Below, piece after piece: positions 1-64,000 of a stretch of 64,000 nt of DNA. A program made the position numbers and the translations under genes. How positions within the stretch are numbered: the first letter of the stretch is position 1; every line of letters begins with the position of its first letter. The stretch spans positions 62,001 through 126,000 of the forward strand of contig CAMYJH010000006.1 of assembly GCA_947258715.1 (NCBI GenBank). The letters run 5' to 3'. The stretch comes from an uncultured Gammaproteobacteria bacterium. GTDB taxonomy: Bacteria; Pseudomonadota; Gammaproteobacteria; HK1. The notes beneath the pieces are model-generated. The model saw only the letters and a program-made list of their open reading frames with translations, made no database searches and had not been told where the DNA came from.

Positions 1-491
1 GCTTGTCGTTGCTGTCGGGCAACAACATCCCCGCCGTAGGCGGCGGTGTTCGGGGCCCCGGCGCGAAGCGGCAGGATTGCCACCAATGGTGGGGGGTCAT
101 CAAGGTCGGTGGTGATGTCGTGAATCGCTGGAACGCTTCTCGCGCTGCGCAGATGACTGTAAGGCACCGCCGCAACGGCCAGGCCCAGGACGAGTCCCGC
201 GAGGGACGGGAATAATCCGCTGTACGGTTTTTGGCGCAGGATCCACGCGGCGCAAATAATCGAGAGCGCGGCCGCGGAAATTCCGCCGTACGCCGACCAG
301 CGCAAGAGCGAGAAAGCCGGGCGCAACGACCATAGGTCGAAACGAAAGCCAACCCCCGCGCCAACTGCGCCGGCCACGGCGAGTAACGCCAGCGCAAGCC
401 CTAAAGCGGCAACACGTCGCACGGGCAACAGTATGCCAGCACCGGGAAGAAATAGGTCGGCGACAAGCGACAAGCACTTGCCGCCGACCAC
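1..491 (-). CDS. DUF1499 domain membrane protein (3' end outside window)
   Basis: The frame is open from the window edge upstream to a TAA just before position 491. The translation has a hydrophobic N-terminus with about three membrane segments (including RFDLW, AFSLLRWSAYGG and FPSLAGLVLGLAVAAVPY). It then reads IHDITTD...PP..VAILPLRAGAPN..AYGG, the hallmark opening of the DUF1499 domain; the rest of the domain lies beyond the edge. The function of the family is unknown. The start is uncertain: GTG at 491, TTG at 473 and GTG at 422 are all possible and none has a good ribosome binding site. Similar proteins often begin near the third. The gene follows the broken hydrolase within a few bases, so it probably shares its transcript. 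Confidence 0.72.
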   Translation of the reverse strand, partial: MVGGKCLSLVADLFLPGAGILLPVRRVAALGLALALLAVAGAVGAGVGFRFDLWSLRPAFSLLRWSAYGGISAAALSIICAAWILRQKPYSGLFPSLAGLVLGLAVAAVPYSHLRSARSVPAIHDITTDLDDPPPLVAILPLRAGAPNTAAYGGDVVARQQRQ

Positions 492-496
492 CTTTA

Positions 497-1375
497 TCAG
501 AGTCGGAAATTATCTGTGAAAGCAAACTCCGTCGACCACGGCGCGGTGGTCAGCTCTCGCTTGAGCTGGCGGCCGACGTCGACCTTGCCGTTCAGGTGAT
601 ACTGCCACCACAGCTCGGTGACACGCTGGTAGCGGCCGAAATCGTAATTCTGAGGGTTGTCGAAATCGTCCGCCGGCGCCCAGGCGTCATCATTGTGAGT
701 GCCGCCTTCGAGCACCGCCAGCAAGCCGCCCTGGTCGTTTTCCTGAATGGCTACCCACACCTTGATGAACGAAGAAACAGGCGTCGTGGTGTCATCGGTG
801 CCGCCAATCAGCATCATCGGCCCGTCCTGGTTGCCGGGATCGACCCAACCCGGCCCATAAGGATTCATCGCCACCACCGCGCTGATGTCGAAACCATTGG
901 GCTCCCCGTCGCCGGCTTTGATTACGGCGCCCCCGCCCTGGCTGTGCCCCGCGAGACCGATCCGCGTCGCATCCACAACGCCGAAGTATTCGCTTTCCGG
1001 GTCCACCGCCTGATGGGCGAGCCATTGAACGCACTGAAGCACATCGCTTTCCTGCACCGATCACTGGTTGGCGGCGATGACGATGTAAGGTCCGTCTAAA
1101 GACCATTCGATGAGACCAGGCTTGTAACCTAGCGTGGTGTCCTCGCCGATCACGTTTCCCTGATCCCAGCCGTTGGCCCAGGCAATAACCGGATAAAGCA
1201 CGGCGTCCGGCCCGGATCGGCTCTTCCAGGGACGAATGACGGTGCAGTCCAATGCGTGATTGCCCTTCGAATGCCCGCTGACGTGGTGCTCGGAATACCT
1301 TGCTGGCGCGCCGCCCGCCTGCACTGCGGCCAGCATCAAGGTGGCAAAAAACGTAGATGCCGCTTTTGTTTTCAT
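497..1375 (-). pseudogene. Secreted alpha/beta hydrolase interrupted by an in-frame TGA
   Basis: One reading frame runs from ATG 1375 to a stop at 497, broken only by TGA at 1063-1061. The N-terminal part has a signal peptide (MKTKAASTFFATLMLAAVQA) and a core beginning of the dienelactone-hydrolase/cutinase type. The downstream part carries the nucleophile elbow GHSQGG, the acid region GGTDDTTTP and the histidine GGTHND, so the catalytic triad is present but split. The residues around the stop (AANQ-stop-SVQESDV) suggest a lost tryptophan codon (TGG to TGA). Downstream translation could only restart at GTG 1057, without a signal peptide. A single-base sequencing error is the main alternative. 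Confidence 0.78.
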
Positions 1376-1466
1376 TCCAGTTCCTCCTTGTGCTCTTATT
1401 TGATCGTTAGCCTTTTAGGGAAATAAGTTCGCGAATGGAGAAAATCGGAGGCAGGTTCGATTTTTT

Positions 1467-3059
1467 CTAATAGGTCGCCACAGCGCCGCAGCTTCGCGGA
1501 TCGGTCGCGCCTTCAATTACTCCAGACGGGTGCCACACCACGGCACCGGCGTGACCCATAACCTGGTCGAAGTCGCCTACCACGTTGATCTCGTGGCCCG
1601 CGGCGCGAAGCCTTTCGATTACGTCAGGCGAGAAGCGGTTCTCCAGCCTCAAATCGGTGCGCGCCTCGCCCCAGGTACGGCTCAACACCCAGCGCGGGGC
1701 CGTGACAGCGTCCTGCAGCCCGGCGCCGAACATGGCATAACGGCTGAGCACCGCGGACTGGGTCTGCGGCTGTCCCTCGCCGCCCATGGCGCCATATGCC
1801 ATGACCCTCCCGTCCTTCAACAACGCCATCGCCGGATTGTTGGTGTGAAACGGCAAACGCCCCGGCCGCAGGTAGTTCTGCTCGTCTTCATTCAGCTTGA
1901 AGCTGCTGCCCCGGTTTTGGCACTGAATGCCCGTGTCGCGCAGCACCACGCCGCTGCCGAATTCCCAGTAGATGCTGTGGATGAAGCTCACCACCCGACC
2001 TTCGCGGTCTGCGGCCCCGAGCCACACCGTGTCGCCCGGAAGCGCGGAACTTCCCCAGGGCAGGGCGCTGCGGGGATCCACCTTGGCTGCAAGTACATCC
2101 AGAGATTCGTCAGACAAAAGCGCCCGTGGATCTTGCTCCATATATGCCGGATCGGTGCAGTGGGCGTTTCGAAGCAGGATGGCCTGCTTGGTGGCCTCGA
2201 CCATGCCGTGCAGGTGCGCGAATCCTTCCGCCTGGTCGCAGTGGAGCCGATCAAAGATGCCCAGGATCATCAGCGAAGCCATGCCTTGCGACGGCGGCAT
2301 GACGTTGTATACAGTGCCACGGCCGAGCTTTACCGCGAGAGGTTCGGTTTCCTGCGCCTGCTGGCGGGCGTAATCTTCAGCGCTCACGGGACTGCCCGCG
2401 CGTGCCAGATCTGCAGCGATGCGCCGCGCCAGTTCGCCGCGATAAAAATCATCCAGTCCCGCTTCCACCAGCCGCTTCAGCGTCGATGCCAAAGCTGGCT
2501 GCTTGAACAACGCGCCTGACCGTGGCGCCTGCCCATCCTCCAGGTAGGTCTCGGACCAGCCTGGAATGTTCTCAAGCTCATCGCGCTTGGCAATGGTGTT
2601 TTCGTACTGGCCGTCGGTAACGGGCACACCGGCTTCGGCATAATACGACGCGTCTTCCAGCAGCCGCGCGAGCGGCATTCTTCCGCCCCACTCGGTGCTC
2701 ATCTCCAGGGCGATCTGCCAACCGCCGATGGTGCCCGCTACCGTGTTCGCAGCCAATGGACCGCGCACCGGAATCTCCGAATACCCCCGGCCGCGGTAAA
2801 ATTTTTCGTCGACCATTGCACCCGCTGCACCGATAGCGCTGATGGCTCGCGGAGGCCGCCCGTCCGGCGTGCTGATGAGCCAGAAGCCATCGCCGCCAAG
2901 TCCGTTCATGTGCGGATACACCACCGAGATGGTCGCCGCTGCGGCGACCATGGCCTCGATGGCGTTGCCGCCCTCGCGCAGCACTTGCAGTCCCGACTCC
3001 GCGGCCAAGTGATGCGAGGAAGTGACAATGCCACGGGTGGCCCACAAGCTTTGCAACAT
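1467..3059 (-). CDS. Gamma-glutamyltransferase family protein
   Basis: This 530-residue protein belongs to the gamma-glutamyltranspeptidase family of N-terminal nucleophile hydrolases. Members self-cleave at a threonine and hydrolyse or transfer gamma-glutamyl groups. The N-terminus has the family features ATRGIVTSSHHLAAESG, LREGGNAIEA and NGLGGDGFWL. The probable catalytic threonine is T344 in PGDTVWLGAAD, followed by the small-subunit motifs FHTNNPAMAL and GAMGGEGQPQTQ. No clear signal peptide is visible, unlike classical periplasmic enzymes, so it resembles the cytosolic or acylase-like branch. It lies 3 bp downstream of the ABM gene and probably shares its transcript. The exact substrate cannot be read from the sequence. 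Confidence 0.9.
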   Translation of the reverse strand: MLQSLWATRGIVTSSHHLAAESGLQVLREGGNAIEAMVAAAATISVVYPHMNGLGGDGFWLISTPDGRPPRAISAIGAAGAMVDEKFYRGRGYSEIPVRGPLAANTVAGTIGGWQIALEMSTEWGGRMPLARLLEDASYYAEAGVPVTDGQYENTIAKRDELENIPGWSETYLEDGQAPRSGALFKQPALASTLKRLVEAGLDDFYRGELARRIAADLARAGSPVSAEDYARQQAQETEPLAVKLGRGTVYNVMPPSQGMASLMILGIFDRLHCDQAEGFAHLHGMVEATKQAILLRNAHCTDPAYMEQDPRALLSDESLDVLAAKVDPRSALPWGSSALPGDTVWLGAADREGRVVSFIHSIYWEFGSGVVLRDTGIQCQNRGSSFKLNEDEQNYLRPGRLPFHTNNPAMALLKDGRVMAYGAMGGEGQPQTQSAVLSRYAMFGAGLQDAVTAPRWVLSRTWGEARTDLRLENRFSPDVIERLRAAGHEINVVGDFDQVMGHAGAVVWHPSGVIEGATDPRSCGAVATY

Positions 3060-3062
3060 GAT

Positions 3063-3377
3063 TCAGTCCTCTCGGTCTTCCAGAGTGTAATCGCGGATCA
3101 CGTTCGCCACGCGAATACGAAAGTCAGCAAATATATCGTCCTTACCGCGCCTTTGCGCCAGCTGGTGCTCGGCATGCTCGCGCCAGCGGATAAGGGCTTC
3201 CTCGTCGCGCCAGAATGAAAGCGACACGTACTTGCCCTCGTTGATGAGGCTTTTAAACCGCTCGACAGAAATGAATCCGTCGATCTTATCGAGCTCCGTG
3301 CGCAGTTTGGCAGCGAGATCGAAATAGTCCGGTTCCCTTCCTGCTTTCATCTCGACTTCGAAAATGACCGCAATCAT
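3063..3377 (-). CDS. Antibiotic biosynthesis monooxygenase (ABM) fold protein
   Basis: This 104-residue protein has the ferredoxin-like alpha-beta pattern of the ABM family: MIAVIFEVEMKAG, then GFISVERFKS, SLSFWRDEEAL and WREHAEHQLAQ. Such small dimeric proteins include cofactor-free monooxygenases, heme-degrading enzymes and stress proteins, so the reaction is not fixed by the fold. The length is normal for the family. It sits between the lyase-family gene (82 bp upstream) and the gamma-glutamyltransferase (3 bp downstream) on the same strand, which suggests an operon. Confidence 0.85.
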   Translation of the reverse strand: MIAVIFEVEMKAGREPDYFDLAAKLRTELDKIDGFISVERFKSLINEGKYVSLSFWRDEEALIRWREHAEHQLAQRRGKDDIFADFRIRVANVIRDYTLEDRED

Positions 3378-3458
3378 TGCAGTAATCCACGCTGAAACGG
3401 GCTCAGCTCACATTCCCAAGGTTGGCATTAAGAAGTCCGGCTCACGCGACGGCGTGGT

Positions 3459-4805
3459 CTAGTTTCTCGCTGCCAGGTAACGATCGACCATTTCCGGCGC
3501 GCAGCCGAGATAGTTGGCCGGATCGGCGAGCTTTTCGATCTGTTTGCGCTTCATCACGCCCCCGATCTCAGAATGCGCGGCCAGCGCATCGACGAAGGGT
3601 GTGCCTTTTTCAAGCGAATCCCGACAGCATTCGTAAACCACGTCGTGAGCGTGGGTGCGGCCAAGATGCGGCGCGAGCCCCATCATCACCGCTTCGGCGA
3701 CAATGAGGCCGCCGGTTAAGTTCAGGTTGCGGCGCATGGCGTCCTCGCGCACCTCCAGACCCCCAAGCATCTCGCAGGCGTGACGGAGCGCGCCGGCGGT
3801 TACCACGAACGCCTCCGGCAGGGCGTGCCATTCCACGTGCCACTGACCCGTGGCTCGCTCATGATCCTGCACCTGGGCGTCGAGCATGCTGCCGTGCAGC
3901 TCGCGCACGATTTTTGACGCCGCCAGCAGCATTTCCGAGGCAATGGGGTTGCGCTTCTGCGGCATGGTGGAACTCGCCCCGCGCCCCGGCACGAAAGGTT
4001 CGTAAACTTCGCCGATTTCCGACTGCATCATCAGCATGACGTCGTAACCTATCTTGCCCAGGGTTGCGGTGATCAGCGCCAGCAGCCCGCTGACCTCGCC
4101 GAAGTTGTCACGCGCCGTGTGCCAGGTGATATCCGGCAGCGCAAGTTCGAGCTCTTTTGCCAACGCCTCCTGAACCGGAAGCCCGTCTTTTCCCAGCGAT
4201 GCGAGCGTACCCGCGGCGCCGCTGAACTCGCCCACCAGTACGCGCGGTGAAAGTTCATCCAATCGTCTAAGGTGACGATCCATAGACGACAGCCAGACAG
4301 CGCACTTGTAGCCAAAGGTAACCGGGAGCGCGTGCTGCAGGTGACTGCGCCCGGCCATGGGTGTTCGCTTGTGCTGTTGGGCCAGGGACGCGAGCGCCGA
4401 GCCAATGGCCTCCAGCTCTGCCTTGATCAGCGCCAGCGCGTCGCGGATCTGCAGCACATCCGCAGTATCCATGATGTCCTGGGTGGTTGCGCCCCAGTGG
4501 CAATACTGTCCAGCGTTGCCTTTGCACCATTCGGTGAGCTGCTCCACCAGTGGCAATATCGGATAGCCGACCACCTCGGTCCGCGCGCGCAGCCGTTCGA
4601 AGTCTACGTTGACCACGTCGCAGCGCGACTCGATCTCCTTCGACGCCTCCTCGGGAATGATTCCGAGCCGCGCCTGAACCCGGGCGAGCGCGCTTTCGAC
4701 ATCGAGGTAACGCTGTACCAACGTTTCATCCGAGAAAATCGCACGCATGGCCGGCGTGCCGAACATGTTCGAAAACAGCTTGGATTTGAGCACCAGTGAG
4801 GCCAT
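3459..4805 (-). CDS. Fumarase/adenylosuccinate lyase superfamily enzyme (PcaB-like)
   Basis: The 448-residue protein has the three conserved regions of the aspartase/fumarase superfamily: CHWGATTQDIMDTA near residue 105, AGRSHLQHALPVTFG near 150, and the signature loop GRGASSTMPQKRNP near 275-288. Within the superfamily it most resembles 3-carboxy-cis,cis-muconate cycloisomerase (PcaB) and the adenylosuccinate-lyase-like proteins found in catabolic operons. Housekeeping purB differs in the N-terminus. No other beta-ketoadipate gene is nearby, so the substrate is open. The ATG at 4805 is preceded by a good GGAGGGG ribosome binding site. Confidence 0.85.
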   Translation of the reverse strand: MASLVLKSKLFSNMFGTPAMRAIFSDETLVQRYLDVESALARVQARLGIIPEEASKEIESRCDVVNVDFERLRARTEVVGYPILPLVEQLTEWCKGNAGQYCHWGATTQDIMDTADVLQIRDALALIKAELEAIGSALASLAQQHKRTPMAGRSHLQHALPVTFGYKCAVWLSSMDRHLRRLDELSPRVLVGEFSGAAGTLASLGKDGLPVQEALAKELELALPDITWHTARDNFGEVSGLLALITATLGKIGYDVMLMMQSEIGEVYEPFVPGRGASSTMPQKRNPIASEMLLAASKIVRELHGSMLDAQVQDHERATGQWHVEWHALPEAFVVTAGALRHACEMLGGLEVREDAMRRNLNLTGGLIVAEAVMMGLAPHLGRTHAHDVVYECCRDSLEKGTPFVDALAAHSEIGGVMKRKQIEKLADPANYLGCAPEMVDRYLAARN

Positions 4806-4899
4806 GGTCCCCTCCAGGGTCTGAGAAAGGAAGCCGATTGATTTAAAAAGCCGGCGGCGGCGTGCCGCTAGCGGTTTGACTTATTAATTCATTACCGCA

Positions 4900-5340
4900 T
4901 CAAGCAGCGATAACATACCTGAGAATACTGACCACCTGCTCAGGCGTTCTCGCCCAGGCCATGGCCGCCGCGTCCACCTCCTTTAGAGGATGCACGATGT
5001 TCTCTTCGTGAAGCGTAATGTACGGTTTTCCCATCGCAGCGCAGTAGCCTGCGTCGAAGGCTGCGTTCCACTGCCTGTACTTGTCGCCGAAGCGTATCAC
5101 CGCCACGTCGCATCGCTGTATCAACGTTTTGGTGCGAATGCCGTTGACCTTGGAGGACTTGTGGTCGCGCCAGAAAGCGTCGCTTTCCCTACCCAGAACA
5201 TCGCCGGCTGCGTCGCTGGCCTCGTGGTCGGTGACAGGCGAAGTGAACTGCACCGGAAGTTGCAGTTCTTCCAGGCCTTGAATGATCTGATGACGCCAGC
5301 GCGTGTGTATCTCTCCTGACAGGTAAACCATCCAGTTCAT
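4900..5340 (-). CDS. ytoQ: YtoQ family protein
   Basis: This 146-residue protein starts MNWMVYLSGEIHTRWR and contains TSPVTDHEASDAAGD, DVAVIRFGDKYRQWNAAFDAG and a C-terminal LKEVDAAAMAWARTPEQVV. These are the marks of the YtoQ family, whose fold is related to nucleoside 2-deoxyribosyltransferases but whose function is not established. Length is full for the family. It is 94 bp upstream of the lyase-family gene on the same strand. The upstream 315 bp hold no other gene, so its promoter is probably there. Confidence 0.85.
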   Translation of the reverse strand: MNWMVYLSGEIHTRWRHQIIQGLEELQLPVQFTSPVTDHEASDAAGDVLGRESDAFWRDHKSSKVNGIRTKTLIQRCDVAVIRFGDKYRQWNAAFDAGYCAAMGKPYITLHEENIVHPLKEVDAAAMAWARTPEQVVSILRYVIAA

Positions 5341-5655
5341 GAATAGCCTCTTTTGTGCGTGGAAATGTGTGACTGATTCTTAACAGACGCGCCGCCTAGA
5401 GGTGGCGCGAGTGGGCGCGAGTCGGGTCAACGCGTTGTCAAGTATTGGAGAACGACTTTGCCTTCGTCCGCGTCAGCTTGTCCCGCTAACTGTAGGTGCG
5501 GTTAAGGTAACCGAGACGCCTCGTGTCATAGATACGTTTTTTCTGTTCGGTAATTTGCGGTTCAACATTCAATCCGGTCCGGCGCCAATCGAGGGAGCCG
5601 GCCAATTGTTGAAATTTCTAAGCCTAGTTCATAGCCAGTCGGCGACGTCGTCGAA
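5341..5655. other. Intergenic stretch without a recognisable gene
   Basis: The 315 bp lie upstream of ytoQ and downstream of the small membrane-protein gene. Open frames here lack family resemblance and a ribosome binding site. I see no repeat, strong terminator hairpin or clear operator; it probably holds the ytoQ promoter. Confidence 0.5.
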
Positions 5656-5946
5656 CTATCCGCGCAAAGACTTCCTGGCGGATAGAAAAGCAAGAAAGCC
5701 GAAGATGCCGACAAACCCGATGAGCGCAAGCATCGCCCTGATTACCGGCTGGCTGTCTATTAGAGCCGCCGCAATCGAGGCGACAATACCCGCGGCTAAG
5801 GCGGCGAACCAGAAACGCGCGTTTCGACGGTCTCGCCTTTGAATCTCGGCATAAATCATCGCGTCAATTTCCTTTTGCATTTGCGGGTCGGGTGAAGACA
5901 TTGGCCTCGATTCATCTGGCTCAAGGTGTTGAGATGCAGGTGCCAT
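5656..5946 (-). CDS. Small two-helix membrane protein, unknown function
   Basis: This 96-residue (or 81-residue, from the internal ATG at 5901) protein has a charged N-terminus (QMQKEIDAMIYAEIQRRDRRNARF) followed by two hydrophobic helices (WFAALAAGIVASIAAALI and VIRAMLALIGFVGIFGFLAFL) and a basic tail. I recognise no family. The first ATG is 3 bp after the stop of the upstream hydrolase gene, so translation is likely coupled. The compact two-helix layout suggests an inner-membrane accessory protein; nothing more specific can be supported. Confidence 0.6.
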   Translation of the reverse strand: MAPASQHLEPDESRPMSSPDPQMQKEIDAMIYAEIQRRDRRNARFWFAALAAGIVASIAAALIDSQPVIRAMLALIGFVGIFGFLAFLSARKSLRG

Positions 5947-5949
5947 GCC

Positions 5950-6828
5950 TTAGACCAAGCGAAGCACCGCATCGGCGAATTCGCGCGGTGCTTCTTGGGG
6001 CGGGTTGTGGCCGATACCGTGCAGCACGATACTTTCGTAGGGGCCGGTGAAATACTTGGCGTGGTCCTCACAGCCTCCGATCGGCATAACGCCGTCCGCG
6101 TCGCCGTCGATGGCGACGGTCGGAACGCCGATCTTCGGTTTTGCCGCCAGGCGCTGCTCGGTTTCTTCCACCGCCGGATCGCCGGGCACCAGGCCGTAAC
6201 GCACCCGGTAGGAATGCACAACGACGTCGACGAAGTCCGGATTATCGAACGATGCGGCGGTGCGCTTGTAGGTTTCCTCATCGAAATTCCAGTTGGGCGA
6301 CCAAAGCCGCCAGAGCAGCTTACATAGCTCGTACCGGTTCAGTTCCAGACCCTTCCGCCCGCGCTCACCGTGGAAGTAATACTGATACCAGTGACGAAAC
6401 TCGTTCTCCGGCCGTGACGGCCGCGACGACCCGGGAACGTCGTGGACGTTGTAGCCGTTAACGGTCACCAGGCCCCGGGCCCGCTCCGGCCAGAGCGCAG
6501 CGACAATGCATCCAGCGCGCCCGCCCCAGTCGTAGCCGGCCATCACGGCGTTCGGAGTTTCGAGCTCATCCATCAGCGCCAGCAGATCGTGGGCCAGCAC
6601 CGCCTGCTGCCCCGAGCGTGGGGTCTGCGCCGAAAGAAACCGTGTGGGGCCGTACCCTCGAAGGTAAGGCGTGATAACCCTGCAGCCCGCCGATACCAGC
6701 AGGGGCGTGACCTCATCGTAGGCGTGAATATCGTACGGAAACCCGTGGAGGAGAAAAACGACCCGCTCGCTGGCTTCGCCGTCCTCTTCGTAGGCGACCT
6801 CCAGAACACCTGCATTGACACGCTTCAC
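5950..6828 (-). CDS. Alpha/beta hydrolase, epoxide hydrolase/haloacetate dehalogenase-like
   Basis: The 292-residue protein has the oxyanion-hole motif LLHGFP near residue 28. The nucleophile elbow AGYDWGG carries Asp100 instead of Ser, typical of epoxide hydrolases and haloalkanoate dehalogenases. It also has the acid region IDGDADGVMP and a late histidine in GIGHNPPQEAP. Tyrosines in the cap (WYQYYF) fit epoxide activation, but no substrate is assigned. The frame starts with GTG at 6828. It is translationally linked to the downstream small membrane protein. No signal peptide is seen, so it acts in the cytoplasm. Confidence 0.88.
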   Translation of the reverse strand: MKRVNAGVLEVAYEEDGEASERVVFLLHGFPYDIHAYDEVTPLLVSAGCRVITPYLRGYGPTRFLSAQTPRSGQQAVLAHDLLALMDELETPNAVMAGYDWGGRAGCIVAALWPERARGLVTVNGYNVHDVPGSSRPSRPENEFRHWYQYYFHGERGRKGLELNRYELCKLLWRLWSPNWNFDEETYKRTAASFDNPDFVDVVVHSYRVRYGLVPGDPAVEETEQRLAAKPKIGVPTVAIDGDADGVMPIGGCEDHAKYFTGPYESIVLHGIGHNPPQEAPREFADAVLRLV

Positions 6829-7034
6829 CAGGGTTTCACCGCAAACGTTTTCTGACGCATCGCGTGACTTTCAAGCTTGAATGTAAACGGGAATTTTTCA
6901 CATTCTGGAATGCAGGAAGCTGCATTTTAACGTCTATAAGCGTTTGATTTATAAAGCAATTCGGAATTTGGGTCAGATTCGGCAAGGCGCAACCGAGCGC
7001 ATTGGCCGACTACTATTAGTTAGGCTTCTGAATC

Positions 7035-7397
7035 ATGACTGCATCGCGTGCCATTGTAAGAAAAAAGGTCCAGGAATACTGGCCGGACGATGTGGACGAG
7101 ACGATGGCAATTCTGGACCGATTCGGTGATTCAGCGTCTGCCAATGTAGGCCGGGCCCGGGTTCAACTCGCGGTGCTGAAGCTGGCGAACGGTTCGTGTC
7201 GGGCGCCTCAAGACTATGTCGATTTGGCGATACAGGATTATCGGGACGTCCTCGCGTCGGCGGAGTATCCGCGGGAAATGAACGCCAGTCATCTTGCGAG
7301 AACCGATTTGTCGCCGCAGCAACAGAAACAACTGGAAACCATCCGCAAGCTGGACCGCCAGCAATATTTGACCTGGTTACAACAATCGCCGCAGTGA
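7035..7397 (+). CDS. Conserved-looking hypothetical protein, 120 aa
   Basis: The frame encodes a soluble, mostly helical protein. Notable parts are VQEYWPDDVDETMAILDRFGD, RVQLAVLKLANG, a QDYVDLAIQDYRDVLASAEYPR segment and a Gln-rich C-terminus. I do not recognise a family, though the composition and codon use look like a real gene. Its stop overlaps the GTG start of the next gene (TGA at 7395-7397 within GTGA), which supports both as a coupled pair. It is divergent from the hydrolase at 6828, and the 206 bp between them should contain both promoters. Confidence 0.6.
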   Translation: MTASRAIVRKKVQEYWPDDVDETMAILDRFGDSASANVGRARVQLAVLKLANGSCRAPQDYVDLAIQDYRDVLASAEYPREMNASHLARTDLSPQQQKQLETIRKLDRQQYLTWLQQSPQ

Positions 7398-7678
7398 AGA
7401 TACTCGCTTATCTCAGTCCGCTTCCTATTTTCCTGATGAGCCTGGACAATTATCTCGCGGAGGAGAAGTTTCGCGCCCCCTGGAGCGATATCCTGCTTTG
7501 GTCAGGGGTTCCCTTTGCGGCGCTTCTTTTAACCGTGCTCCTGACCTTGGTAAATCGTCGGAAAATTCGAGCGTCCGGATTCTTCTTTTTTATTCCAGCC
7601 ATGGTTGTCTGGATCATTTCCTGCTTACTGGGGGCGTTTCCTCTGGCGGTCAGCTTCAATCCGGGATGGCTTCGCTAG
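7394..7678 (+). CDS. Small membrane protein coupled to the upstream gene
   Basis: Starting at GTG 7394, which overlaps the stop of the previous gene, the frame encodes 94 residues. There are three likely membrane segments: an N-terminal one (ILAYLSPLPIFLMSLDNYL), a second (LLWSGVPFAALLLTVLLTLV) and a third (FFFFIPAMVVWIISCLLGAFPLAV). A short basic loop NRRKIR separates the second and third. No family is recognised. The four-base overlap and the alternating soluble/membrane pair suggest that the two products work together. The frame extends further upstream, but that part overlaps the previous gene and is not hydrophobic. Confidence 0.55.
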   Translation: MKILAYLSPLPIFLMSLDNYLAEEKFRAPWSDILLWSGVPFAALLLTVLLTLVNRRKIRASGFFFFIPAMVVWIISCLLGAFPLAVSFNPGWLR

Positions 7679-7853
7679 GCGGCCAAGGTCCCCGCTTTTG
7701 GAAGCCGTACCTCCGTCCCCTGTCAGCCTGCTTTTGATTCCATGTTTCAGAAACACCTGTCAATAAGTAGGCTGAGTAGACGATTCGATATCAGTAACCG
7801 TTATGAAGCGATTTTGACCAAACTTCCGGCAAGGCCTGGACGCCATCGTCCAG

Positions 7854-8250
7854 ATGACGCATCAGAATTACGCTGAGGACGCTTGCCGGTTATTCGACGC
7901 CGACGCGCCGCAGGCTACGACCGGCCTCGATTGGGATGACAACTCTGGATGGCCCTGGTTCACGATGACGTCATCGGCATTCTCGCTGTCGCGCTCAGTT
8001 TCAGTTTGGATTCTCAAGGCCGGTATACTTTCATCGACGAGCTATTCGTCGAAGAATATGCGTGCGGTCAAGGCCTGGGTCGCGAGGCGCTTGAAGCCGC
8101 CGAGGCCTATTACCGTTAACTCGGCGTAGAAGCACTTCATCTTCAGACCGGGCGTCACCGGGAGATCTAACAAGGGCTCTCCCCGGGACCGGTTTTGAAG
8201 GCCAGGTAGGCTATCTGATTACAACTTTACTCAGTCACTCGGTGAGCTGA
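7854..8250 (+). pseudogene. Degraded GNAT-family acetyltransferase
   Basis: Pieces in two frames together read like a GNAT acetyltransferase. The first is LFDADAPQATTGLDWDD. After a shift near 7943 comes LWMALVHDDVIGILAVALS, then YTFIDELFVEEYACGQGLG, which is the acetyl-CoA binding motif (normally R/Q-x-x-G-x-G/A). Then follow AAEAYYR, LGVEALHLQTG and, after another shift, TGFEGQVGYL. The reading is broken by TAA at 8117 and TAA at 8168 and by frameshifts near 7943 and 8195. The remnant ends 17 bp before the carbonic anhydrase start. The number of independent lesions makes sequencing error unlikely. Confidence 0.72.
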
Positions 8251-8267
8251 GAAAGGATGAGGTAACA

Positions 8268-8894
8268 ATGATCTCCGCGGCGGAAGCACTCCGACGGCTG
8301 CAGCAAGGCAACCGTCGCTTTGCGTTGGATATTGGGGGAGGCGGAAGAGAGTCAAACCACCAGCGCCGCGGCGAGCTGATAGCGGGCCAGGAGCCTATCG
8401 CCGTTATTCTCGGATGCTCCGACTCGCGCGTGCCGGCGGAGATCGTGTTCGATCAGGGTCTGGGCGACCTGTTCGTGATCCGCGTGGCCGGAAACGTGGC
8501 GGCACCTTCACAAATTGGCAGCGTCGAATTTGCCGCCGAACGCTTCGGCACACGCTTGGTCGTAGTCCTGGGTCACTCCCTGTGTGGGGCCGTTCTCGCT
8601 ACGCTGGAAGAGCTCGAGCGCCCAACGGAAACCCGCTCGCCGTACCTCCACTCCATCGTCGACTTCATCCGCCCATCGGTTGAGAAGTTGCTCGAAACGG
8701 AACCCCATCAGAATCCAAACATGCTGTTGAAGCAGGCCATTCGCGCCAACATATGTGCTTCCGCAGATCATCTGCGGCACGGATCCAAAATTCTCGAGCA
8801 ATTGATTCTGAACGACGGGCTCCTCATCGTCGGAGCCGAGTATTCGTTGGAAACAGGAGTCGTAGATTTTTTTGACGGATTGCCTCGGATCTGA
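8268..8894 (+). CDS. Beta-class carbonic anhydrase
   Basis: This 208-residue enzyme interconverts CO2 and bicarbonate. The zinc ligands of the beta class are visible: Cys50 in GCSDSRVPAE, His103 and Cys106 in GHSLCGAV, with the Asp52-Arg54 dyad in the first motif. The family motif RVAGNVAAP is also present. It is somewhat shorter than E. coli Can but complete. A good ribosome binding site (AGGATGAGG) precedes the ATG. It stands alone on the plus strand behind a decayed acetyltransferase gene, so it probably has its own promoter. Confidence 0.94.
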   Translation: MISAAEALRRLQQGNRRFALDIGGGGRESNHQRRGELIAGQEPIAVILGCSDSRVPAEIVFDQGLGDLFVIRVAGNVAAPSQIGSVEFAAERFGTRLVVVLGHSLCGAVLATLEELERPTETRSPYLHSIVDFIRPSVEKLLETEPHQNPNMLLKQAIRANICASADHLRHGSKILEQLILNDGLLIVGAEYSLETGVVDFFDGLPRI

Positions 8895-9201
8895 TTACAA
8901 CGAGTAACCGCGACTGGGAGCGGCGCCGGCTCTCTGGGCAACACAAGGAGGCGGCCCGTTATTGCCCCGGGATCAGTCCCGTGCCGGCTGATCCAGAAGC
9001 CGCCGCGACTCGGTTAGCAAATCGTTCACGAACTCCGCAGTGGGTCGGCGGCGGACGAGGTCGACGCCCCCGCTTCACTGACCGCAGTCACCAGCTCCCG
9101 ATCGGCAACCTCTGTCATGTTCGCTCGAATGATGGCATTCTCGATATCGGGAAGCTCGACGAGTCTCCCATCGGGTGAGATGCTGGATATCCGTTCTGGG
9201 T
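8895..9201. other. Intergenic stretch without a supported gene
   Basis: The 307 bp lie between the convergent carbonic anhydrase gene and a small minus-strand membrane-protein gene. A minus-strand frame ending at 9026 would have to begin inside that membrane-protein gene, and its product resembles nothing I know. I see no clear terminator or repeat. Confidence 0.4.
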
Positions 9202-9402
9202 CTACGGTAACGCCCACCAGATTAATAGAAGGCCCGCGGATATTCCCAGTATAAACAGCCCCCACAAGGTGCCAACATTGGTTTCGTCTCCGAACTTGTC
9301 GGAAATCTTAAGCGCCCGAGCAAACAGGGCGACGCCCGATCCACTGCCCAATAGCAACAGGCCTGCGCCGACAACGAAAACGATAATTTCGAAAGTGGTC
9401 AT
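9202..9402 (-). CDS. Small membrane protein, 66 aa
   Basis: From ATG 9402 the frame encodes MTTFEIIVFVVGAGLLLLGSG, then a short soluble loop (ALKISDKFGDETN) and a second helix (VGTLWGLFILGISAGLLLIWWALP). Two membrane passes and nothing else are visible, and no family is recognised. An upstream in-frame start at 9459 would overlap the PH-domain gene and is less likely. The ATG lies 15 bp after the stop of the PH-domain gene on the same strand, so the two are probably co-transcribed. Confidence 0.6.
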   Translation of the reverse strand: MTTFEIIVFVVGAGLLLLGSGSGVALFARALKISDKFGDETNVGTLWGLFILGISAGLLLIWWALP

Positions 9403-9416
9403 GCAAAGTATCGAGG

Positions 9417-9839
9417 CTATTCGAAGTCTACTTCCCTCACCTGCTTCCTTACCCGGCATTCCTCTACGTACTTGCGCAACAGCTCTCTCATAGCTTCGCC
9501 GTCCTTAATCGCCTTTATGGTGACTACGGGGTGGGATCGATCCGAAGTCTTTAGCACCACATTGCCCAGAGAGAAGACTCTAAGATAGAACGGCTGCTGC
9601 AGCTTGTAGTCCCGAACCCGGTAGAGCTCCAAATCGTCGGTTTCCTTGTTCAGCACGCCGTAGCGAATACGCAGGCGCTCGTTGGTCAGCTCGTACTTGG
9701 TGTACTTCACCACCAGCCACTTCCACAAGATCACGAACAACGGAATGACGAGCCAGAAAAAAAGCCCGAGCAATATAAACGCCGGCAGGTTTACCACCTG
9801 CGACGGGTTACCGTTCCAGACTGAGCGTTCTTCATCCAT
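9417..9839 (-). CDS. Bacterial PH domain membrane protein
   Basis: The 140-residue protein has a short cytoplasmic start (MDEERSVWNGNPSQVVNL), one or two hydrophobic segments (AFILLGLFFWLVIPLFVILWKW) and a bacterial PH (bPH2, formerly DUF304) domain. The domain is marked by YELTNERLRIRYGVLNKETDDLELYR and the following beta strands (KTSDRSHPVVTIKAI). The role of such proteins is generally unknown. It is the upstream member of a two-gene unit with the small membrane protein at 9202-9402. Confidence 0.75.
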   Translation of the reverse strand: MDEERSVWNGNPSQVVNLPAFILLGLFFWLVIPLFVILWKWLVVKYTKYELTNERLRIRYGVLNKETDDLELYRVRDYKLQQPFYLRVFSLGNVVLKTSDRSHPVVTIKAIKDGEAMRELLRKYVEECRVRKQVREVDFE

Positions 9840-9959
9840 GGAACAAGTTAACCGGAAATTTATCGGATAAAGGTAGGTTAGAAAAAGAAACGGGGCCAGA
9901 AACCTTTAACTGAGTTTAAAGGCCCTGACCCCTGTTATTAGCTTCAATCAACCTTGCGC

Positions 9960-10589
9960 TCAGTTCCTATCGTTGAGCGCCGCAAGCTCCTCGATCACAC
10001 TTTCCAGCCCCTGGCGATCGAGCTTGCTGCGGAAGGTGCTGCGGTAGGTGGTCACCATGCTGACACCTTCGATAGTTACGTCGAAGACTTTCCAATCGCC
10101 AGTCTGATTATGCAGTCGGTAGGCCACGTCCGCAGGCTGATTGGTTCTAGGTCTTGGGATCTGCACGCGGACGACGGCCAGCCGGCCATCCTCGCTCACG
10201 CGCTCGGAGATGTAGTTGATCTGATCGCCGGCTTTGTATTCGGCAAGTGCATTTGCGTAGCTGCGAACCAGCATCTTGCGAAGCTCGTACAGGAATCGTT
10301 CACGCTGCTCGGGCGTCCCGCTTCGCCAGTGCTTGCCGAGCATATAGCGCCCTGTGGCATCCACGTCGATGTGGGGTGTGACGATCTCGTCAACCAGCCG
10401 CTGCGCGAGACCGGGATCCTGGAGAATGCCTTCACGGTTCTTTTCCACCGCCTGAAGGAACGCGCCGGTCGTCCGCTCGATAAGGTCTTTTGGCCCCACG
10501 CCTACAACCGCCTCCGCAGCCGCCATTCTTGCAACGAACAGCAACGCGCCCAGTCCGAGCCAAAGCCAGCGGTGTCGAATCATATCCAT
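9960..10589 (-). CDS. mlaC: MlaC/Ttg2D family phospholipid-binding protein
   Basis: The protein, about 209 residues from ATG 10589, is the periplasmic carrier type of the Mla pathway, which moves phospholipids between the outer membrane and the inner-membrane MlaFEDB complex. It has a signal peptide (RHRWLWLGLGALLFVARMAAAEA) and the MlaC core: GKHWRSGTPEQRERFLYELRK, LVRSYANALAEY, LHNQTGDWKVFDVTIEGVSM and TYRSTF. An earlier start at 10631 is in frame, but a GAGAGG ribosome binding site precedes 10589. The other mla genes are not next to it, so it is a detached copy or part of a split system. Confidence 0.88.
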   Translation of the reverse strand: MDMIRHRWLWLGLGALLFVARMAAAEAVVGVGPKDLIERTTGAFLQAVEKNREGILQDPGLAQRLVDEIVTPHIDVDATGRYMLGKHWRSGTPEQRERFLYELRKMLVRSYANALAEYKAGDQINYISERVSEDGRLAVVRVQIPRPRTNQPADVAYRLHNQTGDWKVFDVTIEGVSMVTTYRSTFRSKLDRQGLESVIEELAALNDRN

Positions 10590-10871
10590 GCCCAGTTTTA
10601 CCTCTCTCAAGGATTCGAAATCTCGGGACATCCCGACCGATTACCGGAGACGCTCGTCCCATGCCACATGGTGGACATCGACCGCAGCTCCAATTCGTTT
10701 AATTACTCAGGGCCTTTCCGTTCCTTCACTTCATTGCGCCGTCAGTATAGGCCGCGAATAACAGAGTACGAGGTTACATGGGAATGACACCTAAGAAAAT
10801 GGGGATCATGCACGGATTTTCGGCATTCTCGGGCCGATAAATCCGCCTCTGAGAGCCGGTTCGGGCTCCTA

Positions 10872-11384
10872 TCAGAGCGCTTCGAGACGCTTTTGCAGAC
10901 GGGGCGACCAGTCTGTATCGGCTGTCGCCTCTAGCGCCCACTGAAGCACAGTCCGGTGCGACGGCTTGTCTACGCGTTGGAGGGTGAATTCTCGGCTCAG
11001 CAGGCCCGGCTTGTGCGCATAGCGATAAGCGCCCAGGAACGTGACCTCGCCGGGACCCACTTTCACCTCAATCCGATGTTCCCCCAGGCTGTAGGATGTC
11101 TGGCCGACGCCGAATCCGTAGATGAAATACTCGCCCGGCGGAACGTTGTCGAACACGATCAAACCATTGCTGAAGGTATGGGCGGGTACGTTGCCCTTCA
11201 TCCACGGCGCCAGGACCCGCGATTCCTTGTTATACAGCGTGATATTCGGCACGCCCAGATTACCAGTGAAATAGCCGTAGACGAGACCAGATTGTTCGTC
11301 GCGGGCATCCCGTATCGGCGTCATCGGTCCCACGCAGGCCGTGAGGACCAGTGACAGCAGCGCGAATACAAACAGCTTTTTCAT
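10872..11384 (-). CDS. Lipoprotein of unknown function
   Basis: From ATG 11384 the protein has a typical lipoprotein signal peptide, MKKLFVFALLSLVLTAC, with the lipidated cysteine at residue 17. The rest (about 170 residues) looks beta-rich, with FDNVPPGEYFIYGFGVG resembling carboxypeptidase-regulatory or prealbumin-like repeats seen in surface lipoproteins, and a charged C-terminus. No specific family is recognised. An upstream in-frame start at 11411 would put extra residues before the signal and is unlikely. It stands alone between mlaC and the DUF1353 gene. Confidence 0.7.
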   Translation of the reverse strand: MKKLFVFALLSLVLTACVGPMTPIRDARDEQSGLVYGYFTGNLGVPNITLYNKESRVLAPWMKGNVPAHTFSNGLIVFDNVPPGEYFIYGFGVGQTSYSLGEHRIEVKVGPGEVTFLGAYRYAHKPGLLSREFTLQRVDKPSHRTVLQWALEATADTDWSPRLQKRLEAL

Positions 11385-11741
11385 ACTTCGTAACTCCGTC
11401 GTGATATCCAATGTTTGGGATAAGCCTCACCCCCGGCCCCCAGCCGTCCGCACCGCATTCGAAAGTATAGAAAAAACCAACGGGCACGCACTTCATTCAG
11501 AGTGGTTTTAGGATAATTAAGGACGGCTCGAATTTCCGGGGCTAGAAAGTGAGCCAGATTGAGGACTGTCTGCCTCATATTCATCGCCTGCCGACGAAGT
11601 GGCGCCAGGTTCTATAAAAGAGTCCCGGCCGCTGGGATTGCCGCGTCGAACTGAGCGCCGCAGCTGAAATGAGGCGATCCAGGCCCGCCACCCGATTCCA
11701 CCGGCTGGGCTTGCAGACAATCCAGCCGAGCGCGCAAAGCT

Positions 11742-12068
11742 CTATAGATGATGCCTCATTCTAAAGAGGGGTACCGATAAGACGCCCATGGCCTTGAATA
11801 TGATCTCGTCGGCAGATTTTCGGCTTCGGCTCCGAACCCAGTAATGCCAGTCGAGAATGATGGCGGAGTTACCGTACTTGCCCCAGCTGGGCAGTACCAT
11901 CCACAAGCCCCTGGAAATGGATGCAAAATCCATTGTTAACCGGACTGCGATGTCCACCCAAACTCCGCTGTCCGCCTCGTCGACGCCATAACCGAAGGAT
12001 CGCAGCACCGCCCAAGTTTTTCCGTCCACGAGCGGAGAAACGAACAACGCGTCAGTGAAGCGGCTCAT
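11742..12068 (-). CDS. DUF1353 domain protein, possibly truncated by a frameshift
   Basis: The 108-residue product matches the DUF1353 pattern: FVSPLVDGKTWAVLRSFGY, VDIAVRLTMDFASISRG (family DFASIPR), GKYGNSAIILDWHYW and SRKSADEIIFKAMGVLSVP. The domain is common in phage-related and stand-alone small proteins and its function is unknown. Members often run about 150 residues. Here the frame stops at FRMRHHL, but a one-base shift just before the stop opens a further 40 or so codons (IYRALRARL...) to a stop at 11612, restoring a normal length. The C-terminus is therefore probably frameshifted. Confidence 0.65.
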   Translation of the reverse strand: MSRFTDALFVSPLVDGKTWAVLRSFGYGVDEADSGVWVDIAVRLTMDFASISRGLWMVLPSWGKYGNSAIILDWHYWVRSRSRKSADEIIFKAMGVLSVPLFRMRHHL

Positions 12069-12222
12069 TGCTTGCCGCGCTTGCTCCGGCGAATGAGAAG
12101 ATTGTCAACGCGACCTGGTGACTACGATCGAATTGGGTCTTGGAAATATCTCGGCCCCGCGGGCTTCTTCTATTGCGGAAACTCAACCGATCGACTCCGG
12201 CGCCTCTGCCGCTCGGGCACTT

Positions 12223-12789
12223 CTATGCCGCTGATACCGGTACAAGCAAGGCCAGGATGCCAACCACAACGAAAAGCGTCGCAGCAAACCAGCGCATCAG
12301 CTGCATATTGACTCGCTGGGCTAGGGCTCCACCAATCCAGACAGCCGGAACATTCGCAATCATCATGCCCAGCGTCGTTCCTAGAACCACCGCGACGAGT
12401 GTTTCGTAGCGGGCCGCTAGCGCGACCGTAGCAAGCTGAGTCTTGTCGCCCATCTCCACCAGAAAGAAGGCAATGAGGGTCGTTAGGAACACACTGGTGC
12501 CTGGAAGGTCTCGGTCTTCATCCAGCTTATCCGGCTTGAGCGCCCACACGCCGAAAGCGAAGAACGATATTGCAACAGCCCATCTTAGCGCCTGGGAGGA
12601 TACCAGGCTCGCGATCCATGTCCCCGCATAGCCGGCAACGAAATGATTCGCAAGGGTCGCAAAGAGAATGCCAAGAATGATCGAAGCCCTACGCTTGAAT
12701 CTTGCCGCAAGTACAAATGACAGGAGTTGAGTCTTATCGCCCATTTCGGCCAGCGCGACAACCGACGTGGAGAGAAGTAAAGCTTCCAA
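12223..12789 (-). CDS. UPF0016/TMEM165-GDT1 family cation exporter
   Basis: The 188-residue protein has six to seven membrane helices arranged as two homologous halves. Each half carries the family signature E-x-G-D-K-T (AEMGDKTQLLSF near residue 14 and VEMGDKTQLATV in the second half). Members export Mn2+ or exchange Ca2+/Mn2+ for protons in bacteria and in the eukaryotic Golgi. The length is full. No yybP-ykoY manganese riboswitch motif is visible in the 160 bp upstream; that gap instead holds a perfect 10-bp inverted repeat. The gene is downstream of the glutathione S-transferase gene on the same strand. Confidence 0.9.
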   Translation of the reverse strand: MEALLLSTSVVALAEMGDKTQLLSFVLAARFKRRASIILGILFATLANHFVAGYAGTWIASLVSSQALRWAVAISFFAFGVWALKPDKLDEDRDLPGTSVFLTTLIAFFLVEMGDKTQLATVALAARYETLVAVVLGTTLGMMIANVPAVWIGGALAQRVNMQLMRWFAATLFVVVGILALLVPVSAA

Positions 12790-12853
12790 GAGGCGGCACC
12801 GGCTTCAAAAGTTGTTCGATAGATATGCTTTGAATATTGGCATCAACATACTC

Positions 12854-12924
12854 CGCCTAACGAAAATTACTGACTTATCGGCTTGAACTGAGTAACTTCG
12901 GGCAAGAGGATGAATCGTTAGGCG
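12854..12924. repeat. Inverted repeat resembling an integron attC site
   Basis: A perfect 10-bp inverted repeat (CGCCTAACGA at 12854-12863 and TCGTTAGGCG at 12915-12924) brackets 51 bp. The outer heptamers GCCTAAC and GTTAGGC fit the attC R'' and R' consensus (RYYYAAC and GTTRRRY), and 71 bp is a normal attC length. The inner L boxes do not pair convincingly, so it could equally be an ordinary operator or hairpin. Confidence 0.3.
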
Positions 12925-12950
12925 AACCGTCTCTGTGTCAGAAACTTTGT

Positions 12951-13562
12951 TTAGACTGGATCCTTCGGTACCGTCGCCTGCATTGACGGCCGCTTGGAAA
13001 ACTCTTTGTACCACTTAGCAAGTTTCGGCCGGCCTTCGCGCCAGTCGGCCACAGGCTTTCTGAAATCGAGATAGCCTAGCGCGCAGCCGATGACGATATG
13101 AGCGATGGATAGCCGCATGCCGTCGATTTCGGACACGGATTGCTCGAGCGTATCCAGCGATCGGTTTATGGCTTTTTTCTGCCGCTCGACCCAGTCCTTG
13201 GACTGCAGCTCTTTCGACCGTTTGCCTTCAAGCACCGTCATAACCGCGGCGTCGAGGATGGCATCGGCGAGCGCGTGCAGCTTGAGCACAGTCCAGCGAG
13301 AATCGCCGGCGGCGGGAAACAGCGTGTCGCCCTCGTGCTGTGCGTCGAGAAATTCACAGATCACCGCCGAGTCAAATAGGACGTCACCGCCGTCTGTCTT
13401 GAGCGCCGGCACCTTTCCGATGGGATTGTCTTTGGGCAGATCGGTTTCTGGATCCCAGGGGTTGGTGGGCACTTTTTCGATCTTGTCGTCGAGACCAGCC
13501 TCCATGGCGGTGACCATGACCTTGCGGACGTAGGGGGAAGTCGGCGAGTAGCGGAGCTGCAT
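12951..13562 (-). CDS. Glutathione S-transferase family protein
   Basis: From ATG 13562 (with AAGGAGG nine bases upstream) the protein is 203 residues. It has an N-terminal thioredoxin-like domain, MQLRYSPTSPYVRKVMVTAMEAGL, where the serine/tyrosine pair near residues 6-11 would contact glutathione, the cis-proline motif GKVPALKTDGG and the ESxA-like DSAVICEFLD. The helical C-terminal domain has LSIAHIVIGCALGYLDFR. It conjugates or reduces substrates with glutathione, but the class and substrate are not clear. A 54-codon upstream extension is open but lacks a ribosome binding site. Confidence 0.9.
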   Translation of the reverse strand: MQLRYSPTSPYVRKVMVTAMEAGLDDKIEKVPTNPWDPETDLPKDNPIGKVPALKTDGGDVLFDSAVICEFLDAQHEGDTLFPAAGDSRWTVLKLHALADAILDAAVMTVLEGKRSKELQSKDWVERQKKAINRSLDTLEQSVSEIDGMRLSIAHIVIGCALGYLDFRKPVADWREGRPKLAKWYKEFSKRPSMQATVPKDPV

Positions 13563-13753
13563 CTGCGGCGTCCTCCTTGTGCGTTGGTGCTTGTGCTCTA
13601 AACAGAGGCTGATTGTCCATCGTAACCCGCGCGGGCGCTCGATGCATTTGAGCCAAACGAGCCGGTTTAGCCCGCGTATTTTCATCTCGGGGGGACAGTC
13701 GTCAATACGGATGTGACTGATCAATCATCCGTTCTAGCGGTTTTTGATCGCAC

Positions 13754-13784
13754 AAAAAAACAGGGGACCATCTCTGGTCCCCTG
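13754..13784 (-). terminator. Rho-independent terminator of the phasin gene
   Basis: On the minus strand CAGGGGACCA, a short loop and TGGTCCCCTG form a 10-bp GC-rich hairpin (13761-13784), followed directly by seven T residues. It lies about 75 bp after the phasin stop codon. Confidence 0.88.
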
Positions 13785-13858
13785 CACTTCGATTCCCTTC
13801 GAAGTAGCCGCAACGCTTCCTTACGTCACGGCTGTTCGGCTGTTCCTAGGACCAAGCT

Positions 13859-14281
13859 TTAAGCAGCAGCCTTCTTCGGCGCGCTCTTTGCAGCAGCCTT
13901 GGTCGTCTTGGTGGCAGTCTCGGTCTGCTTTTCAGCCTGCTTCTGGACCGCCTTCACGCCTTCCTCGAACCAGCTGGTGACTTCATCACGGGCCTGCGCC
14001 TGGATATCCATCGACTCCTGGGCCAGGGCCATCAGCTTCTCCCCGAGCTCTACATTGATTTCGGTGGCCAGCTTGATCAGCTCCTGCGGATCCTGGGTCT
14101 TCCCGACCAGGTCCAGATGCCGGGTGCCGGCATCCAGATAACTCTCCATGGCGGAAAGCTGCTGGCGGGCCAGCAAGCCCTGGGCGCGCACGGCGATGCG
14201 ATTGAAGCGAAGCACAGACTCGACAGCCTGCTTGTTCACGTCGGATACGTTTTTGAGTACGTCGGTATAGGCCTGTTCCAT
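13859..14281 (-). CDS. Phasin family protein
   Basis: From ATG 14281 (preceded by AAAGGAG) the 140-residue protein is nearly all helix. It has the phasin pattern: VLKNVSDVNKQAVESVLRFN, ARQQLSAMESYLDAG, a central KTQDPQELIKLATEI and a Lys/Ala-rich tail (KTTKAAAKSAPKKAAA) as in PhaP/PhaF-type proteins. Phasins coat polyhydroxyalkanoate granules. The gene is monocistronic, with its own terminator and a repeated TGCAATGCAC element upstream. No PHA synthase or depolymerase gene is in the window. Confidence 0.9.
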   Translation of the reverse strand: MEQAYTDVLKNVSDVNKQAVESVLRFNRIAVRAQGLLARQQLSAMESYLDAGTRHLDLVGKTQDPQELIKLATEINVELGEKLMALAQESMDIQAQARDEVTSWFEEGVKAVQKQAEKQTETATKTTKAAAKSAPKKAAA

Positions 14282-14335
14282 GTTTGTAATCTCCTTTATG
14301 ACTCTAAGTGATTGATTTGCAAATACACATTTGAT

Positions 14336-14368
14336 TTGTGCAATGCACCAAATGCTGCAATGCACAAT
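14336..14368 (-). promoter_or_regulatory. Paired TGCAATGCAC elements upstream of the phasin gene
   Basis: TTGTGCAATGCACCA (14336-14350) and TGCTGCAATGCACAAT (14353-14368) are two near-identical copies 55-87 bp upstream of the phasin start. Phasin promoters controlled by PhaR repressors carry TGC-rich elements of this type, so these are candidate operators. This is inferred by analogy only. Confidence 0.4.
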
Positions 14369-14388
14369 AGACCTTCCAGGAAGGGATG

Positions 14389-15357
14389 TCAAGAGGGGGG
14401 CGGAGCTTTTTTTACCCTCCGCCGGCCTCTGAGGACGAGGACGTTGCCCGCCAGAATGAGGACCGTCCCGGCCATGGCCGACGACGTCCAGCGGTAGTCC
14501 TCGAAAGCCGTGGATATGGCCAGTGCCACCAGGGGGAAAAGGACCGTGGCGTAGGCGGCCCGATCGGCGCCAATGCGCCCCAGCAGGGTGAGGTAGGCGC
14601 CAAAGGCCAGCACGGAACCAAACAGCGCCAGAAAAATCAGCGATGCGAGGTAAGGAAAGGAGGGATCAAAAGCAAATTCCAGCTGCCCCGCGGCGGCAGC
14701 GCCGGCTGCCACCAGCAGCGTGATCACGGCGCCATAGGCCATACCGAGCGCGTTGGTCTGCACCACCGGGAGCCTGCGCCGCTGGGTGTAGACCGAACCC
14801 ATGTTGCCTAGGGACGCGAGATAGGTGGCAAAGATACAAAGCCCAATGGCAAAGAAAGTCTCGCGGGAGGCCTCGACGGCGGTCACTTCAGGCCAGAAGA
14901 CGAGGGTCATTCCGCTCAACCCCAACCCCGCGCCTGCCAGCACCTCGCCGCTGACGCTAAAGCGGAACAACCACGCGCCGTTCAGCATATTCATGAGCAC
15001 GATGGTGGAGAAGGTCAGCGCCAACAGCCCGGAGGTGAGGTGAGAGGCAGCGATGTAGAAGAGCACATAATTGAGCGAAAACAAAAACGCCCCTTGGGCG
15101 GCTATGCCTAAATGATCGCGTGGGTCAAAGCGCAGTGTCTTGCCTCGGGCGAGGCAGAATCCGATGAGCAGGGCGGCGGCGATGATGTAGCGGTAGGCGA
15201 CCGAGAGGATGGGATGGACCATCCCGAGCTGGAAAGTTATGGCATACCAGGTGGAACCCCAGATGAGGACGGCGGCGGCGTAGAGTCCACCGTTGGAGGC
15301 GGCGGAGGGTTCGGAGGCGAAAGGCGGAGAACCGTTCGGCGGGCGCGGCGGGGCCAA
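14389..15357 (-). CDS. EamA/DMT family transporter
   Basis: The 322-residue protein has about ten hydrophobic helices in two EamA halves. The first starts GLYAAAVLIWGSTWYAITFQLG, with the family's WGS/TW motif, and the second ends WTSSAMAGTVLILAGNVLVLRG. Members export amino acids, metabolites or drugs, and the substrate is unknown here. The extreme N-terminus (about 22 residues, Pro/Ser-rich) is cytoplasmic and the start could be internal. It lies 17 bp downstream of moaE and may be read through from the molybdenum cofactor genes. Confidence 0.88.
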   Translation of the reverse strand: MAPPRPPNGSPPFASEPSAASNGGLYAAAVLIWGSTWYAITFQLGMVHPILSVAYRYIIAAALLIGFCLARGKTLRFDPRDHLGIAAQGAFLFSLNYVLFYIAASHLTSGLLALTFSTIVLMNMLNGAWLFRFSVSGEVLAGAGLGLSGMTLVFWPEVTAVEASRETFFAIGLCIFATYLASLGNMGSVYTQRRRLPVVQTNALGMAYGAVITLLVAAGAAAAGQLEFAFDPSFPYLASLIFLALFGSVLAFGAYLTLLGRIGADRAAYATVLFPLVALAISTAFEDYRWTSSAMAGTVLILAGNVLVLRGRRRVKKAPPPS

Positions 15358-15374
15358 GGCTCGCTCGAGCGGCG

Positions 15375-15863
15375 CTATTTCCGCCAGCGATCGGCGGCCT
15401 GGCGATCGCTCTCACGCGATTCAACCCAGCGCTCGCCTTTGCGGGTGATCTCTTTTTTCCAGAAGGGAGCGCGAGTCTTTAAGTAATCCATGATGAACTC
15501 GCAGGCTTCGAAGGCCGCGGCGCGGTGGCTACAGGCCACCACCACCAGCACGATGGGATCGGTGGGCTCGAGCTTACCCACCCGGTGTATAACGCGCACC
15601 TCGATCAGCTCCCAGCGCTCTTTGGCCTCGTCCACGATCTCGCCGATGGCCTTTTCGGTCATTCCGGGATAGTGCTCCAGCTTCATCTGCTTCACGTACT
15701 CGCCCTGGTTCAGGTCACGCATCAGACCGATGAAGCTCGCCACGGCGCCGATATTGGGATCTTGAGCACACAACGCTCGGATCACCTTGCCGGCCTCAAA
15801 GGGCGCTTTCTGGATCGTCACCGGCGGCACGGCAGCGGGAGGACTTCTCACGGACCTAACCAT
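15375..15863 (-). CDS. moaE: Molybdopterin synthase catalytic subunit MoaE
   Basis: The 162-residue protein is the large subunit of molybdopterin synthase, which adds two sulfurs from thiocarboxylated MoaD to cyclic pyranopterin monophosphate. Visible family motifs are GAVASFIGLMRD, LEHYPGMTEKAI, RVIHRVGKLEPTDPIVLVVV and the active-site region CSHRAAAFEACEFIMDYLKTRAPFWKKE, with the conserved His-Arg and lysines. No moaD lies beside it. It overlaps the context of moeA, which ends 9 bp upstream, so the two form a small molybdenum cofactor operon. Confidence 0.95.
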   Translation of the reverse strand: MVRSVRSPPAAVPPVTIQKAPFEAGKVIRALCAQDPNIGAVASFIGLMRDLNQGEYVKQMKLEHYPGMTEKAIGEIVDEAKERWELIEVRVIHRVGKLEPTDPIVLVVVACSHRAAAFEACEFIMDYLKTRAPFWKKEITRKGERWVESRESDRQAADRWRK

Positions 15864-15871
15864 GGCTCGGT

Positions 15872-17125
15872 CTAGTAAAGCAGATCGAAAAACGGGTAAT
15901 AGAGAATCGTATCACCGTGCGCCACCGTGTTGCCTTCCGGGATTTCCACCACGCCCTCGGCCCAGACTGTGGAAGTGAGCACGTCGGAGCCCTGCTTTGG
16001 GAAAATCTCGGCCTTGGGCAGATGGCCGTCTTGCCGGGCGATCCGCGCCCGTGCGAACTCCCGTCGCTTGCCGGGCTTTCGCCACTCGAAGGCGGCGCAC
16101 ACCGGGTAAGGTCTGGGCAGCACTTCGGACGCGCCCTGACGGGTTAACAGGAACGGACGCACGAACAGGCAGAAGGTCACCAGGGTAGAGACCGGGTTGC
16201 CCGGAAGGCCAAGGAAATCCGTATCGCCGATACGTCCATAGGCCAGCGGCTTGCCAGGCTTGACCGCCACCCGCCAAAGCTCGATCTGGCCGCTGGACTT
16301 CACGGCGTCGCGCATATGGTCCTCTTCGCCCACGGAGATGCCGCCGCTGGTGACGATGACATCGGCGCGACTGGCGGCTTCCCTGAGCGCCGTTGTGGTG
16401 GCGGCGAGGGTGTCCTCAACTACGCCCAGATCCAGAATCTTGCATCCGAGCGCCGTCAGCAGGCCCTGGAGAGTGTAGCGGTTGGAATTGTAAATCTTGC
16501 CCATGGGCAAAGGCTCGCCGGGTTTAACCAGCTCGTCACCGGTGGAAAAAATCGCCACCGCGAGCTTTCGATACACCGATAACCGGGACAGGCCGACGGA
16601 AGCGGCGAGTCCCATTTCCTGCGGGCGCATGCGCAGTCCTTTGGGCAGCACCTCGCGGCCGGCAACGATGTCGTTGCCCCGCGGGCGGATGTTGTCTCCA
16701 CGCGGCACCGGACCGGGAACGAGGACGTGGTCGCCGTCGGCCCGACAGCGCTCCTGCATCACCACGGCGTCCGCACCCTCGGGAACGGGCGCGCCGGTGA
16801 AGATACGCGCGGCCTCGCCCGGGCCAATGGTTCCGCCGCTAACGCCAGCGGTGATTCGCTTAGTTACCCTCAGACGCGCTTCGCGGCTTTGCGTCATGTC
16901 AGCGCTTCTTACCGCGTAACCATCCATCGCGCTGTTGGCGTAACCAGGTACGTCGATGGCGGAGACATGGGCCTCAGCCAGTACCCGACCGAGCGCCGCG
17001 GAGATGTCGACGCTTTCTGTTCCGGTGACCACCCGAGCGCGATCCAAAATGAACGCCCGCGCCTGATCGACGCTGATCATGCCATCGGGGTAACAGAAGT
17101 CGGCGGGGACTCGAGCCAAGTTCAT
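15872..17125 (-). CDS. moeA: Molybdopterin molybdenumtransferase MoeA
   Basis: MoeA inserts molybdate into adenylylated molybdopterin, the last step of Moco synthesis. The protein (417 residues from 17125) has VPGYANSAMDGYAVRS near residue 60, AARIFTGAPVPEGADAVVMQE, the PRGDNIRPRGNDI segment and the MoCF domain (IFSTGDELVKPG and TSGGISVGEEDH). It also has KPGKPLAYG and GLPGNPVST, and the C-terminal domain. Two other in-frame starts are possible: 17176, which is poorly conserved, and 17080 (MISVDQARAF). It is the first gene of the moeA-moaE unit, which would supply the 45-47 kb molybdenum hydroxylase. Confidence 0.93.
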   Translation of the reverse strand: MNLARVPADFCYPDGMISVDQARAFILDRARVVTGTESVDISAALGRVLAEAHVSAIDVPGYANSAMDGYAVRSADMTQSREARLRVTKRITAGVSGGTIGPGEAARIFTGAPVPEGADAVVMQERCRADGDHVLVPGPVPRGDNIRPRGNDIVAGREVLPKGLRMRPQEMGLAASVGLSRLSVYRKLAVAIFSTGDELVKPGEPLPMGKIYNSNRYTLQGLLTALGCKILDLGVVEDTLAATTTALREAASRADVIVTSGGISVGEEDHMRDAVKSSGQIELWRVAVKPGKPLAYGRIGDTDFLGLPGNPVSTLVTFCLFVRPFLLTRQGASEVLPRPYPVCAAFEWRKPGKRREFARARIARQDGHLPKAEIFPKQGSDVLTSTVWAEGVVEIPEGNTVAHGDTILYYPFFDLLY

Positions 17126-17500
17126 GTTGGTATCAGTCCATCGTTGTCGGGTTCTGGCGCGCCGAGCGCGGCCCACAAGAGTTTAGCGAAAGGTCGTGGA
17201 TGATTCGCGAGCGGGCCCTACTCCTCATCGTGATGCGTTATGGGCAGGCATAGAGTTCTGATTGACTTGCTCTTGACTTGGTATCCCCACATCTTGAGTT
17301 ACGCGTTGCCCCATCAATTGAATAATAACGCCCATTGTCTTTGCCGGCCGAATTAGACAAGACACTGGCACCCGGGGGCGATCCTACAGCGGACTTCACC
17401 CCGGTGCTTGTTAGCTATTACCTGCTACTTGTCGCGTATCAGGTGTCGGTCGTTACTTTTACTTCACTGGACTTCGCGCTGTCACGATTCTTCCCACCAC
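17126..17500. other. Intergenic stretch between moeA and the AEC pseudogene
   Basis: The 375 bp separate the divergent moeA and the decayed transporter gene. Open frames here show no family resemblance. The stretch probably contains the moeA promoter, but no clear element can be singled out. Confidence 0.4.
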
Positions 17501-18412
17501 ATGACCCGCCTGCTGATCGCGCTTTCACTGCTTTTCAGGCTCATCGTCCTAGGCAATGTGCTGGGGCGCATTCGGATCCCTGGCCATCGCCTCTGGCCGC
17601 TGGCAGAAAAAGGGATCCATTATCTGTTTCTTCCCGCGCTGCTGCTGGTAAGCTCGCCACCGCCGAGGTTGAGATCGGCGATGCGATGCCGATTTTTTCG
17701 GTGCTGGTCGCCGCGACGCTCACAGTGGCGGTGGTCTCCCACCTGCTGCCCCCCTGTTCCATTGGGACGGATCTGATTTTGAATCGGTATTTCAGGGCGC
17801 GGTGCGGTCCAACACTTATCTCGGCATTTCCGCTGCCTTCGCTGCTTACGGTGACCTCGGGCTGCAGCTTGCGGCCATTGCTATCGCTGCGCTGATTCCA
17901 TTGGGCAACGGGCTCAGTGTCATTGTCGTCGCCCGCGGCAGTCCCGCCCACGGCTCCAATTTAGGGCTAACCGCCGCCCTGATCAAAAACCCCATCGTTC
18001 TGGCCTGCGTGGCGGGTCTGATACTCAACGGGCTCAGTCTGAGCCTTCCCGCCTCGATTTTGACGAGCCTTGATACCCTGGGCAAAAATCGCCCTGCCCT
18101 TGGGACCGTTGGTGGTGGGTGCCGGACTTCGGATGCGCGCGGCTCTCCAGGCCAGAGCGCTGACCCTGGCGTCCAGGGCGCTCAAGCTGGGGGCCATGCC
18201 GACAGCTGCCTTCGCGTTCTACCTCGTCTCCGCAGTGATCGGCCCCCACGCGGTGGTGGCGGCGCTTTTCGCATCGCTACCGTCCAGCGGGATCGTCTTA
18301 TGTGCTGGCGAGTCAGATGGGCGGGGACGCCACGCTCATGGCCAGCGTCCTCGTCGTCCAGACGTTGCTCTGCTTCCTGGTGCTGCCTCTGCTGCTGCTG
18401 TTAATGGTTTAA
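17501..18412 (+). pseudogene. AEC (auxin efflux carrier) family transporter, multiply frameshifted
   Basis: Five segments in shifting frames reconstruct one AEC-family permease. They are MTRLLIALSLLFRLIVLGNVL (from 17501), VEIGDAMPIFSVLVAATLTVAV (about 17648), SNTYLGISAAFAAYGDLGLQL through ALIKNPIVLACVAGLILNG (about 17755 to 18080), then LPLGPLVVGAGLRMRA through FAFYLVSAVIGPHAVVAALF, and finally SSYVLASQMGGDATLMASV to the stop at 18412. The RSNTY and ALIKNP stretches match conserved AEC transport motifs. At least four frameshifts separate them, so no functional carrier can be made. Confidence 0.82.
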
Positions 18413-18428
18413 TGTCGAAAACAGCGCT

Positions 18429-18464
18429 GGGCACCGTATGAAGTGGTAACTGTAAACGGTGCCC
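18429..18464. promoter_or_regulatory. Inverted repeat upstream of hemH
   Basis: GGGCACCGT (18429-18437) and ACGGTGCCC (18456-18464) form a perfect 9-bp inverted repeat with an 18-bp loop, 45 bp before the hemH start. There is no T-run, so it is either an operator or a leader hairpin. No regulator can be named. Confidence 0.3.
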
Positions 18465-18508
18465 GGCAACGATCAGAAAATTGAAACAAAGTCCCTGACA
18501 CTCTGCTT

Positions 18509-19600
18509 ATGAAATACGAAGGTCAGATAGATTTCGCCCACGACGCGCCGCTGCGCGCCGGCGTTTTGATCACTAATCTCGGCACGCCGGACGCACCGGA
18601 AACCAAGGCCGTGAGACGTTATCTGGCCGAGTTTCTTTCCGATCCACGAGTGGTGGAGCGCCCGCGCTGGCTGTGGTTGCCGGTACTTTACGGTATTATC
18701 CTCAACCTTCGGCCGCGAAAATCCGCTGAAGCTTACGCCAAGATCTGGAGCGACGAGGGCTCGCCGCTATTGGCCATCTCGCGCCGGCTCACCAAAGCCG
18801 TCGCCGACGCTATCGAGCGGGAGCTCGGCACACCGATTCCGGTGGCGCTCGGAATGCGCTACGGCAATCCGTCCATCGAAAACGCGCTCAGTTACCTGCG
18901 GGACCGCGGCGCCAGCCGCATCGTGGCCCTGCCGCTCTACCCGCAGTACTCGGCAACCACCAGCGGCTCCACCTTCGATGCCATCGCCGGAGTCCTGCAG
19001 CGCTGGCGTTGGGTACCAGACCTTCGCTTCATTGCCCACTACCATGACGATGCCGGTTACATCGACGCGCTGGCTTCCAGCATTCGCGACTGGAGGGAGA
19101 AAAACGGTGCCGGGGAGAGATTGCTGCTTTCCTTTCACGGCATTCCACAGCGCTATTTTGACGCCGGCGATCCTTACCACTGCCATTGTCACAAGACGGC
19201 CCGGCTGCTCGCCAGCGCGCTCGATCTCGACAGCGAACGTATGGCGCTCAGCTTTCAGTCCCGCTTCGGCCCCGAAGCTTGGCTCAAGCCTTACACCGTC
19301 GAGACGCTGGACGCGTGGGCCAAGGCAGGTGTGCGCCGCGTGGACGTGGTCGCACCGGGCTTCGCCGCAGACTGCCTGGAAACCCTGGAAGAGATCGCGA
19401 TTCAATATGGCGATCGCTTCCGCGAGCACGGCGGGGAACTTCGCTATATCCCCGCCCTCAACGACGCGGCGGTGCACGTTACGGCGCTGTGCAAACGGCT
19501 GATCCAGGAGGGTGGCGAATGGTGGCGGAGCGAAGACGACAGCGAAGACGAAAGGATGTCGCGTCTCGAACGCGCGCGGGCGCTGGGCGCGATTCGTTGA
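18509..19600 (+). CDS. hemH: Ferrochelatase HemH
   Basis: The 363-residue enzyme inserts Fe2+ into protoporphyrin IX, the last step of heme b synthesis. Visible family regions are GVLITNLGTPDAPE at the start, LPLYPQYSATTSGSTFD, the active-site histidine motif LLSFHGIPQRYFDAGDPYHCHC, YTVETLDAWAKAGVRRVDVVAPGFAADCLETLEEI with the conserved glutamate, and a C-terminal tail of about 20 charged residues. The double Cys-His of HCHCHK is typical of proteobacterial enzymes. It is upstream of lptD in the same orientation but separated by 57 bp. Confidence 0.96.
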   Translation: MKYEGQIDFAHDAPLRAGVLITNLGTPDAPETKAVRRYLAEFLSDPRVVERPRWLWLPVLYGIILNLRPRKSAEAYAKIWSDEGSPLLAISRRLTKAVADAIERELGTPIPVALGMRYGNPSIENALSYLRDRGASRIVALPLYPQYSATTSGSTFDAIAGVLQRWRWVPDLRFIAHYHDDAGYIDALASSIRDWREKNGAGERLLLSFHGIPQRYFDAGDPYHCHCHKTARLLASALDLDSERMALSFQSRFGPEAWLKPYTVETLDAWAKAGVRRVDVVAPGFAADCLETLEEIAIQYGDRFREHGGELRYIPALNDAAVHVTALCKRLIQEGGEWWRSEDDSEDERMSRLERARALGAIR

Positions 19601-19657
19601 TGCCCAGGGAGGTTTCGTGCAAAGGTTCCGGACAGACCCGCGCCGAATCCCCGCTGA

Positions 19658-21886
19658 ATGAAAACGGACCGCCTTTCAGTCCGCCTGCTTTTCCTCGCGC
19701 CGTTAGTGGGAGCCGTGCTGACGGCAAATCATGAAGCGGGGGCGGCAGATGGGAAGGAGGCTTGGTCTCAGTGCGGTCCCGGCTGGGTGCTGCCCGAGCG
19801 CCCGGAAGTAGAACGCGACCCTGCCGATCCCGAATCCATCTTCGTCACCGCCGACAGCGCCGACATGGTAGACGGCGGCGTATCGGTACTCAGCGGCAAC
19901 GTGATCATCGACCGCGGCGGGGAGCAGATCGGCGCCGACAAGGTCAGCTACGACGAGCCGGGACAAATCATCGATGCCGAGGGCAACGTCCGTTACTGGA
20001 ACCAGGGCTTTCACGCCAGCGGCGACCGCGGCAGCATGTCACTGGAAAAAGACCAAAGCACTCTCGAAAACGCCAGCTTCATCGACCTACCCTCCCACGG
20101 CCGTGGCACGGCGGAACGAGTGGTGGTCACCGGAAAGGACCTGGTCAAAGCGCGCAAGGCAACCTACACCACCTGCAACCCGGGCAGCGCCGATTGGCTG
20201 CTGGCGGCGAGCCGCATCAAGCTCAACCGGACCACCGACGTCGGAACCGCCACCAACGTTTGGGTCAAGTTCAAAAAAATACCGGTTTTTTACAGCCCCT
20301 ATCTCACCTTTCCGATCAGCGACAAGCGCAAGTCCGGTTTTCTGGTGCCGAGTTTTCGCGTTTCCGAATCCACCGGTGTAGAAGCCACGGTGCCCTACTA
20401 CTTCAACATCGCGCCAAACTATGATGCGACCCTGGCACTGCGTCCTATGAGCGACCGCGGCGTCCAGTCTCAGGGCGAGTTTCGCTACCTCAAGAAATGG
20501 GGCCAGGGACTTTTAGGCATAGAGTATCTTCCCGATGACAGTAAGTTCGACGACGATCGCTCTGCTTTCCGATTTCATCACGCCGGGGAATTCCTGCCGA
20601 GATGGCGCGCCGACGCAAACTTCGACTGGGTCTCCGACGACGAGTACTTCGAGGATCTGGGCACCGATCTTGCCATCAGCAGCCAGAGCTTTCTTGAGCG
20701 CCACGCCGATCTCACCTATGGCGGCGATGCCTTCTGGGCGCGCGCTAGGGCGCAGGGCTACCAGACTATCGACGACACCGTAGCGCCTGACAGCCGGCCT
20801 TACGAGCGACTGCCGCAGCTCTATGCCGCCACTTCATTAAGGGAACGCAACCGGCAACTCAATCTAGCCGCCTTCGCCGAAGCGGTGTATTTCGAGCGAG
20901 ACGCCAGCGTCACCGGCAGGCGCCTGGACCTGCGCCCTTCGCTTTCATATCCCTACCGCACTGCCGGCACCTTCCTGGTTCCAAGCGCCTCGCTTCGTTA
21001 CACCTATTACAAACTCGACGGCGTCACTGCCGGAGCCGATGAAGAACCCGATCGCCTAATTCCGACTTTTTCCCTCGACAGCGGACTGTTGTTTGAACGC
21101 TCTCTCAATATCGGCGACGGATCGTTCATCCAAACCCTGGAGCCGCGGGCCTTTTACCTCTTTGTGCCCTTTGACCAGCAGGACGATTTGCCTGTGTTCG
21201 ACACCGGCGAGTACACCTTCACCTTCGCGCAGCTGTTCCGCGAAGATCGTTTCTCCGGCGCCGATCGGGTGGGCGACGCCAATCAGCTGTCCCTGGCTCT
21301 AACCTCGCGACTGCTTTCCGCCAGCGGTGAAGAGATCGTCCGCGGCAGCATTGGACAGATCCGTTTCTTTCGTGACCGCAAGGTGACGCTGCCTGGCGAG
21401 CCGCGGGGGACGCAGGACGGCTCCGATCTGGCAGCGGAGGTGGCAGCCAACTTCGCCCGGCGCTGGCGCGTGCTCGGCGCCGTTCTGTGGAACCCCAGTG
21501 ATGAGCAGACCAATCGCAGCACCGTGTCGCTGCGCTACCAGCCCGATGAGCGGCGGGTTATCAACCTCGAGTACCGCTTCATCCGCGATCTGCTCGAGCA
21601 GACGGATGTCTCCTTCGCCTGGCCGCTTGCCCAAAACTGGCGCGCGGTGGGGCGCTTCAACTACTCGCTGGAAGATAACACCACCGTGGGAACCTTGGCC
21701 GGCATCGAGTACGAGAGCTGCTGCTGGGGCCTTCGGCTGGTCGGCCGGCGCTACCTGACCAACAGCCAGGGCGAGCATTCCAACGCCATCTTTCTCCAGC
21801 TCGAACTCAAAGGACTGGCCGGGCTGGGCACCGCCTCCTCGGGGCTCCTGGAGCGGAGCATCCCTGGCTACCGCAACGAGTTCTGA
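19658..21886 (+). CDS. lptD: LPS-assembly protein LptD
   Basis: LptD is the outer-membrane beta-barrel that, with LptE, inserts lipopolysaccharide into the outer leaflet. The 742-residue protein has a signal peptide (SVRLLFLAPLVGAVLTA), an N-terminal OstA/LptA-like jellyroll (about residues 50-170: ITADSADMVDGG-type strands, IGADKVSYDEPGQIIDAEGNV) and a C-terminal barrel. The cysteines that form the two interdomain disulfides in E. coli LptD have counterparts here: Cys39, Cys173 and the pair Cys688-Cys689 (ESCCWGLRL). DsbB encoded at 49 kb is part of the pathway that makes such bonds. It is upstream of surA, the chaperone for this barrel. Confidence 0.95.
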   Translation: MKTDRLSVRLLFLAPLVGAVLTANHEAGAADGKEAWSQCGPGWVLPERPEVERDPADPESIFVTADSADMVDGGVSVLSGNVIIDRGGEQIGADKVSYDEPGQIIDAEGNVRYWNQGFHASGDRGSMSLEKDQSTLENASFIDLPSHGRGTAERVVVTGKDLVKARKATYTTCNPGSADWLLAASRIKLNRTTDVGTATNVWVKFKKIPVFYSPYLTFPISDKRKSGFLVPSFRVSESTGVEATVPYYFNIAPNYDATLALRPMSDRGVQSQGEFRYLKKWGQGLLGIEYLPDDSKFDDDRSAFRFHHAGEFLPRWRADANFDWVSDDEYFEDLGTDLAISSQSFLERHADLTYGGDAFWARARAQGYQTIDDTVAPDSRPYERLPQLYAATSLRERNRQLNLAAFAEAVYFERDASVTGRRLDLRPSLSYPYRTAGTFLVPSASLRYTYYKLDGVTAGADEEPDRLIPTFSLDSGLLFERSLNIGDGSFIQTLEPRAFYLFVPFDQQDDLPVFDTGEYTFTFAQLFREDRFSGADRVGDANQLSLALTSRLLSASGEEIVRGSIGQIRFFRDRKVTLPGEPRGTQDGSDLAAEVAANFARRWRVLGAVLWNPSDEQTNRSTVSLRYQPDERRVINLEYRFIRDLLEQTDVSFAWPLAQNWRAVGRFNYSLEDNTTVGTLAGIEYESCCWGLRLVGRRYLTNSQGEHSNAIFLQLELKGLAGLGTASSGLLERSIPGYRNEF

Positions 21887-22024
21887 CGCCGACGGCTCCG
21901 TTGGAGGCGCTTCGGTTAAGATTAAAAAAGTGTCACCATGACCTTTTCCCGCATCCTGATAAGATTGCGGCGACCCAAGCGCAGGGCCGCGCTGGGAGAA
22001 TATTCAGCCGCTTTGGTCTAAGAC

Positions 22025-23374
22025 ATGCGTTTTGCCTCGATCCTGATCGGCCGATTGAGCCCGCCCACGGCTCACGCTTTTTTCCTGCTCGCGACCTGTC
22101 TCGCTGCGGGTCCGCTGCCCGCCGCCGTCGCCCAGACCGCGCCGCCCATCATCGAGCTGGACCGCATCGTCGCCGTGGTTAACGACGACGTCATCGTGGA
22201 AAGCGAGCTCAAAGCCCGTGTGCGACTGGTCGAGGACCAGCTGCGTCAAAGCGGCACCGCGCCGCCGCCGAAAGACGTGCTAGGTAAGCAGGTACTGGAA
22301 CGGCTCATTCTGGAACGGCTGCAAATCCAAATTGCGGAGCGAGCCGGCATGCGGGTCACGGAAGAAACCTTGAACACGGCCGTAGAGCAGGTGGCGAAAC
22401 AAAATAATCTTAATGTGCCTCAATTCAAACAGATCCTCGAGCGGGACGGATTCGATTTCGCAAGGTTTCGCGAGGACATACGTAATGAGATTCTCATTTC
22501 GCGGCTGCAGCAGCGGCAGGTGCAGAATCGGATCGCGGTGACCGAGCGCGACATCGATAACTACATCGCCACGCTGGAGAAGCAGGGCACCGATGCCAGC
22601 GCCTATCGTCTCTCACACATTCTCGTCGCCGTCCCCGAAGCCGCTTCATCGGAGGCCATTGCCCAGGCGCGCCGCCAGGCGGAGCAGCTGGTCGACGAGC
22701 TTCGCAACGGGGCCGACTTTGCCAAGCTGGCGGTGGCAGAGAGCGATGGGCAACAAGCGCTTAAAGGTGGCGATCTCGGTTGGCGTAACGGCTCCGAGCT
22801 GCCCACTATCTTTGCCGACTTGGTGCCGAAAATGCGGAAAGGCGAGGTCAGTGACCCGATCAAGAGTTCCAGCGGATTTCACGTGATACAGATTGCTGAT
22901 GTGCGCGGCGATGCCGGCCGCCACGTGATCGTCCAAACCCGTGCCCGGCACATTCTGGTGCGCCCCGACGAAGTGACCTCGGACTCGGAGGCGGAGAACC
23001 GTCTGCAGCAGTTGTATATGCGCGTCGAGAACGGCGACGACTTCGAAGAGCTGGCGCGGGCGCATTCCGATGACCGCGGTTCGGCGCTTCAAGGCGGCGA
23101 TCTCGGTTGGGTCAATCCGGGCGATACCGTTCCCGACTTCGAACAGATGATGAACAAGGTCCCCGTCGGCGGCCTGAGCGAGCCTTTCAAGACCCGGTTC
23201 GGCTGGCACATCGTACAGGTGCTGGAGCGCCGCGAGTTCGACGACACGGAAAAGGTGAAGCGCGCCCGAGCCGCCGACCAACTCCGCCAGCGGAAAATGG
23301 ATGAGGAGCTGCAGAACTGGCTCCGGCAGATCCGCGACGAGGCCTACGTAGAGCTTCGGCTGGATGAAAGCTGA
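22025..23374 (+). CDS. surA: Periplasmic chaperone/peptidyl-prolyl isomerase SurA
   Basis: The 449-residue protein has a signal peptide (ending near AAVAQTA), the SurA N-terminal chaperone domain (LDRIVAVVNDDVIVESELKAR, LERLILERLQIQIAERAGMRV) and two parvulin domains. The first starts YRLSHILVAVP near residue 196 and contains GDLGWRNGSELP. The second starts TRARHILVRPDE and contains GGDLGWVNPGDTVPDFE. A short C-terminal helix follows. SurA escorts outer-membrane barrels, including LptD, across the periplasm. It follows lptD by 138 bp and is followed by rsmA rather than by pdxA, the usual neighbour. Confidence 0.95.
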   Translation: MRFASILIGRLSPPTAHAFFLLATCLAAGPLPAAVAQTAPPIIELDRIVAVVNDDVIVESELKARVRLVEDQLRQSGTAPPPKDVLGKQVLERLILERLQIQIAERAGMRVTEETLNTAVEQVAKQNNLNVPQFKQILERDGFDFARFREDIRNEILISRLQQRQVQNRIAVTERDIDNYIATLEKQGTDASAYRLSHILVAVPEAASSEAIAQARRQAEQLVDELRNGADFAKLAVAESDGQQALKGGDLGWRNGSELPTIFADLVPKMRKGEVSDPIKSSSGFHVIQIADVRGDAGRHVIVQTRARHILVRPDEVTSDSEAENRLQQLYMRVENGDDFEELARAHSDDRGSALQGGDLGWVNPGDTVPDFEQMMNKVPVGGLSEPFKTRFGWHIVQVLERREFDDTEKVKRARAADQLRQRKMDEELQNWLRQIRDEAYVELRLDES

Positions 23375-23434
23375 CCGCCCTTTGGCGGTGGCGATTTGTG
23401 CTCACGATCTTGCGGGCGAAGCGTGAGCGAGCCC

Positions 23435-24205
23435 ATGCATCGCGCCCGCCGGCGCTTCGGACAGCATTTCCTACACCAAACTGCCGTCATCGATCGCATC
23501 GTGCGCGCGGTGGCGATTAAACCCGGCGACGCCGTGGTGGAGATCGGGCCGGGTCTGGGCGCGCTCACTGACGCCCTGCTCGAGACCGCTGGCAGCCTCG
23601 ACGTGGTCGAGCTCGACCGCGACCTGGCGGCAAACCTTCAGGCACGCTTTGACCCAGTGACGGTACGCGTTCACCAGGCCGATGCGCTTAAGTTCGACTT
23701 CGAAGGTTTGCGCCGCGAGCGCGGCCGACTGAGGGTCGTGGGCAACCTGCCTTACAACATTTCCACCCCGATCTTGTTTCACCTGTTGGACGCCGGTTGC
23801 GCTATCCGAGACATGCATTTGATGCTTCAAAAGGAGGTGGTGGAGCGCATGGCCGCCTCGCCTGGCGGCCGGGACTACGGGCGGTTGAGCGTCATGGTCC
23901 AGTTCCGCTGCCAAGTGGAGGTGCTATTTTCCGTCGCGCCGGGTGCCTTCCGTCCACCGCCCAAGGTCCACTCGACGGTGGTGCGACTGGTCCCGTTGGA
24001 TGCGCCAGTGGTCCCGGTTTCGGACGTCCGCGATCTGGAGCGGGTGGTTTCGCTGGCCTTCGGCATGCGCCGCAAGATCCTACGCAACTCGTTGAAGTCC
24101 GTCCTCAGCGCGGCGGAGATCGAGGCCGCCGGCGTGGACCCAGGTGCGCGTGCGGAAACACTGGGACTGGCCGCATTTGCGGCCTTGGCCAATCGCGTGA
24201 GTTAG
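23435..24205 (+). CDS. rsmA: 16S rRNA dimethyladenosine transferase RsmA (KsgA)
   Basis: RsmA dimethylates two adjacent adenines near the 3' end of 16S rRNA. From ATG 23435 (about 256 residues) the motifs are ARRRFGQHFLHQ, the SAM motif VVEIGPGLGALTDALLE, VELDRDLAANL, HQADALKFDF and the catalytic NLPYNIS near residue 104. These are followed by LMLQKEVVERMAA and FRPPPKVHSTVVRL. The GTG at 23423 and a further upstream start at 23396 are in frame but not needed for the conserved N-terminus. It lies in the lptD-surA-rsmA run with about 60 bp between stop and start. Confidence 0.95.
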   Translation: MHRARRRFGQHFLHQTAVIDRIVRAVAIKPGDAVVEIGPGLGALTDALLETAGSLDVVELDRDLAANLQARFDPVTVRVHQADALKFDFEGLRRERGRLRVVGNLPYNISTPILFHLLDAGCAIRDMHLMLQKEVVERMAASPGGRDYGRLSVMVQFRCQVEVLFSVAPGAFRPPPKVHSTVVRLVPLDAPVVPVSDVRDLERVVSLAFGMRRKILRNSLKSVLSAAEIEAAGVDPGARAETLGLAAFAALANRVS

Positions 24206-24539
24206 CTGTCCGCCACGGGCTTGTGCACAAAATCTGTGGATAAGATTGTGGAAAAATTGGGGCCAAAGGCCTTTTCAGCGTGCCATGCAGCCTTGGGGTC
24301 CAAATCGGTCAAAAAATAGCCGGTAAGCGAAAGTTCCAATTAAAATCATTAGCTTATAGAAAATTTATAGTTTCACAGATTGTTCATCTTGGACCCAAGG
24401 TCCCGCCTGACAGAGCCGTCTGGCGCCATGTGTATAAACTCATCCTTCCTCTACTTAGGCGCGCGAATTGAGTCGGCTTTAAAGGAGTTCCGGCAGCCCG
24501 TTGAATTGTCCGGAATTTCCTTTCCTGATTAATTGCGTT
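24206..24539. other. AT-rich intergenic stretch with a perfect DnaA box
   Basis: The 334 bp between the convergent rsmA and aroE hold no supported gene. TGTGGATAA at 24235-24243 is a perfect DnaA box (the complement of TTATCCACA). A palindrome TTGTGCACAA lies just before it (24221-24230) and weaker TTGTGGAAA-like copies follow. The stretch from about 24320 to 24400 is unusually AT-rich for this genome. There is one strong box only, so this is not evidence for an origin. Confidence 0.45.
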
Positions 24540-25358
24540 CTAAAGCGATTCGCGAACGGCCTTGAGCACCGGCAGCGTCTCGGGGCGCGTTCCGCGCCAG
24601 ATGAAAAACGACTCTGCAGCCTGCTCCACCAGCATGCCCAGTCCGTCCGCGGCCAAACGTGCGCCGGCGGATTGGCCCCAGCGAACGAATGCCGTCGCTG
24701 TCGCCGCGTACATCATGTCGTAGACGACCGCGTCCCTGGCCAGAGCCGACTCCGGCACCGGCGGAACTTCGCCGCTCAATTCCGCCGAAGTGGCGTTGAT
24801 TACCAGATCGAAGGCGCTGCCTTCTAGGGCGTCGAAACCGGCGCTGCGTACCGTTCCCTGACCGCTGAAGGCGTGGCACAGCGACTCTGCTCGCGACACG
24901 GTGCGGTTGGCCACGACCAGCTCCGACGGTCCTTCGTCCAGCAGCGGTCCGAGTACGCCGCGCGCGGCTCCGCCAGCGCCTATGAGCAGCACCCGAAGTG
25001 AACGGATTTCGATCCCGAGGTTGGAAACCAGATCCCGCACCAATCCGACTCCGTCGGTGTTGTCCCCGCGTACACGCTCGTCGTCGAAGCTCAAGGTATT
25101 GACCGCGCCGGCCCGCCGCGCCCGATCGGAAACCGTTTGCGACCTGACAAAGGCCTCCTGCTTGAACGGCAGGGTGACATTGAGTCCCCGCCCGCCGCCT
25201 GCGCGGAAGGCTTCCACCGCCGCGGCGAATCCACCCGGCTGCACGTGAATGGCTTCGTACACGAGATCCTGCGAAGTCTGGGCAGCGAACTTCGCGTGGA
25301 TAAAGGGAGACTTACTATGGGCAACGGGATGGCCCACCACCCCGTAGCGGTCGGTCAT
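24540..25358 (-). CDS. aroE: Shikimate dehydrogenase AroE
   Basis: AroE reduces 3-dehydroshikimate to shikimate with NADPH. From ATG 25358 the protein is 272 residues. It has DRYGVVGHPVAHSKSPFIH with the substrate-binding serines, GLNVTLPFKQEAF with the catalytic lysine, NTLSFDDERVRGDNTDGVGLVRD with the catalytic aspartate, the Rossmann motif LLIGAGGAARG, VVANRTVSRAE for NADP phosphate binding, and DGLGMLVEQAAESFFIWRG at the C-terminus. The upstream start at 25382 only adds eight weakly conserved residues. It is 40 bp downstream of the cyclic-nucleotide/rhodanese gene. Confidence 0.95.
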   Translation of the reverse strand: MTDRYGVVGHPVAHSKSPFIHAKFAAQTSQDLVYEAIHVQPGGFAAAVEAFRAGGGRGLNVTLPFKQEAFVRSQTVSDRARRAGAVNTLSFDDERVRGDNTDGVGLVRDLVSNLGIEIRSLRVLLIGAGGAARGVLGPLLDEGPSELVVANRTVSRAESLCHAFSGQGTVRSAGFDALEGSAFDLVINATSAELSGEVPPVPESALARDAVVYDMMYAATATAFVRWGQSAGARLAADGLGMLVEQAAESFFIWRGTRPETLPVLKAVRESL

Positions 25359-25398
25359 GACTCGCTCGTCGCCTGTGCGCACCGGGACGAGATGGCGG

Positions 25399-26463
25399 CT
25401 AGTTCCCGCGGTGCATACTTTGGAGACCGCCCTTGAGCACGTAGCTTTCGAAGCCTTTCTCGCTCAGTAAATAGGCGGCAGCAGAACTTCTGCGTCCCGT
25501 TTCGCAATAGCAAATGTATGCCTTGCTCGGATCGAGGCTCGCGGATTTGAGGCGAAGCATGTACAGCGGCACATTCATGCTGCCTTTGATGCTGTTCGCC
25601 CGGTGCTCGCTGTCCATGCGCACGTCGAGCAGCACCGCGCCATTTCTGACCATCTCCTTCGCTTTGTCGACGTCCACGTCGTTCAGCATTGGCTCCTTGA
25701 GTAACCCCTCGAAGTCCTCTTTGGAAAGCTGCATCAGCAGTCCGTCGGTCTCGGCAACGACGGTGGCATTACGTTTTGTCTCTGTGAGCAAAGCCTCTTC
25801 TCCGAAGACGTCCCCGTCTTTGAGCTCGGCGAGGACGACGCTGGTGCCATTGGCGGACTCCCGAGCCACTTTGAACGCGCCGCGGCTGATGATGTAGTAG
25901 AAGTCCCCGGGATCGCCCTGATTTATGACGGTCTGACCCGCCTTTACAGGAAATTCTTTCAGCCGCATGAACATGGTCTGAATGTTCGCCGGCGGGATGC
26001 GTAGAAACGCTTTACTTTGCAGGATACGCGTCATCCAGTCGCCGCTGCCAGGAGAACTGTCTTGCTTATTGGGGGAGATGGCGCTCACCTCAATCCCGGA
26101 AAGCTGATCCCAGGTAAGAAGGACATCCAAAACATCGCTGTCGAAGCGGATGATGGTGGCACGGCTTTTCGCCTGCGCCGTGACCCGGCGCGGCTGTTGA
26201 TTGGCGACGGGGTGTCTGGCTTCCTTGGTGCCGCCGGTTATGCTGCCCTGCTTTCCATTCTCACCCAAAAGATCAACCTTACCGGACAGTAGGTAGATGG
26301 TCTTGCGATCGCGGTCGCCTTTCTTGAACAGCAGCTTTCCTGGGGCGATATTCTCCATCACCGCCTTGTTGGCAAGCTCATGAAAATTTTCCGCGTTGAG
26401 CGAAGCCGGTGGTACCAGGGTCTTCAGCACCGACTTGTCAACAAGTTTGGAGCCTGCAGGCAT
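25399..26463 (-). CDS. Double cyclic nucleotide-binding domain plus rhodanese protein
   Basis: The 354-residue protein combines two cNMP-binding folds and a rhodanese. The first (about residues 20-120) has IAPGKLLFKKGDRDRKTIYLLSGKVDLL. The second (about 150-255) is better conserved: VKAGQTVINQGDPGDFYYIISRGAFKV and GDVFGEEALLTETKRNATVVA, close to the phosphate-binding cassette. The rhodanese domain (about 260-350) has LLDVRMDSEHRANSIKGSMNVPL and the active cysteine Cys320 in YCETGRRS. No DNA-binding or kinase domain is present. It may link a nucleotide or redox signal to sulfur transfer, but no target is evident. Confidence 0.87.
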   Translation of the reverse strand: MPAGSKLVDKSVLKTLVPPASLNAENFHELANKAVMENIAPGKLLFKKGDRDRKTIYLLSGKVDLLGENGKQGSITGGTKEARHPVANQQPRRVTAQAKSRATIIRFDSDVLDVLLTWDQLSGIEVSAISPNKQDSSPGSGDWMTRILQSKAFLRIPPANIQTMFMRLKEFPVKAGQTVINQGDPGDFYYIISRGAFKVARESANGTSVVLAELKDGDVFGEEALLTETKRNATVVAETDGLLMQLSKEDFEGLLKEPMLNDVDVDKAKEMVRNGAVLLDVRMDSEHRANSIKGSMNVPLYMLRLKSASLDPSKAYICYCETGRRSSAAAYLLSEKGFESYVLKGGLQSMHRGN

Positions 26464-26679
26464 TCTCCACCTTTACTGGATATTGTTTTGCGAATCCGCT
26501 ACTTATATCGGATATTTTAAGCGGCGCCAGGTCTTATTTATAGCCCGTGAGTTGACCGTGATCACACTTCCCAATGTGTCTCCTGAACGGCCGGATACTT
26601 TGCGCAGGGCGGCTTGCCGCAGAAGGGCAGCAGGGCTAAGGTGCGGCGAAGCGCAAGCGCAAGAACTTATTTCACCATC

Positions 26680-26955
26680 ATGACCACAAAACAGAGCCGC
26701 AGCCTCGATGACCTGGTGCGTCGCATCGCCGATTCGCTTCCGGAGGGCGTGGCGCAAATCAACAATGACGTACGCAGGAACCTCAAAGAGGTGATCTCCG
26801 CCTCGCTCTCACGCATGGACCTTGTCAGCCGCGAGGAATTTGAGGTGCAGTCGGCGGTGCTGGCCCGAACCCGGGAAAAGCTCGAGCGTCTGGAGGCTCA
26901 GGTGGCGGCGCTGGAAAAAGGCGGCGCGACGGGGCACGGAGGCGCTGACGGCTGA
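26680..26955 (+). CDS. ubiK: Ubiquinone biosynthesis accessory factor UbiK (YqiC/BMFP)
   Basis: From ATG 26680 the 91-residue protein has the BMFP architecture: an amphipathic N-terminal half (LDDLVRRIADSLPEGVAQINNDVRRNLKEVISASLSRMDLVSREEF, seen in parts) and a C-terminal coiled coil (AVLARTREKLERLEAQVAALEK). UbiK trimers bind membranes and help UbiJ and the Ubi enzymes in aerobic ubiquinone synthesis. An upstream in-frame start at 26614 adds residues without conservation. It is divergent from the cyclic-nucleotide gene and upstream of yifB, an order common in gammaproteobacteria. Confidence 0.9.
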   Translation: MTTKQSRSLDDLVRRIADSLPEGVAQINNDVRRNLKEVISASLSRMDLVSREEFEVQSAVLARTREKLERLEAQVAALEKGGATGHGGADG

Positions 26956-27068
26956 CAGTCCACACATGCTATAGTGCGCTTGTTCAAAGGACCCGACGGC
27001 GAACTTTAAGGCGCAAGGATTGAGCTCAGTTCCCGTCCCGGCTCACTCGCACTCATGGAACGGAAGCC

Positions 27069-28580
27069 ATGACCCTTGCAGTCGTCAACTCGCGCGCAAG
27101 CCTAGGCCTCGAGGCGCCACCGGTGGTGGTGGAAGTGCATATCACCGGCGGACTTCCAAAAACCTCCATCGTCGGGCTGCCGGAAACGGCGGTAAAGGAA
27201 AGCAGGGACCGGGTGCGCAGCGCGATAATTAATGCCTGCGTCAACTACCCGCACCGCCGCATCACCGTTAATCTCGCGCCAGCCGATCTGCCTAAGGAGG
27301 GGGGGCGCTTCGACCTCCCCATCGCCATCGGCATCCTCGCCGCTCTGGGCCGGATCCCGCTGCAGGATCTCAAGCGCTATGAATTCATCGGCGAGCTCGC
27401 CCTCACCGGTGAGCTGCGCCCGGTGAGAAGCGTTCTCACTACGGCGCTGATGGCGCGTGACTGCGGGCACCGCCTGGTACTCCCCGTAACGGATGCCGAA
27501 GAAGCTGCCCTGGCGCGCGGATCCAGCGTGCTCCCCGCCTCGAGTCTGCTGCAGGTGTGCGCCCATCTCAGCGGTGATTCGCCCATCACGCCGCGAGTAG
27601 CAAACAATCGTTTCACGCCGCCGCGGGAAGGATACGAAGGCATCGAGGACGTCAGAGGCCAGTACCGCGCCAAGCGCGCGCTGGAGATCGCCGCAGCGGG
27701 GGGACACAACCTGCTTTTCATCGGCCCCCCGGGCAGCGGCAAGACCATGCTGGCCACGCGTCTGCCCGGAGTGCTACCCGTCATGTCAGAGCCCGAGGCT
27801 CTGGAAACTGCCGCGGTCCAATCTGTCAGCACCCTGCCCTTCAGCTCAAAGCTCTGGGGGCGGCGGCCGTTTCGAGCGCCCCACCATACCGCTTCCGCGG
27901 TCGCGCTGGTGGGCGGCGGCGCCCGGCCGCGGCCGGGCGAGGCCTCACTTGCTCATAATGGCGTCTTGTTTCTGGACGAGCTGCCCGAATTCGACCGCCG
28001 GGTGCTGGAAGCGCTGCGCGAGCCCTTGGAGTCGGGGCGCATCAGCATCTCCCGAGCCGCGCGACAGGCCGAATATCCGGCCCGCTTTCAGCTCGTCGCC
28101 GCCATGAATCCGTGTCCCTGCGGCCATCTGGGAGACGCGACGCGAACCTGCCGCTGCACTTCGGAGCAGATCCATCGATATCGCGCGCGCATATCGGGAC
28201 CACTGCTGGACCGCATCGACCTGCACGTGGAAGTGCCGCGGCCGAGGCAGCCCCTGAGGGAGGAGGCAGCGCCAGTAACCAGCGCCATCGTCGCGACGCG
28301 GGTTGAGGCGGCCCGGGCGAGGCAGCTTGAACGCAGCTCCGTTGCCAACGCGTGGCTTGCCCCCAAAGCCATCGATAAAATCTGCCGTCTCGGCCCCGCC
28401 GAGCGGGGCTTGCTGGACACCGCCATCCGACGCTTCGGCTTGTCGCAGCGCGCCCGGCACCGGGTGCTCAAGGTGGCGCGCACCATAGCCGATCTCTCCG
28501 CAGAGCCGGAAATCCGGTCCGCGCACTTGGGCGAGGCCATCGGTTTTCGTGTCCTCGATCGTCACCTCGGAGACTGCTGA
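27069..28580 (+). CDS. comM: YifB/ComM family Mg-chelatase-like AAA+ ATPase
   Basis: The 503-residue protein has an N-terminal Lon-like domain (SRASLGLEAPPVVVEVHITGGLP, VGLPETAVKESRDRVRSA and the FDLPIAIGILAA region). The AAA+ domain has Walker A GPPGSGKTMLA with Lys225 and Walker B GVLFLDELPEF. It also has a cysteine cluster, MNPCPCGHLGD...CRC, and the C-terminal Mg-chelatase segment with LSQRARHRVLKVARTIADL. The family member ComM is a helicase that drives branch migration during natural transformation. No competence genes are in the window. It follows ubiK by 113 bp. Confidence 0.93.
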   Translation: MTLAVVNSRASLGLEAPPVVVEVHITGGLPKTSIVGLPETAVKESRDRVRSAIINACVNYPHRRITVNLAPADLPKEGGRFDLPIAIGILAALGRIPLQDLKRYEFIGELALTGELRPVRSVLTTALMARDCGHRLVLPVTDAEEAALARGSSVLPASSLLQVCAHLSGDSPITPRVANNRFTPPREGYEGIEDVRGQYRAKRALEIAAAGGHNLLFIGPPGSGKTMLATRLPGVLPVMSEPEALETAAVQSVSTLPFSSKLWGRRPFRAPHHTASAVALVGGGARPRPGEASLAHNGVLFLDELPEFDRRVLEALREPLESGRISISRAARQAEYPARFQLVAAMNPCPCGHLGDATRTCRCTSEQIHRYRARISGPLLDRIDLHVEVPRPRQPLREEAAPVTSAIVATRVEAARARQLERSSVANAWLAPKAIDKICRLGPAERGLLDTAIRRFGLSQRARHRVLKVARTIADLSAEPEIRSAHLGEAIGFRVLDRHLGDC

Positions 28581-28630
28581 GCAAAAAACGATCTTGCACC
28601 CAAGGCAATTTTCGGTATGAATGGTGCGCC

Positions 28631-29014
28631 ATGAATGAAAATGACGAATACCGAATCGACGTAAGCGCCGAGACCCGATTCGTGCGCGACCAGTCCGCGC
28701 CTGAAGAAAACAGGTACGTATTTGCCTATACCATAACGATCACGAACATGGGTTCCGCCCCGGCCCAACTCAAAACGCGTCACTGGATCATCACCGACGC
28801 CCAGGGACAGGTACAGGAAGTACGCGGAGACGGGGTAGTGGGTGAGCAGCCGCGGCTCGAACCTGGCGAATCGTTTCGCTACACCAGTGCCGCGATGCTG
28901 GAAACTCCGGTCGGCACCATGCACGGAAGCTATCAGATGGTCGCCGATGACGGCACCAAGTTCGACGCACTCATTCAGCCATTCAGTCTTGCCATGCCAA
29001 ATATGGTCCACTGA
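28631..29014 (+). CDS. apaG: ApaG protein
   Basis: The 127-residue protein is a single FN3-like beta-sandwich domain with the family strands RIDVSAETRFVRDQSAPEENRYVFAYTITI (in parts), GSAPAQLKTRHWIITDAQGQVQEV and the conserved GDGVVGEQPRLEPGESFRYTS and TPVGTMHGSYQM. ApaG is linked to Co2+/Mg2+ resistance in Salmonella; its direct role is unclear. It lies 28 bp before apaH, which is the normal order. Confidence 0.95.
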   Translation: MNENDEYRIDVSAETRFVRDQSAPEENRYVFAYTITITNMGSAPAQLKTRHWIITDAQGQVQEVRGDGVVGEQPRLEPGESFRYTSAAMLETPVGTMHGSYQMVADDGTKFDALIQPFSLAMPNMVH

Positions 29015-29042
29015 TCCATTCTGGCTTAAGCATTTCGCTCAC

Positions 29043-29873
29043 ATGGCAACCTACGCAATCGGTGACGTGCAGGGCTGCTATGAAGAGCTTTGCGCCCTGC
29101 TCGATCTGATTCGCTTCGATCCCGCCGAGGACCGGCTCTGTTTCGCCGGCGATCTCGTCAACCGTGGTCCAAAATCGCTTGAGGTTCTGCGTCTGATAGA
29201 GGGACTTGGCGACCGAACCCTCAACGTGCTCGGCAACCACGACCTGCATTTGATCGCAGCGGCGGCGCACGTACGGGAGCGTAAGGACGACACCCTCGAC
29301 GAAATACTGAATGCGGACGATAGGGAACAACTGCTTGCATGGCTGCGCCGCTGTCCCGTGATGTACCGCGAGCCCGATCTGGATTTCTACCTGGTGCACG
29401 CCGGGCTCCCGCCCCAGTGGAACTCGGACGACGCCATGCGTCTCGCTGGCGAGCTGGAAGACTGCCTGCGCGGGCCAAGGCTCGAAGATTATCTTGACGG
29501 CATGTATGGAAACCAGCCGGATCTTTGGCGCGATGCTTTGAAAGGTCAGGATCGCATGCGCTTTCTCACCAATGCCTTCACCCGAGTGCGCTTCTGCCGC
29601 CGCGACGGTTCCTTGGATCTAAAAGAAAAAGGTGTATCCAGCGAGAAACCGGGGGGGCTCTACCCCTGGTACGCCCACCCCGAGCGACGAAACCGCGGAT
29701 CGCGGATTGTCTTCGGCCATTGGGCGACGCTGAAGATGAGCGAGAGGGAAGAAAAGGAGCACGGCGTCTACCACATTGACCAGGGCTGCGTGTGGGGCGG
29801 CGCCCTCACCGCGCTGCGTATGGACGACATGCGTCGCTTCAGCGTAGCGAGCCGGCAGCAAAAAAGTGCGTGA
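29043..29873 (+). CDS. apaH: Symmetrical bis(5'-nucleosyl)-tetraphosphatase ApaH
   Basis: ApaH hydrolyses Ap4A to two ADP and also removes Np4 caps from RNA. The 276-residue protein shows the metallophosphatase motifs GDVQGCYEEL, AGDLVNRGP, LGNHDLHLIA and VHAGLPPQW, and a late GHWATL. The long upstream extension of this frame overlaps apaG and is not part of the gene; ATG 29043 begins the conserved MATYAIGDVQG. The stop codon TGA at 29871 is also the first unit of an eight-copy TGATGCG repeat, and folA converges from the other side. Confidence 0.95.
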   Translation: MATYAIGDVQGCYEELCALLDLIRFDPAEDRLCFAGDLVNRGPKSLEVLRLIEGLGDRTLNVLGNHDLHLIAAAAHVRERKDDTLDEILNADDREQLLAWLRRCPVMYREPDLDFYLVHAGLPPQWNSDDAMRLAGELEDCLRGPRLEDYLDGMYGNQPDLWRDALKGQDRMRFLTNAFTRVRFCRRDGSLDLKEKGVSSEKPGGLYPWYAHPERRNRGSRIVFGHWATLKMSEREEKEHGVYHIDQGCVWGGALTALRMDDMRRFSVASRQQKSA

Positions 29874-29926
29874 TGCGTGATGCGTGATGCGTGATGCGTG
29901 ATGCGTGATGCGTGATGCGTGATGCG
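29871..29926. repeat. Eight tandem TGATGCG heptamers beginning at the apaH stop
   Basis: Eight exact copies of TGATGCG follow without interruption, and the first TGA is the apaH stop codon. Reverse-orientation units appear about 30 bp later in the folA end, so a transcript could fold the two into a long stem. Related units occur near 32.3, 44.7 and 63.4 kb. Confidence 0.9.
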
Positions 29927-29957
29927 TCAACGGCTTGTCAATACGCCGTGAGTCCTT

Positions 29958-29987
29958 TCGCGTTACGCATTACGCGTCACGCATCAC
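29958..29987. repeat. Reverse-oriented heptamer units at the folA 3' end
   Basis: The plus strand reads in units of the type CGCGTTACGCATTACGCG then TCACGCATCAC, i.e. degenerate copies of the complement of TGATGCG and TAATGCG. They encode the last residues of FolA (VMRDA) and its stop codon. They face the apaH-side array, so the convergent genes end in an inverted repeat. Confidence 0.7.
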
Positions 29988-30464
29988 CCTCTCCAGCGTC
30001 ACGAAGCTGTAGCCGAAGGCGGCGTCAACGCCCGGTTCAATGTCCTCGCGCCCGGATTCTTCCCACTCCTTGCTGCCGATCTCGGGAAAGTACGCGTCGC
30101 CGTCGAAGCTTTCGTGGATCAGAGTGAGATGGATGCGGTCGGCGCGCGGCAGCGTCTGCTCATAGATGTCTGCACCGCCGATGATCATGATCTCGTCCTC
30201 GTTTGCCAAGGCGAGGGCCTCATCGATGCTGCCGGCTACGATCACGCCGTGGGGACTGAAATCCGTGCTGCGCGTGACGACGATGTTCTTCCGCCCGTCC
30301 AGCGGTCGGCCTATGGATTCATAGGTCTTACGCCCCATAACGATAGGGTGACCCATGGTAATGCGGCGAAAACGCTTGAGGTCCGACGGTAAGCGCCACG
30401 GCAGCGAATTCCTCCTTCCGATGACGCGGTTCCGCGCCATGGCGACGACCAGCGAAATGATCAT
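29970..30464 (-). CDS. folA: Dihydrofolate reductase FolA
   Basis: FolA reduces dihydrofolate to tetrahydrofolate with NADPH. The 164-residue protein shows SLVVAMARNRVIGRRNSLPWRLPSDLKRFR with the catalytic aspartate after LPS, the cofactor region GHPIVMGRKTYESIGRPL, NIVVTRS and IMIIGGADIYEQTLP, and a final AFGYSFVTLERV. It is close in length to E. coli FolA. It converges on apaH instead of following it, so the usual apaG-apaH-folA block is partly inverted here. Its last five residues come from a heptamer-repeat sequence. Confidence 0.96.
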   Translation of the reverse strand: MIISLVVAMARNRVIGRRNSLPWRLPSDLKRFRRITMGHPIVMGRKTYESIGRPLDGRKNIVVTRSTDFSPHGVIVAGSIDEALALANEDEIMIIGGADIYEQTLPRADRIHLTLIHESFDGDAYFPEIGSKEWEESGREDIEPGVDAAFGYSFVTLERVMRDA

Positions 30465-30507
30465 TTCTCGGCGTAATGCGCGATGCGAACTTTATCAAAG
30501 CCCCGCT

Positions 30508-30530
30508 GTAGGAGCGGCCTTGGCCGCGAT
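30508..30530 (+). repeat. REP-like palindromic element
   Basis: GTAGGAGCGGCC followed by TTGGCCGCGAT forms an imperfect palindrome starting with GTAG, the head tetranucleotide of the gammaproteobacterial REP family mobilised by RAYT-type transposases. The same core occurs at 44662-44684 and 63456-63478. It lies between folA and thyA. Confidence 0.75.
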
Positions 30531-30567
30531 TCCTTAAATCAGGTCGTTCGGGTACGCGTAGCCGCCG

Positions 30568-31362
30568 TCACACCGCAATCGGCGCGGCGATGCGCGAGTG
30601 GTGCTGGTAACCCACCAGCTCGAAATCATCGTAGCTGAAATCGAAGATGGAACGGATTTTCGGGTTGAGGCGCATCTGCGGCGAAGTATAGGGCTTTCGC
30701 TCCAGTTGAGTCTCGACCTGCTCCAGGTGATTGAGGTACAGGTGCGCATCCCCGAAGGTGTGCACGAACTCGCCCGGTTCAAGACCCGTCACCTGCGCTA
30801 CCATCAGGGTGAGCAGCGAGTAGGATGCGATGTTGAAGGGCACGCCGAGAAAAACATCGGCGCTACGCTGATACAGCTGGCAGTAGAGTCGCCCGCCGGC
30901 AACGTAGAACTGGAAGAAGGCGTGACACGGCGGCAGCGCCATCCGATCCAGATCCCCAACGTTCCAGGCGGAAACAATGTGCCGGCGAGAGCTCGGATCG
31001 TGCTTGATCTGTTCGATGACCTGGCTGATCTGATCGATGTGACGACCCTCGCGCGCGGGCCACGAGCGCCACTGGTAGCCGTATACCGGTCCCAGCTCGC
31101 CGTTCTCGTCCGCCCATTCGTCCCAGATGCGAACACCATGCTGCTTGAGGTAGGCGATGTTGGTTTCCCCTTTGAGGAACCAGAGCAGTTCATGAATGAT
31201 GGATTTGAAGTGCAGCGACTTGGTGGTTACCGCCGGGAAGCCGGCGCTTAAGTCAAAGCGCATCTGATAACCAAAGATGCTGAGTGTACCTGTGCCTGTG
31301 CGATCATCCTTTCGCAAGCCGTGGTCGCGCACGTGCCGCATCAGATCTAGATACTGTTTCAT
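30568..31362 (-). CDS. thyA: Thymidylate synthase ThyA
   Basis: ThyA methylates dUMP to dTMP using 5,10-methylene-tetrahydrofolate and yields dihydrofolate, which FolA recycles. The 264-residue protein has [19 protein letters not shown], the arginine motif [13 protein letters not shown], the nucleophile Cys146 in [31 protein letters not shown] and the C-terminal [10 protein letters not shown]. Length matches the 264-residue E. coli enzyme. Its ATG overlaps the stop of lgt by four bases, so the two are translationally coupled. Confidence 0.97.
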
Positions 31363-32225
31363 CGCCTGCGCTTCTTTCGCGAACCTTTCCCTTTGCGTTT
31401 CCTGCCGATTTCCTTTGGCGGCACTACCGGCGACGCCGCCGGCGCTCGGCCGTACGCGTACCAGAGCATGAACGCACCCGCGAGGATCATGGGCAAGGAC
31501 AACACCTGCCCCATGGTAACCCAGTCGAAGGCGAGATAGCCGTACTGGACGTCAGGAACCCGGACAAATTCGACCAAGAAACGGAACACCCCGTAAAGCA
31601 TCAGGAATAGCGCCGACAGCGCCATCGTCGGGCGCGGCCTCCTGGAAAAGAGCCATAGCACGACGAACAGCACCACACCTTCCAGCAGAACCTCGTAGAG
31701 CTGCGACGGATGTCGCGGAACGCCGCCTGCACGGCTATCGGGGAACACCATACCCCAAGGGAGATCGGTTTCTTTGCCCCAAAGACGCCCGTTGATGAAG
31801 TTGCCAATGCGTCCAGCGCCGAGGCCGATAGGCACCAGCGGGGCTACGAAGTCGGCGACGTTGAAAAACCCGGTGTCGCGCCGTCGCGCGAAAAGCCACA
31901 TCGCGAGGATGACGCCGATGAGACCGCCGTGGAAGGACATGCCGCCCTGCCAAACCTTGAACAAGGAGATAGGATCGGCGAGAAAACTGCCGAAGTCGTA
32001 AAACAGCACGTAGCCCAATCGCCCGCCCAGCAGCACGCCTAGGACGATGTAGAACACCAGGTCGTCCACCTGCTCCTGCCGCCACCCGCGCCACACCTCG
32101 CGTGCCCGGCGCCGGCCCAGCCACCAGCCGCCGCCGAAGCCGATCAGATACATGATTCCGTACCAATAAATGCTGATCGGCCCGATGCGAAACGCGACCG
32201 GATCAATTTGGGGATAGGGCAGCAT
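31359..32225 (-). CDS. lgt: Prolipoprotein diacylglyceryl transferase Lgt
   Basis: Lgt transfers diacylglycerol from phosphatidylglycerol to the lipobox cysteine of prolipoproteins in the inner membrane, such as the lipoprotein at 10.9 kb. The 288-residue protein has seven membrane segments, the start [26 protein letters not shown], the conserved [12 protein letters not shown], the Lgt signature [17 protein letters not shown], and RHPSQLYE. A lysine/arginine-rich tail ([13 protein letters not shown]) ends it. It is upstream of thyA with a 4-bp overlap, the normal proteobacterial lgt-thyA order. Confidence 0.96.
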
Positions 32226-32302
32226 TTATACGAGGCGCAAGGCGGCTACCGAAATCGGACTCATCGATGAAGTACCTATGTCGTTTATCGGAAAAAGCGT
32301 TC

Positions 32303-32336
32303 GCGTCACAAATCACCCATCCCGCATCACCCATCA
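32303..32336. repeat. Degenerate heptamer tract at the rlmI stop codon
   Basis: Read on the minus strand, the rlmI stop TGA opens a run of units of the form TGATGGG, TGATGCG, GGATGGG, TGATTTG and TGACGCG. These are diverged versions of the TGATGCG repeat after apaH, placed in the same way: starting exactly at the stop codon. Confidence 0.6.
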
Positions 32337-33530
32337 CAATCCATCCGCCACCCGCGCCACGGTGAACTTGAGGTAGTCGGTCTCATCCAGCGCCGGATGC
32401 ACCGGATGGTCCGGCGCCTGGTGTCCGCGCTCGATAATCTGCACCCGCTTGTTCGCTCCGCGGGCGGCGGCGCGCAGCGCGCCGGTGAACTGTTGGCCGT
32501 CCACGTGCCACGAGCACGACGCCGTGAAAAGGATGCCGTCGTCTTCCAGTAGCTGCAGCGCCAGCCGATTGAGTCGGGCGTAGGCCTCCAGCGCGGCGCG
32601 CAGATCTTTCTTCCGCCGGGCGAAGGCCGGTGGATCCAGCACAATCAGGTCGTAGCGCTGCTTCTCCGAACGCAGCCGCCGTAGCGCATAGAAAGCGTCC
32701 GCCTGGTCCACGGTCATGCGGTCGCCGCAGCGATTGAGCGCGGCGTTGCGCAGCGCGAGGATGAGGGCCGCTTCCGAGCTGTCGATGCAGTGCACGCTGG
32801 CGGCACCCTCCACCGCCGCCTGGATGCCGAATCCCCCCGTATAGCTGAATGCATCCAGCACTCGTGCGCCTTTTACGTATCTCTTCAGCCGCGCCCGGTT
32901 TTCCCGCTGATCGTAGAACCAGCCGGTCTTCTGGCCGTTGACCGGGTCGATCTCGAACACGACGCCGTTCTCTTCGATGGTCACCCTGTCCGGCAGCTCC
33001 CCGATGACCGTTTCCACATACTCCTCTAGACCTTCCATGGCACGCGCAGGCACGTCGTTGCGCAGCACCATGGCCAGCGGGTGCAGGGCTTGCTCTAGAG
33101 CCGCCACAATGTCCACTCGCATTGATTCCATACCGGCGGTGTTGATCTGGGCCACCAACACCTCGCCGTGGCGGTCCACTACCAGTCCCGGTAAATCGTC
33201 GCTTTCGGCAAACACCATGCGGTAGTAGGGCACGTCGAACAGGCGCTCGCGCAATGCAAGCGCGCGTCGGATCCGCGCGCTGATCTGTTCTCGGGTGAGC
33301 GGCTGGTCAGGCTCGCGGTTGACAACCCGCGCGCTGATGAGGGTGCTGGGATTGACGTAGGCGGTTGCCAACGCGTTGCCGGCGTGGTCTCGTAGCGTCA
33401 CCCAGTCGCCGGGCGCAAAATCGGTGAGCGGCGACTTTTCGACATCCACCTCGTTGCTGAACACCCACGGGTGACCACGCTTCACCCGCCGTTCCTCATT
33501 GGGCTTCAAGATCAGATCAGGCAGCTTCAT
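32334..33530 (-). CDS. rlmI: 23S rRNA (cytosine-C5) methyltransferase RlmI family
   Basis: From ATG 33530 (398 residues) the protein has an N-terminal PUA domain (LKPNEERRVKRGHPWVFSNEV, FAPGDWVTLRDHAGN, TLISARVV), a linker domain and a class I SAM methyltransferase. The methyltransferase has GQKTGWFYDQRENRARL, the SAM motif VLDAFSYTGGFGIQAA and the catalytic LDPPAFARRKKD, with a late ASCSWHV carrying the conserved cysteine. E. coli RlmI methylates C1962 of 23S rRNA. The upstream 17 residues from 33581 are not conserved. It is divergent from the YyaL gene. Confidence 0.9.
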   Translation of the reverse strand: MKLPDLILKPNEERRVKRGHPWVFSNEVDVEKSPLTDFAPGDWVTLRDHAGNALATAYVNPSTLISARVVNREPDQPLTREQISARIRRALALRERLFDVPYYRMVFAESDDLPGLVVDRHGEVLVAQINTAGMESMRVDIVAALEQALHPLAMVLRNDVPARAMEGLEEYVETVIGELPDRVTIEENGVVFEIDPVNGQKTGWFYDQRENRARLKRYVKGARVLDAFSYTGGFGIQAAVEGAASVHCIDSSEAALILALRNAALNRCGDRMTVDQADAFYALRRLRSEKQRYDLIVLDPPAFARRKKDLRAALEAYARLNRLALQLLEDDGILFTASCSWHVDGQQFTGALRAAARGANKRVQIIERGHQAPDHPVHPALDETDYLKFTVARVADGL

Positions 33531-33651
33531 CGATACGGTCCGCCCAGCGGAGCGCAGCGTGGCTGCGCGCGCCGCGCCCACGCGGCCAATTCGGCGCCGG
33601 CATCAGGCGCTTTGATATCATCACTCCAGTCATCAAACATCAGAGAAATTC

Positions 33652-35745
33652 ATGCCCCCGGAAGAATCCAACGCTCTGGCAAAAGAAACCAGCCCCTATC
33701 TGCTTCAGCACGCCAATAACCCCGTTCGATGGTATCCGTGGTCGGAAACGGCCCTGAAAAAAGCTCGCGACGAGGACAAACCCATTCTTCTTTCCGTGGG
33801 TTATTCAGCATGTCATTGGTGCCACGTCATGGCCCACGAGTCCTTCGAGGACCCGGAGACGGCCGAGATCATGAACCAGCACTTCGTCAACATCAAAGTG
33901 GATCGCGAGGAGCGCCCGGATCTGGACAAAATTTACCAGACTGCGCACCAGCTTTTGACCCAACGTCCCGGCGGCTGGCCGCTGACCATGTTCCTCGCCC
34001 CTGACAACCATACCCCCTTCTTTGGCGGGACCTATTTCCCTAAAGACCGCCGATACGGCATGCGCTCGTTCAAGGAAATCCTCAAGTGGGTGGCTGAAGT
34101 CCACCGCGAGCGCAAGACCGACATCAGCAAACAAAACGTTTCCCTGCTCGAAGCAATGAGGAGCACCGAACCTGAACCCAGCGGCGCAGAAATTATCCGC
34201 CAGCCCTTGAACCAGGCTTTCAAATCGCTGAAAGCCGCCTACGACCCGCGCTTCGGCGGCTTCGGCGGCGCCCCCAAGTTTCCCCACCCTACCAACATCG
34301 AGCGGCTGCTGCGTCACTTCGCCGCCACTGTCTCCGCGGGTGAGGCCGAGACCGAGGCCGTTCAGATGGCCGCAAACTCGCTGATGATGATGGCCCACGG
34401 CGGCCTCTACGACCATCTCGGCGGCGGCTTCTGTCGCTACTCCGTGGACCAGTTCTGGATGATCCCTCATTTCGAGAAGATGCTCTACGACAACGGGCCG
34501 CTGCTGACGCTCTACTCGGAGGCCTGGCAGCTTTGCGGCGAGCCCTTTTTCGAACAGGTGGCGCGGGAAACCGCCGCCTGGGTGATACGGGAGATGCAGT
34601 CCCCCGAGGGCGGCTACTACTCCACCCTGGACGCCGATTCCGAGGGTGAGGAGGGCAAGTTCTACGTCTGGACCCCGGACGAGGTTAAGGCGCTGTTGGA
34701 CGAAGACGAGCACAGGGCCTTCAGCGCCCGTTACGGTCTCGACGGCGAGCCCAACTTCGAAGGCAAAGCCTGGCACCTGCATACGTTCAAGGACTGGGCG
34801 CAGGTGGCGGAAGCAGCCGGAGTCGACGAGGCCCGCGCCCGGGAACTCGTGTCCAGCGCCAAGCCAAAGCTGTTTCAGGTGCGTTCGAAGCGCGTGTGGC
34901 CGGCACGTGACGAGAAAATCCTCACCTCATGGAACGGGCTGATGGTAAAGGGCATGGCGACGGCGGCGCGAGTCTTCGGCGACGACGCGTATCTGGATTC
35001 CGCCGAGCGCGCGCTCGAGTTCCTTCGCTCGAAGCTTTGGCGCGACGGGCGACTGTGGGTCAGCTACAAGGACGGCAGGGCCAAGTACGCGGCCTATCTG
35101 GACGATTACGCCTTCCTGCTGGATGCCCTTCTCTGCCTGCTCCAGTGCCGCTGGCGATCGCAGGACCTGTCGTTTGCGACCGAGCTTGCCGATCTCGTCC
35201 TGGCGCACTTCGAGGACAAAGCCGGGGGCGGCTTCTTTTTCACCGCCGACGATAGCGAGGCATTGTTTCACCGCACCAAGCCGATGAGCGACGACGCGCT
35301 CCCCGCGGGAAACGGCATCGCGGCGTATGCCCTGGGAAGGCTTGGGCACCTCCTGGGAGAGACGCGCTACCTGGACGCGGCGGCCAGCGCCATTCGCGCC
35401 GGCTGGCAAGGTCTCGAGCGCATGCCCCACGCCCACAACGCCCTGCTGCTGGCGGTAGAAGAGCACCTGGACCCGCCGCAGACGGTGGTGATTCGCGGCC
35501 AAGGGAAAACACTCGAACGCTGGCAGGCGCGCTGCCTCTCCGCGTACGCGCCGCGAAGATTCAGCGTCGCCATTCCGTCGAGCGAAAGGTCTCTGCCTGG
35601 CATGCTCAAACAACGCGCCGCCAGGGAAGACATCGTCGCCTACGCGTGCGAAGGCCACGTGTGCAAAGCGCCGGTGACGGAGTTCGAAGGATTGGAAGCG
35701 GCGCTGAAGCCGCTGGAGGCGCAGGTGAAGGTGGTGGCATCCTAA
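33652..35745 (+). CDS. YyaL/SPATA20-like thioredoxin-domain protein
   Basis: The 697-residue protein has an N-terminal thioredoxin-like domain ([46 protein letters not shown] with Cys54-Cys57, [28 protein letters not shown]). A large (alpha/alpha)6 barrel resembling glycosyl hydrolases and N-acylglucosamine 2-epimerases follows ([55 protein letters not shown]). The family is widespread and called DUF255 or SPATA20-like; its function is unknown. Length is normal. It is monocistronic and divergent from rlmI. Confidence 0.92.
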
Positions 35746-35822
35746 GCACGGATGCTTTCCCCTGACCGGCGGCTCGTGGACAGGCCGGAAGTCCGCGGCG
35801 CGCCTGTACGAAAACTCTCGCG

Positions 35823-36276
35823 TCAAAGGAAAATGCCTTCACTTGCGGTTAATGCTTCGGGGTTCTCCGTTCTTCGGTACATAGACATCGCCGCGACGGC
35901 ACAAGACGACAGCAAGTCGGCGTCGTAACGTCGGAGCGACGGCTGCAAAATTACATTAAACGCACTTGAGCCGCTGCCCCCACTCTGTTGATAGCCGGGC
36001 CCATGTTCTCTTTCACCGCCCAAGCCGAACCGACTGTCGATGGCATTGAGACACCACTCGTAGCGGGCAGTCATGAACAGCGCAAAGAGAACGCTCGGTC
36101 AGGCTGTAGGTTTTCTTCACATACAAGGCGCGGTGCTTTTCAACAGTTGGTGTGACGCCGTTGCGCAGGGCTGACAGGCGGTAGCGAATGAGGTTGTCGG
36201 CGACCGGTGAGGAAACCGTCCGCAGCTGGAATCGTGGTGCTAAACGTAGTTTCTTCCCCTGCTGCAGCTGCCGTTC
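35823..36276 (-). pseudogene. Decayed protein-coding remnant, family not identified
   Basis: Two minus-strand frames join into a sensible protein-like sequence. PRFQLRTVSSPVADNLIRYRL and GVTPTVEKHRALYVKKTYSLT (about 36276-36085) continue, after a one-base shift near 36085, into ALFMTARYEWCLNAIDSRFGL and further to a stop at 35823. I do not recognise the family. The downstream frame alone would start within the fragment. Composition differs from the flanking genes, with many stops in the other frames, so this is most likely a dead gene or the edge of an old insertion. Confidence 0.3.
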
Positions 36277-36710
36277 TTACTCTTCGCTCTTGCGGCACTA
36301 GATTCAATCGGGTGACGTAGACGGTGGCCTTAGTGCGGCCCTCAATCTATCGTCTTTTTTCAGCATTTATTGTTGTAGTCGGCCGACTTTTTAGCAAAGC
36401 ATTTCCAGGAATCTCATTCCGCAGTAAGAGCGGCAAGCAGTCTGTACCCGCAACCAGACCCTGGATAATATGTCATCTGAGCCCGGTCCCCTGCGCCATG
36501 AGTTCCGAAAACAATAACGGATCACAAAAGCCCAACGGGGCGGACTCATCGAGTTAAGACATTTAGCCGTTTCCCGCAGGCATCCTCTTAGATCAGCCTA
36601 GCTGAACGAGGGAGATCTGGGTCACGACCGACGTTGCCGGGTGTATCGGCGCAAAGGCCGGAACGACAAAGCCACGCTTCAGCGGGGTGTCTTTCTTAGC
36701 TAGGAGTATC

Positions 36711-36962
36711 ATGAGTAGAAACCCGAAGCCGCGTAAGCTAGCTACAGCTGTAGGCCAAGACATCACACGGATCGAGACGCTGTTGCGGGATATCATGAGC
36801 ATGGTTCGCACCCAGGCTGCCGCTGATGAGCTTGAGCCTCGCGCGTTTCATCGTGTGTGTCGATTTCTGGCAAAAGGGGAGCGATCGCTGGAATCCTGTA
36901 GCGAGTATCTGAAGAAGCGCGAAAAAAGGATCGGGGACAAGAGCTCGGAGGGCGCGGAATGA
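36711..36962 (+). CDS. Small basic helical hypothetical protein, 83 aa
   Basis: ATG 36711 has TAGGAG five bases upstream, a good ribosome binding site. The protein begins MSRNPKPRKLATAVGQDITRIE and has a helical centre (LLRDIMSMVRTQAAADELEPRAFHRVCRFL, in parts) and a charged end (YLKKREKRIGDKSSEGAE). It is soluble with many lysines and arginines. I recognise no family. It sits in a gene-poor stretch just upstream of the candidate small RNA locus at 37.15 kb. Confidence 0.5.
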   Translation: MSRNPKPRKLATAVGQDITRIETLLRDIMSMVRTQAAADELEPRAFHRVCRFLAKGERSLESCSEYLKKREKRIGDKSSEGAE

Positions 36963-37145
36963 GAGCAAGCCCTGACCGTCATTCCAACAATAACAAATAG
37001 AGTTCGCTTCGCTGGGATTCTAACTTGTTGTATGGAATTCAAACTGATACACCGTAAGTCGTATCCATGCGGCGATGGAACTCATGCTATTTGCTGCGGC
37101 GCAAGATCGAAAGTGTTTAACATTGCGATTTAAATTCACTAAACT

Positions 37146-37159
37146 TTGATCCAGTTCAA
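37146..37159 (+). promoter_or_regulatory. FNR/Anr-like box
   Basis: TTGATCCAGTTCAA matches the FNR/Anr consensus TTGAT-N4-ATCAA at nine of ten positions. A -10-like TAGATT at 37179-37184 would place the box near -39 to -41 of a start at about 37191-37194, close to the class II FNR arrangement. The transcript would run to the terminator at 37354. The oxygen-responsive control is inferred. Confidence 0.5.
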
Positions 37160-37191
37160 AGGGGGAGTCCGCTGGATTTAGATTTATGGCA

Positions 37192-37354
37192 TTTTTGCAG
37201 GCCGCCGGTGAAGAACACACCGGATTTACCTGCGCCATGTTTACTTGGTTCACTTGCACGTTATTGATGATCATGGCGCAATACCTGATCTGAACTAAGT
37301 AAAAACAGAAGCAGCAATTTCATTAAGACCCCGGCCACGCGCCGGGGTTTTTTT
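37192..37354 (+). ncRNA. Candidate Anr/FNR-controlled small RNA
   Basis: About 160 nt are bounded by an FNR-like promoter upstream and an intrinsic terminator at the end. The 5' part folds into a two-step stem (37197-37233): GCAGG pairs with CCTGC outside and CCGGTG with CACCGG inside, loop AAGAACA. A small frame from ATG 37186 (35 residues) or ATG 37237 (18 residues, MFTWFTCTLLMIMAQYLI) ends at 37293 and would make a hydrophobic peptide, but has no good ribosome binding site. The layout recalls FnrS or the Anr-dependent PhrS RNA with its short frame. No sequence family is recognised. Confidence 0.45.
37329..37354 (+). terminator. Rho-independent terminator
   Basis: CCCCGGC and GCCGGGG form a 7-bp GC stem around CACGC (37329-37347), followed by seven T residues. 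On the minus strand only TCTT follows, so it works mainly for the plus strand. No protein gene on that strand ends close before it, which supports a small RNA. Confidence 0.88.
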
Positions 37355-37542
37355 AGCCCTGAGAGCACAAACACCGAGCCGTTGTGACCGTTCCCCTGAA
37401 CTAAGTCCGGCAGATGTGGGAGACTGAACATCCCGTGACGGTCCCCCGATCTTCGGTCCAGTCAGCCTGCGAATTTCTGATCGTGTTGACGGTCCCGCCC
37501 GAATACACGCTTAGAGACGTAAGTTCGAATTCACCTCTCGCG

Positions 37543-38478
37543 TTAGGAGATCGACCTTCCGAACGATTCCTTGAATAGCTCTTCAAACTCGTCCCTCTCG
37601 AAGCTGTGGTTCTGGGTGCCGTGCTCGGCGATCTTCATCGCGCCCATGAGGGAGGCGATGCGGCCGGTGGTTTCCCAGTCCATATCGTTCATCAGGCCGT
37701 AGAGCAGCCCCGCGCGGTAGGCGTCGCCGCAGCCGGTGGGGTCGGCGAGCTTGGTCGGCTTCGCTGGCGGAATATCGATTCTTCCTTTCTTGGTATGGAT
37801 CTCGGATCCGTCGGAGCCTTTGGTAATGATCAACGCCTCCACCCGGTCCTTGACTTCCTCCTTGCTGTAACCGGTGCGATCACAAATGAGCTCCCACTCG
37901 TAGTCGTTAACCGTGACCCAGGTGGCTTCTTCGATGAAATGCTTTAAGTCCTCGCCGTCGAACATGGGCAGTCCCTGGCCGGGATCGAAAATGAAAGGAA
38001 TGTGCTTCTCGGGGAACTGCGCCGCGTGCCGGATCATACCCTCGCGCCCGTCCGGCGAGACGATGCCAATGTTGATGCCGTCGGCGTCGCTGACGTTATT
38101 CAGGTGAGCGTAGTTCATCGCCCCGGGATGGAAGGCGGTGATCTGATTATCGTCCAGATCCGTAGTGATGAAGGCCTGGGCGGTGAACTCGGTATTGACC
38201 TGGGTCACGAATTTGCGATTGATGCCGCGATCGTCCATCCATTTGGCATAAGGCTCGAAGTCTTTGCCTACGGTGGCCATGGGGTACGCTTCGGCCCCCA
38301 GGAGCGCCATGTTGTAGGCGATATTGCCGGCGCAGCCTCCGAACTCCTTGCGCATCTCCGGCACCAGGAAAGCCACGCTTAAGACGTGCACCTTGTCCGG
38401 AAGAATATGGTTCTTGAAGCGGTCGTTGAAGACCATGATGTTGTCATAGGCGACGGAGCCGCAGATCAGCGCGGACAT
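37543..38478 (-). CDS. PfkB-family carbohydrate/adenosine kinase
   Basis: The 311-residue protein is a ribokinase-fold kinase: GSVAYDNIMVF at the start, FGGCAGNIAYNMALLGAEAYPMATVG (PfkB signature 1), and DPTGCGDAYRAGLLYGLM (signature 2) with the catalytic base Asp252. In proteobacteria this type is usually annotated as adenosine kinase or a general sugar kinase; the substrate is not settled. The middle residue of signature 2 is Cys where most members have Ala. It is 64 bp downstream of uvrA on the same strand. Confidence 0.9.
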   Translation of the reverse strand: MSALICGSVAYDNIMVFNDRFKNHILPDKVHVLSVAFLVPEMRKEFGGCAGNIAYNMALLGAEAYPMATVGKDFEPYAKWMDDRGINRKFVTQVNTEFTAQAFITTDLDDNQITAFHPGAMNYAHLNNVSDADGINIGIVSPDGREGMIRHAAQFPEKHIPFIFDPGQGLPMFDGEDLKHFIEEATWVTVNDYEWELICDRTGYSKEEVKDRVEALIITKGSDGSEIHTKKGRIDIPPAKPTKLADPTGCGDAYRAGLLYGLMNDMDWETTGRIASLMGAMKIAEHGTQNHSFERDEFEELFKESFGRSIS

Positions 38479-38542
38479 GGCGTGATTCCTTTATTGTGAC
38501 TGCAAGTTCTCAGCGGTCCCTGCGACTCGAAGTCGAGATCGT

Positions 38543-41431
38543 CTAACCGACTTTTTCATCCGGCAGCGCGGAACGCTTTTGCTGCTTCTTTCTTGCCGGG
38601 CGCCTACCCGTGTCCAGCATTCTTTTCAAAAATGCGCCGGTGTGGGATTTTCCGTTGGCGGCAATCGCCTCCGGCGTACCGGTGGCCACGACGCGCCCGC
38701 CGCCCCCTCCGCCTTCTGGGCCTAAGTCGATAATCCAGTCGGCGGTCTTGATCACGTCCAGGTTGTGCTCGATGACGACCACGCCGTTGCCGTGGTCGCG
38801 CAGCCGGTGCAGCACCCTGAGCAGCTGCTCGATGTCATGGAAGTGAAGCCCGGTGGTAGGCTCGTCGAGAATGTAGAGCGTCTTGCCGGTATCGCGCTTG
38901 GACAGCTCGCGCGCGAGCTTCACCCGCTGCGCCTCGCCGCCGGAGAGCGTGGTCGCGCGCTGGCCGAGCTTGATGTACGAAAGCCCCACATCCATCAGCG
39001 TCTGGAGCTTGCGCGCCACTGCCGGAACGGGATCGAAAAATCCGCGGGCGTCCTCCACCGTCATTTCCAGAACCTCGTGGATGTTCTTACCCTTGTAACG
39101 GATGTCCAGTGTCTCGCGGTTGTAGCGCTTGCCCTTGCAGACGTCGCAGGAGACGTAGATATCCGGGAGAAAATGCATCTCTACCTTGATCACGCCGTCG
39201 CCGCTGCAAGCCTCGCAGCGGCCGCCGCGGACGTTGAAGCTGAAGCGTCCCGGAGTGTAGCCGCGGGAGCGCGCTTCCTGGGTCGCCGCGAACAGCTCAC
39301 GGATAGGCGTGAACAGCCCGGTGTAGGTGGCCGGGTTGGAACGCGGCGTGCGGCCGATGGGGCTCTGGTCGATGTCCACCACTTTGTCCAACAATTCCAG
39401 GTTTTCTACCGCTTTGTGCGGCGCCGCCTCCACGTTGGCGTCGTTTACCACCCGCGCAACGGCGCGATACAGCGTGTCGTTGATGAGCGTCGACTTGCCC
39501 GAGCCAGAAACCCCGGTAACGCAGGTCATGAGTCCCATCGGGATGTCAACGCTTATATTCTTCAGGTTATTTCCCGTAGCGCCCCGAATGGTGAGGAAGC
39601 GGTCTTCATCCACGGGGGTGCGCATTTGCGGAAGCTTGATCGCGCGCCGCCCGCTCAAGTACTGGCCGGTGAGCGATGAGGCATTGCCGGCGATGTCCGC
39701 GGGCAGACCTCTGGCCACCACGCGGCCACCGTGGATGCCCGCGCCCGGGCCCATGTCGAGCACGAAGTCGGCGGAATTGATCGCTTCCTCGTCGTGCTCC
39801 ACCACGATGACGGTGTTGCCCAAATCGCGCAGCTGAATGAGGCTGTCGAGCAGCCTGCGGTTGTCGCGCTGGTGTAAGCCGATGGAGGGCTCATCAAGAA
39901 TGTACATTACGCCCACCAGGCCGGCGCCGATCTGGCTGGCGAGACGAATGCGCTGCGCCTCGCCTCCGGAGAGCGTCTCCGCCGAGCGGTCCAGCGCCAG
40001 GTAGTCTAAGCCTACGTCCACGAGAAAGCGCAGTCGGTGGTTGATCTCCTTCAAGATTTTGGCGGCGATCTCTCCCCGGTAGCCGGACAGCTTGAGGCCG
40101 TCGAACAGCGCCCGCGCCTCCGACACCGGCAGCGCAGTGATTGAAGGCAGGTTGCGGTCTGCGACGTAAACGTTCCGCGCGTACTCGTTGAGCCGCGCCC
40201 CCCCGCAGCGTTCACACGGACGGGTGCCCATGAACTTGCTCAGCTCCTCGCGCACGATGTTGGATTCCGTTTCCCGGTAGCGCCGCTCCATATTGGGAAT
40301 GACGCCCTCGAAGGGGTGGGTGCGTGCGCGCCGGCCGCGACGTCCGCCGCTGTAAGTGAAACGGATGGACTCATCGCCGCTGCCAAAGAGCAAGGTCTTT
40401 CTGATCCGCTCGGGCAGTTTCTTGAACTGCGTGTCCAGATCGAAGCCGTAGTGCTTCGACAGCGATTCAAGCAGCTGGTAGTAATAATGGTTGCGCCTGT
40501 CCCATCCTCGCACCGCGCCGCCGGGGAGACTCAGCTCCGGGTGCACCACCACGCGATTGGGATCGAAGAAGGATTTCACTCCGAGTCCGTCGCAGGCCTT
40601 GCACGCGCCGGCAGGGTTGTTGAAGGAAAAGAGTCTAGGCTCGAGCTCGGGCAGACTGTATCCGCATTTGGGACAGGCAAAACGCGCGGAGAATACAATC
40701 GGCTCGCGATCGGGCTCGTCCATCCGGGCCACGCGCACGCGGCCGTCCGTGAGCGATAAGGCCGTCTCGAAGGACTCCGCCAGGCGTAGCTTCAAGTCCT
40801 CGCGCACCTTGAAGCGATCCACCACCGCTTCGATGGTGTGCTTTTTGTATCGATCGAGTACCGGCACCTCCTCGATGGGCATCACCGTGCCGTTGACGCG
40901 CAATCGCACGTAGCCCTGCGCGCGCAAGCCGTCGACGATGTGGACGTGCTCGCCCTTGCGATCCTCGATTACCGGCGCCAGCAGCATCAGGCGTGTGTTC
41001 TCCGGGATCTCCATCACGTGATCGACCATCTGGCTGATGGTTTGGGCGCTCAATACGATGTCATGGTCCGGGCAGCGCGGCTCGCCTACCCGCGCAAACA
41101 ACAGGCGCAGATAGTCATAGATCTCGGTGATGGTGCCGACGGTGGAACGCGGGTTGTGAGAAGTCGACTTCTGCTCAATGGATATGGCCGGCGACAATCC
41201 CTCGATGTAATCGACGTCGGGTTTCTCCATTATGGAGAGAAACTGGCGCGCGTAAGCGGAAAGCGATTCCACGTATCGGCGCTGTCCCTCGGCGTACATG
41301 GTGTCAAATGCCAGCGAGGATTTGCCCGAGCCGGAAAGCCCGGTAATGACAATTAGCTTATCCCGCGGCAGATCGACGTCGATGTTCTGCAGATTGTGGG
41401 TGCGGGCGCCGCGGATTCGAATTAGATCCAT
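38543..41431 (-). CDS. uvrA: Excinuclease ABC subunit UvrA
   Basis: UvrA finds DNA lesions for nucleotide excision repair together with UvrB. The 962-residue protein has two ABC ATPase modules with Walker [13 protein letters not shown] near residue 31 and [12 protein letters not shown] in the second half. It has the ABC signatures [16 protein letters not shown] and [15 protein letters not shown], and zinc-binding clusters FACPKCGY...CKACDGLG and [10 protein letters not shown]...[11 protein letters not shown]. The end is Lys/Arg-rich. It diverges from an MFS gene and ssb, a common gammaproteobacterial neighbourhood. I could not find a clear LexA box in the 76-bp gap. Confidence 0.97.
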
Positions 41432-41507
41432 GAAGCTTGGGGGTTTCGATTAAAACAGGCTTGGACGTAGAAACGGCAAACTGTTTATATTACGCGCCTT
41501 CAGGACC

Positions 41508-42932
41508 ATGAAGCAAAACTCCGAAACGCCTGCCTCAGATCCCCCCGCGCCCGCCGTGGGCGCGGAGAAGATGAGCCTGGATGAACGCCGCGCGGCCTTT
41601 TCCCTTGCCGGGATCTTCAGTCTGCGAATGCTCGGGCTGTTCATGATCCTGCCGGTGTTCAGCCTCCACGCGCACGAATATTTAGGTCACACGCCCCTGC
41701 TCACCGGGCTCGCCATCGGCATCTACGGCCTCACCCAGGCGATTTTCCAGATCCCCTTCGGAATGCTGTCCGACCGCATCGGACGAAAAAAGGTAATTGC
41801 CGCCGGCCTTATCGTGTTCGCCATCGGCAGCGTGGTGGCGGCTCTGGCTGACACCATTTGGGGCGTGATTGGCGGACGCGCCATGCAGGGGCTTGGCGCC
41901 ATCGCCGCCGCAGTGCTGGCGCTGACCGCGGATCTCACCCGCGAGGAACAGCGCACCAAGGCCATGGCCATCATCGGTGTCAGCATCGGGCTCGCCTTCG
42001 CCGTAGCCATGGTGCTCGGACCCGCCATCACCGGCACCGCCATGGGGCTGCCGGGACTTTTCTGGCTCACCGCCGTGCTCACGCTGGGCGGCGTCGCGGT
42101 GCTGCTGTTTTATGTGCCGGATCCGGTCATCACCCGCTTCCACCGGGACACCGAGCCGGTTCCGGCGCAGTTCGTCCGAATACTCGGCAACCCGCAGCTG
42201 CTTCGTTTGGATATCGGCATCATGATCCTGCACATGATTATGACCGCCACCTTCGTCAGCTTGCCGCTGGTGCTCCGAGACCAGGCTGGAGTGGCGGCAA
42301 ACAACCACTGGATGGTTTACCTGGTGGTGCTGTCATTGTCGGTGGTGCTGATGGCGCCTTTAGTCATGTTTGCCGACCGCAAGAATCGGCTTAAGCACGT
42401 GTTCGTCGGCGCGGTGGTGCTGCTTGTGGCGGCCGAGGCCGGGATGTTTCGTTATCAAAGCGGCGTGGTGGAAATCGTCCTACTCATGGTGCTCTACTTC
42501 ACCGCCTTCAACGTTCTCGAGGCGAGCCTGCCGTCTCTGGTCTCACGCATCGCGCCCTCGGACATGAAGGGCACTGCGCTCGGCGCGTACTCGACGGCAC
42601 AATATTTTGGCGCCTTCATCGGCGGCGCTTTGGGCGGATGGCTTCACGGTCGCTTCGACGCCAACGCGGCTTTCGGCTTCTGCGCATTGCTCGGTGTGGT
42701 CTGGTTTCTCATGGCCGCCGGGATGCGCAATCCGCCGCCGCTTTCCACCCATCTGCTCAAGCTCGGGCGCGTGACCGACGCGCAAGCCGAGGCGGCCGCC
42801 GCGAGCCTCAGAGCCGTTCGCGGCGTAGCCGAGGCGGTCGTGGTGGCGGAAGACGGGGTCGCCTATCTCAAGGTCGATCGGCGCATCCTCGATCGAGACG
42901 CCTTGCGTGCAATTTCCACGGCCAGCGCTTAA
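41508..42932 (+). CDS. MFS transporter with C-terminal YajR-like domain
   Basis: The 474-residue protein has about 12 membrane helices with the MFS motifs GLTQAIFQIPFGMLSDRIGRKK between helices 2 and 3 and GRAMQGLGAIAAAVLALTADL in the next part. After the last helix, about 70 residues form a small ferredoxin-like domain (VTDAQAEAAAASLRAVRGVAEAVVVAEDGVAYLKVD, in parts) like the YAM domain of E. coli YajR. The transported substrate is unknown. It is divergent from uvrA and upstream of ssb by 117 bp. Confidence 0.92.
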   Translation: MKQNSETPASDPPAPAVGAEKMSLDERRAAFSLAGIFSLRMLGLFMILPVFSLHAHEYLGHTPLLTGLAIGIYGLTQAIFQIPFGMLSDRIGRKKVIAAGLIVFAIGSVVAALADTIWGVIGGRAMQGLGAIAAAVLALTADLTREEQRTKAMAIIGVSIGLAFAVAMVLGPAITGTAMGLPGLFWLTAVLTLGGVAVLLFYVPDPVITRFHRDTEPVPAQFVRILGNPQLLRLDIGIMILHMIMTATFVSLPLVLRDQAGVAANNHWMVYLVVLSLSVVLMAPLVMFADRKNRLKHVFVGAVVLLVAAEAGMFRYQSGVVEIVLLMVLYFTAFNVLEASLPSLVSRIAPSDMKGTALGAYSTAQYFGAFIGGALGGWLHGRFDANAAFGFCALLGVVWFLMAAGMRNPPPLSTHLLKLGRVTDAQAEAAAASLRAVRGVAEAVVVAEDGVAYLKVDRRILDRDALRAISTASA

Positions 42933-43049
42933 AGTACAACGCGTCCCCGACCCCACCTCGAGGGACGCGGCGCCGCACTCAATTAATTGATATAGCTAAT
43001 CAATTTCCGGCGCATCCAACGAAATACCGAAAAAGACAGGAGGTCAACC

Positions 43050-43502
43050 ATGGCACGTGGCATTAACAAAGCGATTCTCGTCGGTAACCTCGGCGCAGAC
43101 CCCGAAACTCGGTACACCGCGGGCGGTGCTGCGGTAACGAACATCCGTCTCGCCACCACGGACAGCTGGCGCGACCGGGAATCTGGTGAGCAGCAGGAGC
43201 GGACCGAGTGGCACCGGGTGGTGTTTTTCGGTCGCCTGGCCGAGATTGCCGCTGAGTACCTGAGGAAAGGATCGCAATGCTACATTGAAGGACGTATTCA
43301 GACGCGCAAATGGCAGGGCCAGGATGGCCAGGACCGATGGACCACCGAGATCGTCGCCTCCGATATGCAGATGCTAGGTGGGCGTGGCGGCAACTATCCC
43401 GCCCCGTCCGGCGAGAGCGAAGGTGGCGGCCAAAAGCAAAAGTCCAAAGCCGCTGCGGCGCAACCCGCCGGCGACGACTTCGACGATGACATTCCGTTCT
43501 AA
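43050..43502 (+). CDS. ssb: Single-stranded DNA-binding protein
   Basis: The 150-residue protein has the OB-fold start [22 protein letters not shown], the conserved [30 protein letters not shown] strand-helix series (in parts), a short linker, and the acidic tip DDFDDDIPF that recruits repair and replication proteins. AGGAGG precedes the ATG by six bases. It is followed by a GC-rich terminator. The short linker is typical of free-living proteobacteria. Confidence 0.97.
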
Positions 43503-43522
43503 GGCATTCAGTCAATGCCAGT

Positions 43523-43557
43523 AAAAGGCGCCGGCGTTGATCGCCGGCGTCCTTTTA
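43523..43557. terminator. Terminator after ssb, probably bidirectional
   Basis: AAAAGGCGCCGGCG, a TTGAT loop and CGCCGGCGTCCTTTT form a long hairpin with A- and T-ends on both sides. It lies 20 bp after the ssb stop. Confidence 0.7.
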
Positions 43558-43675
43558 AGTTCTGATTTTCATCGCGGGTTTCTAAGCAAACCGTCGCGGC
43601 CCTGTTCCTTACAAGCAGCATCAGATTTTCGAATCGGCTTACCCGCGGTGACGGAACGGAAGGTATGATTTGGCC

Positions 43676-44578
43676 ATGAGCGCCACGCTTTCCGAAACCA
43701 AAACAGAGAGCGCGAGCTTTAGCGTGACTCCGCTGGCGGCGGTAGCGGGTGCTGAAATTACGGGCATCGACGTATCCAAAGATCTTGCCGACGAACACTT
43801 CGCGGCGCTGAGAAATGCCTGGCTGGATCATAACGGCGTTTTGGCGATCCGCGACCAGACGCTGACTCCGGAACAGCTTCTCGCCTTCAGCCGCCGCTTC
43901 GGTCCGCTCTTTGGTGAGGCGGAGCAACTCCAGGACACGGTGAAAAAGTACCTGCTGCCGGGACACCCTGGGATCTATCGCGTCTCCAACAAGGTGCGAG
44001 ACGGCAAACCCTTAGGGCGGGCGCGCGCCGGCACCTACTGGCACTCGGACGTATCCTTTCGCAAGCATCCGGCCATGGCGTCGATCCTGTACGCCATCGA
44101 GATCCCGCCGGTGGGCGGCGACACCCTTTTCGCCAGCATGACGGCGGCTTACGATTCGCTTTCCCCCGGGTTTAAGTGGAAGCTGCAAAACCTTCGAGCG
44201 GTGCACGATTTCGCTCTGGCCGCGGGAAGCAGCTATTCACCGGACGTCATCGAGCAAGGGGATTTCGACGGCCAGAACCGCTACCTGCACCCGGTAGTGA
44301 TTACTCACCCGGAAACCGCCCGCAAGGCCCTTTTCGTCAATCCGGGATTCACCTCCCATGTGGAAGGTTTCAGCCAGGAAGAGAGCCGCGCTCTGCTCGG
44401 TTTCCTCTACCGCCACGCCACCCGGCCGGAATTCACCTACCGCCACCGATGGCGCCGGAACGACTTGTTGATTTGGGACAACCGCTGCCTGATGCACTAC
44501 GCCATCGCCGACTACGAGGGCAAAGGCGAGCGCTACCTGCACCGGACCACAGTGATTGCGGAAACGCCCCGGGCCTGA
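43676..44578 (+). CDS. TauD/TfdA-family Fe(II)/2-oxoglutarate dioxygenase
   Basis: The roughly 300-residue enzyme belongs to the TauD family, which uses Fe(II), O2 and 2-oxoglutarate. The iron ligands are His123 and Asp125 in YWHSDVSF and the distal His274 in CLMHYAIADY; the 2-oxoglutarate arginine is in RYLHRTTV. The N-terminus (SVTPLAAVAGAEITGIDVSKDL) is a family start. The substrate could be taurine, another sulfonate, a phenoxy acid or an amino acid. ATG 43676 is preferred; TTG 43670 is two codons upstream. No transporter genes sit beside it. Confidence 0.9.
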   Translation: MSATLSETKTESASFSVTPLAAVAGAEITGIDVSKDLADEHFAALRNAWLDHNGVLAIRDQTLTPEQLLAFSRRFGPLFGEAEQLQDTVKKYLLPGHPGIYRVSNKVRDGKPLGRARAGTYWHSDVSFRKHPAMASILYAIEIPPVGGDTLFASMTAAYDSLSPGFKWKLQNLRAVHDFALAAGSSYSPDVIEQGDFDGQNRYLHPVVITHPETARKALFVNPGFTSHVEGFSQEESRALLGFLYRHATRPEFTYRHRWRRNDLLIWDNRCLMHYAIADYEGKGERYLHRTTVIAETPRA

Positions 44579-44661
44579 AGGGCTGGGTGAGCGTTGGGCG
44601 GACCGTCGAGACTTTGGGGGCCTTACTGACCGGAACAACCGCCCAGATTTTTCTTTGAGGA

Positions 44662-44684
44662 ATCGCGGCCAAGGCCGCTCCTAC
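44662..44684 (-). repeat. REP-like palindromic element (inverse orientation)
   Basis: ATCGCGGCCAAGG plus CCGCTCCTAC is the exact reverse complement of the REP core at 30508 and 63456. It lies 84 bp after the dioxygenase stop codon. Confidence 0.75.
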
Positions 44685-44704
44685 AGCGGGCTCCGACTGG
44701 CCGC

Positions 44705-44748
44705 GCGTCACGCATTACGCGTTACGCATCACGCGTTACGCATCACGC
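44705..44748. repeat. Heptamer-type tract (ACGCATC/ACGCATT/ACGCGTT units)
   Basis: The stretch consists of about six units of seven bases: ACGCATT, ACGCGTT, ACGCATC, ACGCGTT, ACGCATC, ACGCC. It is the mixed-unit, reverse-strand version of the TGATGCG tract after apaH. It lies directly downstream of the small RNA terminator. Confidence 0.75.
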
Positions 44749-44754
44749 CAGAGG

Positions 44755-44781
44755 AAAAAAAACCCCGCTGGGAGCGGGGTT
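44755..44781 (-). terminator. Rho-independent terminator
   Basis: On the minus strand AACCCCGCT, loop CCC, AGCGGGGTT (44761-44781) gives a 9-bp stem followed by eight T residues (44762-44755). It could also stop transcripts from the plus strand (three T). It ends the candidate small RNA and possibly read-through from the 44.9-47.3 kb gene. Confidence 0.9.
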
Positions 44782-44830
44782 TAAAACCACCAAAGGAGGA
44801 TATTGGAGGAGAAACATCACGTATGATGTT
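44755..44830 (-). ncRNA. Candidate small RNA with anti-Shine-Dalgarno loops
   Basis: Every element of a stand-alone small RNA is visible on the minus strand. A sigma-70 promoter (TTGACG, 17 bp, TATATT) ends 7 bp before the proposed start. The 5' end folds into a perfect 7-bp hairpin, AACATCA-TACG-TGATGTT. A pyrimidine-rich single strand follows, with TCTCCTCC and ATCCTCCTTTGG, both complementary to Shine-Dalgarno sequences. The RNA ends in a 9-bp terminator with eight T residues, at about 76 nt. No protein frame is needed to explain it. CU-rich anti-SD motifs are known from other proteobacterial regulatory RNAs; targets are unknown. Confidence 0.6.
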
Positions 44831-44837
44831 GCGTTGC

Positions 44838-44866
44838 AATATAGTAAAAATTGTGCGTTGCGTCAA
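44838..44866 (-). promoter_or_regulatory. Sigma-70 promoter of the candidate small RNA
   Basis: TTGACG (44866-44861) and TATATT (44843-44838) are separated by exactly 17 bp. The region from the -10 to the start overlaps TTGCAACGCAACA, which is TGC-rich like the phasin upstream elements, but a common regulator is only a guess. Confidence 0.65.
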
Positions 44867-44920
44867 GGTCCGTAAAAGATAGATTTACGATAGTTTTGTT
44901 CCTCATTCGGATTAGAAATA

Positions 44921-47254
44921 CTAATCTGACTGGGCCACCTGGACAGCGCGCCATACCCTCTCCGGAGTGAGCGGCATGTCGATGTGGCGCACACCGAGCG
45001 GCGCCAAGGCGTTGACCACGGCATTGACCACCGCGGGCAGGGAGCCGCAGCAGCCCGCTTCGCCGGAGCCCTTGACCCCCAGCGGGTTGTGGGCCGTGGG
45101 TGCCCCTTGAAAAAACGCCACCTGGAACGAAGGCAGGTCGTCGGCCCGGGGCAGGGCGTAGTCCATGAACGAACCGGAGAGCAGCTGGCCTGAATCCGGG
45201 TCATAGATCACCTTTTCCATCAGCGCCTGGCCGATGCCCTGGGCAGTGCCGCCCATGACCTGACCCGCAGCGGTCAAAGGGTTGATGATGGTGCCGAAAT
45301 CGTCCACCACCGTGTAGCGGGTGAGCGCGACCCGGCCAGTTTCCGCATCCACTTCGGCTTCAGCCACATGGCAGCCGTTGGGAAAAGTGATCCCTGCGCG
45401 GTCGAAGTCCAGCGCAGCGTCCAGGCCCGGCTCGATCCCTTGCGGCAGCTTCGCCGGATCGCGGGCTGCGTCCGCCAACTCCCACAGGCTCACGCCGCGG
45501 TCGGTGCCCACCACGGTGAAATTCCCTTGGCCGAACTCCAGGTCCGCCTCAGAAGCTTCCAGAATGTGGGCCGCCAGCAGCTTCGCTTTCTCCACCACGC
45601 GCTGGGTCACCCCATGGGTGGCGGAGCCGCCCATCTCCAGCACCCGGGATCCGCCGTGGCCGCCGCCGACGGGTGTGGCGTCGGTATCCGCCTGCACGTA
45701 GTCCACCTGATCGATGTCGATACCCAAGCCCGCGGCCACAATCTGTGGCAGCGTAGTCTCGTGCCCGGTGCCGGTGGACTGGCTGCCTACGGCAAGGGTC
45801 ACGCGCCGGTCGGGGTGAAAGCGCAGCGAAGCGTGCTCCTTGGGCGGGCCACCGGAGCACTCCAGGTAGCAGCAAAGTCCCAGACCGAGTCTCGTACCGC
45901 GGGCCTTCGCCTGCTTCTCCCGGATTTCGAAGTTGTCCACATCGGCTATCTCCAAGGCCTGATTCAGCACGGTGTGAAAATCACCGCACTCGATCTCGGT
46001 ACCTACGCCGGATTTGTAAGGCAGCTCCTCTTTGTTCAGCAGGTTGCGCCGGCGGATCTCGATCGGGTCCATGCCTAGCTCGGCCGCCGCCCGATCGATA
46101 ATTCGCTCGATCTGGTAGCTGGCCTCCGGGCGCCCAGCGCCGCGGTAAGGATCCGTGGACGCGTTGTGGGTGAACACCGCCCGGGCGCTGAAATGAACCG
46201 CCGGAATGCGGTAAGCGCCGCCCTGGGTGCGGGCGGTGCCGCCGGTCTGGGTGAAAGGCCCGGTGGACAACAGGTACGGCCCGATCCCGCCGATGGAACG
46301 GGTTTTGAGCGCAAGAAAGTTGCCTTCAGCGTCCAAGGCCAAAGTGACATCGCTTTGCTGATCGCGGCCGTGGGAGTCTGAGAGAAAGCTTTCGCCGCGA
46401 TCGTTGATCCACTTCACAGGTCTGCCCAAGCGCCGCGCGGCCCAGAGTACCAGCGCGTACTCGGGATAAAGGGAGTTCTTGGCGCCGAAACCGCCGCCCA
46501 CGTCGTAGGCCACCGAGCGCAGATCATTAAGCTCAATGCCGAACACGTTCTCCGCCAGCTGCTTGCGGTTGGAATGAATGTTCTGGCTGGCACAGACGAG
46601 CGTCATGCGCTTGCCGTCGGGGTCACAGATTCCGATGGCGCCGCGGGTTTCGATGGGCGCCGCGGTGACGCGCTGGTTTTCAAGCGACAGTCGCACTACG
46701 TGAGCGGCACCGGAGATGGCTTCGTCCGCAGCGACTGCGTCGCCGGCCTCGAACTTCACGCATACGTTGCCGGGAATGTCGTCCCAGACTGCTGGCGCAT
46801 CATCGGCGACGGCGGCCTTGGCGTCCATCAGCGCCGGCAGCGACTGGTATTCCACTTCCACCATTTCGGCGGCCTCGCGCGCAGCCTCGAAGCTTTCGGC
46901 CACCACCAACGCCACGCCGTCCCCCACGTAACGAACCCGCTCGCTGTTGAGCGCGGGGCGCTTCGGCACTGGCACCGGTGAGCCGTCGCTGTTCTTCGCC
47001 GGGGTGCGCGTGGGAATCGGGCCCAGGCCGTCTGCATCCCAATCCTTGCCCGTGAGCACGGCGATGACCCCAGGCACCTGCTCGGCTTCCCGGGTATCGA
47101 CCTTGAGAATGCGCGCGTGGGCGTACGTGGACCGCACCACGCAGGCAAAGGCCTGGTTGTCGAAAGAGATGTCGTCTACATAACGACCTTGGCCGGTAAG
47201 AAAGCGCAGGTCTTCCTTTCGCCGGACGGGCTGTCCGATGCCGTAGTTTTCCAT
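44921..47254 (-). CDS. Xanthine dehydrogenase family molybdopterin-binding subunit (CoxL form II-like)
   Basis: The 777-residue protein is a molybdenum hydroxylase large subunit: [22 protein letters not shown] at the start, [27 protein letters not shown], and [20 protein letters not shown] near residues 366-385. It also has [13 protein letters not shown] and the C-terminal [21 protein letters not shown] with the active-site glutamate. The PYRGAGR loop matches the AYRGAGR type of form II CoxL-like enzymes, not the AYRCSFR loop of CO dehydrogenase. The FAD and [2Fe-2S] subunits are not next to it. It needs molybdenum cofactor, made by MoaE and MoeA at 15-17 kb. The substrate is unknown. Confidence 0.9.
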
Positions 47255-47357
47255 GGGATGGGAAACTGCTCCTTGAACCTAATGCAAGCTGACGAGACGC
47301 GCGGGTGCCGCCGACATCCGAGTCGATTCTAGCAGCAAGTCGTACTTCGACGATTTC

Positions 47358-48092
47358 TCAAGCTAAGAGCCGCTGGGCGTGCAGCTTGCGGTAATGCGGC
47401 TCGCAGGCTTCCACGATGGCTTCCAGCTCGGGTGAGAGACACGCGGGCTTAGGCTGGTAACGCTTGAAGCCGGTGGAGACGACGACCGAATCATACCAGT
47501 ACTTCGCCCATACACCATCACTCTCCCGCCGTCCCGCTGGCCAAGAAAGCATTCGCGGCGTGAACTCCACGCCCACGCTGTCGCAAAGCGCTTCGAGCGT
47601 GCCTTCAGGATTCTGCAGCACGTCGCGGGCGTCTAGAACTACCGGCGCGCGCTTACTGCGGGCGCGAAGGTAGTCGAAGATTTCCGCCTGCTGAACGACC
47701 CCGACATCTTCGATCACCACCTTCTCCCGAGCGCGGGAATAAGAGGCCACGACCTCGGCGGGATCGCGGATCAGGAAACAGTTGATCAGCTTATCCAGCC
47801 AACCGCGGTCGACTTCATCGAGCAGGTGATGTGTCATGTGCTTTTGATAAAAGATGGGCCGGCCACCGGGAACCGGGCCGGTGATCCGGTCGACCACTTT
47901 ACGCCAGTCGGTTTCACCGTCGGCAATGACCTCGTCCGCGCCCGGATGCTCGATAGCGGTCTTGTTCAGGTAATAGGCGTAAAGGGGTTCGTCCCACACG
48001 GCGGTGTCGCCGCGGTTTTCCCACGCCCGCATCATTGCGGTGGAGATGTTGCGCGGTCCCGACCACATACCGATGCGCATGGCCACGGTCAC
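47358..48092 (-). CDS. Sulfotransferase-like P-loop protein
   Basis: The 244-residue protein has a P-loop like that of PAPS-dependent sulfotransferases (IGMWSGPRNISTAMMRAWENRGD) and the later FLIRDPAEVVASYSRA, which resembles the 3'-phosphate-binding Arg-Ser motif. KHMTHHLL and VLDARDVLQNPEGTLEALCDSVG complete the pattern. It overlaps the upstream aminotransferase gene by four bases. Pairs of this type are known, and a plant protein described as BCAT-like joins a similar region to an aminotransferase IV domain. The acceptor is unknown. Confidence 0.82.
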   Translation of the reverse strand: MTVAMRIGMWSGPRNISTAMMRAWENRGDTAVWDEPLYAYYLNKTAIEHPGADEVIADGETDWRKVVDRITGPVPGGRPIFYQKHMTHHLLDEVDRGWLDKLINCFLIRDPAEVVASYSRAREKVVIEDVGVVQQAEIFDYLRARSKRAPVVLDARDVLQNPEGTLEALCDSVGVEFTPRMLSWPAGRRESDGVWAKYWYDSVVVSTGFKRYQPKPACLSPELEAIVEACEPHYRKLHAQRLLA

Positions 48093-49006
48093 GCCCTACC
48101 GCACTCCGCTTCGATGCGCGCCCTATACAGGGCGCGTATTCGTTCCACTGTTTCGAAAGGCAGACCGCGCCCGATCTTTCGACCGTCGATTTCCACCACC
48201 GGCGTCACCCCGGCGAAGGTGCCGGTTACGAATGCTTCCTCGGCACCGTATACGTCGGTCAGGCTGAAATTTCGTTCATGAGTGGGAATCCCGTCTTGGC
48301 GACACAGCTCGAGGATCTTTCCGCGGGTGATTCCGCCTAAGCAGTAATCACCGCTGGAAGTCCACACCTCTCCGCGCCGGATGACAAAAAAATGGGTGGA
48401 GTTACAGGTGGCGACGAAGCCGTGGGGATCCAGCATCAATGCTTCGTCGGCGCCCGCCTTGGCAGCCTGGATGCAGGCGAGAATGCAGTTGAGCTTGGAG
48501 TGGCTGTTGATTTTGGGATCCAGCACATCCGGCGGACCGCGGCGCAGGTGCACGGTGAAGAGTCGAACGCCTGAGGACTGCGGCTCCGGTGCCGGCGACT
48601 TGTGCTCGGCGATGATCACCACCGTGGCAGGCCCCACCGTGACCCGCGGATCCTGATAGGGCGTGGCCTTGCGTCCGCGCGTCACCATCAGGCGCACGTG
48701 CACGCCGTCGCGCATTTTGTTGGCTTCGACGGTGCGATAGAGCGCCTGCTCCATCGCTTCACGGCTCATGCCGACATCGAGATCCAGGGCGCGCGCGCCT
48801 TCGAACAGGCGCGCCAGGTGCTCGTCTAAAAACGCGAAGCGCCCATTGTGTAACCGCAGACCTTCCCACACGCCATCGCCCAGGATGAAGCCGCTGTCGA
48901 ACACGGACACCACGGCCTGGTCCCGCGGCAACAGCTCGCCGTTGACGTAAATCAGCACCGACGAGTTGCGCGGGTCGTCCTGATAGCTGTGAGTGCCGTT
49001 GCTCAT
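48089..49006 (-). CDS. Aminotransferase class IV (BCAT/D-amino acid aminotransferase-like)
   Basis: The 305-residue PLP enzyme has IYVNGELLPRDQAVVSVFDSGFILGDGVWEGL at the N-terminus, a lysine (Lys171 in NSHSKLNCIL) that would bind PLP, the class IV stretch EALMLDPHGFVATCNSTHFFVI, and ITRGKILELC near the phosphate site. Family members include branched-chain, D-amino acid and aminodeoxychorismate enzymes; the residues here do not fix the substrate. The stop overlaps the sulfotransferase-like start by four bases, so the two proteins probably act together. Confidence 0.9.
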   Translation of the reverse strand: MSNGTHSYQDDPRNSSVLIYVNGELLPRDQAVVSVFDSGFILGDGVWEGLRLHNGRFAFLDEHLARLFEGARALDLDVGMSREAMEQALYRTVEANKMRDGVHVRLMVTRGRKATPYQDPRVTVGPATVVIIAEHKSPAPEPQSSGVRLFTVHLRRGPPDVLDPKINSHSKLNCILACIQAAKAGADEALMLDPHGFVATCNSTHFFVIRRGEVWTSSGDYCLGGITRGKILELCRQDGIPTHERNFSLTDVYGAEEAFVTGTFAGVTPVVEIDGRKIGRGLPFETVERIRALYRARIEAECGRA

Positions 49007-49120
49007 GAGTGGTCAGCGCGGCGTTGGGGAAACGAATTGCCGCGGCCCGTCCTTCTTAATCATGCGCCCCCCCATCATCATGCGCCCCCCATCAAGCAAG
49101 CGCGACGCATCCGGCGCGGA

Positions 49121-49663
49121 TTATCGGACTGAAGGATCGAAACCCTTGATCTCGGATTCTCTCGAAGCCTTTGGCGAAAACAAAAGAAGCAGTCCGAAGA
49201 CCGCCAGCCCAATGAAAATGACCAGGGTCCAGCCGGGGATGCTCAACCCCAGAAAGGTCCACTGGACCTCGGCGCATTCTCCGGAGCCCTCGAAGACCAG
49301 CTTGAGGGCATCCATGAGAGGGAAGGTCTCTAACATGTACTCCAGACCAGGGCCGCAGGCCGGCACCTGGTCTGCGGGCAGGCTTTGCAGCCACACGTGG
49401 CGGGCCGCCACGCCGGCGCCGAGACCGGCAACAACCACGATCAGGCCGCCATATACGCGCCGACCGAGATCTCTGGGGTCGTGTATCGCCGCCATCAGCA
49501 TGACGACACCGAGCGCGATGACGAATAACCGCTGGAAGATGCACAACGGACAGGGCTCGAGGCCCATTACGTGCTGAAAGTAGAGCGCGGTACCAATGAG
49601 CCCAAGGCAGAAGACCACCCCCGCGGCGAAAAACCACCGCTGATAGAGATTCAATGCTTGCAT
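49121..49663 (-). CDS. dsbB: Disulfide bond formation protein DsbB
   Basis: DsbB reoxidises DsbA and passes electrons to quinone. The 180-residue protein has four membrane helices and the two periplasmic cysteine pairs: Cys38-Cys41 in EPCPLC (quinone side) and Cys103-Cys130 (ACGPG and GEC), close to E. coli Cys104 and Cys130. The region [11 protein letters not shown] follows the first pair as usual. It starts directly after the stop of the cytochrome P460 gene (49664), so the two are translated from one message. Confidence 0.93.
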
Positions 49664-50332
49664 TCAGTTTGTCGTCTTTGTTCGGAAATTCGGCGGCACG
49701 AAGTACAAATGATCCTGAGCTTCCACCGCGAGGTGACAGCTGATGCAGTATTGTACTCGCTCGGAATCGATGCCATTGGTCTCGCCAAAGATAGTGCCGT
49801 CCGGCTGAATCAGGGAATACTTCCAGTCACCGGATACATAGCTGAATCCCTTGGGCATTTTCTCCATAAGGAACAGCGGGCCGAGCAGAATGCCGCCGGT
49901 TTCCGTCACCGAGAAGCTATCCTTGGCGATGACCGAGCCCACCGGCAGCCGCTTGCCGCTGCCGTAAGCGCGTGCGGTTTCGTTGGCGTAATTATTGATG
50001 AAGTGATTGCCGTGGGTGGCGGAAAGGTACGGCATGCTGTTGTAACGTTGCCATTCGGTGTAGGAGCCGGCGCTGGGATCTTGAGACCGTGCGTAGCCGA
50101 CGGCCAGCGCTTTCAAAGCGATTTCGTAAATCTGCTGCGCCTCCCCGGGCGCGAGATCCGCGGGTTCGCGCAGCCGGAAATGCCGACGCGGCGCCCCCTG
50201 ATCACCGCTGATCTCGCTCATCTCCACCTCACCGGACTGCTGCGCCAAAACTGCGCCAAAAGCAATGCCAGCGGTAACCGACGCGGACCCGATGAATATA
50301 AACACGCGAGAGATGAGGTTACTGAGCTGCAT
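49664..50332 (-). CDS. Cytochrome P460-family heme protein
   Basis: The 222-residue protein has a signal peptide (FIFIGSASVTAGIAFGAVLAQQ) and the P460 domain (YTEWQRYNSMPYLSATHGNHFINNYAN, LPVGSVIAKDSFSV, KMPKGFSYVSGDWKYSLIQPDG, in parts). It ends in a c-type heme site Cys196-x-x-Cys199-His200 (YCISCH). Periplasmic P460 and cytochrome c'-beta proteins handle hydroxylamine or NO in nitrifiers and methanotrophs; in other bacteria their role is mostly unknown. It is immediately upstream of dsbB, which may matter because heme attachment needs reduced cysteines. Confidence 0.85.
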   Translation of the reverse strand: MQLSNLISRVFIFIGSASVTAGIAFGAVLAQQSGEVEMSEISGDQGAPRRHFRLREPADLAPGEAQQIYEIALKALAVGYARSQDPSAGSYTEWQRYNSMPYLSATHGNHFINNYANETARAYGSGKRLPVGSVIAKDSFSVTETGGILLGPLFLMEKMPKGFSYVSGDWKYSLIQPDGTIFGETNGIDSERVQYCISCHLAVEAQDHLYFVPPNFRTKTTN

Positions 50333-50523
50333 CTAGCGTTTTCCAAATGCTTTCTAACCGGTGTTTCCACAACCGCGGGCGACGGCGACGCTCGAAACCG
50401 ACGATCCGACTGGGTGTCCCCTTTCGACGGTACACGAACGCGTGCATGCGGCTTGTTGGAGACCGCTCTTCGGTTCTGAACCACGAGAGCGAGCGTCACT
50501 GCCTTTTCAGACCGCAACGGGCA

Positions 50524-51213
50524 TTAGAATGTTTCAACCCAGGGCCTCATCTCGAATTCCCAGGTCCACGCGCTGCGGTGCTGGCGGTGCGCGTGCAGAT
50601 AGGTGCGGGCAATGGCATCCGGATCCAGATGCGCGTCTTCGCCTCCTCCCGGGTGTCTCGGACCGCGTATGCCGCCGTCGATGACGAAATGCGCGACATG
50701 GATATTGTTCGGCGCCAGCTCTCGCGCCATGCTCTGGGCCAGACCGCGCAGACCAAATTTGCCCATGGCGAACGTCGCTGACTGCGGATAACCCTTGATG
50801 CTGGCCGATGCGCCGGTGAAGAGGATGCTGCCGCTGCCACGCTCCAGCATCAGCCGGGCCGCCGCCTGGCCCACCAGGAAGCCACCGTAACAGGTGACTC
50901 GAATGGCCTTCTCCACTTCCTCCGGAAGCAGTTCAATCAGGGGCGCGTGCACACGGCGGCTCGGGTTATAGACCACCACATCGGGAACGCCCAGGTCTGC
51001 GACGACGCTGTCGAACAATACCTCCACCTGGCCCGGGTCGCCGGCGTCGCAGCGATAGCTGCGGGCGCCAATCTCCCCCGTCAGTGCTTTCAGCTTGTCG
51101 GTTTTTCGCGCCGCCAGCGCAACGCCCATGCCTTCGCTGGCGAACAGTCGCGCCAGGGAAGCGCTTAATCCTGCGCCCGCGCCAACGATAAGCGCCGTTT
51201 CTGAATCGGCCAT
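50524..51213 (-). CDS. SDR-fold oxidoreductase lacking the catalytic tyrosine
   Basis: The 229-residue protein has the short-chain dehydrogenase Rossmann start ALIVGAGAGLSASLARLF, the cofactor region AARKTDKLKALTGE, a VYNPSRR motif in place of NNAG, and the helix with FAMGKFGLRGLAQSMAREL. In most SDRs this helix begins Tyr-x-x-x-Lys; here the tyrosine is Phe, so normal hydride transfer chemistry is doubtful. The C-terminal part keeps HVAHFVIDGGI. It belongs to a subgroup of SDRs with this replacement that I have seen in proteobacteria. It is downstream of the EamA gene by 48 bp. Confidence 0.85.
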   Translation of the reverse strand: MADSETALIVGAGAGLSASLARLFASEGMGVALAARKTDKLKALTGEIGARSYRCDAGDPGQVEVLFDSVVADLGVPDVVVYNPSRRVHAPLIELLPEEVEKAIRVTCYGGFLVGQAAARLMLERGSGSILFTGASASIKGYPQSATFAMGKFGLRGLAQSMARELAPNNIHVAHFVIDGGIRGPRHPGGGEDAHLDPDAIARTYLHAHRQHRSAWTWEFEMRPWVETF

Positions 51214-51261
51214 AGCTCATTACCTCTCGTGCAAATGGGTTGTTTCAAACACGGGCGTCAA

Positions 51262-52161
51262 TTACGGCGCCCCGGCATCGCGGCCACGCACGCGCTCGCG
51301 GTGAAGGATGTAAATTCCGCTGCCGATGATGATGGCTCCACCGAAGATCGTCCATACATCCGGCAGATCGCCGAAGATGAGGAAACCAAAGGTCGTGGAC
51401 CAGACAATGCTGGAGTAGCCGAAGGGGGCGACCACGGCGGCAGGCGCCGCCTGAAAGGCCTTGATTACGCAGAAGTGTCCGAGTCCTCCGATAAGCCCCA
51501 CCAGCGCCATTAATGCCCACCCCTCCGCATCCGGCCAGATCCATCCGAATGGTGCCGCAAAGGAGCTAAACAGCGCGCCCACAACAGCGGTGTAGGAAAG
51601 CGTAGTGAGCGGCGCGTCGGAGTAACTGAGCTGTCGCGTGGTGATCTGGTAAAGCGCGTAGCAGCCGGCGGCGGCAACGGCAAATATCGCCGCTGGCTGC
51701 ACCATCGAGGTCCCGGGACGAATCACAATCAGAGTACCGACGAATCCGACGATGACACCGCTCCAGCGCCTTGCGCCCACATGCTCGCGCAGGATCAAAG
51801 CGGCAAGAACCGTCAGCACGATAGGGCCGATGAACATGATCACGCTGGCATCCACCAGCGCCATGAAACTCAGCGCGGTGAAAAAAAAGAACGTGGTGAG
51901 CAACAACAGAAGCGACCGCACGAGCTGCAGCCCGAGCCGGCGGGTGCGCAGAACCCAAGGCGTACTCGGGCCGAGCCAGGCGAACAGCAGCAGCATGTGA
52001 AACATGTAGCGCGCCCACACGACCTGGGTCACCGTGAAGCGCTCGGTCAGGTACTTTGCGACCGTGTCCATGCTGACGAAAAGAAACATGGTCAGCAGCA
52101 TCCAGTAGATGCCGTGGCGATGATTCTCCCGGGCGTAGACGTCAGCGCCCGAAGCGCCCAT
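51262..52161 (-). CDS. EamA/DMT family transporter
   Basis: From ATG 52161 the protein (about 299 residues) has ten hydrophobic helices in two EamA halves: GIYWMLLTMFLFVSMDTVAKYL and VVWARYMFHMLLLFAWL in the first, GCYALYQITTRQLSY, IGGLGHFCVIKAFQAAPAAVVAPFGYSSIVW and WTIFGGAIIIGSGIYIL in the second. Substrate is unknown. ATG 52182 adds seven residues; the longer upstream frame from 52302 is inside a MITE and not part of the gene. The MITE ends 6 bp upstream of 52182, so its insertion has replaced the native leader. Confidence 0.88.
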   Translation of the reverse strand: MGASGADVYARENHRHGIYWMLLTMFLFVSMDTVAKYLTERFTVTQVVWARYMFHMLLLFAWLGPSTPWVLRTRRLGLQLVRSLLLLLTTFFFFTALSFMALVDASVIMFIGPIVLTVLAALILREHVGARRWSGVIVGFVGTLIVIRPGTSMVQPAAIFAVAAAGCYALYQITTRQLSYSDAPLTTLSYTAVVGALFSSFAAPFGWIWPDAEGWALMALVGLIGGLGHFCVIKAFQAAPAAVVAPFGYSSIVWSTTFGFLIFGDLPDVWTIFGGAIIIGSGIYILHRERVRGRDAGAP

Positions 52162-52188
52162 ACAACGCCCGCGGTTGGCCATAATGAC

Positions 52189-52353
52189 TAGTGTCCCGTC
52201 CCGTAAATAGGTTGCGTATATCGGCGAGCTACCCGGGTCGTGTGGAAAGGCGCGGGGAGGAGGAATAGCCGTAGCTATTGTGACGAGTCGCAACGCCGCC
52301 ACACGGCGCGGGAGCCGGCGAGATACCGAAGTTATTTGCGGGACGGGACACTA
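52189..52353. mobile_element. MITE 1 (non-autonomous, CTAG/TA flanked)
   Basis: TAGTGTCCCGTCCCGTAAATAG at 52189-52210 and its inverse at 52332-52353 agree in 20 of 22 positions. The 165-bp element has no coding capacity; an inner hairpin AATAGC-CGTA-GCTATT is visible. It is flanked by CTAG at 52188-52191 and 52351-52354. Transposons of the IS5 family (IS427 group) and the IS630 type leave TA or CTAG duplications, so an element of that kind probably moved it. Confidence 0.82.
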
Positions 52354-52496
52354 GAACCTACCTCAGAATTAGCGAGCTTGGATAAGACAAGGCAAAAACA
52401 GGCGAAAAAGCGCAGTTTACACCTGAGTCAATGAGCATTTTGAGCCTGTTTTAAACGCCGTTAGGCTAAGCACAGCAATTCTGAGATAGGTTCTAG
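52351..52496. mobile_element. MITE 2, immediately adjoining MITE 1
   Basis: CTAGAACCTACCTCAGAATT (52351-52370) and its inverse (52477-52496) match in 19 of 20 positions, and an inner inverted pair AAAAACAGGC/GCCTGTTTTA adds to the fold-back shape. The two CTAG ends are at 52351-52354, shared with MITE 1, and 52493-52496. The 146-bp element has no frame of its own and different ends from MITE 1, so it is a separate family. Confidence 0.8.
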
Positions 52497-52668
52497 AACA
52501 GGTGCTCGGCCACACCGATGTTGATACCGTCCCGAACGAAAGGGAATCGCGGCAGCCGGCATGCTAAGCGATGACGGGTGATAGCGCCATGGGTGCAGCT
52601 ATCAACGACCTGGCAAGCCGCAGGTATACTTGTGGAAGCTGCGAGAGCGCATATTACGATTCGAGTTC

Positions 52669-53502
52669 ATGACCGAGTTTTTAGGCGGCGTCGATGATCT
52701 GGCCGGACGTATTCCACACGGCAGCCGTATTGCCGTTCCCCCGGATTACTCCGGCTGCGCCATGGCGGCCGTGCGTGCCCTCATTCGACGCGGCGCGCGC
52801 GATTTGGGTCTGCTGGGCGTGCCTCAAGTCGGATTTCAGGGAGACATGCTCATCGGCGCAGGATGCGTTGCCGCTGTTGAAACGGCGGCGCTCACCCTCG
52901 GCGAATACGGTGCAGCGCCGCGCTTCACCGAGGCGATCAAGTCGGCGCAAATCCGGATGCGAGACTCCACATGTCCGGCGATCCACGCCGGGTTGCAGGC
53001 GGCCGAGAAGGGCGTTCCGTTCATGCCACTGAGAGGCATTCTCGGCAGCGACGTGCTCGCTCACCGCGACGACTGGAAAACCATTAACAACCCTTTCGGC
53101 GTTGACGACAGCCTGGTGGTGTTGCCCGCAATCCGTCCTGACGTATCGCTGTTTCACGCCGCCCTCGCAGATCGAGAGGGCAACGTATGGATCGGCGTGC
53201 GCCGCGAGCTCATGCTCATGGCGCACGCGTCACGACAGACGCTGGTCAGTGTTGAAGCAATCGGTGACCAGGATCTGCTTTCCGACGATCGTTATGCGTC
53301 GGGCACGATTCCATCTCTTTATGTCAGCGCCATCGCGCAAGCGCACCGCGGCGCGTGGCCGGTAGGGCTGAAGGAGCATTACGCTCCTGACGCGCAGCAT
53401 TTGCGGCAGTACGTGCTGCTTGCGGCGACGGAAGACGGGTTTCGAAGATATTTGGATAAGTTCGTCTACGCTTCGGAAAGCAGCGTCGATGTATCGGCTT
53501 GA
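52669..53502 (+). CDS. CoA-transferase family I, alpha-type subunit
   Basis: The roughly 277-residue protein has the CoA-transferase start DDLAGRIPHGSRIAVPPDYSGCAMAAVRALIRRGARDL (in parts), the glycine loop GFQGDMLIGAGCVAAVETAAL and PLRGILGSDV, and late HAALADREGNVWIG. Such subunits pair with a beta type to move CoA between acids such as glutaconate, acetate or 3-oxo acids. It overlaps the beta-type gene by 14 bp. The MITE pair lies upstream, so the promoter is either in the last 170 bp or supplied by it. Confidence 0.87.
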   Translation: MTEFLGGVDDLAGRIPHGSRIAVPPDYSGCAMAAVRALIRRGARDLGLLGVPQVGFQGDMLIGAGCVAAVETAALTLGEYGAAPRFTEAIKSAQIRMRDSTCPAIHAGLQAAEKGVPFMPLRGILGSDVLAHRDDWKTINNPFGVDDSLVVLPAIRPDVSLFHAALADREGNVWIGVRRELMLMAHASRQTLVSVEAIGDQDLLSDDRYASGTIPSLYVSAIAQAHRGAWPVGLKEHYAPDAQHLRQYVLLAATEDGFRRYLDKFVYASESSVDVSA

Positions 53503-54277
53503 AGAACTGCTCATCGTGAGCATCGCCACGATGCTCGATGGGCTCAAGCACGTGGCGGTGGGGGCCTCTTCCCCAGTGCCGGGCGCCGCGGCGTTGCTGG
53601 CGCGGTCCCGATCTCAAGGCAGTCTGCGCGTGTCGCTGCTGGGCAGCCGCCGCCACAACGCATTCACGGACGGTGGCAAGGAACTTTTCGACTGCGCCGC
53701 GCAAGGTCGCATTGACGCGTTTTTTCTAGGCGGCGCACAGATTGACGGCGAAGCCAACATCAACCTCGTCGGCGTGGGCGACTATCCGAAGGCAAAGGCG
53801 CGATTTCCGGGCTCGTTTGGATCCAGCTATCTCTATTTTCTGGTGCCGCGGGTCATTCTCTTCAGCCTCGAACACTCGCCCCGGGTGATGGTTCCCAGGG
53901 TCGACTTCATCAGCGCGCCCGGTGCAAGCCCCGAAGGCGTCTACCGCCCGGGCGGCCCCTACGCGCTGGTGACCAACCGCTGCGTATTCGCTTTTCGTCG
54001 CAAGACGCGCCGATTCAGACTCTTGACCGCGCATCCCGGCGAAGATCTGGCTTCAATTCGAGACAACACCGGATTCGAATTTGACGCTCCGGAGCGGGTG
54101 CCGGAAACGCCCGCGCCGAGCGAAGCGGAACTGGCACTGCTCCGAGATCGGGTGGGACGAGAAATTGCCGAGGTCTACCCTGCGTTTGCAGGTCGCCTGT
54201 GGAACATCGAGCAAGGAAACGAAGCCGAAATTCCCGCCGGGTCGACGGAGGAATCCATCGCCGCCCGCTTTCATTGA
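53489..54277 (+). CDS. CoA-transferase family I, beta-type subunit
   Basis: From ATG 53489 the 262-residue protein has the start MYRLEELLIVSIATMLDGL, GASSPVPGAAALLARS, and DAFFLGGAQIDGEANINLVGVGDYPKAKARFPGS (in parts), as in glutaconate CoA-transferase beta subunits and IpdB-like proteins. The longer frame from 53420 overlaps the alpha gene and is not needed. The S/E-x-G-like active-site stretch of classic enzymes is modified to GGAQIDGEANIN. The pair may serve an unknown acid's breakdown; no acyl-CoA dehydrogenase or hydratase gene is beside it. Confidence 0.85.
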   Translation: MYRLEELLIVSIATMLDGLKHVAVGASSPVPGAAALLARSRSQGSLRVSLLGSRRHNAFTDGGKELFDCAAQGRIDAFFLGGAQIDGEANINLVGVGDYPKAKARFPGSFGSSYLYFLVPRVILFSLEHSPRVMVPRVDFISAPGASPEGVYRPGGPYALVTNRCVFAFRRKTRRFRLLTAHPGEDLASIRDNTGFEFDAPERVPETPAPSEAELALLRDRVGREIAEVYPAFAGRLWNIEQGNEAEIPAGSTEESIAARFH

Positions 54278-54285
54278 TTGAGGAA

Positions 54286-54456
54286 TCAGTCCAATCGCCG
54301 GGTAGTGGCGAGACCGCAACGGCGGCATTCCACCTTCTCTATTTGGCTACCCACGCCAAAGCCAAACTTGACCTCCAGGATGCGGAAATCGTGGATCCCC
54401 AACAGACACAGCAAGCGGCCGAGTCGTCGCAGAAGATCGGGTACGCGCTGGCTCAA
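54286..54456 (-). CDS. Conserved small CxxC protein, 56 aa
   Basis: The frame ends with LGRLLCLLGIHDFRILEVKF, GFGVGSQIEKV and ECRRCGLATTRR. The CRRCG pair and the LLGxHD start are like those of small zinc-ribbon-type proteins (DUF1660-like), though only one CxxC is present. A TTG start at 54456 has GGGAGG eight bases before it, which fits well. The same frame runs upstream to 54666, but that part overlaps the MATE gene and is not conserved-looking. It faces the CoA-transferase genes. The function is unknown. Confidence 0.45.
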   Translation of the reverse strand: MSQRVPDLLRRLGRLLCLLGIHDFRILEVKFGFGVGSQIEKVECRRCGLATTRRLD

Positions 54457-54606
54457 GTGTCTCGCCTCCCGGCGCCACCGCGCGTGGCGTCGCAGACACA
54501 GTATAGCGGCAATGGCATGGCGGGAATCGACAAGCGCGATTAGGTTGGCGCCGGCGGCGAAAAAAGATAACGTGCGCCCGCCGTTTCTCTCGCGATAAAG
54601 ATCTAC

Positions 54607-55983
54607 TTGACCCACAGCGAAGTCGTACCGCCGCCCCGACCACCGCCGTCGGGATTGGGCGAGCACATCGCCCGCACCCTTTCACTGGCGCTGCCGGTGA
54701 TGTTCGCGCGGGTCGGTATTCTACTCCTGGTGGCCGTGGACACGGCCATGACCGGTCACTTCGGGACCATTGCCCTCGCCCATTACGGCCTGGCCATGGC
54801 GCCCCACGTATTCATGCTTCTTATCGGCATTGGCCTGCTGATGGGCACCGCGGTGCTCACTGCCCAGGCGGAAGGCGCTGGAGAAAGCCGAAACTCCGGG
54901 CGTATCTTGCGTGTGGCCGTGATACACGCCGCGGGATACGGCGCGGTACTGGCGGCGCTGTGTTACGCGGGCGAAGCGTTTCTGCGTTTGACCGGCCAAG
55001 ATCCGGCGCTGGCTGAAGGCGCCGGCCGCGTGCTGGTGATTTTCGGCTGGGGTCTGCCCGGCATGTTTCTATACACCGCGACCGTCTTTTTTCTCGAAGG
55101 AATCGACCGCCCGGTGCCGGGAATGATTGTAATGATCGCCGCCAACTTAATTAATCTGTTCCTGAACTGGCTGATGATATTTGGCCACTGGGGTTTCTCA
55201 GCCGGCGGGGGAGAGGGCGCGGCGCTCGCCACCACCATCGTGCGCTGGTGCATGTTCTTTCTCGCAGGCGGTTATGTTCTCCTACGGGTTGACCACGTCC
55301 GTTACGGTCTGCGCGGCGCGATTCCTAATCTTCGCGCGCTTGCGAGACGTTTTCGCCGCATTGGCTACCCCCTAGGCATCGCTCACGGCCTGGAGACCAG
55401 CGCGTTCTCCACCATGACGCTCTTCGCCGGTCTACTCGGGGCAGTTCATGTGGCCGGCTACATGATCGCCATGAATCTCATCTCGCTGGTGTTCATGTGC
55501 GCGCTGGGATTTGCCACCGCCGCCAGCGTGCGCGTGGGAAATGCGGTGGGCCGGGTAGACCCACAAGGCATTCGTCTCGCCGGCTGGGTATCTGTGGGGA
55601 TTGCGTCAGCGTTTCTAATCGGCGTCGGGATATTTTTTTTTGCTGCCTCTGATTGGCTCACTGCCATCTATACCAATGAGGCGGCGGTGGCCGCAGTGGC
55701 GGCGCCCACCGTGCTGGTGGCGGCCTTTGCGCTGCTGCCGGACGGCGCGCAGGGGGTGCTCATGGGCGCGCTGCGCGGAGCGTCCGACGTTTGGCCGGCG
55801 ACCTTCCTCTACTTGCTCTCGTTCTGGGGGGTAATGATTCCCACAGGCTATGTCCTCGGGGTGGTGGAGAAATATGGCGCGCCAGGACTAATGGCGGCGG
55901 TACTGGCCAGCACCCTTTGCGCCATGATTCTTCTCGGGATCCGTTTTCACCGTGTCACCCGGCGTGCGATTAAGCGCGCATAG
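54607..55983 (+). CDS. MATE family multidrug/metabolite exporter
   Basis: The 458-residue protein has twelve hydrophobic helices and the MATE features: TLSLALPVMFARVGILLLVAVDTAMTGHFG at the start, GLLMGTAVLTAQAEGAG, GRVLVIFGWGLPGM, and a second half with the symmetric GYMIAMNLISLVFMCALGFATAASVRVGNAVG. MATE proteins export drugs or organic cations with Na+ or H+. The start is TTG 54607; a later ATG would remove the first helix. It is close to NorM-type exporters, but the coupling ion is unknown. Confidence 0.92.
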   Translation: MTHSEVVPPPRPPPSGLGEHIARTLSLALPVMFARVGILLLVAVDTAMTGHFGTIALAHYGLAMAPHVFMLLIGIGLLMGTAVLTAQAEGAGESRNSGRILRVAVIHAAGYGAVLAALCYAGEAFLRLTGQDPALAEGAGRVLVIFGWGLPGMFLYTATVFFLEGIDRPVPGMIVMIAANLINLFLNWLMIFGHWGFSAGGGEGAALATTIVRWCMFFLAGGYVLLRVDHVRYGLRGAIPNLRALARRFRRIGYPLGIAHGLETSAFSTMTLFAGLLGAVHVAGYMIAMNLISLVFMCALGFATAASVRVGNAVGRVDPQGIRLAGWVSVGIASAFLIGVGIFFFAASDWLTAIYTNEAAVAAVAAPTVLVAAFALLPDGAQGVLMGALRGASDVWPATFLYLLSFWGVMIPTGYVLGVVEKYGAPGLMAAVLASTLCAMILLGIRFHRVTRRAIKRA

Positions 55984-56056
55984 CCACGTCGGTCTCAGTG
56001 CCTGCGGCAGTTCATCCGATCTGGACTCGAACCTCACCGGATGCGAATGAAGAAAT

Positions 56057-56656
56057 TTATTCCCGACCGAGAAGCGCGTTCACCCGGTGCAGCCGCGGGC
56101 AGGGTATACCGAGGTCGTCCAGGCACGCGCAGGTGCTGGTGACGTAGTCGACGTTGGCGCCGCTCTGTCCGTGCGCCCGCTTCACCACCGCTACCGCTTC
56201 CTCGAGGCTAAGGTCTCCCGCGTACTGCTCATGCTGCTGGTCGGCAACGAAGGTGAGCGCAGAAACCCTGCACCCGTGATCCAAGCGGATGTCTTTTACC
56301 ACCGGGAGATAAACCGCAGTGACCATCTCCCGCTTGTAGAGATAGGCAGCGGCCGCGTCACGGTGCTCGGTTTGCACCCGGTGGGCCACGCCCAGGCAGG
56401 AACCGCCGCTGGCCAGTCCCAGCACCAGCCCCGGCTCACGCTCGCTGCCGCGGTAGACCCAGGACCAGATGCACAGCCCGCGGTGGTAACCGTAAAGCCT
56501 GGCGATCCGCGTTTCCGCCGGAGGAAACCCGGGCTTCCACATAAGCGATCCGTAGCCAAACACCCACAGCGGATCGGGCAGCTCGAGTGTCACCTCGGGC
56601 CATGGGCGCTGCGGCGGCCAGACGCTGGGGTCTTCCCTTTCGCCGGTCTCATTCAT
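56057..56656 (-). CDS. chaC: ChaC-family gamma-glutamylcyclotransferase
   Basis: From ATG 56656 the roughly 199-residue enzyme has the ChaC motif VFGYGSLMWKPGF near residue 33, RLYGYHRGLCIWSWVYRG, and GLASGGSCLGVAHRV. The region KREMVTAVYLPVVKD contains a glutamate that probably acts as the catalytic acid. ChaC cleaves glutathione to 5-oxoproline and Cys-Gly in the cytoplasm. Together with the gamma-glutamyltransferase at 1.5-3 kb this gives two glutathione-degrading enzymes in the window, but they are 53 kb apart. Confidence 0.9.
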   Translation of the reverse strand: MNETGEREDPSVWPPQRPWPEVTLELPDPLWVFGYGSLMWKPGFPPAETRIARLYGYHRGLCIWSWVYRGSEREPGLVLGLASGGSCLGVAHRVQTEHRDAAAAYLYKREMVTAVYLPVVKDIRLDHGCRVSALTFVADQQHEQYAGDLSLEEAVAVVKRAHGQSGANVDYVTSTCACLDDLGIPCPRLHRVNALLGRE

Positions 56657-56816
56657 CGACTTGCACGCCGCGTCCACGGTTGTAAATCCCAGGTCCCTGT
56701 GACACTTTCATTGCCTCGCATCTTAACAAAGGGGTGAGCTCCGCCGGCAGCGCCCGCGGGATCATGCGACTCGCGGGGCATGCCGAGAGACGGAGCGGCG
56801 CCCAACGGAAGGCGAC

Positions 56817-57563
56817 ATGTTGCTCCACCTTTGCACCTGGCAGGAGATCGAGCGCTATCTCGAACGCTCCAAAGGCGTCATTGTTCCCATCGGCTCCACC
56901 GAACAGCACGGCCCCAACGGCCTCATCGGCACCGACGCCATTTGCCCTGAGGTGATCGCTCGGGGAGTGGGCGAAAAAATCGATACGCTGGTGGCGCCCA
57001 CGCTCAGCATCGGCATGGCCCAGCACCACCTGGGCTTTCCCGGATCGGTCAGCTTCAGGCCATCGACGCTGATCGCCGTTGTTCGGGATGTGGTGCAGTC
57101 ACTTGCCCGACACGGTTTCGAGCACTGCTATTTTCTCAACGGACACGGCGGCAATATCGCCACCCTTTCCGCCGCCTTTTCAGAGGTCTACGCCGAGAAC
57201 AGTTTTAGCGGCAGCAAAAACCGTTCGCGCATTCGCTGCAAGCTGAGCCAATGGTACATGGCGCCTGGAGTGAAAAGACTTTCGGCGGAGCTTTTCGGCA
57301 GCTCCGAAGGCAGTCACGCGACTCCCTCGGAAGTTTCGCTCACCTACTTCGCTTATCCCGACGCAGTGAAGTCAGTCACCATGTCGCCGAAGCTGGCACC
57401 CACCGGAGCGTTCTACGATGCCGACCACTACCGCAGCCGTTTTCCCGACGGCCGCATCGGTTCGGACCCTTCCCTGGCCAGCATCGACGCCGGCCGACAA
57501 CTTTACGAAGCGGCGATCGAAGACGTGGCCCGGGATTACAAAGAATTCTTAAAAGTATCCTAA
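56817..57563 (+). CDS. Creatininase-family amidohydrolase
   Basis: The 248-residue metalloenzyme has the creatininase ligand pattern: GSTEQHGPNGLIGTDA (Glu, His, Asp), NGHGGNIATLSAAF (His) and GSSEGSHATPSE (Glu). IGMAQHHLGFPGSVSF is another family element. Members open cyclic amides such as creatinine, or act on other substrates (guanosine-derived compounds, MftE peptide). The reaction cannot be decided here. It is 46 bp upstream of the GcvT-SHMT fusion on the same strand, suggesting a methylated-amine or one-carbon role. Confidence 0.88.
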   Translation: MLLHLCTWQEIERYLERSKGVIVPIGSTEQHGPNGLIGTDAICPEVIARGVGEKIDTLVAPTLSIGMAQHHLGFPGSVSFRPSTLIAVVRDVVQSLARHGFEHCYFLNGHGGNIATLSAAFSEVYAENSFSGSKNRSRIRCKLSQWYMAPGVKRLSAELFGSSEGSHATPSEVSLTYFAYPDAVKSVTMSPKLAPTGAFYDADHYRSRFPDGRIGSDPSLASIDAGRQLYEAAIEDVARDYKEFLKVS

Positions 57564-57609
57564 AGGCTGCCGTGAAGCGGTAAGCGGAGATTCGCAACGA
57601 GGCTCGATC

Positions 57610-60288
57610 ATGACGGAAAAGCGCGAAAATCTTCTCAAGACGGTGCTTCATCAGTGGCACCTCAGCCACGATGCAAAGATGGTGCCCTTCGGCGGCTGGG
57701 ACATGCCGGTGCAGTACGCGACGGGAATCATCAAGGAGCACCTGGCTACGCGGCGCAACGCCGGTCTGTTTGACGTCTGCCACATGGGTCGCTTCAGCAT
57801 TCGAGGGAAGGGCGCGGAAGAATTTCTCAACTACGTGCTGAGTAACAACGTCTACGCGCTGGAGCCCGGGCACGCACACTACACCTTTATCGCCACCCCC
57901 ACCGGCGGTGCGGTGGACGACGCTTATCTTTACAAGATCGACGAGGACGATTTTCTGCTGGTCGTGAACGCAGCCAACCGCGACAAGGACTGGCGATGGC
58001 TGGAACAGCACAACCATCGCCGAAATCTCGAGTTGACGAACATCAGCGAGCAGCTGTGCATGATTTCGCTGCAGGGGCCGAACGCGTCGTCGATACTTGA
58101 GAAGCTGGTGGACAAGTCCGCCCTGCCAGAGAACAAGCGTAATCAGCTCGGCACGGTGCGAATAGGCGGCAACGACGTGATCGTCGCGCGGACGGGCTAC
58201 ACCGGTGAATCGGTTTGTTTCGAGCTTTTCCCGCCGCGGGATTTCACTCAAGCCCTGTGGCAGAAACTCGTCGACCATGGCGCCCAGCCGGTAGGGCTGG
58301 GGGCGCGGGACTCGCTTCGTCTGGAAGCGGGTCTGCCGCTTTATGGTCACGAACTGGGCAAGGATCCGGAAGGCAACGAAATCCCAGTGTTTGCCAACCA
58401 CCTGGCGCGTTTCGCCGTTTCGGCAAACGACAGCCACGACTTCATCGGTAAGGAAGCGTTGAAAAAACAGCGCGAGGAGTACACCCGGATCCGCCGCGGC
58501 GAGATCGAAACAGAGTTGGATAAGCGCCTGCTCAAGAGGCTGGTTCAGCCGCTGGCGGTGTTTAACGGTCGCAGGCCGTTACGCGCTGGCTATCGCGTCT
58601 ATCGCGACGGCCAGCACGTTGGCTTCGTCACCTCCGGCACCAGCGTGCCCTATTCACGTTTTTACGAAAGCGCAATCACCGCGCTGCCCTCCGAAGAGCA
58701 CGACATGCGCCCCATCGGTCTCGCCCTGTTGGACGCGGAGATCCGCTATCGCAGCGACCGACCGGTGACGCTGGAAATCGAGGACGACCGCGGCAAACGC
58801 TTCGGCGCGGAGCTGGTGGAGAAAAATGTCTGGCCGTCGGCGCCCTATGCGCGGGCCTATACCGGTTTCGAAACGCCGCGAACGACGCCCCGCGTCGAAG
58901 GCGAGGACCTGATGCAGTACGGCGCCCGCCTGATGAAGGACGCCGAGGCCAATACCCACTGGCGGCGTACCGAGTGCATCAATCTCATTCCCTCAGAGCA
59001 GACCGCCTCCGCCTTCGTCGACCGCCTCTGTGTCATGGACCCCGCGGGCCGTTATAACGAACATAAAGCGCTCAAAGCCCTCGGCCCAAACGCTCCCCAC
59101 GTGCGTTACTACAAAGGGACGGGGTTCATCATGGAACGGGAAGAGGAGCTCAAAGCGGCGCTCGCAACCTTCTTCAACTGCAACCGCGTCGAGCCACGGA
59201 TCATAAGCGGACAGATGGCCAACGACACCGTCTACGACGCGCTGAAGCAGTACCGTAACCGGCATCGAACCGTCGCGCACCGCAGCCCCATCTCGCGGGT
59301 GCTGGTGCACGACTTAAACAAGGGCGGTCACCTCAGTGCGCAGGTGATGGGCGCGCTCAAGAACTATGTCGACGTCGATCCTAAAACCATGCGCCCGGCG
59401 GTAGAACATTTTCCTTTTCAAAGGGAGAACCCGCACCGCATCGATGTCGAGGCTACCAAGGCACTCATCGCAAGAACGGATCCGGAGCTCATTATCTTCG
59501 GACGCAGCGTGATTATTCACACCGAGCCCGTGCGCGAGATCGCGGAGTTCGTTAATGAAGAATTCGGCAAGGACAACCCGAGGCGTCCGCTAATCATGTA
59601 CGACGCTGCCCATGTGCTCGGCCTGCTGGGCAAACATTTCCAGGATCCATTCGCCGAAGGCGCCGATATCGTAACCGGCTCCACCCACAAGACCTTTTTC
59701 GGACCGCAGCGCGGCGTGGTGCTGGGCAACATCGAGCACGGCTCGCCATTCGAAGAGCTGTGGCGACATGTGGAGTCACGAGCTTTCCCGGGACACGTGA
59801 GCAACCATCACCTGGGCACGCTTCTTGGCCTGCTCGGAGCAACCTACGAAATGCTGCACTTCAAGGACGCGTATCAGGACCAGGTCATCCGCAACGCCCG
59901 TACATTCGCCCGGGCGCTTGCAGATTTGGGATTGAGTCTCGAAGGTGATCCGGCCAGCGACTTTACCCAGACCCACCAGGTGCTACTGCGCGGCGCCAGG
60001 GCCAAGGGCGAGTACCTGTCCGACCTGCTGGAAAAAAACAACATCATCACCAATCCCCAGGCCTATCACGACGACCCCGGCTTCGCCGCTGCCAGCGGTG
60101 TACGCATGGGCTCTCAGGAAATGACCCGTTTCGGCATGAAGGAGCAGGACTTCAAGGATCTGGCGGAGCTGATGGCGGAGATCATCGGCGAAGGACACGA
60201 CCGTCCCGCCGGACACTGGGTTCCCGCGGTAGAGGCGTTCCGCGGCCGCTTCACCGAGATGGAGTATTGCTTCCTGGTGGGTGACTAA
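57610..60288 (+). CDS. Fusion of GcvT-like aminomethyltransferase and serine hydroxymethyltransferase
   Basis: The 892-residue protein has two complete enzyme domains. Residues about 1-410 are a GcvT-type folate protein: HLSHDAKMVPFGGWDMPVQY, FDVCHMGRF, and GGAVDDAYLYK with Asp103 at the position of the catalytic aspartate, then GYTGESVCFELF and ARDSLRLEAGLPLYG. Residues about 430-892 are a serine hydroxymethyltransferase: ECINLIPSEQTAS (family NLIASEN), and the PLP lysine Lys694 in TGSTHKTFFGPQRGV. One frame covers both without a stop. Normally these are separate proteins. The fusion could pass 5,10-methylene-THF from the T domain to make serine, but the substrate of the T half is unknown. 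No gcvH or gcvP is nearby. Confidence 0.92.
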   Translation: MTEKRENLLKTVLHQWHLSHDAKMVPFGGWDMPVQYATGIIKEHLATRRNAGLFDVCHMGRFSIRGKGAEEFLNYVLSNNVYALEPGHAHYTFIATPTGGAVDDAYLYKIDEDDFLLVVNAANRDKDWRWLEQHNHRRNLELTNISEQLCMISLQGPNASSILEKLVDKSALPENKRNQLGTVRIGGNDVIVARTGYTGESVCFELFPPRDFTQALWQKLVDHGAQPVGLGARDSLRLEAGLPLYGHELGKDPEGNEIPVFANHLARFAVSANDSHDFIGKEALKKQREEYTRIRRGEIETELDKRLLKRLVQPLAVFNGRRPLRAGYRVYRDGQHVGFVTSGTSVPYSRFYESAITALPSEEHDMRPIGLALLDAEIRYRSDRPVTLEIEDDRGKRFGAELVEKNVWPSAPYARAYTGFETPRTTPRVEGEDLMQYGARLMKDAEANTHWRRTECINLIPSEQTASAFVDRLCVMDPAGRYNEHKALKALGPNAPHVRYYKGTGFIMEREEELKAALATFFNCNRVEPRIISGQMANDTVYDALKQYRNRHRTVAHRSPISRVLVHDLNKGGHLSAQVMGALKNYVDVDPKTMRPAVEHFPFQRENPHRIDVEATKALIARTDPELIIFGRSVIIHTEPVREIAEFVNEEFGKDNPRRPLIMYDAAHVLGLLGKHFQDPFAEGADIVTGSTHKTFFGPQRGVVLGNIEHGSPFEELWRHVESRAFPGHVSNHHLGTLLGLLGATYEMLHFKDAYQDQVIRNARTFARALADLGLSLEGDPASDFTQTHQVLLRGARAKGEYLSDLLEKNNIITNPQAYHDDPGFAAASGVRMGSQEMTRFGMKEQDFKDLAELMAEIIGEGHDRPAGHWVPAVEAFRGRFTEMEYCFLVGD

Positions 60289-60675
60289 TCGCTCCCGTAG
60301 ATCGGCGGGACTGATTGCGTCACCGTTTACTGATTCAGGCGCGCGGACTCCAACCTCGGTCAGACGCGCCGACATCCGGCTCACATAGAGCATCTCCAGC
60401 AACAGAGCCGGGCGTGTCTCGACGCCCTGACGAGCGTTATGGATAGGCCCGAATTCGGGCCTTCTCGCCGTGCCGAACTAAAAGCATGTGTTGATTCTCG
60501 AATTCGTGACGAGGTCGTCAAAAAGCAACGCCAAGCTGCGCGATGTGGGGGGGAATCGGCTGCTAAAATTTAATTCGGCGAAAGCTTCAAAAGATCTCGG
60601 CGATCTTTTTGAAGACTTTCTTTCCATCATCGCCCGTCGATATCTCGGGCGCAGAATACAACTCGGAGCGTGCCC
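60289..60675. other. Intergenic stretch after the fusion gene
   Basis: The 387 bp contain a perfect palindrome AGGCCCGAATTCGGGCCT (60445-60462) followed by TCTC, possibly a weak terminator of the fusion gene. A frame from 60488 overlaps the next small gene and has no recognisable product. Nothing else is supported. Confidence 0.4.
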
Positions 60676-60909
60676 GTGTCAGGACATTACACCAGCACAA
60701 AAACACTCTGGTCCGAGACCCAGTTCGAGATTCTCTATCTTTCGCTGAAGAAAAACCGACCTGAAGAAGAGATCGCGCTCATCGTGCAGGATTTGAACCG
60801 ACGGGGGCACAAACCGCATCGTTTAGTAGCAAAAGCAAGGAACGAGGTTGGCATGGCCGGCGCGGGACGGCTCGCGGCAATAATCAAACGCATCGGTAAG
60901 CGGGCCTGA
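60676..60909 (+). CDS. Small hypothetical protein, 77 aa
   Basis: From GTG 60676 (with GGAG seven bases upstream) the protein reads SGHYTSTKTLWSETQFEILYL, then KKNRPEEEIALIVQDLNRRGH, and ends with KARNEVGMAGAGRLAAIIKRIGKRA (in parts). It is soluble and basic. The helical layout resembles small DNA-associated or regulatory proteins, but I recognise no family. GTG 60670 is an alternative start. It stands alone between the fusion gene and the broken cupin gene. Confidence 0.45.
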   Translation: MSGHYTSTKTLWSETQFEILYLSLKKNRPEEEIALIVQDLNRRGHKPHRLVAKARNEVGMAGAGRLAAIIKRIGKRA

Positions 60910-60924
60910 GAAACGTTCTTCTTG

Positions 60925-61317
60925 CTAGGCTTCGGGAACCTGGCGTACCACCGTTTCTGACTCACTGAAGTCGTTGTGCGCGGCGATCGCCCCCGCCGTC
61001 TCTGGTTGACTCAAGTTCACCGCTTGTTGAGGCAAATTCGGCGGCACGAAGAGGAAGCCTCCCACCTCGTTGACGACTGATTTCTCGGAAGCCTCACCGG
61101 AGCGCGTCGCCACCTTTCCTTTGAGCACTTAGATCTCCGTCTCGCATTTAAGCTGGCGCTGCGCCCCCGGGGCGAGGTCACCACTTGTACTTGCAAATCC
61201 CCCGGCTGCCCGCGGTTTTGCAAGGAATCCCGGAAGGGGGAAATGAAGATTCCGCGAAAGCCGGCCGTTTGCGCCGGGTCGCACCGTCACCAACTCCTGG
61301 CCTGCGCTCAACTGCAT
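60925..61317 (-). pseudogene. Cupin-domain gene broken by a nonsense codon
   Basis: The frame reads SGDLAPGAQRQLKCETEI-stop-VLKGKVATRSGEASE and continues to NEVGGFLFVPPNLPQQAVNLSQ. The family would have EIYVLKGKV, so a Tyr codon has become TAA at 61131-61129. The second half keeps the cupin GGFLFVPPNLPQQA motif, with Gln where a metal-binding His usually stands. The downstream part alone (from 61128) lacks the first cupin motif. This looks like a true pseudogene next to the DUF1028 gene. Confidence 0.7.
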
Positions 61318-61435
61318 TGTCGACTGCGATTCATTTAAGCTTCGACCCTCCAGGGACGCGCCTCATCCGGGTTAATATATCTGCACCGTTCCCGGGATGG
61401 AGCCGCTGGATCTAGAGCCTCGAGAGCAGGATCGA

Positions 61436-62110
61436 ATGACTTTCTCACTCGCTGCAAAATGCGAACGCACCGGCGCGTTCGGCATCGCGGTGTCCTCGTC
61501 CAGCGTCTGCGTCACCAGCCGCTGTGCCTGGGTGCGCGCCGCGGCCGGTGTCGTCGCCAGCCAGAACATTACCGATCCCGCGCTCGGCGACTTGGGACTC
61601 GAGCTGCTCGGTCGGGGCTATGCAGCAGATCGGGTGCTGCGGATGCTGGTAGAGGCCGGCGCCTATCCCGAGCACCGTCAGATCACCCTCGTCGACGGCA
61701 GCGGCGAAACCGCGCACTACTCCGGAAGCAACACCCTCGGGCGGAATGCTGTGGCCCGCGGCAAGTTCTGTGTTGCGGCAGGCAATTTACTCAAACACGA
61801 ACGAGTCCCGGCGGCTATGATCGCCGCTTTCGAAGCCAATACCGATGCCGAGCTCGCAGAACGGCTGCTGTTGGCCCTCGAGGCCGGGGAAAAATCCGGA
61901 GGCGAAGAAGGAGCGATTCGTTCCGCCGGACTCAAGGTGGTGGAGCAGCTCATCTGGCCGACGGTGGATTTGCGCGTGGACTGGCACCACAAACCTATAC
62001 AAGAGCTGCGGCGGATTTGGTCGGTATTCGCCCCACAGAAGCAGGACTACATCACTCGTGCACTCGATCCCACCGCCGCGCCATCCTATGGAGTCCCCGG
62101 CGATCCGTGA
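61436..62110 (+). CDS. DUF1028 domain protein (Ntn-hydrolase-like)
   Basis: From ATG 61436 the 224-residue protein starts MTFSLAAKCERTGAFGIAVSSS, with Thr2 at the position expected of an N-terminal nucleophile. GVVASQNITDPALGDLGLELLGRGYAAD, QITLVDGSGETAHYSGSN and VAAGNLLKHERVPAAMIAAF are the family core. The domain is related to the Ntn-hydrolase fold; substrates are unknown. The upstream start at 61397 adds 13 residues that would mask Thr2. It is 90 bp before the class V PLP gene. Confidence 0.9.
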   Translation: MTFSLAAKCERTGAFGIAVSSSSVCVTSRCAWVRAAAGVVASQNITDPALGDLGLELLGRGYAADRVLRMLVEAGAYPEHRQITLVDGSGETAHYSGSNTLGRNAVARGKFCVAAGNLLKHERVPAAMIAAFEANTDAELAERLLLALEAGEKSGGEEGAIRSAGLKVVEQLIWPTVDLRVDWHHKPIQELRRIWSVFAPQKQDYITRALDPTAAPSYGVPGDP

Positions 62111-62200
62111 ACAAGTGGGTTACCACCGCTATTTGCTGGCCCGAGAGCCGTTATTGTGCAACAACCGGGAGCAATGTTGTTGAAAAGGCCTGAGGCGGTC

Positions 62201-63418
62201 ATGGACCTGGAGTTTGTGCGCAGACAGTTTCCCGCCATGGGTTCGCTGGCGTTCTTCGAAAACGCCGGCGGGACGTTCGTGCCGCAGACCGTGATCGACA
62301 AAGTGAGCAGGTACATGATCGAAACCCAGGTGCAGCCCGGTGGAGACTTTGCGCCCTCGGTGCGGGCCGCCGAGCGCATCACGGAAAGCCATCGCCTCAT
62401 GGCCGAGATGCTGAACGCCTCGCCGGAGGAGGTAATGGTCGGCATTTCCACCAGCATGAACGTTTATATTCTGGCCCAGGCCATTCGACACTGGTTCGCG
62501 CCCGGCGATGAAATCGTGGTGACCAACCTGGATCACGAGGCCAATAACGGCGCGTGGCGGAGACTCGAGGAGTTCCGCCTCGAGGTTCGTGAGTGGCGGG
62601 TCAATCCGGATACGGCGGATCTCGAACTCGACGACCTGGAAAAGCTGCTCACCGACCGCACTCGCCTGGTTTGCGTCAGTCAATGCTCGAACATCACCGG
62701 CAGCATTAACGACGTCGAGAAAATCGCGCGTCGCGTTCACGACGCCGGCGCGCTCATCTGCGTCGACGCCGTTGCTTACGCGGCTCACCGCCGGCTGGAC
62801 GTCAAGGCGCTGGATGTCGACTTCTACCTCATCAGCCTTTACAAGCTGTACGGGCCTCACGTGAGCCTGCTTTATGGCAGGCGGGAATTGCTGCTTGAGG
62901 CGAAACGCCAGCACCATTATTTCATCGAAGATGATGATATTCCCCTCAAGCTCAATCCAGGCGGACCTAACCACGAATTCACGGCGTCGCTATCGGGGAT
63001 CATTGATTACTTTAACGCCTTTCATCGCCATCACTTCCCCGGCAGTAATGCGTCGCTGCAAACACGGATGAGCGAATGTTTTGATCTGATCACGGTTCAT
63101 GAACAACGTCTGGCGAAACCCTTTGTCGATTTTCTTGATTCAAAGCCGGAGGTTCGCATCCTCGGGCGTGCCACCGCGAACCACAAGCTGCGCGTTCCCA
63201 CGTTTTCTTTTGTCGTAAACGGTCGCGACTCGAACGAGTTTCCCAAACACCTCGCGGAACACGGGGTGGGCATTCGCGCCGGGCACTTCTATGCCAAACG
63301 GCTCATCGACGCGCTGGGAGTGGATAAGAACAACGGCGTGGTTCGCGCGAGCATGGTGCACTACAACTCGCCCGATGAAGTGAAACGCCTGATCGAACAT
63401 CTGGATGAGGTGATCTGA
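62201..63418 (+). CDS. Class V PLP-dependent enzyme without the desulfurase cysteine
   Basis: From ATG 62201 (GAGG five bases upstream) the 405-residue protein has a SufS/CsdA-like start MDLEFVRRQFPAMGSLAFFENAGGTFVPQ and VTNLDHEANNGAWRRL. It also has CVSQCSNITGSINDVEKIA, CVDAVAYAAHRRLDV and the PLP lysine Lys215 in ISLYKLYGPH. Where cysteine desulfurases have RAGHHCA, this protein reads RAGHFYAKR with Tyr364. It therefore cannot work through a persulfide and may be an epimerase, lyase or aminotransferase. It follows DUF1028 on the same strand. Confidence 0.87.
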   Translation: MDLEFVRRQFPAMGSLAFFENAGGTFVPQTVIDKVSRYMIETQVQPGGDFAPSVRAAERITESHRLMAEMLNASPEEVMVGISTSMNVYILAQAIRHWFAPGDEIVVTNLDHEANNGAWRRLEEFRLEVREWRVNPDTADLELDDLEKLLTDRTRLVCVSQCSNITGSINDVEKIARRVHDAGALICVDAVAYAAHRRLDVKALDVDFYLISLYKLYGPHVSLLYGRRELLLEAKRQHHYFIEDDDIPLKLNPGGPNHEFTASLSGIIDYFNAFHRHHFPGSNASLQTRMSECFDLITVHEQRLAKPFVDFLDSKPEVRILGRATANHKLRVPTFSFVVNGRDSNEFPKHLAEHGVGIRAGHFYAKRLIDALGVDKNNGVVRASMVHYNSPDEVKRLIEHLDEVI

Positions 63419-63455
63419 GAAGTGATGCGTGACGCGAAGAGAAACGGAGCCCGCT

Positions 63456-63478
63456 GTAGGAGCGGCCTTGGCCGCGAT
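63456..63478 (+). repeat. REP-like palindromic element
   Basis: GTAGGAGCGGCC plus TTGGCCGCGAT is identical to the core at 30508-30530. It lies 37 bp after the class V enzyme gene and is one half of a pair with the inverse element at 63547-63569. A short TGATGCGTGACGCG heptamer piece lies just before it (63423-63436). Confidence 0.78.
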
Positions 63479-63546
63479 TCATTTAAGCAACTGTTAATTA
63501 TCCCTTGACATAGAGTCCACGTGCTCTGAACCGCCTGATCTAAAAA

Positions 63547-63569
63547 ATCGCGAGCAAGCGCGCTCCTAC
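63547..63569 (-). repeat. REP-like element, inverse and diverged
   Basis: ATCGCGAGCAAG plus CGCGCTCCTAC is the inverse REP form with an altered stem (GCGAGCAAGCGCGC instead of GCGGCCAAGGCCGC). Together with the one at 63456 it forms a head-to-head pair, as seen in BIME-type arrangements. Confidence 0.65.
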
Positions 63570-63600
63570 GACTCGAATCGCATTAGGCGGCGACATTGAA

Positions 63601-64000
63601 ATGTCCTACCTCGACCGCATTCGCGAAGCCAATCGATACGACGCTTCCGACTATCGACCCTTCCGCGTCGCCAGCATTGACGTCGGTCACGTGCGCCACG
63701 GGTTCGCTGAATCGCTGCGGCGATGGCCGCAGGTCTTTGCCGTCAACGAAAGTTGTGTACGCTTGGCTCCCGCCCTCAACGCCAAGGACTCCGATCCGCG
63801 GAGTCGTAGCGTAGAGGTGAACGCGGTGCTGCGGCAGCTCCATGTCGGGGGAACCATCGAACACTGGTATGACGAACTCTTTCCCGTCAGTCAGCGTTGG
63901 GACGACCCCCCAATGTTGCTGATGGAGCGGGCCGCTCTCCCCTTTTTTGGCGTACCCGGTTACGGCGTGCATATGAATGGTTACGTGCGAGAAGGTGACC
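63601..64000 (+). CDS. DUF4743/Nudix hydrolase (3' end outside window)
   Basis: The frame from ATG 63601 to the window end encodes SYLDRIREANRYDASDYRPFRV, GHVRHGFAESLRRWPQVF, VEVNAVLRQLHVGGTIEHWYDE and MLLMERAALPFFGVPGYGVHMNGYVREGD (in parts). This is the DUF4743 N-terminal domain that precedes a Nudix domain in thiamine-pyrophosphokinase-related hydrolases. The HMNGYVRE stretch is where the Nudix fold begins. The Nudix box itself is beyond the edge. The ribosome binding site is weak. Confidence 0.82.
   Translation, partial: MSYLDRIREANRYDASDYRPFRVASIDVGHVRHGFAESLRRWPQVFAVNESCVRLAPALNAKDSDPRSRSVEVNAVLRQLHVGGTIEHWYDELFPVSQRWDDPPMLLMERAALPFFGVPGYGVHMNGYVREGD

Follow-up and report, generated by a model that had tools for sequence, protein, structure and literature searches.

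The conversion of glycine to serine by glycine cleavage combined with serine hydroxymethyltransferase (SHMT) takes place in photorespiration as well as in engineered reductive-glycine pathways, and all the reactions of the glycine cleavage system (GCS) and of SHMT are reversible. GcvT-like tetrahydrofolate (THF) domains tethered to a partner enzyme occur in sarcosine oxidase and dehydrogenase, in DMGDH and in TMAO demethylase, where the partner makes the one-carbon unit. Among SHMTs, that of Methanocaldococcus jannaschii has been reported to be a true SHMT able to use H4MPT (PMC3697235). In the stretch of 64,000 nucleotides from an uncultured gammaproteobacterium analysed here (the window), a GcvT-type half is joined to an SHMT half, a partner which would instead consume methylene-THF. 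No paper on a GcvT-SHMT fusion was found among open-licence papers, and the architecture may well be listed already by automatic annotation. Both halves are of known kinds; their combination, and the subfamily of GCS-linked SHMTs, appear to be a new variation on these.

Translation of the window yields one open frame at 57610-60288 of the forward strand, 892 aa long and devoid of inner stops, in which Pfam domains of both enzymes are found, as the first-pass annotation had claimed. The GcvT-type half (T) covers residues 1 to ~408, a variable linker ~409-430, and the SHMT half (S) ~440-892. The features of the locus are:

56817..57563, forward strand: creatininase-family gene, upstream, 46 bp before the fusion (PF02633; below the creatininase equivalog cut-off)
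57610..60288, forward strand: gcvT-SHMT fusion gene, 892 aa (one open frame; orthologous fusions in other genomes)
57646..58365, forward strand: aminomethyltransferase folate-binding domain, aa 13-252 (PF01571, 277 bits; TIGR00528 above cut-off)
57916..57921, forward strand: Asp103-Asp104 pair, the catalytic residue being Asp104, equivalent to D97 (mature numbering) of E. coli T (invariant in 35 fusions; alignment to 3a8k)
58534..58833, forward strand: aa 309-408, C-terminal barrel of the T half, divergent and carrying a clade-specific loop (~15 aa) (weak PF08669 match; alignment; predicted strands)
58834..58899, forward strand: linker, aa 409-430, of varying length and modelled with low confidence (pLDDT < 50 at 409-411 and 414-425; length changes in the alignment)
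58951..60171, forward strand: SHMT domain, archaeal-like subfamily, aa 448-854 (PF00464; nearest solved structures M. jannaschii SHMT 4uqv/4bhd)
59059..59061, forward strand: Glu484, equivalent of the SHMT catalytic Glu (invariant in 35 fusions; alignment)
59689..59691, forward strand: Lys694, PLP Schiff-base lysine (GSTHKTFFGPQRG; invariant in 35 fusions; alignment to 4uqv)
60055..60057, forward strand: Pro816, at the position of the canonical SHMT folate-binding Asn (alignment; P, S or Y in the aligned subfamily rows)

The T half scores above the curated NCBIfam cut-offs for GcvT (TIGR00528, 276 vs 236; NF001567, 325 vs 300), and T-proteins (1yx2, 1woo, 3a8i) are its nearest solved structures by sequence. 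It resembles GcvT in fold, folate-site residues and catalytic Asp. It differs, besides being joined to SHMT, in a divergent C-terminal barrel with extra loops, where GCV_T_C is partially matched at aa 309-345 (26.1 bits vs a Pfam cut-off of 25.9), and in one-residue insertions near 38-41 and after TGE200; identity to canonical GcvT is ~40%. The SHMT half lies above the Pfam gathering cut-off (PF00464, 106 bits vs 27) and below that of the NCBIfam SHMT model (NF000586, 221 vs 335; relatives 224-246). M. jannaschii SHMT (4uqv, 4bhd) is its closest solved relative by sequence and fold, the motifs GSTHKTFFGPQ and FPGxVSNHH being common to both. The two differ in that identity is ~31-33%, an insert follows Glu484, the folate-pocket Asn is replaced, and the SHMT half comes from bacteria, where it is fused or genetically linked to GCS parts. 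GlyA, the canonical bacterial enzyme, belongs to the same superfamily, has the same PLP chemistry and is often present alongside the fusion; it is the half described here that stays under the NCBIfam SHMT cut-off.

The same fusion, 49-69% identical, occurs in at least 36 other genomes of Alpha-, Beta- and Gammaproteobacteria, Acidimicrobiia and Planctomycetota (one planctomycete), that is in at least three phyla. The search for other fused proteins proposed at first pass thus confirms that the fusion is genuine. Full-length orthologous fusions without inner stops are present in independent assemblies, which rules out an assembly artefact, a frameshift or a chimeric contig. The genome of the window measures 4.9 Mb in 110 contigs. 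Nine more genomes, found through their kinship, have the fusion in a single frame (62-69% identity); two of these, G012 and G015, consist of a single contig. GTDB species genomes were scanned with the SHMT half by means of two short peptide patterns, which sets a lower bound; of the 45 loci retrieved, 36 have T and S fused (the nine kinship genomes included). The fusion is nonetheless rare, since 398 sampled genomes of the phylum contained no copy besides the window's own. In L067, from an uncultured member of Kiloniellales, the C-terminal end of the fusion is split over two frames around 2626-2982, by a frameshift or an assembly error.

On balance, the fusion is probably a bifunctional glycine-to-serine enzyme, made of a GCS T-protein and an archaeal-like SHMT, in which tethering would favour the handover of methylene-THF. 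According to this view, GcvP would load the aminomethyl group from glycine onto lipoyl-H-protein, and the T half would take it from there, passing the carbon to THF with release of NH3. The tethered SHMT half would then combine 5,10-methylene-THF with a second glycine to form serine, and the tether would favour the passage of methylene-THF between the halves. The net result would be the familiar sum of GCS and SHMT, two glycine giving serine, CO2 and NH3. The fusion, its conservation and residues, its gene linkages and the spread of P, H, T and SHMT genes are observed; donor, direction and handover are inferred. A coupling of the two reactions through shared 5,10-methylene-THF had been proposed from the start, and is the most economical reading of a genuine fusion that joins two methylene-THF enzymes whose catalytic residues are intact. 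The genetic evidence is silent on direction, and the reactions being reversible, the enzyme might mainly work the other way round: SHMT would make methylene-THF from serine and the T half would load the H-protein, yielding glycine from serine, CO2 and NH3, or supplying one-carbon units. This seems improbable, as most fusion carriers have other SHMTs as well, available for the serine-to-glycine reaction.

Residues Y91, D103, D104, Y108, Y197, E205 and R233 of the T half are invariant in 35 fusions, and Y91, D104, Y108, Y197, E205 and R233 align with the T-proteins of E. coli and T. maritima; the folate-binding ones are presumably those seen in the T. maritima structure. Asp103 and Lys694 had been singled out as key residues. 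Lys694, the PLP lysine of the STHKT motif, stands. Asp103 was rejected as catalytic residue in spite of the invariance of both Asp, since Asp104 matches the D97 position of PDB 3a8k, titled 'ETD97N-EHred', in which the aligned residue is changed to Asn. In the SHMT half E484, Y501, H574, D665, H668, K694 and R832 are invariant in the same 35 fusions. By comparison with E. coli SHMT, we take K694 to be the PLP lysine, E484 (presumably E57 of the E. coli enzyme) the catalytic Glu, D665 and H668 the PLP-binding Asp and His, and R832 the Arg contacting the substrate carboxylate. Loss of THF-binding residues, regarded at first pass as a reason to discard the proposal, concerns one half only: folate-site residues are kept in T, and the Asn of the SHMT half is missing, replaced by Pro816. 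Alignments show N-[P/S/Y]-Q in the subfamily vs N-K-N in canonical SHMT, and the nearby Phe (F825) is kept. The position of Pro816 would correspond, by assignment, to Asn341 of the B. stearothermophilus SHMT, to which a reference listed in PMC6294363 ascribes, in its title, a folate-binding role. Mainly because this Asn is missing, use of folate by the SHMT half should be viewed with caution.

The SHMT half might thus be a related aldolase or transaldolase rather than a folate-dependent SHMT, with methylene-THF made by the T half being used elsewhere. Loss of the folate-binding Asn, a score under the NCBIfam SHMT cut-off, and a detectable likeness to fluorothreonine transaldolase and to threonine transaldolase 7k34, remote relatives sharing the SHMT fold, fit this alternative, which is nevertheless very improbable. 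The fluorothreonine transaldolase model scores far below its cut-off (116 vs 650) and the context is different, the nearest solved relative is the M. jannaschii enzyme, reported to be a true SHMT (PMC3697235), and all seven invariant residues from Glu484, Tyr501 and His574 to Asp665, His668, Lys694 and Arg832 are kept. Moreover, six genomes yielded no SHMT-family protein besides the S-subfamily member, which is the fusion in G001, G016 and G071 and unfused S in the Acidobacteria G514-G516; cases of a sole SHMT, as those of a sole T, come mostly from MAGs and represent a handful of independent lineages.

Searches by tblastn with GcvH, GcvP, GcvPA and GcvPB gave no match within the window, in keeping with the earlier remark that no GcvH or GcvP gene is nearby. 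None was found in the fusion loci searched either, and the gene is not a neighbour of gcvH or gcvP. The conclusion that had been drawn, namely that the H protein is probably not a partner of the T half, finds no support in the wider genomic picture. GcvH and GcvP are encoded elsewhere in the genome of the window, in a canonical T-H-P cluster on contig C36 which includes a second, canonical GcvT. In 13 fusion genomes with GcvP and GcvH (G001, G008, G012, G015, G016, G489, G500, G503-G506, G511 and G512), corresponding to ~4 or 5 independent lineages, the fusion ranks first among the GcvT matches and is not accompanied by any other T above the cut-off; at 229 and 228 bits, the fusions of G012 and G015 are themselves just under the GcvT cut-off of 236. 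Seven of the 13 are Acidimicrobiia (G500, G503-G506, G511, G512), and in these and in G489 the genes lie on separate contigs. The fusion is the only GcvT-family candidate found in G505, G506 and G511. GcvP adjoins GcvH, without a neighbouring T, in G001, G008, G012, G015 and G016, where GcvT matches ranking below the fusion are mostly frames of at least 800 aa. The H-P cluster of G002 similarly has no T beside, and the single T above cut-off that G002, G009 and G013 possess is the unfused orthologue. Family members lacking both fusion and orthologue (G004 and G006, for example) have a canonical T. As judged from these gene inventories, some lineages probably have no T-protein other than the fusion. 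The organism of the window would use it alongside the canonical T-H-P operon. There a canonical GcvT and two canonical SHMTs are present besides the fusion, a redundancy which counts against the glycine-to-serine reading. Its particular role in this organism is less sure, because it is a second T and a third SHMT.

That H-protein is the donor of the one-carbon unit is only probable, because in four draft fusion genomes (G003, G007, G487 and G499) neither GcvP nor a convincing GcvH was found, and because the SHMT half is divergent and lacks the folate-binding Asn. It is mainly owing to these four genomes that a methylated-amine donor is a possible, minority reading. The T half would receive imine or formaldehyde from oxidases of sarcosine, dimethylglycine or other methylamines in place of the H-protein, and the SHMT half would fix the carbon on glycine. 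Fusion genomes are indeed rich in long frames with GcvT-like domains, and in the window a creatininase-family gene precedes the fusion. Yet such a donor is decidedly unlikely: the T half exceeds the GcvT equivalog cut-off and is not joined to an oxidase, the creatininase-family gene does not reach the creatininase cut-off and its adjacency is unconserved, and no other T is found above cut-off in the 13 genomes endowed with P and H. In G000 and in members of its family the GcvT family is strongly expanded: a genome may hold as many as 20 matches, the majority being frames of 800-1100 residues, probably of the demethylating dehydrogenase type.

Unfused S relatives point to glycine cleavage as well, judging from their gene linkages. 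In a Paracoccaceae MAG (L062:6004-12548; G509:C90), genes for an archaeal-like SHMT, an NAD-kinase-like protein, GcvPA, GcvPB and carbamate kinase follow each other in operon-like order, apart from the canonical T-H-P cluster of the same genome. In five Acidobacteria loci (L071, L073-L075, L079) a convergent GcvH gene lies next to unfused S. In the tree M. jannaschii SHMT is sister to the whole S subfamily relative to canonical GlyA, with two canonical rows and long branches. From sequence and gene linkages, the SHMT half appears to belong to a divergent subfamily of archaeal-like type, tied to glycine cleavage by its gene neighbours. The fusion marks it as a second SHMT subfamily among bacteria, scoring below the cut-off of the curated SHMT model. 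The NAD-kinase-GcvPA-GcvPB set is also present in G490 (L091:4535-8610) and in G486 (L094), a genome in which no GcvH was found, and looks like a second, H-less glycine dehydrogenase module. In six Acidobacteria loci (L071:5054-7443, L073-L076, L079) a sugar-nucleotidyltransferase-like gene (NTP_transferase) precedes unfused SHMT.

An AlphaFold2 model built on the alignment of 35 fusions has a mean pLDDT of 84.5 and features two well-formed domains, the best Foldseek matches being T-proteins and M. jannaschii SHMT. Poorly modelled stretches are 409-425 in the linker, 479-502 in the active-site loop, and 727-732; segment 479-502 is presumably the region contacting the other subunit in SHMT dimers. 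Because the linker is predicted to be disordered and varies in length across the aligned fusions, the model favours a flexible tether over a rigid tunnel. Physical coupling is a rather unlikely reading, in which the T half would hand methylene-THF directly to a dedicated GCS SHMT of archaeal-like type, whose altered folate pocket would mainly accept the product of the tethered T half. The same linker would suit a fusion which merely co-expresses two enzymes at a fixed ratio, with no advantage in handover and the glycine-to-serine chemistry unchanged. In Thermogutta, Paracoccaceae, Acidobacteria and genus g3, T and S are not joined, as would be expected in such a case; maintenance of the fusion across at least three phyla argues against it, and mere co-expression is possible but somewhat unlikely. 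If the fusion is the glycine-to-serine enzyme favoured here, a natural union of two methylene-THF enzymes would make the handover of a labile intermediate directly testable, and would provide one-carbon engineering with a single-chain part.

In Thermogutta (L078:2248-4444) T and S are separate adjacent genes, ~40 bp apart, in the same order as in the fusion. S is found alone in seven Acidobacteria loci and in one Paracoccaceae locus, T being absent from the locus DNA examined. In the T tree Acidimicrobiia adjoin Hyphomicrobiales, which suggests transfer between phyla. Unfused T genes of genus g3 and of G044 fall inside the fused clade. A clade made of fused genes only is not rejected by the AU test (p 0.29), so that these unfused genes may reflect either loss of S or a pre-fusion state.

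No recurrent neighbour of the fusion emerged over the 45 loci, and no gcv gene is a conserved neighbour. The creatininase-family gene had no match in the loci of relatives, and a search of the window and 37 other sequences for glycine riboswitches was negative. Neighbourhood was discarded as a guide to function, since creatininase, MATE, CoA-transferase and aminotransferase neighbours in the window are all unconserved. A DUF1028 gene lies downstream of the fusion both in the window (61397-62110) and in G003 (L024:8392-9063), the two being 62% identical, and is the only downstream neighbour seen in common between the two genomes. Between the fusion and the DUF1028 gene, the window hosts a small unannotated open frame of ~80 residues (~60674-60910, forward strand), rich in charged residues.
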